From an uncultured Sphingomonas sp. (GTDB taxonomy: Bacteria; Pseudomonadota; Alphaproteobacteria; Sphingomonadales; Sphingomonadaceae), in NCBI RefSeq assembly GCF_902806265.1, contig NZ_CADCVZ010000026.1, positions 1-40,592 on the forward strand: 40,592 nt of DNA, in the 5' to 3' direction. A program made the position numbers and the translations under genes. How positions within the stretch are numbered: the stretch's first letter is position 1; every line of letters begins with the position of its first letter. This document shows, piece by piece, positions 1 to 40,592 of the stretch. The notes beneath the pieces were generated by a model. It made no database searches and had not been told where the DNA came from. It saw only the letters and a program-made list of their open reading frames with translations.

Positions 1-2091
1 CGCCCGCCTGTCGGTGCGGCGCACGGTGGCGCAGCTTGACTTCTTTGACTTCATCAGCGTGGCCGAACTGTCCAACGACCGCGGGTCGCCAAGAAGGGGA
101 TCGCCCGCCTGACCGCGAAGGAAGTCGGAGAAGCCGAAACTCTCAACCGCTCCCGTCTGAGGAGTTCCTCCACTGCCACCTGGCACACCGTCGACATTGT
201 CACTGACCCACACCGGTCCGTTACCACCCCAGATCTCGCTGAGGACACCCCAGTTATAAGTCGAGAAGCGGGCAACGTTCTCCCGGTCCGCATGCCTGAC
301 TCCCGCGCGGATTGAGCTCAGCCAGTCCGTGTTCGGAAAAGCATAATCTACGTCTATCCGCGCCGCATCTTCGTTGCCTTCGCTGTCCTCGATGTGATCC
401 ATCGTGCTGCGGAAGAAGGTATTATACGGATCAGCGAAGCTGCTGTTGCCTTCTCTGAAGTAGCTCGGATCTTGATCCGATGCGCCGCCGACAAGGTCCG
501 TACAAGGACTGTTGACTGCTGGGCCCGAACATACCTCAGGGGGCCGAAACTCGAGGGTCGGAAGATCACCGCCGTTGACGTCAATCAAGGCGTTTTGGAA
601 GCTTGACGTCCATAAGCCCACATCCAGATTTTTGACCCTAGACGCGACATGCTGGTAGTCGAAATTCAGCGTAATCCGGTCGGTTGCGTTCCACTTCAAG
701 TTCGCGCTGATGTCGGTAGTCCGATTGCTCGCGTCGACCTCGCGGGTGATGTTGTTGCTCTGCAAGCCAAGCCGGGGCGTGCGAACGTCGCCGTTGCCAC
801 CCCATGCGGCAGTATTCTGCTGGTCGTCCCGCCACCCGGTCGGACCGGTGATTACGCCATTGTCGAATACGCCGTCGTCGTCAAAGTCCAGCGTCGTACC
901 GGGCACCGCGCGGGAGTCGCCGGCGTCCGTTACATTATCGGTCGCGATTTCAAAGGCGCGCTCGGTCCAGGTCTCGTTTGAGTCCGAACGGAGGAACTGC
1001 AGGGTCGCGAGCATCGAACGATCGTTGCTCCGCCACTGGGCCGCGGCCGAGTAGCCGGTGCGTTTGCGATCCGTGTCCTGCGTGCGCAGCGCAGCGCCGC
1101 GCGGCAGGTAGACACACGAATCTTGGGTCGGTTCGGCCGGAGTGCACTCGGCGTTGCCGATGGGCACCGCGCCCTCCGAGGGGATCACGTCGCCGCTCGT
1201 GTACAGCGTGCGAACGCCATAATTGGAGATCTGGATGCCGTCGCTGCGGAACTTCAGCTTGGACCGGGTGAAGCTGCCAAGCAGGCCGAGCTCGCCGATG
1301 GGGGTTTCCCAGCGGTTGCTGGCAAGAATGGAGAAGGTCGGGCTCCCCTTCTTGCGCATGTCGCCGTAGTTCACCTCGGCGGAACCCGCGACTACCAGCC
1401 GCTTTTCCTGGTCGAACGGGACGCGCGTGCGCAGGTTGACTGTACCGGAGATGCCGCCTTCGACCATGTCGGCAGACGGGCTCTTGAATACATCGACGCC
1501 GCCCAGCAGCTCGGACGGAACGTCGGAGAAGCTCAGGCCGCGTCCGTTGTTGGCAGTAAAGGTATCGCGCCCGTTGAGCTCGCTCCGCGTGTAGGTCAGG
1601 CCACGGACAACAACGCCGCTGCCTTCCGTGGAGAAGTGGTCAGGGTCACTGCCGGCAGCAAAGCGATCGATGGCCACGCCTGGGATGCGCTGCAGCGCTT
1701 CAGTAACCGAGCGATCGGGAAGCGCGCTGATATCCTCGGCGCTGACCGAGTCGACCACCACGTCCGAGTTGCGCTTGATGTCGCGGGAGCGTTGCAGGCT
1801 GCGGCGGATGCCGGTGACGACGATGGTGCCGTCATCCACCGTGTCGTTGGTGGTCGCTTCCTCGACAGGGTCGCTCGGATTGGACGTGATGCCAATGGTC
1901 TCGGAGGCCGCCTGACTGGAGTCCTGGTTCTCGGGCGGGGTCGGGGTTTCCTGCGTGGGGGCGGGAGCCTCCTGAGCAAAGGCAGGCGCCGCCATGAGCA
2001 TGGCCGACATCGCCAGCGCCGATGCGCCGGCCTTGAGGCTGATCGGCGACGTTCCTGCCTGCCGATCCCCTTGCTTTCGTTGTCCGAGCAT
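1..2091 (-). CDS. TonB-dependent receptor, TonB-Xanth-Caul type (C-terminus beyond window)
   Basis: Outer-membrane TonB-dependent transporter, open from the ATG at 2091 to the left edge (697 codons visible), so most of the beta-barrel is outside. A signal peptide with the hydrophobic stretch ALAMSAMLMAAPAFA ends near residue 39. A Pro/Glu/Gln-rich linker follows, then a TonB-box-like TIVVTG at residues 89-94. The plug domain spans about 105-225 and includes SAEDISALPDRSVTEALQRI and GISGTVNLRT. This plug pattern is typical of the large (900-1000 aa) receptors that import glycans or other nutrients in Xanthomonas, Caulobacter and sphingomonads. It is divergent from the halogenase/GH9 operon and carries two LacI-type operators upstream, one between its predicted promoter and start codon. 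Import of an oligosaccharide is inferred from context. The last ~20 visible residues are basic and unremarkable for the family, but the frame stays open. Confidence 0.93.
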   Translation of the reverse strand, partial: MLGQRKQGDRQAGTSPISLKAGASALAMSAMLMAAPAFAQEAPAPTQETPTPPENQDSSQAASETIGITSNPSDPVEEATTNDTVDDGTIVVTGIRRSLQRSRDIKRNSDVVVDSVSAEDISALPDRSVTEALQRIPGVAIDRFAAGSDPDHFSTEGSGVVVRGLTYTRSELNGRDTFTANNGRGLSFSDVPSELLGGVDVFKSPSADMVEGGISGTVNLRTRVPFDQEKRLVVAGSAEVNYGDMRKKGSPTFSILASNRWETPIGELGLLGSFTRSKLKFRSDGIQISNYGVRTLYTSGDVIPSEGAVPIGNAECTPAEPTQDSCVYLPRGAALRTQDTDRKRTGYSAAAQWRSNDRSMLATLQFLRSDSNETWTERAFEIATDNVTDAGDSRAVPGTTLDFDDDGVFDNGVITGPTGWRDDQQNTAAWGGNGDVRTPRLGLQSNNITREVDASNRTTDISANLKWNATDRITLNFDYQHVASRVKNLDVGLWTSSFQNALIDVNGGDLPTLEFRPPEVCSGPAVNSPCTDLVGGASDQDPSYFREGNSSFADPYNTFFRSTMDHIEDSEGNEDAARIDVDYAFPNTDWLSSIRAGVRHADRENVARFSTYNWGVLSEIWGGNGPVWVSDNVDGVPGGSGGTPQTGAVESFGFSDFLRGQAGDPLLGDPRSLDSSATLMKSKKSSCATVRRTDRRA

Positions 2092-2106
2092 CCGATCCCC
2101 TTCCAG

Positions 2107-2120
2107 CGTTAGCGCTAACA
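2107..2120. promoter_or_regulatory. LacI-family operator, site A (receptor/halogenase intergenic)
   Basis: Contains the perfect 12-bp palindrome GTTAGCGCTAAC (2108-2119), with the central CG typical of LacI/GalR-family operators. It lies between the predicted receptor promoter and the receptor ATG. The same core occurs at 14761-14772, upstream of the sugar porter. A related form with a GGT/ACC edge occurs at 25897 and 28555. Confidence 0.72.
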
Positions 2121-2142
2121 GTTGCGCAGCCGCGCCGTTCGT

Positions 2143-2156
2143 TGTTAGCGGTAACT
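2143..2156. promoter_or_regulatory. LacI-family operator, site B (imperfect)
   Basis: TGTTAGCGGTAACT is a one-mismatch version of the TGTTAGCGCTAACA palindrome, centred 36 bp from site A. It overlaps the predicted receptor -10 region and lies about 105 bp upstream of the first halogenase start. It may therefore affect both divergent transcripts. Confidence 0.6.
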
Positions 2157-2182
2157 TGTACGCACCGATGAAACACAATCAA
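2155..2182 (-). promoter_or_regulatory. Predicted sigma70-type promoter of the TonB receptor
   Basis: On the minus strand a -35-like TTGATT (2182-2177) is separated by 16 nt from a -10-like TACAAG (2160-2155). The operator at 2143-2156 begins at the -10 element and covers the expected transcription start, so a bound LacI-family protein would block initiation. The call is made by eye and the -10 match is partial. Confidence 0.4.
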
Positions 2183-2259
2183 GCAGCAAAAATGCAACAA
2201 TCCTACTGCGTTGCAGCGAACTCTCCGCGCCCTTTGCTGCATTGCAGCGCAGGTGGAGC

Positions 2260-3777
2260 ATGCCTGTGAAGCCCACGCCTTTGCAGCACATCCTCATCGT
2301 CGGCGGCGGCACCGCCGGATGGATGACGGCTGCTGCACTTGCTCACAAGCTTGCTGGCCTGCCGATCCGAATCAGCCTGGTCGAATCGGAGGAGATCGGG
2401 ACGGTCGGCGTGGGCGAGGCGACGGTTCCGCACATCCGCTTCTTCAATTCCGCGCTCGGCATTGACGAAGCCGAATTCATGCGGACTACCAAGGCCACGT
2501 TCAAGCTTGGCATCGAGTTCCGCAACTGGGGGCGGGTCGGTGACAGCTACATCCATCCTTTCGGTGCGTTCGGCATGGCCGAGGATGGCGTTTCGTTCCT
2601 GCACTGGTGGCTGCGCGCACGCGAGGCTGACGGGAATCATGCCCTGGAGGATTTCTCGCTGCCGGTGCAAGCCGCGCGCCGCAACCGCTTTGGGCCGCCC
2701 TCGCAAGACCCGCGGTCGCTTTACTCGACTTACTCCTATGCCTACCAGTTCGATGCGACGCTTTATGGGCGATTCCTGCGGACGCTCGCCGAGCGGCTGG
2801 GCGTGCAGCGGATCGAGGGACGGATCGTCGACACCGCGCTGGATGGAGCAAGCGGCTTCATCCGGTCGGTAACGCTCGCATCGGGCCAGTCGGTCGAGGC
2901 TGACCTGTTCATGGACTGCTCGGGCTTTCGCGGTCTGCTGATCGAGCAGGCGCTCTCCGCCGGTTACGAAAGCTGGCAGCACTGGTTGCCCTGCGACCGG
3001 GCGATAGCGATGCCGTGCGAAAGCGTGGAGGACTTGACGCCCTACACCCGCGCCACGGCCCTGCAGGCGGGCTGGACCTGGCGCATCCCGCTGCAGCACC
3101 GCGTCGGCAACGGTCATGTCTATGCCAGTGCGTTCATCGACGACGCTGCCGCCGAGCAGGCTTTGCGGGACGGCTTGGAAGGAGCGCCGCTGGCCGAGCC
3201 CAACCGCTTGCGCTTCCTGCCCGGCAAGCGCCGCCGCCAGTGGGTCGGCAACTGCGTGGCGCTGGGCCTGGCAGCGGGCTTCATCGAGCCGCTGGAGTCC
3301 ACCAGCATCCACCTGGTCCAGCTCGCCATTGGCAAGCTGCTCGAATTGTTGCCCTACCGCGGCTGGGATCCGCTGGACGCGGCGGAGTTCAACCGGGCCA
3401 TGGACCTGGAATATGAGCGCGTCCGCGACTTCATCATCCTTCATTATTGCGCCACCCAGCGCGACGACTCGCCCTTGTGGAACCATTGCCGGACGATGAG
3501 CCTGCCCGACAGTCTCGCCCATAAGCTGGAGCTGTTCCGCGAGCGCGGGGTGGTCGTGAACCAGCGTGACGGCATGTTCCTGGAGCCGAGCTGGATCGCC
3601 GTCTACGTCGGGCAGAATATCGTGCCGTGCAGGGTCGATCCGCTTGCCGCATGGATCGAGCTCGACAGGCTGGCGGCCCGTCTGGCGGACATGGCCGGGG
3701 CCTGCCGTCAAGCGGCCGCGGCCATGCCGCTGCATTGCGAGTATCTCCGCTCGATCAACGCTGCGGCCGTCGGATGA
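2260..3777 (+). CDS. Flavin-dependent halogenase (tryptophan halogenase family), copy 1
   Basis: A 505-aa member of the tryptophan halogenase family (PF04820), which uses FADH2, O2 and halide to make hypohalous acid and halogenate electron-rich aromatics. The FAD-binding GGGTAGW is at residues 15-21 and GVGEATVP at about 50-57. The catalytic Lys is K82 in TFKLGIEF (PrnA K79). The signature WTWRIP is at 272-277, and the catalytic Glu is E346 in PLESTS (PrnA E346; the S-T after it lines the halide site). The ATG at 2260 is preferred over the in-frame ATG at 2242 because AGGTGGAG sits directly upstream. It is the first gene of a coupled run of halogenases, GH9 and deacetylase. No signal peptide is seen, so it should be cytoplasmic. 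The substrate cannot be read from sequence; free tryptophan is not assumed, because relatives beside TonB receptors can act on other indoles. Confidence 0.92.
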   Translation: MPVKPTPLQHILIVGGGTAGWMTAAALAHKLAGLPIRISLVESEEIGTVGVGEATVPHIRFFNSALGIDEAEFMRTTKATFKLGIEFRNWGRVGDSYIHPFGAFGMAEDGVSFLHWWLRAREADGNHALEDFSLPVQAARRNRFGPPSQDPRSLYSTYSYAYQFDATLYGRFLRTLAERLGVQRIEGRIVDTALDGASGFIRSVTLASGQSVEADLFMDCSGFRGLLIEQALSAGYESWQHWLPCDRAIAMPCESVEDLTPYTRATALQAGWTWRIPLQHRVGNGHVYASAFIDDAAAEQALRDGLEGAPLAEPNRLRFLPGKRRRQWVGNCVALGLAAGFIEPLESTSIHLVQLAIGKLLELLPYRGWDPLDAAEFNRAMDLEYERVRDFIILHYCATQRDDSPLWNHCRTMSLPDSLAHKLELFRERGVVVNQRDGMFLEPSWIAVYVGQNIVPCRVDPLAAWIELDRLAARLADMAGACRQAAAAMPLHCEYLRSINAAAVG

Positions 3778-5291
3778 CGGCGGAGGTACGGCAGCCCACA
3801 CGCTACGTCATCGCCGGCGGCGGGATCGCGGGGGCGATGGCCGGGGTTGCGGTTGCCACGCGCCTGCCGACCGGAAGCCACAGCGTCACTGTGCTCCGCG
3901 ACGGCGGCGACGCGGACGCCAGCTTCGGCCCGGTCGTCGCCACCCGGCCAGGTATCCGTCGCTTCCACGCCGACCTCGGTGTGGATGAGGATGCGCTGAT
4001 CCGCGGGGGCGCGGCAAGCTTCACCTTGGGCACTGCCTATTCCGGCTGGTCTGCGGTCCGGCCTACTTATTTCCTCCCCTATGGCGATGCGGGCGCCTCC
4101 ATCGAGGGGGTTCCATTCCACCTACTTGCCGCACGCCTCCGCACGGAGGGCGAGAAGGTCGCCTTGGCCGATTATTCGATCGCAGCCATGCTGGCGCAGT
4201 CCGGCCGCTTCGCTCGGCCGTCCGACGATCCGCGCTCGGTCCTATCCACCTTCACTTACGGTCTGCACCTCCACGCCGCGGCCTATGCGGACGCGCTGTT
4301 CGGCCTGGCGCGCCGGCGGGGAGCGACGATCGTGCGGGATGCGCTCGGGTCGGTCGAAGTCGCGAACGGCAGGATCGAGGCCCTGCACCTCGCCCGCGGC
4401 GAGCGGCTGGTGGGTGACGTCTTCATCGATGCGACCGGTGCACGCGGAGCGCTGGCCGGCAGCCTAAGGGGAGCCGACCTCGAGAGCTGCGCCGGCCTGT
4501 TCCCGTTCGACCGAACGGCCTCGGCAGCGATCCGCGCCAGCGCTCCCCCGGCTGCTTACGCGCATGCCGCCGCCCGTAGCGAGGGCTGGCGCCTGACCAT
4601 TCCAGCAGCGGGGATCGTGGGCGAGAGCTTCGCCTACTCATCGCAGCTGTTGTCGCCCGATCAGGCCGAGCGGCTGCTCCTCGCCGATTGCGCGGGCGAC
4701 TTGGTCAGCCCGCCGCGCGATGAGGCCGTGAAGGCGGGCAAACGCGCCCCCTGGAACGGCAATTGCGTGGCGATCGGGGCCGCCGCCGCTGTAGTAGAGC
4801 CGCTTCACTCCATGCCTTTCTCGCTGCTTCAGAATGGAGTTGAGCGGCTGCTTCGCCTACTTCCCGCGAGTATGGAAATGCAGGCGGAAGCGAACGAATA
4901 TAACCGGGCAACGGTCGAGGAGATCGACCGGGCGCGGGACCTTGCGCTGCTGCCGTACCGGCTGAACGGCCGTGCTGGCGAGCAGTCGTGGGACGGCGCG
5001 CGCCAGCCTTCCCGGAACGAGAAGCTTGAACGAAAGATCGATCTCTATCGCAGCCGCGGGCGGGTGCCGCTGCTCGATGGCGACCTGCTCGACGAGGCCG
5101 AATGGGCGGCGTTGTTCGACGGGCATGGCATCACCGCCGCGCGCACGGACGCGCTCGCCGAAGCCATTCCGCTGGAACGCCTGACCAGCCAGCTCGCGCG
5201 CATGCGGCAGGTCATGATCCAGGCGATTTCTCACCTGCCCTCGCACGGCGACTATCTGCGGCAGCTGGCCAGGGGAGCTGCAGCGGCATGA
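3774..5291 (+). CDS. Halogenase paralogue lacking both catalytic residues, copy 2
   Basis: This 505-aa protein aligns along its whole length with the neighbouring halogenases but has lost the reaction centre. The FAD loop is kept as GGGIAG (15-20), with the following Trp changed to Ala. GVGEATVP is replaced by SFGPVVATRPG. The catalytic Lys is T84 in SFTLGTAY, WxWxIP is WRLTIP (272-277), and the PLEST Glu is H345 in PLHSMPF. The frame is intact and codon use matches its neighbours, so it is not a decaying pseudogene. Its start overlaps the previous stop as ATGA (3774-3777) with no clear ribosome site, which suggests translational coupling. It may be a non-halogenating flavoprotein, a partner subunit of the active paralogues or a regulator. 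Automatic annotation would probably call it tryptophan halogenase; I doubt that activity. Confidence 0.85.
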   Translation: MTAEVRQPTRYVIAGGGIAGAMAGVAVATRLPTGSHSVTVLRDGGDADASFGPVVATRPGIRRFHADLGVDEDALIRGGAASFTLGTAYSGWSAVRPTYFLPYGDAGASIEGVPFHLLAARLRTEGEKVALADYSIAAMLAQSGRFARPSDDPRSVLSTFTYGLHLHAAAYADALFGLARRRGATIVRDALGSVEVANGRIEALHLARGERLVGDVFIDATGARGALAGSLRGADLESCAGLFPFDRTASAAIRASAPPAAYAHAAARSEGWRLTIPAAGIVGESFAYSSQLLSPDQAERLLLADCAGDLVSPPRDEAVKAGKRAPWNGNCVAIGAAAAVVEPLHSMPFSLLQNGVERLLRLLPASMEMQAEANEYNRATVEEIDRARDLALLPYRLNGRAGEQSWDGARQPSRNEKLERKIDLYRSRGRVPLLDGDLLDEAEWAALFDGHGITAARTDALAEAIPLERLTSQLARMRQVMIQAISHLPSHGDYLRQLARGAAAA

Positions 5292-6826
5292 GGCAAGGGC
5301 CGATCGAGCGCGTCGTGATCGCCGGCGGCGGCACCGCGGGTTGGATGGCGGCCGCGGCCCTTGCCCGGCTGTGTGCAACCGGCACCAGCGTGACCCTGAT
5401 CGAATCCGAGGAGATCGGCACCATTGGCGTCGGCGAGGCGACCATCCCGCCGATCCGCACCTTCAGTGCGATGGTAGGCATCGACGAAACCGAATTCGTC
5501 CGGCGGACGCAGGCCACCTTCAAGCTGGGGATCGAGTTCGTCGACTGGACCCGCCTCGGCCACCGCTACATGCATCCGTTCGGCCCCTTCGGTGCCGACA
5601 TGGAGGGCGTGAGCTTCCACCAGTTCTGGCTGAAGAGCCGCGCTGCCGGTGAGCGACATGGCTTCGAGGACTTCAACCTCTGCGCGGTGGCAGCCCGCCT
5701 TGGCCGCTTCCAACGTCCATCGCCCGATCCGAAATCGGTACTGTCCAAGTACAAATATGCGTTCCACTTCGACGCAAGTCTCTACGCCGCCTTCCTGCGC
5801 GATCATGCGACCGCACGAGGCGTCGTCCGGCGCGAAGGGAGGATCGTCGATGTAGCCCTGCGCAGCGAGGACGGCTTTGTCGAGGCGCTCCAATTGGAAA
5901 GCGGCGAGCGGATCGAGGGCGACTTGTTCATCGACTGCTCGGGTTCCCGCGCCCTTCTGCTCGGTCAGGCACTCGGCGTCGGCTACGAGGATTGGAGCCG
6001 GTGGCTGCCGTGCGATCGGGCCGTCGCCGTACCGGCCGCTGCCACCGAACCGCCGCTGCCTTACACGCGCGCAACGGCGCTCCCAGCAGGCTGGCAATGG
6101 CGGATCCCTCTGCAGCACCGCGTAGGCACCGGCTACGTTTATTCATCGGCCCACATCAGCGACGATGAGGCGGCTGCGACGGCTTTCGCCAGGCTCAACG
6201 GTGAGCCGCTTGCCGAACCCCGCTTCCTCCGCTTCACCGCTGGACGGCGTGACAGGGTGTGGGAGCGTAACGTGGTTGCGCTGGGTTTGGCGAGCGGCTT
6301 TCTGGAGCCTCTGGAGTCCACCAGCATCCACTTCGTCCAGGCCGGCATCTCCAAGCTGCTGGCGCTGTTTCCGGACCGGCGGTTCGACCCGGTGCTGGCG
6401 GACGAGTACAACCGGCTGACCGCCCTGCAGCTGGAGCAGGTCCGCGATTTCATTATCCTCCACTATAAGGCCACCGAGCGCCGCGACAGCGAGTTTTGGC
6501 GCGCCGCGGCGAACATGGCGGTGCCCGACAGCCTCGCCCGCAAGATCGCGTTGTTCCGCGAGAACGGCCGGGTGTTCCGCCACGAGGACGAGCTGTTCAG
6601 CGAGGCGAGCTGGTTGGCCGTGCTGCTCGGCCAGGGGATCGTGCCCCGCCGCTGGGATCCGCTCGCAGACGCACTGCCGAATGAAGAGGTGCGCGCAACG
6701 CTGGGCCGGATGGCGCCGTTCATCCGGCGGGCGGCCGAGTCCATGCCGGCTCACCAGAACTATCTCGCGCAGGTGGCCGGATCGCGCCCGGCCGGCGTGA
6801 CCACCAGATGGAGGAGCATGAGTTGA
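5288..6826 (+). CDS. Flavin-dependent halogenase (tryptophan halogenase family), copy 3
   Basis: A 512-aa halogenase with all family landmarks: GGGTAGW (13-19), GVGEATIP (about 47-54), catalytic K79 in TFKLGIEF, WQWRIP (269-274), and catalytic E343 in PLESTS. The start ATG overlaps the stop of copy 2 (ATGA, 5288-5291). AGGGGAG lies about 11 nt upstream, so both coupling and independent initiation are possible. FADH2 must come from a separate flavin reductase, and none is encoded in the window. Compared with copy 1, the substrate-side segment after residue 420 differs (for example ERRDSEFWRAAANM against QRDDSPLWNHCRTM). This could mean a different substrate. A predicted cytoplasmic enzyme. Confidence 0.92.
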   Translation: MRQGPIERVVIAGGGTAGWMAAAALARLCATGTSVTLIESEEIGTIGVGEATIPPIRTFSAMVGIDETEFVRRTQATFKLGIEFVDWTRLGHRYMHPFGPFGADMEGVSFHQFWLKSRAAGERHGFEDFNLCAVAARLGRFQRPSPDPKSVLSKYKYAFHFDASLYAAFLRDHATARGVVRREGRIVDVALRSEDGFVEALQLESGERIEGDLFIDCSGSRALLLGQALGVGYEDWSRWLPCDRAVAVPAAATEPPLPYTRATALPAGWQWRIPLQHRVGTGYVYSSAHISDDEAAATAFARLNGEPLAEPRFLRFTAGRRDRVWERNVVALGLASGFLEPLESTSIHFVQAGISKLLALFPDRRFDPVLADEYNRLTALQLEQVRDFIILHYKATERRDSEFWRAAANMAVPDSLARKIALFRENGRVFRHEDELFSEASWLAVLLGQGIVPRRWDPLADALPNEEVRATLGRMAPFIRRAAESMPAHQNYLAQVAGSRPAGVTTRWRSMS

Positions 6827-8382
6827 CCGACCAGCGTATCCGCAGCGTGCTCATCGTCGGCGGCGGAACCGCAGGCTGGATGGCCGCCGCGACCTTGGCC
6901 AAGATCCTGACCAACCGTTATTGTTCGATCACCCTGATCGAGTCCGACGAGATCGGCATCATCGGCGTCGGTGAAGCCACCATCCCGCAGATGGCGACCT
7001 TCAACCGCATGCTGGAGATCGACGAGGACGACTTCGTCCGCCGCACCAACGGCACGTTCAAGCTCGGCATCCAGTTCGTGAACTGGGGGCGCCAGGGTCA
7101 CGTCTACTTCCACCCGTTCGGCTCCTACGGGCTCAACATGCAGGGCGTGTCGTTCCACTCGCACTGGCTGCGACTGCACCAGGCGGGCGAAGCGCCGCGC
7201 CTCGACGAATGGTCCCTGCCGGCCCTAGCGGGCGAGCGCGGCAAGTTCATGCGGCCGTTCGACGCCGGTAATTCGCCGCTGTCGCAGATCGCCTACGCCT
7301 ACCATTTCGATGCCGGGCTCTACGCCCGATACCTGCGGGAATATGCGACCAGCCGCGGCGTCGTCCGGCAGGAGGGCAAGATCGTCGACGTGACACTACG
7401 GGGCGAAGACGGGTTCGTGGAGTCCGTCACTTTGCAGGACGGGCGCAGGATCGAGGCCGACCTGTTCATCGACTGCTCCGGCTTTCGCGGCCTGCTGATC
7501 GAACAGGCGCTGAAGAGCGGATACGAAGACTGGTCGCACTACCTGCCGTGCAACCGCGCGATCGCCGTGCCGTGCGAGAGCGTCGAGGAGATTACGCCCT
7601 ATACCCGGTCCACCGCCCATACTGCCGGCTGGCAATGGCGCATCCCGCTGCAGCATCGGATCGGCAACGGCCATGTGTTCTGCAGCGACTTCATGAGCGA
7701 TGACGAGGCTGCCGACATCCTCATGAGCAACCTCGACGGCAAGCCGCTCGCCGAGCCGCGGGTGGTGCCGTTCAAGACCGGACGCCGGCGGCAGAGCTGG
7801 ATCAAGAATTGCGTATCGCTTGGGCTTGCGGCGGGGTTCCTCGAGCCGCTTGAGTCGACCAGCATCTGGCTGGTGCAGAGCGGCCTGTCCCGGCTGATGG
7901 CCATGTTCCCCGACCGCACCTTCCAGCAGGCCGAGATCGACCGCTACAACCGCACCGTCGCCTATGAATATGAGATCGTACGAGAGTTCCTGGTGCTCCA
8001 CTATCACGTCACGCAGCGGGATGATTCTCCCTTCTGGGACTATTGCCGCAACATGCCGATCCCCGAGCGCCTCGCCGAGAAGATGCGGGTGTACGAGGCG
8101 TATGGCCGCACCTTCCGCGAAAATGACGAGCTGTTCAACGACACCAGCTGGTTCGCGGTCATGGTGGGCCAGCTGATGCAGGCGCGCACCTACGATCCCG
8201 TTGCTGACATCATGCCGCTCGACGAGACGCGGCGCCGTCTGCAGCACATCGCGGAGGCAGTTGGGAACAGCGCCAACTACATGCCGACGCACAAGCAATT
8301 CATTCTCGACAACTGCGCGGCTCCTGAGATGGTTGCGGCCAGCAAGGCGGCAGCGCCCGAGCGCGCAGTCCGGTTCGGCTGA
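6823..8382 (+). CDS. Flavin-dependent halogenase (tryptophan halogenase family), copy 4
   Basis: An intact halogenase with GGGTAGW (13-19), GVGEATIP, catalytic K80 in TFKLGIQF, WQWRIP (270-275) and catalytic E344 in PLESTS. I place the start at TTG 6823 because GGAGGAG lies 6 nt upstream. This gives the same N-terminal length as copy 3 and a 4-nt overlap (TTGA) with its stop, like the other junctions. ATG 6808 is the alternative and adds five residues, but it has no ribosome site. The protein is 519 aa, with a slightly longer Ala/Pro-rich tail than its paralogues. GH9 follows after 19 nt. Confidence 0.91.
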   Translation: MTDQRIRSVLIVGGGTAGWMAAATLAKILTNRYCSITLIESDEIGIIGVGEATIPQMATFNRMLEIDEDDFVRRTNGTFKLGIQFVNWGRQGHVYFHPFGSYGLNMQGVSFHSHWLRLHQAGEAPRLDEWSLPALAGERGKFMRPFDAGNSPLSQIAYAYHFDAGLYARYLREYATSRGVVRQEGKIVDVTLRGEDGFVESVTLQDGRRIEADLFIDCSGFRGLLIEQALKSGYEDWSHYLPCNRAIAVPCESVEEITPYTRSTAHTAGWQWRIPLQHRIGNGHVFCSDFMSDDEAADILMSNLDGKPLAEPRVVPFKTGRRRQSWIKNCVSLGLAAGFLEPLESTSIWLVQSGLSRLMAMFPDRTFQQAEIDRYNRTVAYEYEIVREFLVLHYHVTQRDDSPFWDYCRNMPIPERLAEKMRVYEAYGRTFRENDELFNDTSWFAVMVGQLMQARTYDPVADIMPLDETRRRLQHIAEAVGNSANYMPTHKQFILDNCAAPEMVAASKAAAPERAVRFG

Positions 8383-8401
8383 CAGGCAAGGAAACAGTGG
8401 A

Positions 8402-10228
8402 ATGATCCGATCGAGCTGGCTCCTCAGCGCCGCGGCGCTTGCCGCCTTTTCTTCAGCCGGCGCTGCGGAAGTCGCGCCTGTGCGACTCAATCAGGTCGGC
8501 ATCCTCGTCGGCGGTCCCAAGCGCGCAGTGGTGCCGAACGCCGGCAAGCAGCCGCTCGCCTGGTCTCTGATGGATTTCGACGGCCGGGTGCTCGCAACCG
8601 GTCGCACCACCGTCTTCGGCCAGGACCGTTGGTCGGGCGAGCATGTCCACCGGGTCGACTTCAGCCGCTATCGCCAGCCGGGCAAGGCGCTGTTCTTGCG
8701 CGTCGGCGCTGCCGCTAGCCGTCCGTTCGACATCTCGGCCGCGCCCTACCCGCGCCTGCCTTACGATGCGCTCGCCTATTTCTACCACAATCGCGCGGGC
8801 ACGCCGATCGAGGCGAGCTTGGTCGGACAGCGCTGGGCCCGGCCGGCGGGCCACCCGAACGAGCGGGCGACCTGCGTTAGCGGCACCGACAGCAAGGGTA
8901 ATGTCTGGCCCGGCTGTCCTTACACGCTGGAGGTGAGCGGCGGCTGGTACGACGCCGGCGACCACGGGAAATATGTGGTGAACGCGGGCATCTCGCTGTG
9001 GACGTTGCTCAACCTTCACGAGCGACTGACCGCCTCGGGCTCGAGGCTGTTTGCCGACGGCACCGCTGCAATTCCCGAGCGCGGCAATGGCCTGTCCGAC
9101 CTGCTGGACGAGGCACGCTGGCAGATGGACTTCCTGCTCAAGATGCAGGTGCCCGAGGGCACGCGGCTGCGGGTGCCGGCGGGAGCCAAGGAGACCGTTC
9201 CCGGCCTGACCTTTAGCGAGATCGACGCGTCCGGGATGGCGCATCACAAGCTGGCGGACGAGAAGTGGACCTCGCTCCCCATGCGCCCGGACCAGGACCC
9301 GGAGAAGCGCCAGCTGTTCCCGCCGACCACCGCGGCGACGCTCAACCTGGCCGCGAACGCCGCGCAATGCGCGCGGGTCTGGCGCCAAGTCGACTCGGCT
9401 TATGCCGACCGCTGCCTCCGTGGCGCCGAGCGCGCCTGGGCGGCCGCGGTGCGCAACCCGCAAGTCTATGCGCTGGCGGACTTCACCGGCAGCGGCGCGT
9501 ATGGCGATGACGAGCTCGGCGACGAGTTCTACTGGGCCGCCGCCGAGCTGTTCGCCACTACCGGCGAGGCACCGTACCGAGCCGCGCTGCAGCGTTCGCC
9601 GCACTTCCGGACGGTCGCGGGCGAGCCCGGTTGGGGAAGTGTCGCGCCGCTGGGCACCGTCACGCTGGCGAGTTTTCCCAATTCGCTGCCGAACGGAGAA
9701 GCGCGGCGGCTCCGGCAGGCCGTCCAGTCGGCGGCCGACCGCTTCCTCGCCGAGCGCGAGCGGACCGGCTACCTCGTTCCCCATGCCGGCAACACGGTCT
9801 GGGGGTCGAACTCGAACCTGCTCAACCGGGCCATGCTGCTGGGGTTGGCCTACGACTTCAGCGGTCAGGACCGCTACCGGTCGGGCGTGATCGACGCGAT
9901 GGATTACGTCCTCGGCCGCAACCCGCTCGATCGCTCCTACGTGACCGGCTACGGCGCGCGGCCGATGGTGAATCCGCACCATCGGTTCTGGGCCAACTCG
10001 CTCGATCCGCGCTTCCCGCCGCCGCCGCGCGGGGCGCTGTCCGGCGGGCCGAACAACACGGCAATGACTGACGAGGTCGCAGCGACGCTCAGGGGCAAGT
10101 GCGCGGCGCAGGCCTGCTGGCTCGACGACGCCCGGGCCTACAGCCTCAACGAAGTTGCAATCAATTGGAACGCACCGCTGGTGTGGGTCTCCGCGTGGCT
10201 GGCTGAACGCCCGGGCGAGCGCAAGTGA
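8402..10228 (+). CDS. Secreted GH9 glycoside hydrolase (endoglucanase/cellodextrinase type)
   Basis: A 608-aa enzyme with a signal peptide (residues 1-21, ending SSAGAA) and an N-terminal immunoglobulin-like CelD_N domain (about 25-112). The GH9 (alpha/alpha)6 catalytic domain runs from about 118 to 600. GGWYDAGDHGKY (180-191) carries the two Asp of the DAGD motif (D184, D187). The first GH9 signature YVTGYGARPMVNPHHR ends at R528. The second includes SLNEVAINWNAP, with catalytic acid E584. GH9 enzymes invert beta-1,4 bonds in cellulose, mixed-linkage glucan, xyloglucan backbone or cello-oligomers, and a few act on chitosan oligomers. Polymer preference is not decidable here. No carbohydrate-binding module is seen. 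The ribosome site AAGGAAA precedes the ATG. It is fifth in the halogenase operon and overlaps the next gene as GTGA. Confidence 0.92.
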   Translation: MIRSSWLLSAAALAAFSSAGAAEVAPVRLNQVGILVGGPKRAVVPNAGKQPLAWSLMDFDGRVLATGRTTVFGQDRWSGEHVHRVDFSRYRQPGKALFLRVGAAASRPFDISAAPYPRLPYDALAYFYHNRAGTPIEASLVGQRWARPAGHPNERATCVSGTDSKGNVWPGCPYTLEVSGGWYDAGDHGKYVVNAGISLWTLLNLHERLTASGSRLFADGTAAIPERGNGLSDLLDEARWQMDFLLKMQVPEGTRLRVPAGAKETVPGLTFSEIDASGMAHHKLADEKWTSLPMRPDQDPEKRQLFPPTTAATLNLAANAAQCARVWRQVDSAYADRCLRGAERAWAAAVRNPQVYALADFTGSGAYGDDELGDEFYWAAAELFATTGEAPYRAALQRSPHFRTVAGEPGWGSVAPLGTVTLASFPNSLPNGEARRLRQAVQSAADRFLAERERTGYLVPHAGNTVWGSNSNLLNRAMLLGLAYDFSGQDRYRSGVIDAMDYVLGRNPLDRSYVTGYGARPMVNPHHRFWANSLDPRFPPPPRGALSGGPNNTAMTDEVAATLRGKCAAQACWLDDARAYSLNEVAINWNAPLVWVSAWLAERPGERK

Positions 10229-11133
10229 AGCTGGGCCGTGCGGCGGCGCTGCTACTGGTGAGCCTGCTTGCCGGCTGCGCGACCGTGCCGAACAACAGGG
10301 GCCTCGCGCTCGCGATTACGCTCGACGACCTTCCGGTCCATGGAGAGCTACCCACCGGCGACTCGCCCGAGCGCATGGCGAGCGGTCTGCTCGCCGCGCT
10401 GGAGGCGGGCGGCGCTCGTGACGCGCATGGCTTCATCAACGGTCAGCAAGTGGAGCAGCAACCTGCACATGCCGCCTTGCTCCAGTCTTGGCGCAACCGC
10501 GGATTTCCGCTCGGCAATCACGGCTGGTCGCACAAGAACTTCAATCAGCTGAGCGAGGCCGAGTTCGAGGCGGAACTGCTGCGCAACGAACCGCTGCTGC
10601 ACCCCGACGACGGGCGCTGGTTCCGCTACCCTTTCCTGCAGGAGGGCGCGACGCCGGCGAAGCGTGCGGCCGGGCGCGCGATCCTGGCCAAGCACAACTA
10701 CCGCATCGCCGCGGTCACCATGGACTTTAGCGACTGGCATTGGACGGGACCGTACGTCCGCTGCCGCGGGGCGAGCGACCAGGCCGCGATCGCCGAGCTG
10801 GAGCGCAGCTACATGGAGGCGGCGCGGCAGAGCATTGGCTTCTATCGCGGGCTGTCACGACAGCTGCATGGCCGGGACATCCCCTATGTCCTGCTGCTGC
10901 ACGGCGGAGCGTTCACCACCCGAATGATGCCGCGGTTGCTCGAGCTGTATCGCACGAGCGGCTTCCGCTTCGTCAGCCTCTCCGATGCGCAGCGCGATCC
11001 CGTGTACGCGACCGACAAGAATCCTGCCCAGCCCGCCGGGCCACGCGGGCTGGAGGAAGCGGCGGCGGCTAGGAACTTGCCGCTGCCGCCGCGCACCGAC
11101 TTCGCGCCGGCGCTCGACCGCGCCTGCACCTAG
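10225..11133 (+). CDS. Lipoprotein polysaccharide deacetylase (NodB homology)
   Basis: A 302-aa NodB-fold (CE4-like) protein. The N-terminus has a lipobox LLAGC with lipidated C18, placing it on a membrane as a lipoprotein. Motif 1 is TLDD (D34, D35, in place of the usual TFDD). Motif 2 is NHGWSH, with metal ligands H99 and H103. Motif 3 is RYPF (134-137). These are the metal-dependent deacetylase residues that remove N- or O-acetyl groups from glycans. The start is GTG 10225, overlapping the GH9 stop (GTGA). With GH9 upstream, removal of acetyl groups from cell-wall glycan fragments is a reasonable inference, but the substrate is unknown. Its stop codon shares the palindrome CTAG (11130-11133) with the stop of the convergent GH3 gene. 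Confidence 0.88.
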   Translation: MKLGRAAALLLVSLLAGCATVPNNRGLALAITLDDLPVHGELPTGDSPERMASGLLAALEAGGARDAHGFINGQQVEQQPAHAALLQSWRNRGFPLGNHGWSHKNFNQLSEAEFEAELLRNEPLLHPDDGRWFRYPFLQEGATPAKRAAGRAILAKHNYRIAAVTMDFSDWHWTGPYVRCRGASDQAAIAELERSYMEAARQSIGFYRGLSRQLHGRDIPYVLLLHGGAFTTRMMPRLLELYRTSGFRFVSLSDAQRDPVYATDKNPAQPAGPRGLEEAAAARNLPLPPRTDFAPALDRACT

Positions 11134-13544
11134 CGGGCGGCCACCGTCAGCTTGGCGCTTTTGAGGTCGACCGAGTTCGGCCCCGTTGAGATGGTGAAGG
11201 TACCGGGCTCCACCACCTTCTTCATCTGCATGTTCCAGAGCGCGAGGTCGTCCGGGGTTAGCTCGAAGCGCACGGTACGGCGCTCGCCGGGTCTCAGGGT
11301 CACCCGCCGGAAGCGCTTCAGCTCCAGCACCGGACGAGTGACCGAGGCCTCGTCGTCGCGCAAGTAGAGCTGCACGACCTCATCGCCAATCCGCTGGCCG
11401 GTGTTGGCGACGTCCACATCGACCCCGACACGATCGCCGGTCCCGATCGTAGCCTGCGCCAGCCGTGGCGCCGAGATGTCGAAGCGCGTGTAGCTGAGCC
11501 CGTAACCGAACGGGTAGAGCGGCTTGGTCGTCTCGAACAGGTAGCCGCGCCGCGCCGTCGGCTTGTGATTGTAGTAGATGGGCAGCTGCCCCACGCTGCG
11601 GGCGACCGACACCGGCAATTTGCCGCCCGGGTTGACCTTGCCCAGCAGCGCGTCGGCCACGGCATGGCCAGTCTCCTGGCCCAGGTACCAGCCCTCGATC
11701 AGCGCCGGCGCGTTCTCCGCAAGGTAGTTGACCGCCAGCGGCCGACCGTTGAGCAGCACCACCACCGTCGGCTTGCCGAGCGCCAGGATCGCGCGGGCGA
11801 GGTCCTCCTGCTGACCGACAAGGTCCAGGGCGCTGCGGTCGCCGAGGTGCTGGTCGGCCCAGGCCTCGCGGCTGAGTTGCTCGTTCTCGCCGAGCACCAT
11901 CACGATCGTGTCGGCCTTGCGCGCGGTCTCGACCGCCTGCGCGATCAGCTGGCGATTGACCGCTTCCGGCACCAGCTTGACCTCGTCGCACGACCAGCAG
12001 CGGCTTTCGGTCAGCCGAACGCCCTCAGCAAAGTCCACCGCGAAGCGGCCGCGCGATGCGGCCTGCAGGCCTTCTAGCACGCTGACCACATGGCGCGGCT
12101 CGTCGCTGTAGCCGCCGATCGGCGTGTCCTTGGCGTGGGTACCGATCACCGCCAGGCGGCGGATGTTGGCCGGCACGAGCGGCAGCAGCCCGCCCTGGTT
12201 CTTGAGCAGCACCATCGAGCGCTGCGCCGCTTCGCGGGCCAAGGCGACCGCATCCGGCGTCGCGGTCTTGCGCTCCGCCCTTCTCGCATCAGCGTAGGGG
12301 TTCTCGAACAGTCCGGCTTCGAACTTGAGTCGGAGCATACGCCGCACCGCCTGATCGACCAAGGCCTGCGGCACGCGGCGGGTACGGACAAGCTCGGGCA
12401 GGTGGACGTAGGCCTCACCGTCGGGGGTCTCGGAGTCTACGCCCGATTTGATCGCCCGCTCGCCCGCCTCCTTGATATCGGTGAACATCTTGTGGCGGGT
12501 GTTCATCTCGCGGATCGCGAAATAGTCGCTGACCACCGCGCCCTCGAACCCCCACTCGCGCCGGAGCACGTCGTTGAGCAGCCACGGATTGCCGTGCGAC
12601 GGCACCCCGTCGATCTCGTTGTACGACGCCATCACCGAACGCACGGGAAGCTCCTTGACCGCCCGCTCGAACGGCGGGAAGAAGTTCTCGCGCAGCGTGC
12701 GTTCGGAGATCTGCGCCGGACCGACATTGGTGCCGTTCTCCGGCTGGCCGTGCCCGGTCATGTGCTTCAACGTCACCATGACCTTGTCCGGGCGGAGCGG
12801 CAGCGTCGACCCTTGAAAGCCGCGAATCGCCGCGAGTCCCATCTCGCTGACCAGGTACGGGTCCTCGCCGTAAGTTTCCTCGATCCGGCCCCAGCGGGGA
12901 TCGCGAGCGACATCGACCACGGGAGCGAGGGCGAGAGTAGTGCCGCGAGCACGCATCTCGCGCGCGGCCACCGAGAAGACGCGCTCCAGCAAAGCAGGGT
13001 CCCAGCTGCTGGCAAGCGCGATTGACTGCGGGAAGCTGGTGGCGCCGCGGGCGACGTAGCCGTGCAGCGCCTCCTCATGCATCAGGATGGGGATGCCCAG
13101 GCGGGTTCTCTCCACCGCCCAGCGCTGCGCGGCGTTGACATACTCCGCAGTGTCCCGTGCATCGCGGTTGACGGTGCCCGCGGCGGCGCCCGCAGCGCCT
13201 GCGTTCGACTGCGTGACGCCGCGCTTGTCGGACGGCCGAGCGATCTGCCCGAGGCCCTGAGGAAAGTTCTGGCTGGCTTCGGCGGGAGAGAAGGCGCCGG
13301 CGTCGGTCTGGATCTTGTCCTTGTGCTCCCAGATGGTGATCAGCTGCGCCGTTTTCTCCTCCAGCGTCATCCGGGCAAGCAGGTCCTCCACTCGCCGGTC
13401 GACCGGTTGCGAGGCGTCCTTGTAGAGCGGGCGCCCACTGCTGCGTTGCTGCTGCGCCGACCCGGCGGACACCGGGACCGCCAGCGTTGCAGCCGCGGCA
13501 GCCAGACCCAGCATGCTCAAGCTTCCCAGGGCACGCACGCTCAT
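11130..13544 (-). CDS. Secreted GH3 beta-glycosidase (beta-glucosidase/beta-xylosidase type)
   Basis: An 804-aa protein with a signal peptide (cleavage near residues 26-31) and a canonical three-part GH3 layout. The TIM-barrel domain has RDPRWGRIEETYGEDPY at 215-230, KH at 260-261 and nucleophile D340 in AVVSDYFAI. An alpha/beta sandwich follows, with SMVLLKNQGGLLPL and a probable acid/base in its GENEQLSREA segment. A fibronectin-III-like C-terminal domain contains TNTGQRIGDEVVQLYLRD-like sequence. The RIEETYGEDPY pattern and SDY rather than SDW resemble exo-acting enzymes on xylo- or gluco-oligosaccharides, so beta-xylosidase is as likely as beta-glucosidase. Start ATG 13544 has GGAGGT just upstream. 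It is divergent from the LacI regulator, with an operator between them. Confidence 0.92.
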   Translation of the reverse strand: MSVRALGSLSMLGLAAAAATLAVPVSAGSAQQQRSSGRPLYKDASQPVDRRVEDLLARMTLEEKTAQLITIWEHKDKIQTDAGAFSPAEASQNFPQGLGQIARPSDKRGVTQSNAGAAGAAAGTVNRDARDTAEYVNAAQRWAVERTRLGIPILMHEEALHGYVARGATSFPQSIALASSWDPALLERVFSVAAREMRARGTTLALAPVVDVARDPRWGRIEETYGEDPYLVSEMGLAAIRGFQGSTLPLRPDKVMVTLKHMTGHGQPENGTNVGPAQISERTLRENFFPPFERAVKELPVRSVMASYNEIDGVPSHGNPWLLNDVLRREWGFEGAVVSDYFAIREMNTRHKMFTDIKEAGERAIKSGVDSETPDGEAYVHLPELVRTRRVPQALVDQAVRRMLRLKFEAGLFENPYADARRAERKTATPDAVALAREAAQRSMVLLKNQGGLLPLVPANIRRLAVIGTHAKDTPIGGYSDEPRHVVSVLEGLQAASRGRFAVDFAEGVRLTESRCWSCDEVKLVPEAVNRQLIAQAVETARKADTIVMVLGENEQLSREAWADQHLGDRSALDLVGQQEDLARAILALGKPTVVVLLNGRPLAVNYLAENAPALIEGWYLGQETGHAVADALLGKVNPGGKLPVSVARSVGQLPIYYNHKPTARRGYLFETTKPLYPFGYGLSYTRFDISAPRLAQATIGTGDRVGVDVDVANTGQRIGDEVVQLYLRDDEASVTRPVLELKRFRRVTLRPGERRTVRFELTPDDLALWNMQMKKVVEPGTFTISTGPNSVDLKSAKLTVAAR

Positions 13545-13569
13545 TGGACCTCCACAGGCAAGAAATTTT

Positions 13570-13583
13570 TGATAGCGCTACCA
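13570..13583. promoter_or_regulatory. LacI-family operator between GH3 and lacI-type gene
   Basis: TGATAGCGCTACCA has the perfect TAGCGCTA core (13573-13580) and differs from TGGTAGCGCTACCA (25897-25910) at one base. It lies 26 bp upstream of the GH3 ATG and 64 bp upstream of the regulator ATG. It could therefore control both, including autoregulation. Confidence 0.7.
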
Positions 13584-13607
13584 TAAAGCGGTGCCGGGCT
13601 GTTGCAA
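13580..13607 (-). promoter_or_regulatory. Predicted promoter of the GH3 gene
   Basis: On the minus strand TTGCAA (13607-13602) is followed after 16 nt by TATGGT (13585-13580). The -10 element runs into the operator at 13570-13583. The same arrangement is seen at xylX, where the -10 region also sits on the TGGT edge of the operator. Called by eye. Confidence 0.4.
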
Positions 13608-13647
13608 TGGCTCAAAGCGCTTCTTACGCTCGCCGTGAGGGGTGAAG

Positions 13648-14697
13648 ATGGACAGGTCGAGCCGGCGTCGCCGCGGCAGCATTACGATTGAAGACGTCGC
13701 GCGTGCTGCGGGGGTGTCCGCGATGACCGTGTCGCGGGTGATCAACGACGGACGCAACGTCCGCGACGGGACGCGCGAACGCGTGCAGGAGGCGATCGCC
13801 AAGCTCAACTACTCGCCCAACAGCGCCGCGCGCAGCCTGGCCGCGGGGGATGCCACCCACATCGGCCTGCTCTACTCGAACCCGAGCGCCGCCTACCTCA
13901 GCCAGTTCCTGGTGGGCGCGCTTGAAACCGCTCGGGGCGCCGGCTGCCACCTGGTGATCGAGCCGTGCGAGTCCGACGGGGAAGACAGCCAGCGGCAGGC
14001 GGCGCGCAGCTTCACCAATGCGGACGTCGAGGGCGTGATCCTGCCCCCTCCCCTGTCCGAGTCCGTTGCCATCATGAGCGAACTGGCCGACGCGAACGTT
14101 CCCGTAGTCACGGTCGCCATGGGCCGGGTCGAGAATCCCTTGAACGTTCGCATGAACGACCGCGGCGCAGCCAAGCAGATGACGGAGTATCTGATCGGCC
14201 TGGGACACCGGCGCATCGCCATGATCACCGGTCACCCCGACCAGATCGCGAGTGCCGAGCGTGAGCAGGGCTTTAGAGACGCGGCCGAGGCGGCCAGGCT
14301 CGGCAAGCGCGACATCCTCCTGGAACAAGGCTATTTCACTTTCCGCTCCGGGCTGGACGCAGCCGAGCGCTTGCTCGATCTGCCGCGCCCCCCCACGGCG
14401 GTGTTCGCCAGCAACGACGACATGGCGGCGGCGGTGATCAGCGTCGCGCATCGGCGAGGGCTCAGCCTGCCCAGGGACCTCAGCGTCGTGGGTTTCGATG
14501 ACACTTCCCAGGCGACCACCGTCTGGCCGGAACTGACCACCATCCGCCAACCGGTCGCAGCCATGGCCGGAGCGGCACTGGACCTGCTCCTGGCGGAACT
14601 GCGCGCGGGGCGGCGGGGCACCACGGTCGGCCCGGCCGAGCGGGTGCTCGACCATGAGCTCGTGATCCGCGAGTCTGCCGTGCCGCCCTCCGCTTGA
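13648..14697 (+). CDS. LacI/GalR-family transcriptional regulator
   Basis: A 349-aa regulator. The N-terminal helix-turn-helix reads ITIEDVARAAGVSAMTVSRV (12-31), and the hinge helix is SPNSAARSLA (56-65). The effector-binding domain is of periplasmic-binding type and includes the typical segment TAVFASNDDMAAAV and, near the end, DLSVVGFDDTSQATTVWPEL. ATG 13648 is chosen because GAGGGG lies 5 nt upstream; GTG 13642 is in frame but sits inside that site. It is the only LacI-type gene here, so it is the natural candidate to bind the TAGCGCTA-type palindromes at 2107, 2143, 13570, 14760, 25897 and 28555. Its likely inducer is a xylose-pathway compound or a released oligosaccharide. Caulobacter xyl genes are also under a LacI-type repressor. 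Repression, rather than activation, is inferred from operator positions over promoters. Confidence 0.93.
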   Translation: MDRSSRRRRGSITIEDVARAAGVSAMTVSRVINDGRNVRDGTRERVQEAIAKLNYSPNSAARSLAAGDATHIGLLYSNPSAAYLSQFLVGALETARGAGCHLVIEPCESDGEDSQRQAARSFTNADVEGVILPPPLSESVAIMSELADANVPVVTVAMGRVENPLNVRMNDRGAAKQMTEYLIGLGHRRIAMITGHPDQIASAEREQGFRDAAEAARLGKRDILLEQGYFTFRSGLDAAERLLDLPRPPTAVFASNDDMAAAVISVAHRRGLSLPRDLSVVGFDDTSQATTVWPELTTIRQPVAAMAGAALDLLLAELRAGRRGTTVGPAERVLDHELVIRESAVPPSA

Positions 14698-14759
14698 ACA
14701 GCCGATCCGATCCTCGTTCCGGTGAAAAGACCATTGCTTTTCCGAGCGGAGCGTGGAGA

Positions 14760-14773
14760 AGTTAGCGCTAACA
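14760..14773. promoter_or_regulatory. LacI-family operator upstream of the sugar porter
   Basis: Contains the perfect palindrome GTTAGCGCTAAC (14761-14772), identical to the core of site A at 2108-2119. It ends 38 bp before the sugar porter ATG. A TTGCTT hexamer about 20 bp upstream could be a -35 element, but I see no good -10. Confidence 0.7.
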
Positions 14774-14810
14774 GCCGATCGCCTGTCGATGGCTGCTGAG
14801 GAGGGCGAGA

Positions 14811-16217
14811 ATGACTGAGGCCAGTCCGGCACGGGCGAACATGGGCTTTATCGGCGCGATCGTCGCCGTGGCCACCATTGGCGGTTTCCTGTTCGGTTAT
14901 GACAGTGGCGCAGTGAACGGCACGCAGGAAGGGTTGAGAACGGCGTTCAACCTGGGGGACGAAGGGCTGGGCTTTACGGTCGGCTCCCTGCTGATCGGTT
15001 GCTTCATCGGGGCGTTCAGCGCCGGCCGCCTGGCCGACGTCATGGGCCGCCGCAACGTTATGATGCTCTCCGCCGTCCTCTTCCTCGTTGGCGCCCTGAT
15101 CCAAGGCTTCGCGACTTCGCAAGGCGTGTTCGTCATCGCGCGGATCGCCGGCGGCATGGCGGTGGGCGCGGCGAGCGTACTCTCCCCCGCCTACATCTCC
15201 GAAGTCGCGCCCGCGAGCATCCGCGGACGCCTCACCACGGTCCAGCAGATCATGATCATCACGGGGCTGACGGCGGCCTTTGTCGTGAACTACTTCCTCG
15301 CCGCAGCGGCCGGCGAAACCACGGCGACCTACTGGGCGGGGCTGGAAGCCTGGCGCTGGATGTACCTGATGCAGGCGCTGCCCGCCGCGATCTTCCTGGT
15401 CGCGCTGTTCTTCATCCCAGAGAGCCCGCGCTATCTTGTGTCCAAAGGTCGTGACGATCAGGCGCATGGAGTGCTGTCCTCCCTCTTCGGACGCGGTGTG
15501 GCCGATGCCAAGCTGCAGGAGATCCGCGACACCTTCAGCCAGGATCACCGCCCGCGGCTGAGCGACCTCAAGGGCACGAACGGCCGCGTCCGGCCGATCG
15601 TCTGGGCGGGCATCCTGCTGGCCGTGTTCCAGCAGCTCGTCGGCATCAACGTCATCTTCTACTATGGCGCGACACTGTGGCAGCTGGCCGGCTTCACCGA
15701 GGACCAGTCGCTGCAGATCAACATCGTCTCCGGCCTGGTCTCCATCGCCGCCTGCTTCATCACCATCGCGGTGATCGATAAGATCGGCCGCAAGCCGCTG
15801 CTGCTGATCGGGTCCGCGGGCATGGCAGTGACCCTGTTCTCGATGGTCTACGTGTTCGCCAATGGCACGCTCGACCCCGCGGGCAACCTGCAGCTGTCCT
15901 CTGGGCTCGGCATCGTCGCGCTGATCGCCGCCAACCTCTACGTGATCTTCTTCAACGTGAGCTGGGGTCCGGTCATGTGGGTGATGCTGGGCGAGATGTT
16001 CCCCAACCAGATCCGCGGGTCGGCGCTGGCAGTTGCGGGCTTTGCGCAGTGGTTCTCCAACTACCTCATTGCGCAGAGCTTCCCGGTCATGGCCCGCGAG
16101 CTGGGACTGGCGGTGAGCTATAGCTTCTACGCCATCTCTGCGGTGATCAGCTTTTTCCTGGTCCAGCGCTTCATTCATGAAACCAAGGGCAAGGAACTGG
16201 AGCAGATGCAGGGCTGA
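14811..16217 (+). CDS. Sugar porter (major facilitator superfamily), probable D-xylose/H+ symporter
   Basis: A 468-aa inner-membrane transporter with twelve predicted helices and the sugar porter signatures. These are GFLFGYDSGAV (25-35, with D31 at the proton-coupling position of XylE), GRLADVMGRRN (72-82), PESPRYLVSKGR (203-214), QQLVGINVIFYY (274-285), and DKIGRKPLLL in the second half. The QQxxGIN motif contacts the hexose or pentose in XylE and GLUT proteins. GAGGAGGG lies 5 nt before the ATG. It is followed by xylD after a hairpin-containing 77-nt gap and has its own LacI-type operator, so D-xylose is the most likely substrate, though glucose or another monosaccharide is possible. The outer-membrane partner would be a TonB receptor or porin. 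Confidence 0.92.
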   Translation: MTEASPARANMGFIGAIVAVATIGGFLFGYDSGAVNGTQEGLRTAFNLGDEGLGFTVGSLLIGCFIGAFSAGRLADVMGRRNVMMLSAVLFLVGALIQGFATSQGVFVIARIAGGMAVGAASVLSPAYISEVAPASIRGRLTTVQQIMIITGLTAAFVVNYFLAAAAGETTATYWAGLEAWRWMYLMQALPAAIFLVALFFIPESPRYLVSKGRDDQAHGVLSSLFGRGVADAKLQEIRDTFSQDHRPRLSDLKGTNGRVRPIVWAGILLAVFQQLVGINVIFYYGATLWQLAGFTEDQSLQINIVSGLVSIAACFITIAVIDKIGRKPLLLIGSAGMAVTLFSMVYVFANGTLDPAGNLQLSSGLGIVALIAANLYVIFFNVSWGPVMWVMLGEMFPNQIRGSALAVAGFAQWFSNYLIAQSFPVMARELGLAVSYSFYAISAVISFFLVQRFIHETKGKELEQMQG

Positions 16218-16236
16218 CCATTCGGCTCTCTTCTGA

Positions 16237-16265
16237 GGGGCGCGGCTGCCGGAGCAGTCCGCCCC
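16237..16265 (+). terminator. Strong GC hairpin between sugar porter and xylD
   Basis: GGGGCG (16237-16242) pairs with CGCCCC (16260-16265), and GGCTGC (16244-16249) pairs with GCAGTC (16254-16259, one G-T pair). This leaves a CGGA loop and one bulged C. The tail is pyrimidine-rich (CCTTCCTTTCC) rather than a true T-run, so it may be a partial terminator or an mRNA-stability element. It begins 20 nt after the porter stop codon. Confidence 0.5.
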
Positions 16266-16294
16266 CCTTCCTTTCCGATACGGAGCAACTGCGA

Positions 16295-18073
16295 GTGACC
16301 CGCACCCCTGCCATGCCGTTCCGATCCCGCGAGTGGTTCGCGGCACCCGGCCGCAGCGACATGGCGGCGCTCTATCTCGAGCGCTTCATGAACTATGGGA
16401 TCACGCCCGACGAACTCCGCTGCGGCAAGCCGATCATCGGCATCGCCCAGTCCGGCTCCGACATCGCGCCGTGCAACCGCATCCACCTGGAGCTCGCCGA
16501 CCGGATTAAGGCGGGCATCCGGGATGCGGGCGGGATCCCGATGGAATTCCCGATGCACCCCATCTTTGAGAATTGCCGCCGCCCCACCGCCGCGCTCGAC
16601 CGCAACCTCGCCTATCTCGGCCTGGTCGAGATCCTCAACGGCTATCCGATCGATGCGGTGGTGCTGACCACCGGGTGCGACAAGACGACCCCGGCCGCAG
16701 TCATGGCCGCGGCGACCGTCGACATCCCGGCGATCACCCTGTCCGGCGGGCCGATGCTGGACGGCTGGCACGATGGCGAGCTGGTCGGATCCGGCACGGT
16801 CATCTGGCGCTCGCGCCGGCTGCTCGCTGCGGGAGAGATCGACGAGGATGAGTTCTTCCGCCGGGCTGCCGATTCCGCGCCGTCCGCCGGCCACTGCAAC
16901 ACCATGGGAACCGCCTCCACCATGAACGCGGTGGCCGAAGCGCTCGGCATGTGCCTGCCCGGCAACGCCGCCATCCCGGCACCCTACCGCGAGCGTGGGC
17001 AGATGGCCTACCGCACCGGCGCGCGGGCGGTGGAGCTGGCGTACGAGGACCTGCGCCCGTCAAGCATCCTGACTCGCGAGGCCTTTCTTAACGCCATCCG
17101 CCTGGTGGGCGCGGTCGGCGGGTCCAGCAACGCGCAACCGCACATCACCGCCATGGCCCGGCATGCCGGCGTGGAGATAAGCGCGGCCGACTGGATGGAG
17201 CACGGCTACGACATCCCGCTGCTGGTCAACATGCAGCCGGCCGGCACCTTCCTCAGCGAGCGTTTCCACCGCGCTGGCGGGGTGCCCGCGGTCATGTGGG
17301 AGCTGCTGAACGCCGGCAAGCTCGACGGCGCCGCGTTGACCGTGACGGGCAAGACGCAGGCCAACAATCTCCAGGGCCGCGAGACCGGGGACCGCGAGCT
17401 GGTCGGCTCCTATGCCGAGCCGTTCCGCGAGCGGGCCGGGTTCCTGGTGCTCAAGGGCAATCTGTTCGACTTCGCGATCATGAAGACCAGCGTGATCTCC
17501 GAGGAGTTCCGCCACCGCTACCTCTCGCGTCCTGGGCATGAAGGCGCGTTCGAAGCCCGCGCGATCGTTTTCGACGGCTCGGACGACTACCACCACCGCA
17601 TCAACGATCCCGCGCTAAACATCGACGAGAACTGCATTCTGGTCATCCGCGGCTCCGGGCCGATCGGCTGGCCGGGCTCGGCCGAGGTGGTGAACATGCA
17701 GCCGCCCGATGCACTGATCCAGCGCGGTATTACCAGCCTGCCGACGCTCGGCGACGGTCGCCAGTCCGGCACGTCCGATAGCCCGTCGATCCTCAACGCC
17801 TCGCCCGAAAGCGCGGCCGGGGGCGGCCTGTCCTGGCTGCGCACCGGCGACGTCATCCGCATCGACCTCGAGAACGGCCAGTGCGACGCGCTGGTCGACG
17901 AGGAAGAGATCGCCCGCCGCATGGCCGAAGCGCCGCCCCCCATCCCGCAAAGCCAGACTCCCTGGGAGGAGATTTACCGTGAGAAGACGGGCCAGCTAGC
18001 CGAAGGCGGAGTGCTCGAGCTGGGGCTGAAGTACCGCGGCACCTCCGCGCGCACGCCGCGCCACAATCACTAG
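16295..18073 (+). CDS. xylD: D-xylonate dehydratase (IlvD/Edd family)
   Basis: A 592-aa member of the IlvD/Edd dehydratases. It converts D-xylonate to 2-keto-3-deoxy-D-xylonate in the oxidative xylose pathway, using a [2Fe-2S] cluster and Mg2+. The three cluster cysteines are C60 (SGSDIAPCNR), C128 (TTGCDKTTPA) and C201 (GHCNTMGTAS). These are the positions I recall for Caulobacter crescentus XylD, to which it is near-colinear from RSREWF to the terminal PRHNH. The start GTG 16295 has GGAG 9 nt upstream; ATG 16313 is an in-frame alternative. It lies downstream of the sugar porter and 9 nt before the next transporter. Unlike the arrangement I recall in Caulobacter, it is on the opposite strand from xylXABC, and the two groups converge. 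Other pentonates or hexonates could also be substrates. Confidence 0.94.
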   Translation: MTRTPAMPFRSREWFAAPGRSDMAALYLERFMNYGITPDELRCGKPIIGIAQSGSDIAPCNRIHLELADRIKAGIRDAGGIPMEFPMHPIFENCRRPTAALDRNLAYLGLVEILNGYPIDAVVLTTGCDKTTPAAVMAAATVDIPAITLSGGPMLDGWHDGELVGSGTVIWRSRRLLAAGEIDEDEFFRRAADSAPSAGHCNTMGTASTMNAVAEALGMCLPGNAAIPAPYRERGQMAYRTGARAVELAYEDLRPSSILTREAFLNAIRLVGAVGGSSNAQPHITAMARHAGVEISAADWMEHGYDIPLLVNMQPAGTFLSERFHRAGGVPAVMWELLNAGKLDGAALTVTGKTQANNLQGRETGDRELVGSYAEPFRERAGFLVLKGNLFDFAIMKTSVISEEFRHRYLSRPGHEGAFEARAIVFDGSDDYHHRINDPALNIDENCILVIRGSGPIGWPGSAEVVNMQPPDALIQRGITSLPTLGDGRQSGTSDSPSILNASPESAAGGGLSWLRTGDVIRIDLENGQCDALVDEEEIARRMAEAPPPIPQSQTPWEEIYREKTGQLAEGGVLELGLKYRGTSARTPRHNH

Positions 18074-18082
18074 GAAGCAGCC

Positions 18083-19741
18083 ATGAACGACGCGGTCGCG
18101 CAGCATCCGAGCGAGGCCCAAAGTTCGCGGCTGGTGATCGCGGCGTCCTCGCTCGGCACCGTGTTCGAGTGGTACGATTTCTACCTCTACGGCCTGCTGG
18201 CGACGATCCTGTCGGCGCAATTCTTCTCGGGCGTGAACGAGACCACGGGGTTCATCCTCGCCCTCGCCGCCTTCGCCGCAGGCTTCGCAGTACGGCCGTT
18301 CGGCGCCGTGCTGTTCGGCCGCATCGGCGACCTTGTCGGGCGCAAGAACACTTTCCTCGTCACCATGGGCATCATGGGCCTGTCGACCTTCCTGGTCGGC
18401 GTGCTGCCGAGCTACGCCAGCATCGGCGTCGCCGCCCCCGTGTTGCTGGTCACCCTGCGGCTGCTCCAGGGCCTGGCGCTCGGCGGCGAGTATGGTGGCG
18501 CCGCAACCTACGTCGCCGAGCATGCCCCCGACGAACGTCGCGGCTTCCACACCAGCTTCATCCAAACCACCGCTACGCTCGGTCTGTTCGCCGCGCTCCT
18601 GGTGGTGATCGGCACCCGCTTTGCCCTCGGCGAGGAGGCGTTCGCGGCCTGGGGCTGGCGCGTGCCGTTCCTGGTCTCGCTAGTCCTGCTCGGCGTGTCG
18701 CTGTGGATCCGCCTGCAGCTGAACGAGAGCCCGGTGTTCCAGCAGATGAAGGCGGAAGGCCGAACCTCCCGCGCGCCGCTGACCGAAGCGTTCGGCAGCT
18801 GGCCCAACCTCCGGCTGGTGCTGATCGCCCTGTTCGGCGCGGTCGCAGGCCAGGCGGTGGTCTGGTACACGGGCCAGTTCTACGCGCTGTTCTTTCTGGA
18901 GAAGACCCTGCGCGTGGACGGCGCCACGGCCAACATCATGATCGCGGTGGCGCTGGCGATCGCCACGCCGTTCTTCCTGTTCTTCGGCTGGCTGTCCGAC
19001 CGGACCGGGCGCAAGCCGATCATCCTGGCCGGCTGCCTCATAGCGGCCCTGACCTACTTCCCCCTGTTCAACGCCTTGTCGCGGGCGGTGAACCCGGCCC
19101 TCACCGAAGCCCAGGCACGGGCGCCGGTGACAGTGGTCGCCGACCAGGGGCAATGCTCGCTGCAGTTCGACCCCGTTGGCCGCAACAAGTTCGACCAGCG
19201 CTCGTGCGACATCGCGAAATCGTTCCTGGCGAAAGCGGGCGTCAGCTATGCCAACGTCGCAGCATCGGCGGATGCGGCAGCGGAGCTTAGAGTTGGTGGC
19301 ACCAGCCTGCCCGTCCCCGATCCGCGCGGGCTAGGCGCTCCTGAGCGGGCGGCGGCAATCAAGGGCTTCCAAACCCAAGCGGCGAATCTGCTCCGAGTCG
19401 CGGGCTACCCGGACAGGGCGGACCCGAACCGCATCAACCGGCCGCTGGCGATCGCCATCCTGACCTTGCTGGTGCTCTATGTGACCATGGTCTACGGCCC
19501 GATCGCCGCGCTGCTGGTCGAGCTGTTCCCGGCGCGCATCCGCTATACGTCCATGTCGTTGCCCTACCATATCGGCAACGGCTGGTTCGGCGGGTTCCTA
19601 CCGACAATCTCCTTTGCGATCATCGCGGCCACCGGCAACATCTACTCGGGGTTGTGGTACCCGGTCGGAATCGCGCTGCTGACGGTCGTGCTCGGCCTGT
19701 TCCTGCTGCCGGAAACGCGGCGAAGGAAGATCGCCGACTAG
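18083..19741 (+). CDS. MFS transporter of the metabolite:H+ symporter family with a large loop insertion
   Basis: A 552-aa inner-membrane protein. The N-terminal SLGTVFEWYDFYLYG is the hallmark of the MHS family (ShiA, KgtP, ProP). FGRIGDLVGRKN and GWLSDRTGRKP are the two MFS loop motifs. Between helices in the C-terminal half is a ~110-residue polar segment (about 335-448) with cysteines C358 and C375, where typical members have only a short loop. The chain then resumes with a helix and the conserved ELFPARIRYTSMSLPYHIGN. MHS proteins carry organic acids, osmolytes or shikimate. Placed directly after xylD, it may move xylonate, 2-oxoglutarate or another acid, but this is a guess. A ribosome site AGGAAG precedes the ATG. 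The stop codon overlaps that of the convergent esterase gene in CTAG (19738-19741). Confidence 0.9.
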   Translation: MNDAVAQHPSEAQSSRLVIAASSLGTVFEWYDFYLYGLLATILSAQFFSGVNETTGFILALAAFAAGFAVRPFGAVLFGRIGDLVGRKNTFLVTMGIMGLSTFLVGVLPSYASIGVAAPVLLVTLRLLQGLALGGEYGGAATYVAEHAPDERRGFHTSFIQTTATLGLFAALLVVIGTRFALGEEAFAAWGWRVPFLVSLVLLGVSLWIRLQLNESPVFQQMKAEGRTSRAPLTEAFGSWPNLRLVLIALFGAVAGQAVVWYTGQFYALFFLEKTLRVDGATANIMIAVALAIATPFFLFFGWLSDRTGRKPIILAGCLIAALTYFPLFNALSRAVNPALTEAQARAPVTVVADQGQCSLQFDPVGRNKFDQRSCDIAKSFLAKAGVSYANVAASADAAAELRVGGTSLPVPDPRGLGAPERAAAIKGFQTQAANLLRVAGYPDRADPNRINRPLAIAILTLLVLYVTMVYGPIAALLVELFPARIRYTSMSLPYHIGNGWFGGFLPTISFAIIAATGNIYSGLWYPVGIALLTVVLGLFLLPETRRRKIAD

Positions 19742-21684
19742 TCCTTGATCGGCAGCTCGAACGGCGGGAGCGGCAACAGCGCGTCGTCCACCACGTTAAG
19801 GATCGGATAGTCGCTCCAGCCATGACGCACGCGCGTCGCCGGCTTGCCGTCGAGCTGCACGACGACCACCGGCGCGGAAGCGGCCAGTGTCGCAGTTGCA
19901 TAGCGGCAGCTCTCCTGCCTTTCGCCGCACAGCTCGAAGCCGACCGGAGCGCCGCTGAGCGACTGCAGCGCAGCGTCCGTGCCGGCGATCCCGACATGAA
20001 CCTCGTTGCCGCTCCGCGCCCCCGCGACCGGGACGATCCCGGCTGCAACGTTCGCCTCACGGTAGGCCAGCCGCCGGGCTGCAAGCGCCAGCCGCCGACC
20101 GACCTCCTGCTTGTTCGGCGGGTGGATATCGGCGCGCTCACCGAGGTCGGTAGCCACGACCAGCGCCGCACGAGGGTCCGCGGCTGCCGCGCGCCGCTGC
20201 GCGTCAATTAGCGCCGCCCAACCGCTGTCGGCCGGTTGCGCGGCCGGCTTGCCGAAGCCGGCGAGTGCCACCACCAGGAACGGCAGCTGCGGATCGCCGA
20301 ATTGCCGGCGCCAGCTGCTCATCAGCGCGAGGAGGCGGCGGTCGTAGCCGGACACACCGACGTCCGACTCGCCCTGGTACCAGGCGACGCCCTTGAGGCT
20401 CAGCGCCCCCAACGGCGCGATCATCGCATTGTGGATGGTGCCGAGCCCCGCATGCGTGTCCCACGGCGCGCGCGGCGTCACGCCGACCGCCGCGGGCACG
20501 ACGGAATATTCCCAGCCTTCGCGAAGCCGCTTCACCGAACCGTCGGCTAGGGTCAGCTTCAGCCGCTCGGCCGGACCCTGGAAGCCACCCAGCCCCCAAC
20601 TGTCGCCGATATTGACGATGATCTCGTTTTCGCCTGCCCGCAGCACGCCGGGCGCAACCCGGTGCTCGCGGCGCTGCGACCAGCTGAAGGTGCTGCCCAC
20701 GCCCACCCCGTTGACCCACGTCTGGTCGAGATCGTCGATGACGCCCAAGGACAGCGTCGCGCCCTTGCGCGCCTCCGCCGGCGTGAGCGTCACCCGCCGC
20801 CGCGCCCAGACATGGCCATTGAAGCTGGCGAAGGCCGGGTCGCCCCACTGCTCCCACGGCGCGATCGTCGTGAGCGGCCGCCACTGCAACCGGTCGCTGG
20901 CGCGCCACGGCTCCTGCCCCGGAGCCTCGCCCGTCCGCTCGCGCCACCAGGCGCCCCATTGCTCCCCGAACCGCCGAGCGCCCGCCGCAGGATCGCGGCG
21001 ATAGAGCGCTAGCAGCGCCGCATCCGCGTCGCCTCCGCTCGCCCGGGCGGCAGCTTCGTCCATCCACGGCCGGATGCGCGTGCCGCCCCAGCTCGCGTCG
21101 ATCGCGCCGATCGGGACCTTGTGCGTGGCCCGAAGGTCGCGAACCATGAAGTAGCAGGCCGCGGAGAAGTCCGCCGCAGTCTCCGGCGTCAGGCGGGCCC
21201 AGGAAGGCGCCTCATCGAAGCGCCGCTGCGGAGTCAGCGCAGTCTTCTGCGGCACCGTGAGTAGCCGCATTTCCTCGTCCCTAGCGCCTTCCGCTTCCGC
21301 AGCGCCGCTCAAGGCCTGCTTGACCGGCCATTCCATGTTGGACTGGCCCGAGCAGAGCCACACATCGCCGATCAGCACATCATTTGCCGCCGCCGACACT
21401 CCGCTAGCGAACCGCGCTTCGATCCGGTGGGGCCCGCCCGCGCTCAGCGGCGGGAGCTCGACGCTCCAGCGTCCGCTCCGATCCGCCCGCGCGGCCGCAG
21501 TAGCGCCAGACAGGCTGACCCGAACCCGCTCACCCGCAGCAGCGTCGCCGCTAATGCGGATAGGACGGTCGCGCTGCAGCACGGCACCGTTGGTGAATAG
21601 CGGGTCCAGCCGCGGCGGCGCAGCTAAGGTCGCGGTGCTGGTCAGCAGGGCGGCGAGCGCGATCAGTTGTCGATGCGTGGACAT
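19738..21684 (-). CDS. Secreted SGNH-type carbohydrate acetylesterase (sialate O-acetylesterase family)
   Basis: A 648-aa protein with a signal peptide (cleavage near residue 22, TLAAPP). The SGNH/GDSL hydrolase core has nucleophile S115 in CSGQSNMEWP and the C-terminal dyad D519/H521 in ADIHPPNKQE. A galactose-binding-like beta-sandwich is inserted at about 260-370. Family members are often annotated sialate 9-O-acetylesterase, but plant-biomass homologues remove acetyl groups from xylan or xyloglucan, which fits this locus better. The ATG at 21684 lies inside the end of xylC (22-nt overlap), so it is the last gene of the xylXABC operon. No nearby sialic-acid catabolic gene supports a sialate role. 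Confidence 0.87.
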   Translation of the reverse strand: MSTHRQLIALAALLTSTATLAAPPRLDPLFTNGAVLQRDRPIRISGDAAAGERVRVSLSGATAAARADRSGRWSVELPPLSAGGPHRIEARFASGVSAAANDVLIGDVWLCSGQSNMEWPVKQALSGAAEAEGARDEEMRLLTVPQKTALTPQRRFDEAPSWARLTPETAADFSAACYFMVRDLRATHKVPIGAIDASWGGTRIRPWMDEAAARASGGDADAALLALYRRDPAAGARRFGEQWGAWWRERTGEAPGQEPWRASDRLQWRPLTTIAPWEQWGDPAFASFNGHVWARRRVTLTPAEARKGATLSLGVIDDLDQTWVNGVGVGSTFSWSQRREHRVAPGVLRAGENEIIVNIGDSWGLGGFQGPAERLKLTLADGSVKRLREGWEYSVVPAAVGVTPRAPWDTHAGLGTIHNAMIAPLGALSLKGVAWYQGESDVGVSGYDRRLLALMSSWRRQFGDPQLPFLVVALAGFGKPAAQPADSGWAALIDAQRRAAAADPRAALVVATDLGERADIHPPNKQEVGRRLALAARRLAYREANVAAGIVPVAGARSGNEVHVGIAGTDAALQSLSGAPVGFELCGERQESCRYATATLAASAPVVVVQLDGKPATRVRHGWSDYPILNVVDDALLPLPPFELPIKD

Positions 21685-22529
21685 GGCAGGCCGGGCACCT
21701 CGACCGGAAACGCGAACAAGTGGCCGATCTGCGGCTGGCGGGCGATCTGTTCCGGGCTCATCTTCTGCCGCGCAGTGGTGGCGTAGGCCGTGCGCAGGTC
21801 GGGGCCGCCGAACGCGATCTTGGTGATGTTCGCGACGGGGAAGCGCACCCGCTGCAGAAGCTCGCCCGACGGCAAGTAGCGGCGCGCCTCCCACCCCCCG
21901 TACAGGCTGATCCAGATACAGCCTTCGGCGTCGCAGGTCGGCCCGTCGGGGTTGCCGCCGCCTTCTTCAATGGTGACGATCAGCCGCGAGGGGCCCAGCG
22001 TGCCGTCTTCACCGATCTCGCACGCCGAGATAGTCCGCTCCAGCGTGTCGACCCAGTTGAGCGTCCTCCCGTCCGGAGACACCGCCGGTCCGTTGGTGAT
22101 GGCGATGCCCGAGATGCCGCTGTGCGCGAGCTCCCCGCGGTCATAGCGGTAGAAGCTGCCGCTCTTCCCCTTCTCGCCATTGTCCATCGTCCCGAACCAC
22201 AGCCGCCCGGAAGGATCGACCACCCCGTCGTTCAGGCGGTTGGTCGGGCGGTCAGGTTCGACTTCCCGCAGCAGGCTGAACTCGCCGCTGTCCGGATCGA
22301 AGCGGTGCAGGCCGCTCTGCAGGCCGGCGACAAATCCGCCGCTGCGCATAGGCAGCACGAAGCCGATCTGCTCGGGCGCATCCCAGCTGCGCTTGTCTCC
22401 GCTGGCAGGGTCGAACCGATGAACCTGGTGCTTCTTGATGTCGGTGAACCATACCGCCTCGTCGACCCACACCGGCCCCTCGCCGAGCTCGGCCGCAAGA
22501 TCCCAGACGACCTGAGGTTCGGCTGCCAT
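21663..22529 (-). CDS. xylC: D-xylono-lactonase (SMP-30/gluconolactonase family)
   Basis: A 288-aa six-bladed beta-propeller of the SMP-30/gluconolactonase/LRE family that hydrolyses D-xylonolactone to D-xylonate. The metal-binding residues are visible as E17 (LGEGPVW), N146 (ITNGPAVSPDG) and D195 (NPDGPT), with N100-D101 (RLNDG) near the substrate site. The sequence tracks Caulobacter XylC through WFGTMDNGE, NGPAVSPDG and FGGPDLRTAYATTAR. No signal peptide, so it is cytoplasmic. It begins 1 nt after the xylB stop and overlaps the esterase start by 22 nt, which points to tight coupling. Confidence 0.9.
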   Translation of the reverse strand: MAAEPQVVWDLAAELGEGPVWVDEAVWFTDIKKHQVHRFDPASGDKRSWDAPEQIGFVLPMRSGGFVAGLQSGLHRFDPDSGEFSLLREVEPDRPTNRLNDGVVDPSGRLWFGTMDNGEKGKSGSFYRYDRGELAHSGISGIAITNGPAVSPDGRTLNWVDTLERTISACEIGEDGTLGPSRLIVTIEEGGGNPDGPTCDAEGCIWISLYGGWEARRYLPSGELLQRVRFPVANITKIAFGGPDLRTAYATTARQKMSPEQIARQPQIGHLFAFPVEVPGLPCPRIDN

Positions 22530-22530
22530 C

Positions 22531-23286
22531 TCAGCGCCAGCCCGCGTCCACGAAATGCTCGTGGCCGGTGACGAGCCGCGCGTCGTCCGAGGCCAGAAAC
22601 AGGATCAGCGCCGCGACATCCTCCGGCACCAGCCGGCCTTTGAGGCACTGCGCATTCACGATCTCCGCCTCTCCTTCCGGCGTGTACCACTTGAGCTGCC
22701 GCGGCGTCCGCACGTTGCCGGGGACAACGCAGCTTACCCTGATGTTATCCGGCCCGAGGTCGCGCGCCAGCGCCCGGGTCATGCCCTCGATCGCCGCCTT
22801 CGCGGTCTGGTAGAGCACGAGGTCGGGCAAGGCGAGATGCCAGCTGATCGAACCCAGGTTGATGATCGCGCCGCCGCCAGCGCTCTTCATCGCCGGGATC
22901 ACCGCCTGGGCGCAGAAGAAATGGTGCTTGAGGTTCACGTTGAGACGGTTGTCCCAATAGGCCTCGGTCACCTCCTCGATCGAGTGGCGATCGTCGTTCG
23001 CCGCGTTGTTGACCAGGACGTCAAACGCACCACGCTCCTCCGCCGCCCTCCGGATCGTAGCTTGCGTCGCAGGAATGTCGGTCAGGTCTACGCGCTCGAA
23101 CTTTGCGCCGGTCTGCGCGGCCAGCGCCTCGGAGTCCTCATCGCAGATGTCGAAAAAGGTTACCTCCGACCCTTGCTGCACGAATGCCTCGACGATGCCG
23201 GCGCCGATGCCCGAGCCTCCGCCCGTGACCAGCACCCGCTTCCCCCGCAGGCTCGGATAGACCGCCCGCCCATTCTCATCCGACAA
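22531..23286 (-). CDS. xylB: D-xylose 1-dehydrogenase (short-chain dehydrogenase)
   Basis: A 251-aa classical SDR that oxidises D-xylose to D-xylonolactone with NAD+. The cofactor motif TGGGSGIG is at 21-28, with NNAA (93-96, usually NNAG). The catalytic S146/S148-Y159-K163 group lies in SISWHLALPDLVLYQTAK. The end of the protein (WYTPEGEAEIVNAQCLKGR, then TGHEHFVDAGWR) closely follows Caulobacter XylB. The start appears to be TTG 23286: the nearby ATG triplets are out of frame, and this start places YPSLRGKR at the position seen in Caulobacter. A G-rich stretch about 7-10 nt upstream is a weak ribosome site, so initiation may depend on coupling to the preceding gene, 3 nt away. Confidence 0.92.
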   Translation of the reverse strand: MSDENGRAVYPSLRGKRVLVTGGGSGIGAGIVEAFVQQGSEVTFFDICDEDSEALAAQTGAKFERVDLTDIPATQATIRRAAEERGAFDVLVNNAANDDRHSIEEVTEAYWDNRLNVNLKHHFFCAQAVIPAMKSAGGGAIINLGSISWHLALPDLVLYQTAKAAIEGMTRALARDLGPDNIRVSCVVPGNVRTPRQLKWYTPEGEAEIVNAQCLKGRLVPEDVAALILFLASDDARLVTGHEHFVDAGWR

Positions 23287-23289
23287 TGA

Positions 23290-24729
23290 TCAGCCCCCGA
23301 TGTAGACGGTCTTGGTCTGCGTGTAGAATTCGACCGCGGCGAAGCCCTGCTCGCGCGCGCCGTAGCTCGACTTGCGGGTGCCGCCGAACGGGACATGGTA
23401 GTCGACGCCGGCGGTGGGCAGGTTGACCATCACCATGCCGGCCCGCACCGCACGGCGGAAATGCCGCGAGTGCTTGAGCGAGTTGGTGACGATGCCTGCC
23501 GACAAGCCGAACTGCCCGCGATTGGCGATCTCCAGCGCTTCCTCATAGTCGCGGACGCGCACGGTGCTTGCGACGGGGCCGAACACTTCCTCGTTGTTGA
23601 TCCGCATGTCGGGTGCGGTGTCGGCGATCACCGTCGGCGCCATGTAGTAGCCGCGCTTGTCCAGCTGCAGCGGGTCGCCGCCGGTGAGCACCCTGCCGCC
23701 TTCGTCGCGGGCGATGCCGACGTAGCGCAGGTTCTGCTCCAGCTGCTGCTCGCTGACCGCCGGGCCGATCTGGGTGGATGGGTCCAGCGCATCGCCGACC
23801 TTGAGCGCCCGCGCCCGTTCGGCCAGCGCCTCGACGAAGCGGTCGTGAATGCCTTCGGTCACGATGATCCGCGACGAGGCGGTGCAGCGCTGGCCGGTGC
23901 CGAAAAAGGCGCCGTCGATCGCGCAGGTCACCGCGCGCTCGAGATCCGCATCGTCCAGCACCACCAGCGGGTTCTTGCCCCCCATTTCCAGCTGGATGCG
24001 GGCTTGCCGCTTCATTGCGGCCTGCCCGACCATCGCGCCGACGCCCTGCGAGCCGGTGAAGCTGATGCCATCCACGCCCGGATGGTCGGTGATCGCGCGC
24101 CCGACGTCGCCTTCGCCCAGCACCAGGTTAAACACTCCGGGAGGCGCACCCGCTTCCTGAATGATGGCCGCAAGCGCATGAGCGATCGCCGGAGTCGGCG
24201 TCGCCGGCTTCAGAACCACCGTGTTGCCGAACGCCAGCGCCGGCGCGGCCTTCCACGCCGGGATCGCGATCGGGAAGTTCCAGGGCGTGATCAGACCGAA
24301 CACCCCGACCGCCTCGCGATAGGTCGCGGCGTCGATGCCCGGCCGAGTCGACTCCAGCGTCTGCCCGTGGCGGCGCAGCGCCTCGCCTGCGAAGTACTTC
24401 AAGATGCGCGCGGCCCGCATCACCTCGCCGATACCTTCGGCCAGCGTCTTGCCCTCCTCACGGGACAAGAGCTCGCCCAGCGCCTTGGCCCGCTCCATCA
24501 CCAGCGCACCGGCGCGGTCGAGCACGTCGGAACGAACCTCCGGCGAAGCTTCGGACCAAGCCGGGAACGCCTCGCGGGCGGCGCGGACCGCTTCGTCCAC
24601 CTCCGCCGCGGAGCCTTTAGGATAGCGCGCGACCGTCTCCCCGATGTCGGAAGGATTAATGCTGCTCTCGGAAGCATCGCCGCCGCCAAGCGCCTGGCCG
24701 CCGATCAAATGGGTAAGCGTATCGACCAT
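23290..24729 (-). CDS. xylA: 2-oxoglutarate semialdehyde dehydrogenase (Caulobacter-type XylA)
   Basis: A 479-aa aldehyde dehydrogenase catalysing the last step of the Weimberg pathway, 2-oxoglutarate semialdehyde to 2-oxoglutarate with NAD(P)+. N151 lies in [13 protein letters not shown], general base E248 in [12 protein letters not shown] and nucleophile C282 in [10 protein letters not shown]. The C-terminal [17 protein letters not shown] is conserved in this group. ATG 24729 has AGGA 7 nt upstream, and the length matches the ~478-aa Caulobacter enzyme. The gene name follows Caulobacter usage; this is not xylose isomerase, which is also called XylA in enterobacteria. It lies 14 nt after xylX. 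Confidence 0.92.
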
Positions 24730-24743
24730 GTGTATTCCTGCTG

Positions 24744-25874
24744 TCAGGCGTTCGCCGGAGTAAGGAGCTGGCGCTCGGCCAGGTTGCGCATGAGTGCCCG
24801 AACGCCGAACCGCCACGGCGGCGCCGCCTTGGATGTGGTCACCGGGTTCACCAGCGTGCCGAGCTTCTCGCTGCTGATCCGCACCATGTCGCCGACCTTG
24901 TGGGTGAAACCGCGTCCGGGCTCCTCGCGGTCCTGGGTCGGCGCGAACAGCGTGCCCAGGAATAGCGCGAAGCCATCGGGATAATGGTGCTCGCTCAGGG
25001 CCTGGCGAACCAGCTCCTCGGGATCGCGGCTGATCTCGCCCATCAGGCTGCGCCCCTGGAGGACGAAGCCGTCCTCGCCGGTGATCTCCAGCTCGACCAC
25101 CGCTTCCCGCACGTCGTCCAGCGTGAAGCCGTCATCGAACAGGCGAACGAACGGGCCGATCGCGCAGGACGCGTTGTTATCCTTGGCCTTGCTCAGCAGC
25201 AGCGCGCTGCGGCCCTCGAAGTCGCGCAGGTTGACGTCGTTCCCCAGCGTCGCGCCGCGGATCTCGCCGCGGCTGTTAACCAGCAGCACGACCTCGGGCT
25301 CCGGATTGTTCCAGTCCGAGTCCGACCGGACCCCGATCGGCGCGCCCGAACCGACGCTCGCAAGCAGGGCAGTCTTGGTGAAGATTTCCGCGTCCGGGCC
25401 GATCGCGACTTCCAGATACTGGGACCAGAGCCCCTCCTCCAGCAGCACCTGCTTCAGCCGGCTGGCGTCCGGGGTGCCCGGAACCACCGAGCGGATCGCT
25501 CCGCCGATCCGCTGCTCGAGCTTGTCGCGGATTGCCGCAGCCTGCTGATAGTCGCCGCGGGCCCCTTCCTCGATCACCCGCTCGATCGCGGAGATGGCGA
25601 AGGTCACGCCCGCGGCCTTGACCACTTGCAGGTCCACCGGCGCGAGCAGCTGCTCGGCCCGAAGCTGTTCGACCGAAAATAGAGGTGCGCCGCGCGCTGC
25701 AATCGGGTCGGGAAGATCGAACAGGTCGGCGAGCGTTGGAGCCGCGCGCGACACGTCCTCCACCATGCCATTGCGGATCAGGACCGGAGTCGGGCCGGCC
25801 TCCAGCAACAGGCGCCCGGCGAGCACCGCGTCGCGGTGGTCGGCCGGCAGCATCGCCGATGTGCTTAGTTGCAT
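24744..25874 (-). CDS. xylX: 2-keto-3-deoxy-D-xylonate dehydratase (FAH-fold)
   Basis: A 376-aa member of the fumarylacetoacetate-hydrolase-fold dehydratases. It converts 2-keto-3-deoxy-D-xylonate to 2-oxoglutarate semialdehyde. The N-terminal region has GPTPVLIRNG and LLAPVDLQVVKAAGVTFAIS. The core contains YLEVAIGPDAEIFTK, WNNPEPEVVLLV, and GNDVNLRDFEGRSALLLSKA followed by DNNASCAIGPF, all characteristic of XylX-type proteins. The metal ligands are within the NNPEPE and DVNLRD segments. ATG 25874 is preferred over the adjacent GTG 25877 because AGG lies 6 nt upstream. It is first in the xylX-A-B-C-esterase operon and has a perfect operator and a TTGACA promoter just upstream. Confidence 0.92.
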   Translation of the reverse strand: MQLSTSAMLPADHRDAVLAGRLLLEAGPTPVLIRNGMVEDVSRAAPTLADLFDLPDPIAARGAPLFSVEQLRAEQLLAPVDLQVVKAAGVTFAISAIERVIEEGARGDYQQAAAIRDKLEQRIGGAIRSVVPGTPDASRLKQVLLEEGLWSQYLEVAIGPDAEIFTKTALLASVGSGAPIGVRSDSDWNNPEPEVVLLVNSRGEIRGATLGNDVNLRDFEGRSALLLSKAKDNNASCAIGPFVRLFDDGFTLDDVREAVVELEITGEDGFVLQGRSLMGEISRDPEELVRQALSEHHYPDGFALFLGTLFAPTQDREEPGRGFTHKVGDMVRISSEKLGTLVNPVTTSKAAPPWRFGVRALMRNLAERQLLTPANA

Positions 25875-25896
25875 CACTGACCTGTCCCGCTGCGTT

Positions 25897-25910
25897 TGGT
25901 AGCGCTACCA
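25897..25910. promoter_or_regulatory. LacI-family operator of the xylX operon
   Basis: TGGTAGCGCTACCA is a perfect 14-bp palindrome, 22 bp upstream of the xylX ATG and overlapping the predicted -10 element. It is the best-conserved copy of the sub-type also seen at 28555-28568 (one mismatch) and 13570-13583 (one mismatch). Confidence 0.78.
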
Positions 25911-25935
25911 TCGGAGCGGCCGCTCTCCGTGTCAA
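25907..25935 (-). promoter_or_regulatory. Predicted xylX operon promoter
   Basis: A consensus -35 TTGACA (25935-25930, minus strand) is followed after 17 nt by GATGGT (25912-25907), a weak -10 that overlaps the operator. Its position between the upstream gene's terminator and xylX supports it. Confidence 0.55.
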
Positions 25936-25951
25936 GGCATGCAAACTGGAA

Positions 25952-26000
25952 AAGCTGTCCGCTCGCCGCGGCTTCCCGGCTGGCCGGCTGCGGACAGCTT
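25952..26000 (-). terminator. Intrinsic terminator after the ExoP-like GH3 gene
   Basis: Perfect 11-bp inverted repeat AAGCTGTCCGC / GCGGACAGCTT (25952-25962 and 25990-26000) around a 27-nt GC-rich loop that can fold further. Read on the minus strand, the second arm ends in CTTTTCC, giving a short T-run. It lies 46 nt past the GH3 stop and separates that transcript from the xylX promoter. Confidence 0.6.
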
Positions 26001-26045
26001 CCTGATCTCCGAACCCGCTAAATGGGCGGGCGGTGCTGCCCTGCC

Positions 26046-28520
26046 CTACTGCCAGGAACAGGCGTTCTGATCGACGACGGCGCTCGCCACGCGAATGTCG
26101 GACACGCCCAACGTCATTTGGCCGGCCGTGCTGATGATGGTCGGGGACGACAGCTTCTGCGCGTTGAGCCCCGCCCTGGCGAAGCAGCGCAGCGGCACCG
26201 TCAGCGTCCGCCACTCCCCGCGGCTCGCGCTCCTCAAGACTCCGCCGATTGGAACCGCGGCGCTGTCCATCGCCAAAGTGACGGCACCGGCAGGCGCCTG
26301 ATCCACGCGGTAATCGATCAGCAGACTCAGCTCGCCGGTGGTTTCCCGCGAGAGGTCGATCGGATCATTGGCCTGGAGGCGGAACGACTTCTCGCCGGTC
26401 CCAGCGAACCGGACCAGGACCGAGTCCTCCTGCGCACGTCGATCGATGCGCTGGATCTGGGCGCCACCCGAAGTCGCGAAGCTCCACCCGGGCGGAACTC
26501 GGCCGCGGCCGAAGAACACGCCATCGGCTCCGCCCGGCACCGGCGGCGGGCGATCCTCGGCGAGCCGCGGCACGGCGACGCGATCGCGATAGTTCAGGCC
26601 GTAGCCGTAGGCGAACAGCGGGTCGTAGCCGGCCTGCCCGCGGTTGAGCGGCCCCCCGTCGGCCCGCCGGGGCCAGCTGTAGGACAGCTTGCCCCGGAAA
26701 TCGTGCCGGGTCCGGCCCGCGCGGTCGCGGAACAGGACGTCGGCGACGCCCGCGCCTTCGCTTCCCGGCAGGAAGGCCGCCACGAAGGCGTCGGATGCGT
26801 TCATCTCCGGATTGACCCATAGCGGCCGTCCCGAAAGGAACACCGCCACTGTGGGGACTCCCGCCGCCTTGAGCTTACGAAGCAGCTCGAGGTCCTTCTT
26901 GTCGGCGGGGCTATATTCCAGGTTCGGCCGGTCGCCGACGAACTCGGCGTAAGGTTCTTCGCCGAACACCACGATCGCCACGTCAGGCCGCTGCGTGAAC
27001 CGCCCATCGGCGCTGAGCGTGGCGGTTCCACCCGCTTCATCGACCGCTTGCCGGATCCCCGCATAGATCGATGTCGCGCCGGGAAAGTCGGCGTTGGTCA
27101 GCCCGCTGCCCTGCCAGGTGATCGTCCAACCGCCCGACTGCTTGCCGATGTTGTCGGCCCCGTCGCCTGCGACCAGCACGTTCGCGCTGGGCTTGAGCGG
27201 GAGCAGGCCGCCGTTGTTCTTCAGCAGGACCAGCGACTCCCGCACCGCCTGGCGCGCCACCGCGCGATGCTCCGGCGCGCCGAGCAGCTGGAACCGGCCG
27301 GCGAGCGGACGGGCCGATGGCGCACCCTTGTTGAACAGCCCGGCCCGCAGCTTGACCCGCAGGACACGCCGCACGGCATCGTCTAGGCGCGCCATGGGGA
27401 TCGCGCCCGATCGCACCTGCGCCAGCGTACTCTCGTACAGGCCCTTCCAGCTGTCGGGAGCCATGAACATGTCGAGCCCGGCGTTGATCGAAGCCGGACA
27501 GCTGGTGTTGGTGCAGCCGGGCACCTGCCCGTGCGCGTTCCAGTCGCCCACCACCAGCCCGTCGAAGCCCATCTGCCGCTTCAACGCGTCGGTCAGCAGC
27601 GTCCGCGAGCCATGCACCTTCTCGTCCGCTACGCTCGAGAAGGATGCCATCACCGCCTGCACGCCCGAGCGGATTGCCGGCGGGTAGCCCGCGCCGTGGA
27701 TGTCGCGGAGTTCGGCCAGAGGCGCCGGATTGTCGCCTTGGTCCTTGCCATTCACAGTTCCGCCATCGCCGACGAAGTGCTTGGCGGTGGCGATCACCCG
27801 GCCCGCGCCCATGAAGTCCCGGGTTCCGGGGCGCCCCTGCAGCCCTTCCACCACCTTGCCGGCGTAGGAGCGCACAACGTCCGGGTCTTCCGAGAAGCCC
27901 TCGTAGGTGCGGCCCCAGCGGTCGTCCCGCACCACCGCCAGCGTCGGCGAGAAGTCCCAGTCGATGCCGGTGACGACCATCTCGCGGGCGGTGACCTCGC
28001 CGATGCGGCGGATCAGCTCCGGGTTGCGGGCCGCGCCGAGGCCGATGTTCTGCGGGAAGATCGTCGCTCCGACCACGTTAGCGTGGCCGTGCACCGCGTC
28101 GATGCCCCACATCAGCGGAATGCGCTCGCCCTTCCAGTCGGCTGCGTGCGAGGCGTTCCAATAGGCGTCGGCGAGCTTCAGCCACTCGGCCGGTGGAGCA
28201 TTCTCCTTGCCACCGGGCGCGCTGTTGCCGCCGGCCAGGATCGAGCCGAATTTGTACTTGGCGACGTCCGCAGGCGTGATGCTGGCGATGTCCGGCTGGA
28301 TGATCTGCCCGACCTTTTCCTCGACCGGCATGCGGGCGAGAATGGCGTTGATGCGCGCTTCCATCACCCGATCGGGCGCCACCTGGCTCCTTACCGCCGG
28401 CCAGCTTGCGTCCTGCACCGCCGCGACCGGCGCAGCCAAAGCCAAGGCGGCGCAAGAGGCCACGAGAACGGCCGCAAGCCCCCGCTGCGTTCGGCTGGTG
28501 GCAGCGCGTTGATCCTGCAT
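26046..28520 (-). CDS. Secreted ExoP-like GH3 exo-beta-glucan hydrolase
   Basis: An 824-aa GH3 enzyme with a signal peptide (cleavage near residue 34). The TIM barrel has WGIDAVHGHANV (138-149), VRDDRWGRTYEGFSEDP and KH at 247-248. Nucleophile D326 is in VVGDWNAHGQ. The second domain carries ESLVLLKNNGGLLPL and a likely acid/base region FGEEPYAEFVGD. A ~150-residue C-terminal galactose-binding-like domain resembles the ExoP_C type, unlike the Fn3-ended GH3 at 11130. Relatives remove glucose from beta-1,3/1,4-glucans and cello-oligomers. ATG 28520 with GGAG 6 nt upstream is preferred over the first in-frame ATG at 28553. It is divergent from GH43, with an operator between them. Confidence 0.91.
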   Translation of the reverse strand: MQDQRAATSRTQRGLAAVLVASCAALALAAPVAAVQDASWPAVRSQVAPDRVMEARINAILARMPVEEKVGQIIQPDIASITPADVAKYKFGSILAGGNSAPGGKENAPPAEWLKLADAYWNASHAADWKGERIPLMWGIDAVHGHANVVGATIFPQNIGLGAARNPELIRRIGEVTAREMVVTGIDWDFSPTLAVVRDDRWGRTYEGFSEDPDVVRSYAGKVVEGLQGRPGTRDFMGAGRVIATAKHFVGDGGTVNGKDQGDNPAPLAELRDIHGAGYPPAIRSGVQAVMASFSSVADEKVHGSRTLLTDALKRQMGFDGLVVGDWNAHGQVPGCTNTSCPASINAGLDMFMAPDSWKGLYESTLAQVRSGAIPMARLDDAVRRVLRVKLRAGLFNKGAPSARPLAGRFQLLGAPEHRAVARQAVRESLVLLKNNGGLLPLKPSANVLVAGDGADNIGKQSGGWTITWQGSGLTNADFPGATSIYAGIRQAVDEAGGTATLSADGRFTQRPDVAIVVFGEEPYAEFVGDRPNLEYSPADKKDLELLRKLKAAGVPTVAVFLSGRPLWVNPEMNASDAFVAAFLPGSEGAGVADVLFRDRAGRTRHDFRGKLSYSWPRRADGGPLNRGQAGYDPLFAYGYGLNYRDRVAVPRLAEDRPPPVPGGADGVFFGRGRVPPGWSFATSGGAQIQRIDRRAQEDSVLVRFAGTGEKSFRLQANDPIDLSRETTGELSLLIDYRVDQAPAGAVTLAMDSAAVPIGGVLRSASRGEWRTLTVPLRCFARAGLNAQKLSSPTIISTAGQMTLGVSDIRVASAVVDQNACSWQ

Positions 28521-28554
28521 CTTCTTCTCCGCTTTGCGTCTGCATAGCACCATA

Positions 28555-28568
28555 TGGTAACGCTACCA
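28555..28568. promoter_or_regulatory. LacI-family operator between ExoP-like GH3 and GH43
   Basis: TGGTAACGCTACCA differs from the perfect xylX operator at one central-flank base. It sits 34 bp from the GH3 ATG and 46 bp from the GH43 ATG, well placed to control both divergent genes. No convincing -35/-10 pair is visible for either direction. Confidence 0.68.
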
Positions 28569-28614
28569 TCGCGCAAGAGGCCAAGTCGTGCTGGTACAGA
28601 AAGCCCGGAGGAAC

Positions 28615-30318
28615 ATGCTCGCTCAAATTGCCGATCGCCAAGGCTGGATGTTGCGCCTGCGCTTGCTGCTGCTTGCAGCTCTCGCGGTCGCCGCCCCCGC
28701 AGCGTCCCAGAGTGCCGCCGCTCCGGCTGTGTTCGAGTGGTTCGAGTACCGGGGCGACGAGTCCCTCCCTGGGTCGCGTGCAGGCGAGTACGCCAACCCG
28801 GTCCTGACCGGCTTCTACCCCGATCCGAGCATCACCCGGGTGGGCCGCGACTATTACCTGGTCACCTCGACCTTTTCCTATTTTCCGGGGCTGCCGGTCT
28901 TCCACAGCACCGACCTGGTGAACTGGCGGCAGATCGGGAACGCCATTTCCCGGCCGGAGCAGCTCAACTTCAAGCAGCTCGGCCTGTCGCGCGGCGTGTT
29001 CGCTCCGGCGATCGAGCATCATGCCGGCACCTTCTACATCGCCAACACCTGCGTCGACTGCGGCGGCAATTTCGTGATCACCGCCAAGAACCCGGCTGGC
29101 CCGTGGAGCGATCCGGTGTGGCTGCCCGAACTGGAGGGTGGCATCGACCCGTCGCTCTTCTTCGATAATGACGGGCGCGCGTGGATCCTGAACAACGGCC
29201 CGCCGGTCGGCGAGCCGCTCTACGAAGGCCACCGTGCCATCTGGATCCAGCAGTTCGACGCGGCCAAGCTGAAGACGGTGGGCCCGCGCACCCTTCTGGT
29301 GAACGGGGGTGTCGACATCCGCACGAAGCCGATCTGGATCGAAGGGCCGCATATCTACCGGGAGGACGGCTACTATTATCTGACCGCGGCCGAAGGCGGC
29401 ACTGCGGAGGGTCACTCCCAAGTCGCCCTGCGCAGCAAGAACGTCACCGGCCCCTACATCCCCAACCCAGCCAATCCCTTCCTGACGCAACGGGATCTGC
29501 CGCGCGACCGTCCCAATCCGATCACCTCGGCCGGCCATGCCGACCTGGTGCAGCTGCCCGGCGGAGAGTGGTGGGCGACCTTCCTCGCCGTGCGGCCGTA
29601 CGAAGGCGATCACTATAATACCGGGCGCGAGACCTTCCTTATGCCCGTCCGCTGGGAGAACGGTTGGCCGCGGATCACCGCTCCCGGCCAGGTAATCCCC
29701 TACGTCCACAAGCGGCCCCCGCTGCCCGCGACGGGCAAGCCGTTCAGCCGGCGGCGCACGACGGTGCGCGAGGACTTCGACCGGGCGCTCGGCCCCGAGT
29801 GGATGATGATGCGCAACCCGCGCGAGCGTTGGTACGCGGTTTCCGGCGGGGCCTTGCGCCTGCAGCCCCGCGCCGTCGGCCTCAGCGACTTCGGCAATCC
29901 TTCGTTCCTGGCTCGGCGCCAGCAGCATATGTTCGCGACCGCCTCGACCTCGGTGCGCTTCGACCCTGCGGCCGGGCAGAAGGCTGGGATCGCGGCGCTG
30001 CAGAACGACGAATATTGGTTCCTGTTGTCGCTGGGGAACCGCAACGGCCGGCCCGAGGTGCAGCTTGAGCGCCGAGCGGGACCGGCGGACGCCGCAGCCG
30101 GCGTCCTGCTGGCTTCCGCACCCCTACCCAGCGCTCACACGGGCCCGGTCCAGCTCCGCATCCGCGCCCGTGGCGGTGCGTACGACTTCGACTATGCGGT
30201 GCGGCCCGGCCAATGGCGAGCGCTACGGCACGGGGCAGACGGCAAGCTCCTCAGCACAAAAACGGCCGGTGGGTTCGTCGGCACGGTGTTCGGTCTCCAC
30301 GCCTATGGAGCGCGTTGA
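28615..30318 (+). CDS. Secreted GH43 beta-xylosidase/arabinofuranosidase
   Basis: A 567-aa protein with a signal peptide (hydrophobic LRLLLLAALAVAAPAAS, about 14-31). The five-bladed GH43 propeller spans about 60-370, followed by a concanavalin-like beta-sandwich (about 385-565, beginning REDFDRALGPEW). The three catalytic acids are D70 in NPVLTGFYPDPS (base), D178 in GGIDPSLFFD (pKa modulator) and E243 in WIEGPHIY (acid). The two-domain layout is typical of GH43 beta-xylosidases and alpha-L-arabinofuranosidases acting on xylo-oligosaccharides, and the neighbouring xylose pathway supports release of xylose. ATG 28615 follows GGAGG closely. GTG 28588 (longer) and ATG 28648 (directly before the hydrophobic stretch) are alternatives. 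Confidence 0.9.
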   Translation: MLAQIADRQGWMLRLRLLLLAALAVAAPAASQSAAAPAVFEWFEYRGDESLPGSRAGEYANPVLTGFYPDPSITRVGRDYYLVTSTFSYFPGLPVFHSTDLVNWRQIGNAISRPEQLNFKQLGLSRGVFAPAIEHHAGTFYIANTCVDCGGNFVITAKNPAGPWSDPVWLPELEGGIDPSLFFDNDGRAWILNNGPPVGEPLYEGHRAIWIQQFDAAKLKTVGPRTLLVNGGVDIRTKPIWIEGPHIYREDGYYYLTAAEGGTAEGHSQVALRSKNVTGPYIPNPANPFLTQRDLPRDRPNPITSAGHADLVQLPGGEWWATFLAVRPYEGDHYNTGRETFLMPVRWENGWPRITAPGQVIPYVHKRPPLPATGKPFSRRRTTVREDFDRALGPEWMMMRNPRERWYAVSGGALRLQPRAVGLSDFGNPSFLARRQQHMFATASTSVRFDPAAGQKAGIAALQNDEYWFLLSLGNRNGRPEVQLERRAGPADAAAGVLLASAPLPSAHTGPVQLRIRARGGAYDFDYAVRPGQWRALRHGADGKLLSTKTAGGFVGTVFGLHAYGAR

Positions 30319-30362
30319 GCGGCCCCGTCGAGACCGGGCGGCAAGCACTATCGAGAGTGGCC

Positions 30363-32129
30363 TTAGCCCCGCTCGCCCGGGCGCTGTGTCTCCGCCTGCC
30401 CGCTACGGGCACCCGCACTCTCCTCGCGCACCTTGCGGAACTCGGAGCCGGCGCTCCAGGCCGGCCAGTCGCGACTGTTCGCCAGCCGCGCGCCGATCGC
30501 ATAGTAGAGCTCCGCCTCCTGCGCGGCGCCGCGCAGGTCCCAGTCGGGCGACCAGGCATCGCAGGTCTGGTGATAACATTTGCCCGTAAACTCTTCGAGC
30601 CAGCGCTCCCCTGCCGGACGCCCCCCGTTCTGCAGATCGTAGGCGCCCGCCAGCGCCATGCTGAGCAGCACCGGCACCCCGCGCTTGGCCAGGGTGAAGT
30701 GATCGGCCCGGTAGAATAGCCCGCGCTCGGGCCGACCCTCCGGTGTCACCGCCCGCCCCTGCGCCCGGGCGCCTTCCTCAAGGTAGCGCTCCAGCTCGCT
30801 CTGCCCCTGTCCGATCAGCAATGTGTCGCGGGTCGGGCCGGCCCACTGCAGGGTGTCCAGCGTCAGGTTCGCCGCCATCGTCTCGTGCGGGAACAGCGGG
30901 TTCTGTGCATAATATTCGGATCCGAGCAGCCCGCGCTCCTCGGCTGTCCAGGCGGCGAAAACCAAGCTGCGCTCCGGCCGCGGGCCGGCCGCGAACAGGC
31001 GTGCGATCTCGATCATCGCCGCCAAGCCGAGGGCATCGTCGGCGGCGCCTGGCCGCACCGTCCGGCCCTGCGCATCGGGCGCGCCGACGCCATAGGCATC
31101 CCAGTGCCCGCCGTAGCTCACCGTCTCGGCCGGATAGCGACTCCCCGTCAGCTTGCCGATGACGTTGCGGCTGGTGATCCGCGCCAGGTCCACGCCGGCC
31201 GAGGCGGAGAAGCGCGCCTTGAGGTCGATCGGGCGGAAGCCGCCGGTCCGCGCCTGCCGCTTAAGGGTGGCATAGTCATAGCCCGCGCGCTTGAGCATTG
31301 CCTTCGCGGCGGCCTGCTGCATCCAGCCCTGCAGCAGCACCGGCTGCCTGGCGCCACTCGGCAGAACGATGTTGAAGTTCTCGCCCGCCGCGCTCTCCAC
31401 CACGTTCCAGCCATAGGCGGCGCCTTCGGTCTCGTGCACGATGATCGCGCCGATGGCCCCGCGCCGCGCCGCCTCTTCGAACTTGTAGGTCCAGCGGCCA
31501 TAGTAGGTCATGGTCTTGCCGCCGAACTTGCCCGCGACCGGCTCGCCCGCAGCCGCCTCGAAGTCCGGATCGTTGACTAGGAACAGCGCCACCTTGCCCC
31601 TGAGGTCCACGCCCTTGAAGTCGTCCCACCCACGCTCGGGGGCGGACGTGCCGTAACCGACGAAGACGATCGGGGCGTCGGCGATACGAGCGACCTGCGT
31701 GTCCCGGACGGTGCTCAGATAGATGTCCTGCGGGAACCTCAGGGGGGTCGTGGTCGAGGCCTGCCGGATCCAAAGCTGCGGCGTCTGCAGTTTCGTGCGG
31801 ATCAGCGGCACGCGCTGCGTCCAACCCCCATTCTCGCCGCCCGGCTCGAGGCCGGCCGCCTTGAACTGCTCGACCAGGTAGGCGACGGTCTTGTCCTCGC
31901 CGCCCGTCCCCATGGAGCGCCCCTCGAACTCGTCCGATGCGAGCACCCGGGTGATCTCCGACATGCGCTGGGTGCTTACGGACGGAGCGGCGGTTGCCTG
32001 CGCGGGTCCGGCGGCGGCGAGCACCGGCTCGTCGGCTGGACTAATCGCCGGTGCAGGTGCACCTGCCGTCTGGCAGCCTCCGAGCATCGCCAAGCTCACG
32101 ACCAACGTGCCCACACGTATCAGATCCAT
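30363..32129 (-). CDS. Lipoprotein M28-family zinc aminopeptidase with PA domain
   Basis: A 588-aa protein with lipobox AMLGGC (lipidated C19), an Ala/Pro-rich linker, a protease-associated insert (about 135-270) and the M28 peptidase domain (about 320-560). Two-zinc ligands are visible as H342 (GGHWDAYG), bridging D364 (GAADDALGLA), E398 next to catalytic E397 (TAEERGLLGS), D425 (LTLDTLQW) and H477 (RADHFTLAKRG). It should release N-terminal residues from peptides in the periplasm or at the outer membrane. It lies 77 nt downstream of a TonB-dependent receptor on the same strand, so the two may be co-transcribed. It carries no TAGCGCTA operator and is probably not part of the xylose regulon. 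The C-terminal 40 residues are polar and low-complexity. Confidence 0.9.
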   Translation of the reverse strand: MDLIRVGTLVVSLAMLGGCQTAGAPAPAISPADEPVLAAAGPAQATAAPSVSTQRMSEITRVLASDEFEGRSMGTGGEDKTVAYLVEQFKAAGLEPGGENGGWTQRVPLIRTKLQTPQLWIRQASTTTPLRFPQDIYLSTVRDTQVARIADAPIVFVGYGTSAPERGWDDFKGVDLRGKVALFLVNDPDFEAAAGEPVAGKFGGKTMTYYGRWTYKFEEAARRGAIGAIIVHETEGAAYGWNVVESAAGENFNIVLPSGARQPVLLQGWMQQAAAKAMLKRAGYDYATLKRQARTGGFRPIDLKARFSASAGVDLARITSRNVIGKLTGSRYPAETVSYGGHWDAYGVGAPDAQGRTVRPGAADDALGLAAMIEIARLFAAGPRPERSLVFAAWTAEERGLLGSEYYAQNPLFPHETMAANLTLDTLQWAGPTRDTLLIGQGQSELERYLEEGARAQGRAVTPEGRPERGLFYRADHFTLAKRGVPVLLSMALAGAYDLQNGGRPAGERWLEEFTGKCYHQTCDAWSPDWDLRGAAQEAELYYAIGARLANSRDWPAWSAGSEFRKVREESAGARSGQAETQRPGERG

Positions 32130-32206
32130 CAGCCTTGTCCTCCGCCGCTCAGGAGCGAAACGGGCGGTCGTCGAATTTGTTCGGTCCCGATCGGGCGACC
32201 GATAAC

Positions 32207-34114
32207 TCAGAAGTCCGTGGTCAGGCTCATTTGGAAGCGGCGGGGCGGGTTGTAGTAGAAGCCCTCGCCGATGTTGCTGAACCCATAGGGCTTGTTCACC
32301 GAAGGCACCTGTGCGCGAAGCGTTGCCGGCTTACCGAACAGGTCGAAGCGGTAGCGCGCGCCGGGCGCCAGGATGTAGCGCGCCGGGATGACCAGAGTGT
32401 TCGCCGCATTGGCGTTCCTGTCCGACGAGCTTTCATAGGCGAGGTCGAGCGACAGTCCCTCGACCCACGGCACTTCCCAGTTCGCCGCGCCCGTGATGAC
32501 GCGACCGATCGACCCGACCGGCCGCCGCCCGATGAGGCCGAGCTCCACCGCGTCGCCGCCGACTTTCGCGTCGAGGAACACGGCGCCGAGCACGATGCTG
32601 AGCCGCGGCGTGATCTGACCGGCAAGGGACGCCTCGACCCCGCGGTTGCGCACCTCGCCGAGCTGCCGGAATTCCTTGGACGGATCGAGGGCGAAGTAGG
32701 GTTTGCGCACGTCGAACACGCCTGCGACCAGGCTGAGGCCCTTGCTGAGCTTGAGCCGAAAGCCGGCGTCCTTCTGCTCGGTGATGATCGCCGGCGGGGC
32801 CTCGCCGCGATTGGTGGCGATCTCCGGCGCGACCGGGCTTTCCTCCAGCCCCTTGCTGTACCCGGCGTAGAAGACGAGACCGGGCGTCGCGAAGATCGAG
32901 AGCGCACCGTTGAACAGCCACGGGCTCGCCTCCGTTACGGGAAGGGCGCCGGAGGGGCGCACCACCTCCTTGCGGTAGAAGGTCCGCTGAACGCCGAGGC
33001 TGAGTTCGCCGACCCCGCGCCAGCGTCCTTCATAGCCCAGGCCGCCGGTGAACTGGCGCACCTCGTCCGTGGTCTGCGGCCCCCGCACGAAATCCGGCTG
33101 CGGCACGTCCAGCGGCTCATCGATGGGGCCTCGGCCGAAGTCGAAGCGCCGGCTGCCGCCGATCCGCCGGTCGAGCATGCGGCCGCGGGTCATCAGGTGC
33201 ACCAGGTGGAGGCGATCGCCCTCGATCAGCTGGCGGGTGAGGCGCAGCTCCCCCGAGGTGGACGCGACCCGGCGGCCCTCCTCCTGAATGACCTGGCGGT
33301 CTGCGTCGCCCTCCCGCGAGGTATTGAGATACAGGACGTTGAAGTTGCGTTCCTGGCGCGACACGGAGCGGAAGGCACCGCCGCGCAGCGTCCAGTCGCC
33401 AGCAGTATAGGTGGCGAGCAAGCCGCTGTTGAAGCCCTGCGACTCGTTCTGCGCCCACTCCGGGCCGAAGTAGCGCCGGCGTTCGATCTTTGGCGGAAGA
33501 ACCGCGCCTGCCGTGAAGATGATCGGCTGGCCTTCGTCGCCGCTGTTGTCGAGCATGCTCCAGAAGGGAACGACCTCCAGCGTCTCGGTCGGACGCCATC
33601 GCGCAACGGCGGCCGCGGAGACCAGACGGCGGTGTCCGCCATAAGACAGCTCATCGCGGTTCACGCCGACCCCCGCCGCGATCCCAAGCGTGCCGGTGAC
33701 CGGCAGCTGCGCGTCGAGCTCCACCCGCGTTCCGCCGAACGGGCCGATACCGACCACCGTGCTGGCCACGGCCTCCTTCCCCGGCAGCCGCAACGCGAAG
33801 TCCGCGACGCCGGTCGGTGCTGGAAACGGGTAGCCCTGGGCAGTCAGGCCGACCCGGACGTTGCTGCCGGAGACGAGCCGGCTGTTGAGGTCGTTCTGAT
33901 AGTCGAAGTAGAGGCCATTGATGCGAACGTTTCCGGCCTGCACCGGGCTGAAGCCGCGGGCGCTCTGGGGGAAGTAGAGCCCCACGCGCTCGTTGCCGAC
34001 ACTGGTGCCGAACGCGTCCTGCGCCGAGGCCACGGCATTCTCCCCCGCACGCTGGGCAAGGGCCGGCGCGGCGGTGGCAAGCAGGATGGCGGTGACGCCG
34101 ACGGACCTTAGCAT
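32207..34114 (-). CDS. Short TonB-dependent outer-membrane receptor
   Basis: A 635-aa outer-membrane protein with a signal peptide (1-20, AAPALAQ) and a C-terminal strand ending RRFQMSLTTDF, with the terminal Phe needed for barrel assembly. The plug region (about 25-150) contains DAFGTSVGNERVGLY, SARGFSPVQAGNVRINGLYF and a DxQND segment. It lacks the QLNGR/IVVTG-type features of the receptor at 1-2091. The 'RGF...GNxRINGLYFD' pattern is one I associate with siderophore-like receptors of sphingomonads, but the ligand is unknown. The frame is intact and the length (600-700 aa) fits the siderophore-receptor class. ATG 34114 has GAGGGAA upstream; longer in-frame starts add no signal-like sequence. 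It is divergent from the DsbD-type gene, and the M28 peptidase follows. Confidence 0.85.
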   Translation of the reverse strand: MLRSVGVTAILLATAAPALAQRAGENAVASAQDAFGTSVGNERVGLYFPQSARGFSPVQAGNVRINGLYFDYQNDLNSRLVSGSNVRVGLTAQGYPFPAPTGVADFALRLPGKEAVASTVVGIGPFGGTRVELDAQLPVTGTLGIAAGVGVNRDELSYGGHRRLVSAAAVARWRPTETLEVVPFWSMLDNSGDEGQPIIFTAGAVLPPKIERRRYFGPEWAQNESQGFNSGLLATYTAGDWTLRGGAFRSVSRQERNFNVLYLNTSREGDADRQVIQEEGRRVASTSGELRLTRQLIEGDRLHLVHLMTRGRMLDRRIGGSRRFDFGRGPIDEPLDVPQPDFVRGPQTTDEVRQFTGGLGYEGRWRGVGELSLGVQRTFYRKEVVRPSGALPVTEASPWLFNGALSIFATPGLVFYAGYSKGLEESPVAPEIATNRGEAPPAIITEQKDAGFRLKLSKGLSLVAGVFDVRKPYFALDPSKEFRQLGEVRNRGVEASLAGQITPRLSIVLGAVFLDAKVGGDAVELGLIGRRPVGSIGRVITGAANWEVPWVEGLSLDLAYESSSDRNANAANTLVIPARYILAPGARYRFDLFGKPATLRAQVPSVNKPYGFSNIGEGFYYNPPRRFQMSLTTDF

Positions 34115-34245
34115 GGCTGTTCCCTCGAATTGGTCCGTCCGGTGTGCGGGCTCGCTCGCCTTGCCGTAAGTGCCGAAGGTCGGCCCGCGCACCCGTGACT
34201 TTCGGCATATGGTCAGGGGACCGAGGTCATGAGAGAAACGAGGTC

Positions 34246-36321
34246 ATGGCTGCCTCTCGTGGAGTCCTGTGGCATTGGATCGCGGCGGTGCTGGCAGCCC
34301 TGCTGCTGCATGCCGCGGCCAGCGCGCAGTTTCCGCAGCCTGGCAAGAACGCGATCTCGGCGAGCCTTATCGCCGAGACTCCGGAGGTTGCGCCCGGCGG
34401 AAGCGTGACGCTGGCCCTGGTGATGCGCCCCGCAAAGGGCTGGCACGGCTATTGGAAAAACCCAGGCGACAGCGGAATCGAGACCCAGATCACCTGGGAG
34501 CTGCCCTATGGCCTCACCGCCGGACCGATCCAGTATCCCGTGCCCGGCCGGCTGATCGTCGGCGGGCTGATGAACTATGTCTACGAAGGGGAGTACGCAC
34601 AGCTGATCGACGTCAAGGTGCCCGCAGACGTGGCACCCGGCACTGCGCTCCCCCTGCGCGCGACTGTGGATTACCTCGCCTGCACCGACGAGGTCTGCGT
34701 GCCCGAGACCGCCAAGGTCGCGGTCGATCTGCGCGCCGGAGTTCCCGGTAGAGCGACACCCAGCGATACGACCTTCGACCGCTTCCGCCAGGCGTTGCCC
34801 AAGCCGCTGGGCAGCGAGGGGCGGTTCGAGCGCGCCGGCAATCGCTTCCGACTCGCCGTTCCGCTCCCCGCGGGAGTGGAGCTTGCCGAGCCCTATTTCT
34901 TTCCGCTGACCGACGGCGCGCTCGCCTATGCGGCCGGCCAGACCTTCTCCCGCTCCGGCGACGCGCTGATCGTCGAAACCGACGCGCCGTCCAACGCGAC
35001 CAGCATCGACACGGTCGAAGGCGTGTTGAAGCTGAGCGACGGCAACGGTCTATGGCTCAAGGCCGTGCCGGGCAGCGTTCCGGCAGCCGGGACCGCTCCC
35101 GCCACCGAAGGCAAGCAATCCTCGGCTCTCCGTCCCGCGGTGCTCGTGGCGCTGCTCGGCGCGCTGCTCGGCGGGCTGCTGCTGAACGTCATGCCATGCG
35201 TTTTTCCCATCCTTAGCCTCAAGGCGCTGAGCCTGGCCAAGTCGGGCGGGGATGAGCGGACTGCCCGGCGGGAAGCGATCGCCTACACCGCGGGCGCCGT
35301 GCTGATCTGTCTGGCGCTCGGAGCGATCTTGCTCGGCCTGCGGGCGGGCGGCAGTGCGGCGGGCTGGGCGTTTCAGCTGCAGGACCCGCGGGTAATCCTG
35401 GTGCTGCTCCTGCTGGTCACCGGCATCGCGCTTAATCTTGCCGGCCTGTTCGAGCTCCCGGCCTTGGATGTCGGCGGCAAGCTTGCCCGGCGGAGCGGAA
35501 GCCAGGGCGCTTTTTGGACCGGTGCGCTTGCCGCGTTCGTGGCGACGCCCTGTACCGGACCGTTCATGGGCGCCGCCCTTGGCGCCGCACTGGTGCTGCC
35601 GACCGCCGCGGCCCTCGCCATCTTCGCTGGCTTGGGCCTGGGGCTCGCCCTGCCGTTCCTGGCGCTCGGCTTCATCCCGGCGCTGCGCCGCCGCTTGCCC
35701 GAGCCCGGACCCTGGATGGCGCGGCTGCGGCGCATCCTGTCGATCCCGATGTTCCTGACTGCGCTGGCCCTCGCGTGGATCCTCGGCCGGCAGGCGGGCG
35801 TGAACGGCATGGCACTCGGCCTTGCCGCCGCGACGGTGCTCGCGCTCGCCTTGTGGTGGGTCGGCCATCGGCAAGGGCAGCTGAGTTCGTGGCTTCCGCT
35901 CGCACCGGCCGCATTGGCTGCCGCCGCAGCCCTGATCCTGCTTCCTCTTGCCGCCAACCCGCCGGCGACCACCAGCGCTCGGACCGCGCTCGCGTCGGAA
36001 CCGTTCACCGAAGCTCGCCTCGCGCAGCTGCAGGACGAGCGCCGGCCGGTGTTCGTCTACTTCACCGCCGACTGGTGCGTGACCTGCAAGGTCAACGAGA
36101 AGGGGGCACTCGAACGCGCGCAGGTCGCCGAAGCATTCGCCACCAGGAAGGTGGCCGTGCTGGTTGGCGACTGGACTCGCGGCGACGCGGCGATCGGCCG
36201 CTTTCTCGAAAAGCACGGCCGCTCCGGCGTGCCGCTCTACCTCTACTACGCGCCGGGCCAGCCGGCCGAGATCCTGCCGCAGGTCCTCACCCCCTCGCGG
36301 CTCGTGTCAATGGTCAGTTGA
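34246..36321 (+). CDS. dsbD: DsbD/ScsB-type thiol:disulfide interchange protein
   Basis: A 691-aa inner-membrane protein that passes electrons from cytoplasmic thioredoxin to periplasmic thiol proteins. A signal peptide (1-28) is followed by a periplasmic N-terminal domain with C146 and C151 in ACTDEVCVPE. The eight-helix transmembrane domain has the redox cysteines C318 (NVMPCVFPILSLKAL) and C436 (ATPCTGPFMGAALG). The C-terminal periplasmic thioredoxin domain has active-site CVTC (C611, C614) in ADWCVTCKVNE. The long N-terminal domain is closer to ScsB/metal-tolerance homologues than to classical E. coli DsbD. ATG 34246 is used because it gives a proper signal peptide; GAGG lies only 2 nt away, so the start is moderately sure. 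It is followed after 14 nt by a secreted redoxin, a likely client. Confidence 0.9.
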   Translation: MAASRGVLWHWIAAVLAALLLHAAASAQFPQPGKNAISASLIAETPEVAPGGSVTLALVMRPAKGWHGYWKNPGDSGIETQITWELPYGLTAGPIQYPVPGRLIVGGLMNYVYEGEYAQLIDVKVPADVAPGTALPLRATVDYLACTDEVCVPETAKVAVDLRAGVPGRATPSDTTFDRFRQALPKPLGSEGRFERAGNRFRLAVPLPAGVELAEPYFFPLTDGALAYAAGQTFSRSGDALIVETDAPSNATSIDTVEGVLKLSDGNGLWLKAVPGSVPAAGTAPATEGKQSSALRPAVLVALLGALLGGLLLNVMPCVFPILSLKALSLAKSGGDERTARREAIAYTAGAVLICLALGAILLGLRAGGSAAGWAFQLQDPRVILVLLLLVTGIALNLAGLFELPALDVGGKLARRSGSQGAFWTGALAAFVATPCTGPFMGAALGAALVLPTAAALAIFAGLGLGLALPFLALGFIPALRRRLPEPGPWMARLRRILSIPMFLTALALAWILGRQAGVNGMALGLAAATVLALALWWVGHRQGQLSSWLPLAPAALAAAAALILLPLAANPPATTSARTALASEPFTEARLAQLQDERRPVFVYFTADWCVTCKVNEKGALERAQVAEAFATRKVAVLVGDWTRGDAAIGRFLEKHGRSGVPLYLYYAPGQPAEILPQVLTPSRLVSMVS

Positions 36322-36335
36322 GAAGGAGTAAGACG

Positions 36336-36944
36336 ATGAAAGAGATGCTTGCCGCGTTCGCCGCCGTGGCCGTCCTCGCAGTACCGGCCACAGCGGTGCC
36401 AGCTGTCGGCCGGTCCGCGCCCAACTTCAAGCTGGCCGATGCCAACGGCAAGCCGGTAATGCTGTCGGATTTCCGCGGCAGGACGGTGGTGCTCGAATGG
36501 AACAACCCGGGCTGCCCATTCGTGCAGAAGCATTACGAGAGCGGCAACATGCAAAAGGCGCAGGCCGCGGCGGCGCGGGACGGCGCGGTATGGCTCAGCA
36601 TCAACTCCGGCGCGCCGGGCAAGCAAGGGCACATGAGCGGCGCGGAAGCCAAGGCCTTTGTTGCGAAAGCGGGCGCGCGGCCGACCGCCTACCTGCTCGA
36701 TCCCCGCGGCGTAGTCGGCAAGGCTTATGAAGCGAAGACGACGCCGCACATGTACATCATCAACAAGGCCGGAACGCTGGTCTATGCGGGCGGGATCGAC
36801 GACAAGCCGACGAGGAATGCGAGCGATATCAACGGCGCTCGCAATCATGTGCTCGCCGCCCTGGCCGAGATGAAGGCGGGCAAGGGAGTTTCCGTGGCGA
36901 CCAGCCGGCCTTATGGCTGCGCAGTCAAATATGGCGACAGCTGA
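36336..36944 (+). CDS. Secreted thioredoxin-fold redoxin (AhpC/TSA-like)
   Basis: A 202-aa protein with a signal peptide (MKEMLAAFAAVAVLAVPATA) and a single thioredoxin-like domain. The active-site Cys is C60 in NNPGCPFVQKHYES, where a CxxC is absent (C-P-F-V). A C-terminal SRPYGCAVKY (C195) is conserved in this family, so C60 and C195 may form the redox pair. It is probably reduced in the periplasm by the upstream DsbD-like protein. AAGGAG lies 7 nt before the ATG. Its exact role (peroxide reduction, thiol repair or metal resistance) cannot be told. The end overlaps the predicted start region of the histidine kinase. Confidence 0.88.
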   Translation: MKEMLAAFAAVAVLAVPATAVPAVGRSAPNFKLADANGKPVMLSDFRGRTVVLEWNNPGCPFVQKHYESGNMQKAQAAAARDGAVWLSINSGAPGKQGHMSGAEAKAFVAKAGARPTAYLLDPRGVVGKAYEAKTTPHMYIINKAGTLVYAGGIDDKPTRNASDINGARNHVLAALAEMKAGKGVSVATSRPYGCAVKYGDS

Positions 36945-38175
36945 AACACGGCAGGCCGAAGGCGCGGCCTCGGGCCGTGACTTCCGGCCTATGGCCGCGC
37001 CGGCCGGCCTGTGGCAGCCGTCGGGCATGGAAGCTTACCTCAAGGCTCGCCAGGGTTTGATCTTCGGCATCGGCGCGGTCGCTGTTTGGCTGGCCCTCGG
37101 CTGGCCGGTGCTGAGAGAGTATCTGGCCGGTGGAAGCGTCCGCGGGGGCCCGGTGGCGGACCTGTGGCTGGTCTGCTTCGCGATCTTCGGGGCTGCATTG
37201 CTCGCAGCGCTTGCGCCGAAGCGCCGGAGGGAGCTCCACTGGACGCTGCTCGGGGTTCAGGTTGCTGCCGTCGCGGCCATGGCCAACATCGTGTCGTGGG
37301 CAGGAATGTCGATGTTCCTGACCATCGTCGCCTGGCAGGTCGCCATGGCCACCACCCCTGGCAAGGCCCTGGCGTGGGTCGCCGCCCAGACTTTGGCGGT
37401 GACGCTGGCGCTAGCCCAAGCGCTCAATCCGGACTTATGCTGGGTCATCGCGAAGTCGATTGCCCTGCAATTGTTGCTGGTGTTCACCGCCCACGCGCTC
37501 CGGCGGGAGGAGGAACTGGCTCGAGCGCTGACGAACTCGAACCGGGAGCTGCGGGCGGCCCAGAGCATCATCGCGAATACCGTCCGCGACGAAGAGCGGC
37601 TGCGCATCTCGCGCGAGCTGCACGACGCCTGGGGTCATGAGCTGACCGCGCTCGGCCTTCAGCTCGAGATCGCCAGCAACGTGGGCGAACCGAGGCGTGC
37701 GAACGAGCATGTCCTCCAGGCGAAAACGCTTGCTCGCGCTCTTCTTACCAAGGTGCGTGATGTCGTTTCCACTTTGCGCGAAGCGGAAAGGTGCGACCTG
37801 AAGGAAGCGCTGGCAAGCCTCGCCCATAGTGTGCCCACCCCGGTCATCCATGTGGACGTCGCACCCGACGTCGAGGTTGGCGCCGATCAGGCCCATGTTC
37901 TGGTCCGCTGCGCCCAGGAAGCCATCACGAACGCCGTTAGGCACGCCCGGGCCACGAACCTGTCGCTCCGGGTCTACGCCGAGCAGGATGGCGTGCGCCT
38001 TGTTGCCCGTGATGACGGCAAGGCGCGGCCCCAAGCTTCGGTACCGGGAACCGGGCTTCTCGGGATGCGTGAGCGACTGGAACAACTCGGGGGCCGGCTG
38101 GCAATTCAGGTCGGTGAAGGCCGTGGCTTTACGGTCGACGCTTGGCTGCCGGCCCGCGCTCCGCATACCGCATGA
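36931..38175 (+). CDS. NarL/DesK-type sensor histidine kinase
   Basis: About 414 aa. Five to six hydrophobic segments occupy roughly residues 40-190. A cytoplasmic HisKA_3 dimerisation domain follows, with phosphoacceptor H231 in RISRELHDAWGHELTALGL. The GHKL ATPase domain has N-box EAITNAVRHARA and G-boxes DDGK and GTGLLGMRERLEQLGG. No periplasmic sensor domain is apparent, so it probably senses a membrane or intracellular signal. The start is uncertain: ATG 36913 and ATG 36931 both lie inside the redoxin gene, ATG 37027 is just before the first helix, and none has a good ribosome site. It overlaps the response regulator start by ATGA, so the pair is coupled. Confidence 0.88.
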   Translation: MATAETRQAEGAASGRDFRPMAAPAGLWQPSGMEAYLKARQGLIFGIGAVAVWLALGWPVLREYLAGGSVRGGPVADLWLVCFAIFGAALLAALAPKRRRELHWTLLGVQVAAVAAMANIVSWAGMSMFLTIVAWQVAMATTPGKALAWVAAQTLAVTLALAQALNPDLCWVIAKSIALQLLLVFTAHALRREEELARALTNSNRELRAAQSIIANTVRDEERLRISRELHDAWGHELTALGLQLEIASNVGEPRRANEHVLQAKTLARALLTKVRDVVSTLREAERCDLKEALASLAHSVPTPVIHVDVAPDVEVGADQAHVLVRCAQEAITNAVRHARATNLSLRVYAEQDGVRLVARDDGKARPQASVPGTGLLGMRERLEQLGGRLAIQVGEGRGFTVDAWLPARAPHTA

Positions 38176-38816
38176 TCCGAGTCGTCCTCGTCGACGACCA
38201 GAAGCTGGTTCGGCAGGGCGTTCGCGGCCTGCTGGAGCTGGTGCCGGACATCGAGGTCGTCGGCGAAGCGAGCGACGGCGAGGAAGCGGTGAAGAAAGTG
38301 CCGGAGCTCGAGCCCGACGTGCTGCTGCTCGACATCCGCATGCCGCGGCTGAGCGGCATTGGCGTCCTGGACGCCCTGCGCGAGGCCGGAAGCCTGCCGC
38401 CAACCCTGGTGCTGACGACCTTCGATGATGGCGACGCCGCGATCGCGGCCATCAAGGCGGGCGCCAAGGGCTTGATGCTCAAGGACGTCTCGCTGGAGGA
38501 TCTCACCCAGGCCATCCGGGCGTTAGCCGAGAACCGAACCGCTTTTCAGCCCGCCATGACCGAAAGCTTGGTGGCAGCGCTTGGTCGATCTCGCCCTACT
38601 TCCTCGGACAACTCGATCGCCGAGCCGCTCACCAGTCGCGAGAAGCAGGTGCTGCACCTGATCTGCGCGGGCTACAGCAACAAGGAGATTGCGGACCTGC
38701 TTGCCCTGGCGGAGGGGACGGTGAAGAACCACGTGTCCAACCTCCTCCTGAAATTGGGCGCCCGCGACCGGACCCGGGCAGCGCTTATCGCTCTGCAGGA
38801 AGGACATCTGGGTTAG
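38172..38816 (+). CDS. NarL/LuxR-type response regulator
   Basis: A 214-aa two-domain regulator. The receiver has acidic pocket DDQ (8-10), phosphoacceptor D54 in LLLDIRMPRLSG, and a conserved Thr (TTFDD) and K104 (LMLKD). The output is a LuxR/GerE helix-turn-helix (about 150-214) with EPLTSREKQVLHLICAGYSN and EGTVKNHVSNLLLKLGARDR. ATG 38172 overlaps the kinase stop (38172-38175), so the two are translated together and the kinase is its likely phosphodonor. Targets are not evident; the upstream redox genes are candidates by proximity. Confidence 0.93.
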   Translation: MIRVVLVDDQKLVRQGVRGLLELVPDIEVVGEASDGEEAVKKVPELEPDVLLLDIRMPRLSGIGVLDALREAGSLPPTLVLTTFDDGDAAIAAIKAGAKGLMLKDVSLEDLTQAIRALAENRTAFQPAMTESLVAALGRSRPTSSDNSIAEPLTSREKQVLHLICAGYSNKEIADLLALAEGTVKNHVSNLLLKLGARDRTRAALIALQEGHLG

Positions 38817-38849
38817 GCCGTTGCCCTTCGGCAATCTGACTGCTGCTCA

Positions 38850-40073
38850 CTATGCCCGACGGGCTACGTCCGCTCCCTCGTGCACGCTTCTCCGGGGAGC
38901 GGCCCCAAGCCCGGCGACCTCATCGACGATCGTGCGGCAGAAGGCTGGCCAATTCAGGTCATCCTCGAAGCGGGCACGGCTCGCACGCGCTACTTGGAGG
39001 TAGGCCTTCGGGGTGGCCAGCAATTGTAGCACGGCACGGGCATAATCCTCGCCGGTCGCCCCAGGCGGGAGCAAGCGGCCGTTGACCCCATCGTTTATGC
39101 TGGTGGACACTCCGCCAACGTCCGCCGCGAGGGCGGGTACGCCGAAGGCAGCGGCTTCAGCGAACACATGGCCAAAGGCTTCTACTCGCGACGGAGCCAC
39201 AAGGACGTGCGTGGCGGCTAATAGATCGGCGATCTTGCGGAAGCCATCGGAAGTGGACTTGTCCACGAACGGCAGGAAGTGGATGCCTTCGTCCACCTTG
39301 GTCGGCGGGGTCATGCCGATAACGTTCAGCCGGACATTCACCCCGCTTTGCCGAAGGCTCCGGTAAGCCGCGACGATCGTGTCGCCGCCTTTACGCTCCC
39401 AGTGGACGCCGATGGCCGACAGCACAACGGGATCACGCCCCCGCCCCCGGATCATCCGGTCCACCTCCGCTCCCGACGGGACCTTGGGCAAGTTGGCGCC
39501 CCAAGGCGCCATGCGAAGCTTCGAAGCGGAGATGCCGTAGGCTTCCTGCACCGTGTCGCAGGAGCTTCGGGACGGGTAGGCGATCAGATCGGCGGTGCGG
39601 AAGCTCCTGCCCTCTTGCTCCAATGCCTGCCGGACATACTCCTCGGCCGGCGCCCGCCGCTCGAACGGAACATAGGCAAGCCGCTCGAGGAAGGTCTGGT
39701 CATGCGTCAGCACAACTGGAACAGCGACCTCCAGCTCCGCGCAGGCGGGGGACTGGACCGCGATCACGAAGTCGGGCTTGACCTGCCGGATCCGCGCTTC
39801 GGCCATGCGACCGACCACCCGCAGAAAGTCGGGCTCCCGATCCCAATGATAATATCGGCCCAGCGAGCGGTGCAGTAGCTTCTTGGCCAGCCAATGCACT
39901 CGTACCGCAGGTCTCAACGGAAACAGGTCGCAAACCTCGCACCCAATGTCCTTGAAGCCCTGACGCATCGCGAAGAACCCGCCGGAAAGCAGGTTGGGTT
40001 GTGCAGCGTCGTCAAGACTCAGGAATGCAACTCTCCGCCGCCTTGGATTCGTTGCCGGAGGAAGACTGTTCAC
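38850..40073 (-). CDS. GT4-family glycosyltransferase
   Basis: A GT-B glycosyltransferase of about 407 aa. The N-terminal acceptor half begins RRRRVAFLSLDDAAQPNLLSG. The nucleotide-sugar half contains VLSAIGVHWERKGGD, LLAATHVLVAPSRVEAFGHV and the EX7E motif in EAFGHVFAEAAAFGVPALAADVGG. No signal peptide, so it is cytoplasmic or membrane-associated. It is likely to build a capsule, exopolysaccharide or lipid-linked glycan. The start is uncertain: GTG 40073 gives the usual family length, while ATG 40175 and ATG 40199 are longer, but the extra sequence is AT-richer and not glycosyltransferase-like. The gene converges with the response regulator (33-nt gap). Confidence 0.85.
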   Translation of the reverse strand: MNSLPPATNPRRRRVAFLSLDDAAQPNLLSGGFFAMRQGFKDIGCEVCDLFPLRPAVRVHWLAKKLLHRSLGRYYHWDREPDFLRVVGRMAEARIRQVKPDFVIAVQSPACAELEVAVPVVLTHDQTFLERLAYVPFERRAPAEEYVRQALEQEGRSFRTADLIAYPSRSSCDTVQEAYGISASKLRMAPWGANLPKVPSGAEVDRMIRGRGRDPVVLSAIGVHWERKGGDTIVAAYRSLRQSGVNVRLNVIGMTPPTKVDEGIHFLPFVDKSTSDGFRKIADLLAATHVLVAPSRVEAFGHVFAEAAAFGVPALAADVGGVSTSINDGVNGRLLPPGATGEDYARAVLQLLATPKAYLQVARASRARFEDDLNWPAFCRTIVDEVAGLGAAPRRSVHEGADVARRA

Positions 40074-40445
40074 TGGCTGGGCTGACCGTTCGGATGCTGT
40101 ATGTTCACTAAAGGATGCAACGAAGCTGTAATCGGTTCGGATGAGCGCCGGGTTAGCAGGCCGTCTTACCCACATAGGCTGCACTCGTTTACAAGTCATG
40201 ACCCTCAAACCGGCAACCTCGTGATTTGATAGCGATTTTCCGCGGCGCCAGCGCGCGGTGGCCCAGCTTTGAAGACGATCCGGCCCGAGCGACAAACAGC
40301 CGGTTCCACATACCCGGGACGTCCTCAGGGACTTCGGCGCGCTGACCCGGTAACTCCTTCTCCCTCAAGGCAGATAGCGGCCCGGGTGAAACTATGCTGT
40401 ACGGGCAACTCGCATTGCGTGGATGTTTTTGAACAGGGTGCCCTG
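40074..40445. other. Divergent intergenic region, AT-richer than the rest
   Basis: About 370 bp between the glycosyltransferase and the partial membrane-protein gene. It may carry divergent promoters and possibly the true N-terminus of the glycosyltransferase (in-frame ATGs at 40175 and 40199). I see no convincing hairpin-plus-T-run, RNA gene or TAGCGCTA-type operator. Confidence 0.5.
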
Positions 40446-40592
40446 ATGTCTGTGGGTCTTTTGTCCCTCGCTCGCGCCAGGCGGGGGCTTGAAGCGGCAT
40501 ATCAATCGCCCAAGCTGGTCTTGCTCATCATCGCGCTGGGCATCGTTCTGCGGCTTGTCTGGCTGGCGTTGCGGGGCATGATCGAAGGCGCG
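40446..40592 (+). CDS. N-terminus of a membrane protein (possible GT39-like glycosyltransferase), truncated by window edge
   Basis: An open frame of 49 codons from ATG 40446 to the right edge, with an in-frame stop at 40431. A short basic, amphipathic start (ARARRGLEAAY) leads into the hydrophobic segment LVLLIIALGIVLRLVWLAL. An N-terminal helix of the type ALxxRLxWLAL is common in ArnT/GT39-like membrane glycosyltransferases, which would fit the neighbouring GT4. Too little is visible to be sure of the family. The ribosome site is weak (AGGGTG). Confidence 0.55.
   Translation, partial: MSVGLLSLARARRGLEAAYQSPKLVLLIIALGIVLRLVWLALRGMIEGA

Follow-up and report, generated by a model that had tools for sequence, protein, structure and literature searches.

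A pseudo-halogenase encoded directly behind one clade of flavin-dependent halogenases and its proposed role as their partner

What is known of halogenase homologs that have lost the halogenation chemistry? Our literature search found one earlier inactive halogenase, StaK; it found no conserved pairing of a halogenase with a pseudo-halogenase, and no description of a complex in which a dead paralog serves as a halogenase subunit. StaI is reportedly the active halogenase of the StaK cluster, judging by the title of one paper. TldD and TldE are an active and an inactive paralog that function as a pair; the genes described here, W1 and W2, would resemble them if their products act as an active/dead pair. 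StaK, from the Streptomyces toyocaensis A47934 cluster, is called an inactive halogenase in the available part of PMC11727664. Compared by description only, it resembles W2 as an inactive member of the halogenase family; it differs in belonging to a glycopeptide-antibiotic cluster, and the same part of that paper groups it with just one further sequence as a clade and contains no test of adjacency or selection (PMC11727664).

With respect to active enzymes, the BrvH-type halogenases (BrvH, 6frl; Xcc4156, 6y1w; and 9luq) share family and fold with W2 (TM 0.90-0.91, 28-33% identity). The neighboring genes W1, W3, and W4 keep all of the catalytic motifs; in W2 both catalytic residues, the GVGEATxP motif, and the second Trp of WxWxIP are gone. 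Similarly, PrnA, RebH, PyrH, and Thal resemble W2 in fold (TM 0.85-0.88) at about 21-26% identity; these enzymes are active and have both Lys and Glu (in part from the excerpted text of PMC5945002), while W2 has neither.

The window, a 40,592-nucleotide stretch from an uncultured Sphingomonas sp., contains the features listed in Table 1. Translation of W2 gives 505 residues with no internal stop and a match of 297.9 bits to Pfam PF04820 (cut-off 21). The overlap at the W1/W2 junction likely reflects translational coupling, as judged from the sequence.

Table 1. Coordinates of the halogenase array and its neighbors in the window
Feature	Coordinates	Strand	Basis or remark
TonB-dependent receptor (Plug domain), divergent, runs off contig end	1..2178	-	Pfam PF07715
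W1, intact halogenase of slot-1 clade, proposed partner of W2	2260..3777	+	K82 and E346 kept
W2 (copy 2), pseudo-halogenase, PF04820, 505 aa	3774..5291	+	Thr84 and His345 at catalytic sites
ATGA stop/start overlap, W1/W2 junction	3774..3777	+	Sequence; exact 4-base overlap in 74/86 pairs
ATGA overlap, W2/W3 junction	5288-5291	+	Sequence
W3, intact halogenase, slot 3	5288..6826	+	Start codon chosen in this analysis; Pfam and motifs
W4, intact halogenase, slot 4	6808..8382	+	Pfam and motifs
GH9 family glycoside hydrolase, downstream of halogenase array	8402..10228	+	PF00759 and PF02927

The preliminary description of this DNA held that copy 2 has Thr at the catalytic Lys site and His at the catalytic Glu site, and alignments to W1 and to BrvH agree. 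Thr84 lies opposite W1 K82 and His345 opposite W1 E346; in the phmmer alignment of W2 with BrvH (6frl), ASFTLG pairs with ATCKLG at the Lys site and VEPLHSMPF with LEPLESTSI at the Glu site. The corresponding PrnA residues are K79 and E346, which we take to be the catalytic Lys and Glu positions. In BrvH they are K83 and E349, which its authors match to the catalytic Lys/Glu pair in RebH; the K83A substitution abolished activity (PMC5945002, in the sections at hand). The other losses and retentions noted in copy 2 are likewise found: GPVVATRP stands at the position of GVGEATVP, WRLTIP has lost the second Trp of WxWxIP, the GGGIAG of the FAD GxGxxG loop is intact, the frame is open, and an ATGA overlap is present at the junction with the gene on either side. 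In addition, EPLHSM replaces EPLEST, and Asp219 and Gly222 are retained. The three neighboring paralogs, described as intact, keep every motif compared (catalytic Lys/Glu, GVGEATxP, WxWxIP, and GGGIAG type). A single-chain AF2 model predicts the flavin-dependent halogenase fold for W2 (pLDDT 90.4, pTM 0.90), and the closest structure to this model is BrvH (TM 0.91). Judged by its residues, W2 is very probably dead as a halogenase.

Does the disabled copy recur elsewhere? Across 105 DNA stretches, which yielded 86 slot-1 (W1-type) genes after duplicate removal, every intact halogenase that scores as slot 1 is directly followed, on the same strand, by a disabled PF04820 paralog (86/86), whereas an apparent disabled follower occurs behind only 1 of 162 other intact halogenases, a frameshift artifact (9 of the 162 lie too close to a stretch end for the follower to be judged). 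The slot-1 score cut is 10 bits above the family profile and was fixed after the scores were seen, and 63 of the 86 genes come from 80 regions chosen by slot-1 profile score in genomes outside the profile set. A tree of 246 intact proteins, built without the score cut, places the 86 paired ones on one side of a single branch (support 99). Intact genes shorter than about 1350-1400 bases were excluded from the counts, as was L248 from the 86, since it overlaps L194; in L235 a split intact gene was not scored as disabled, and L100 begins with a disabled copy whose upstream gene falls outside the stretch. The profile scores of 6frl, 6y1w, and 9luq (625-652 bits) lie below those of the slot-1 genes (668-877 bits), and thus none of the three looks like a slot-1 protein.

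Disabled copies are found at this position in 25 genus codes, so that the orthologs sought in the preliminary description do exist. In 37 of the 86 arrays no halogenase lies directly behind the pair (2 of the 37 end at the stretch edge), and in 7 of those 37 the pair constitutes the sole halogenases of the stretch. Because the pair persists without a halogenase behind it, and because other halogenase clades have no disabled follower, the gene order supports copy 1 as the constant companion of the disabled copy. A pair of the W1 and W2 type is almost certainly a selected two-gene module.

Strict pairing with one active paralog thus holds in 86 of 86 cases, with exceptions among distant relatives. 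A search outside the window's class gave matches in 33 of 177 genomes, and on the tree of that set (288 rows) the label requires 4 changes. As far as could be told, these involve L288, where a gene cut off at the locus end was mislabeled, the pair L269/L272, and a second type of intact halogenase. L272 has a slot-1-like gene without a partner. The follower in L296, which is outside the 86, keeps Lys and has Gln in place of Glu. Given L269/L272 and the second intact type, we claim the slot-1 rule for the main clade rather than for every distant relative.

Lys is present at the catalytic column in 0 of the 86 partners (4 gapped) and Glu in 11 (7 gapped); the old Lys site varies widely and is Arg in 45. 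Might W2 still halogenate, with Thr and His or other residues replacing Lys and Glu? Its retained fold and FAD loop would allow this, as would the partners that have Glu or Arg at these sites, but the complete absence of Lys, the EPLHSM sequence of W2, and the inactivity of BrvH K83A (PMC5945002, same sections) make continued halogenation very improbable.

The FAD motif is poorly kept as well. GxGxxG is found in 46 of 86 partners versus 85 of 86 slot-1 proteins; of the 40 partners without it, 5 have a gap at that position. The loops for FAD and halide also rank among the most poorly conserved parts of the partners. Only 10 columns have a partner consensus of at least 70% that differs from slot 1; one of these is acidic, a conservative Asp to Glu change at 372, and the set contains no obvious new catalytic residues. 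These observations bear on the proposal that W2 is an active flavoenzyme that uses new residues for a different reaction, such as that of an oxidase or monooxygenase. GGGIAG, Asp219, and Gly222 are present in W2 itself, and WxWxIP, which is partly lost, was suggested to block monooxygenase action of halogenases (PMC5945002, in the excerpt consulted). However, the frequent absence of GxGxxG, the variability of the old Lys site, and the makeup of the 10 columns render this chemistry quite unlikely. The preliminary description had listed partner subunit, regulator, flavin carrier, and different flavin chemistry as roles for copy 2; the last two are weakened as general roles by the loss of GxGxxG and the poor conservation of the FAD and halide loops, and the first two are retained below.

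In the 16 closest of 3655 partner pairs (with loci in common between pairs, so not independent of one another), dN/dS is 0.05-0.28, far below the value of 1 that the preliminary description had set as its check. Together with the same-slot disabled orthologs, this upholds its suggestion that copy 2 has a selected non-halogenating role. The partner is an enzyme-family homolog that lacks the catalytic residues across orthologs and is kept by selection, and we accordingly class it as a pseudoenzyme. Could W2 instead be a pseudogene in decay, or serve only as a ribosome relay for translation of the genes downstream? The strong divergence would fit such a reading, as would the existence of truncated copies of some 340-380 residues (L129, L189-L193, L195, and L200) and the 4-base overlap also found at 35 of 49 partner/slot-3 junctions. 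It is already disfavored, and to be given very little credence, since dN/dS is low, each of the 86 partners is one unbroken stop-to-stop frame, many pairs have no halogenase directly downstream, and the slot is the same in so many genus codes. The disabled copies fall on one side of a branch with SH-aLRT 100 (24/24); their apparent single origin may reflect attraction, because the branches are long, and the conserved slot carries more weight.

The partners diverge rapidly. Median identity is 26% among partners versus 54% among slot-1 proteins, and the partner evolves faster than the W1-type gene in 15 of 16 close comparisons, which are not independent. The diverged partner L040 is predicted to fold in part (mean pLDDT 74.7, with long central stretches below 50). 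Relative to slot 1, conservation is most relaxed in W2 41-60, the FAD switch loop (ratio 0.39), and in 261-320 (0.44-0.48), which contains WxWxIP; the C-terminal half is partly relaxed (381-420, 0.48-0.50), and the best-held segments are 361-380, 421-440, and 141-160 (0.80-0.85). A fold that is kept while its flavin and halide loops decay could belong to a stand-alone ligand binder of the same pathway, that is, a substrate or product holder or carrier, or a sensor, that never touches W1. Fast divergence would suit a changing ligand, and the TonB/glycoside-hydrolase context is compatible with one. Yet such a protein has no need to be paired with one halogenase clade, and region 261-320 is among the most relaxed; we regard a stand-alone binder as unlikely.

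In 41 of the 86 arrays a TonB receptor occurs no more than 1.5 kb upstream (35 divergent, 6 on the same strand), a count made with short flanks and one receptor as query; the receptor is therefore described as common, and we do not claim it as a constant neighbor. Relatives of the window's GH9 and GH3 genes occur in 15 and 20 of the 86 stretches, respectively. Clustering of neighboring ORFs was discarded because antisense ORFs in high-GC DNA spoiled the clusters. The best reading of the data as a whole is that halogenase and pseudo-halogenase form an old two-gene module in TonB-receptor/polysaccharide loci.

We propose that a paralog of the tryptophan-type flavin-dependent halogenases lost its halogenation chemistry, giving rise to the pseudoenzyme W2, and that it was retained to serve, as a dedicated partner, the halogenase whose gene lies immediately upstream. 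Since the genes overlap stop to start, W1 and W2 are probably translated together. In crystals, proteins of this family form dimers, and the same dimer recurs (PMC7336383 and PMC11840605, as excerpted); W2 would thus most likely bind W1 where a second W1 protomer would otherwise sit; some members, however, appear monomeric in solution according to the same excerpts (PMC7336383, PMC11840605), which counts against such binding. Bound W2 may tune W1 by affecting its stability, by controlling the access of flavin or substrate, or by inhibiting it. The pair belongs to a TonB-receptor/polysaccharide-utilization locus. Binding, the effect of W2 on W1, and the substrate are what we infer, and on balance we favor W2 as a non-catalytic physical subunit or regulator of W1. 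The rapid divergence of the partners is odd in this respect, as it is unexpected for a conserved interface. Mirror-tree analysis was not used as evidence for W1 as the partner, because its signal does not single out W1: the identity correlation of partner and slot 1 is 0.90 over 86 arrays, and in the 49 arrays with a slot 3 it is 0.77, against 0.75 for partner and slot 3 (partial correlations 0.43 and 0.39, each given the other slot).

Finally, the arrangement has implications for the family. For BrvH and three halogenases of Xanthomonas campestris, the available portion of PMC7336383 gives the native substrates as unknown. We tentatively suggest that one halogenase branch may be an obligate heteromer, consisting of a catalytic subunit and a rapidly evolving pseudo-halogenase, in TonB-receptor/polysaccharide-utilization loci. 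If so, an assay of the catalytic protein alone would be missing its native partner, and this could help to explain the unknown natural substrates in this part of the family; if a dead sister protein normally accompanies the halogenases of the clade, then assays of its single proteins would cover only half of the machine. In addition, the pairing provides a simple genomic marker for the slot-1 clade. Dead copies bear database names such as "tryptophan 7-halogenase" and "tryptophan halogenase family protein" (two examples), and genome mining for biocatalysts can therefore pick up proteins that are probably unable to halogenate. Lastly, the intermediates L115-L118, which have GPGEATLP or near it, form with L296 a graded series from enzyme to non-enzyme.

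What might a halogenase homologue do once its catalytic residues are gone? In the window, the four tandem PF04820 genes W1 to W4 diverge from a TonB-dependent receptor gene and are followed by GH9, polysaccharide deacetylase and GH3 genes; farther downstream come genes for sugar transporters, another GH3, a GH43 and an M28 peptidase. The window makes up an entire contig (G000:C26, 40592 bases) of a 2.33 Mb assembly with eight PF04820 genes. The region beyond the array holds a plant-polysaccharide set of GH9, deacetylase, two GH3, GH43, SASA-type acetylesterase, MFS sugar transporter, IlvD/Edd-type dehydratase and M28 peptidase genes. Motif comparison revealed that W1, W3 and W4 all retain GGGTAG, GVGEATxP, Lys, WxWxIP and EPLEST. 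W2 has the FAD loop GGGIAG, GPVVATRP at the GVGEATxP position, ASFTLG (Thr replacing the catalytic Lys), WRLTIP at the WxWxIP motif and EPLHSM (His replacing the catalytic Glu); alignments bear out the numbering T84 and H345 assigned to these residues in the preliminary description. According to PMC5945002, the K83A replacement of this Lys in BrvH, a solved relative, abolishes activity wholly. The W2 AlphaFold2 model is a confident full-length fold (pLDDT 90.4, pTM 0.90) whose nearest structure is BrvH (TM 0.91); because the underlying alignment holds 26 rows, chiefly intact relatives, the model indicates fold compatibility and is not proof.

Coordinates of the genes discussed
Feature	Location	Strand	Motifs or annotation
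TonB-dependent receptor	window:1-2178	minus	
W1	window:2260-3777		PF04820
W2	window:3774-5291		PF04820
W3	window:5288-6826		PF04820
W4	window:6808-8382		PF04820
Plant-polysaccharide set	window:8402-32129		
Shortened disabled copy	L129:12789-13931		
Shortened disabled copy	L189:4979-5998		
Cupin-like gene	L223:9005-10015	minus	Cupin_8
Tandem	L294:10059-13070		GVGEATxP / GVGEGSTP
Tandem	L295:2255-5269		GVGEATxP / GVGEGSTP
Tandem	L298:5875-8994		GVGEATxP / GVGEGSTP
Tandem	L299:402-3444		GVGEATxP / GVGEGSTP
Tandem	L300:5989-8997		GVGEATxP / GVGEGSTP
Follower	L296:7494-9029		ASFKLG / IDPLQVESM / GGNTTG
Slot-1-like gene and disabled follower	L297:5950-9002		follower GRDAPL / GAFSLG / LDPIHTLDL
Disabled copy WP_102115330.1	L305:7412-8845 (NZ_CP025614.1)		GGFSLG / LDPVGGVAL; 'tryptophan 7-halogenase'
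Disabled copy WP_347093120.1	L308:8434-9903 (NZ_CP155753.1)		AGYRLG / VEPLEWCNL; 'tryptophan halogenase family protein'

The preliminary description, which supposed a selected role for W2, looked to orthologues in relatives' arrays, and these exist. A first search of 100 relatives, 63 with a match, found disabled copies (defined as those in which Lys and Glu are not both present) in three same-genus genomes (L010, L011 and L012; 46, 46 and 38% identity), and in wider stretches of these genomes (L112-L114) the disabled copy is gene 2 of 4 in each; disabled copies are also present within other arrays. Among 20 stretches chosen by score on W2 or disabled-copy profiles or for having a tandem array, 19 carry a disabled gene directly behind an intact gene of slot 1, the clade of W1. 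In a quick tree of 103 proteins, one branch sets 24 disabled genes apart and another does so for 22 slot-1 genes; both have SH-aLRT 100.

Since this set was partly selected for the disabled gene, we searched anew with a slot-1 profile (A3) built from 22 intact proteins, scoring the best 3-4 candidates per genome. Among the matches listed, the profile reached E 1e-200 or better in 218 of 396 genomes from the order and had hits in 29 of 349 from the phylum, the two sets sharing some genomes. Eighty regions were fetched, the best 68 of the order list (passing over G419 and matches already within fetched stretches) and 12 picked from the phylum list. A slot-1/disabled pair is present in 63, adjoining the central gene in L250, L253 and L256; in the remaining 17, among them L248, which overlaps L194, the central gene falls at -4 bits or below (slot-1 minus family profile), a score typical of other clades. 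Across all 105 stretches 87 intact genes score as slot 1, 86 without a duplicate, and every one has a disabled PF04820 gene directly behind it on the same strand. For the other intact genes, a disabled follower was seemingly present in 1 of 162 (overlapping stretches not removed; 9 too close to a stretch end to judge), and this one, in L235, is in fact a frameshifted intact gene. With the duplicate set aside, the score difference is at least 17 for paired and at most -4 for unpaired genes. When the disabled genes were left out, a FastTree tree of the 246 intact proteins set the 86 apart by a single branch (support 99), and the pairing label changes once, against a shuffled mean of 71. The pairs come from 82 sources, representing 25 genus codes and, in addition, L040 (Maricaulaceae). 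The window's family accounts for 77 of them in addition to the window; four belong to other classes of the phylum, probably gammaproteobacteria.

The stop of the slot-1 gene and the start of the disabled gene overlap by exactly 4 bases in 74 of the 86 pairs (ATGA 50, GTGA 22, TTGA 2), and the disabled gene overlaps slot 3, the position of W3, in the same way in 35 of 49. No halogenase stands directly behind the pair in 37 of the 86, of which 2 stop at the stretch edge, 28 have a halogenase elsewhere in the stretch and 7 have none. Pairs without a further halogenase in the stretch (e.g., L219, L238, L246 and L264) point to W1, not the other copies, as the partner of W2; a mirror-tree comparison did not favour W1 over W3. 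In L223 a cupin-like gene separates the halogenase/pseudo-halogenase pair from two intact halogenases that form a convergent pair, and gaps of about 1 kb, compared by length alone, occur in other stretches.

How have the disabled copies changed? The Lys is missing in all 86, its site being Arg in 45, the commonest state, Ser in 11, Ala in 6, Val in 5, other residues in 15 and a gap in 4; the Glu is retained in 11 and gapped in 7. GxGxxG is present in 46 of the 86 versus 85 of 86 slot-1 proteins, and median pairwise identity is 26% versus 54%. Slot 1 has 129 sites with at least 95% invariance; of these, 32 are shared by at least 70% of disabled copies, and 64 are retained in W2. Retention is 0.25 at the 24 sites of the flavin and halide loops, WxWxIP and the catalytic pair, versus 0.46 at the other 105 (Mann-Whitney p = 0.003, with functional sites chosen by us and adjoining sites non-independent). 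For the 16 closest of 3655 pairs, dN/dS (our own NG86 script) is 0.05-0.28 in the disabled genes against 0.04-0.22 in the slot-1 genes, the disabled value being higher in 15 of these 16 comparisons, which share 16 loci and are non-independent. These values are not near 1, the result that the preliminary description held would speak against a selected role; the disabled genes are under purifying selection, weaker than that on the enzyme. Shortened copies of 340-381 residues (L129, L189-L193, L195 and L200) lie in frame beside their own slot-1 genes; the L205 copy is short through a contig end, and the diverged L040 copy has an uncertain predicted centre (mean pLDDT 74.7).

The pairing picture blurs outside the window's class. 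There, the pairing persists in L250, L251, L253 and L256, where the partners are very diverged; the slot-1-like gene of L272 lacks a partner; and the L296 follower stands behind a gene not clearly scoring as slot 1. With exception rows included (288 rows) the pairing label needs 4 changes, one of them (L288) probably an edge artefact. The L296 follower, possibly an intermediate, keeps the Lys, has Gln at the catalytic Glu and has a changed FAD loop. L297, outside the 86, adds another slot-1-like gene followed by a disabled copy. A different tandem in another class pairs a GVGEATxP-type halogenase with a following GVGEGSTP / EPLEATAL-type gene, both with Lys and Glu.

Named examples occur on plasmids. 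The Niveispirillum cyanobacteriorum plasmid NZ_CP025614.1 carries a TonB receptor, a halogenase, the disabled WP_102115330.1 and two intact halogenases, along with a toxin-antitoxin pair, an M28 peptidase, two GH43 and a GH9; the receptor, array, GH9, GH43 and M28 genes are common to it and the window, the last three beside the array in both. The Sphingomonas parapaucimobilis plasmid NZ_CP155753.1 carries a TonB receptor, a halogenase, the disabled WP_347093120.1, two shorter annotated halogenase pieces, GH9 and GH1. On both plasmids a 4-base overlap joins the halogenase gene to the disabled copy, and the database names of the two disabled copies are probably misleading. Both come from five plasmid regions opened out of 24 plasmid records matching W2; the other three showed no disabled copy among their annotated halogenases.

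A precedent exists for inactive halogenases in general: StaK, from a glycopeptide cluster of Streptomyces, is termed 'an inactive halogenase' in PMC11727664. In the literature searched, which included few subscription papers, we found no account of a halogenase clade in which pairing with an inactive copy is conserved; the searches likewise returned no flavin-dependent halogenase described as a pseudoenzyme and no paper joining a tryptophan halogenase with a glycoside hydrolase and TonB. No word beginning with halogenase occurs in the searched text of PMC1790865 (CUT loci) or PMC7142613 (sphingomonad transporters). The heterodimer in PMC12424672 is a protease.

Because the disabled gene adjoins one clade, overlaps it stop to start, is under purifying selection and has lost catalysis, we propose that W2 is probably a non-catalytic partner of W1. 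The fast divergence of the disabled copies is unlike what would be expected of a static interface. PMC7336383 and PMC11840605 indicate that the same dimer recurs in crystals of many family members; the simplest guess, drawn by analogy with this dimer, is that W2 would occupy one place within a W1 dimer and, there, may tune W1.
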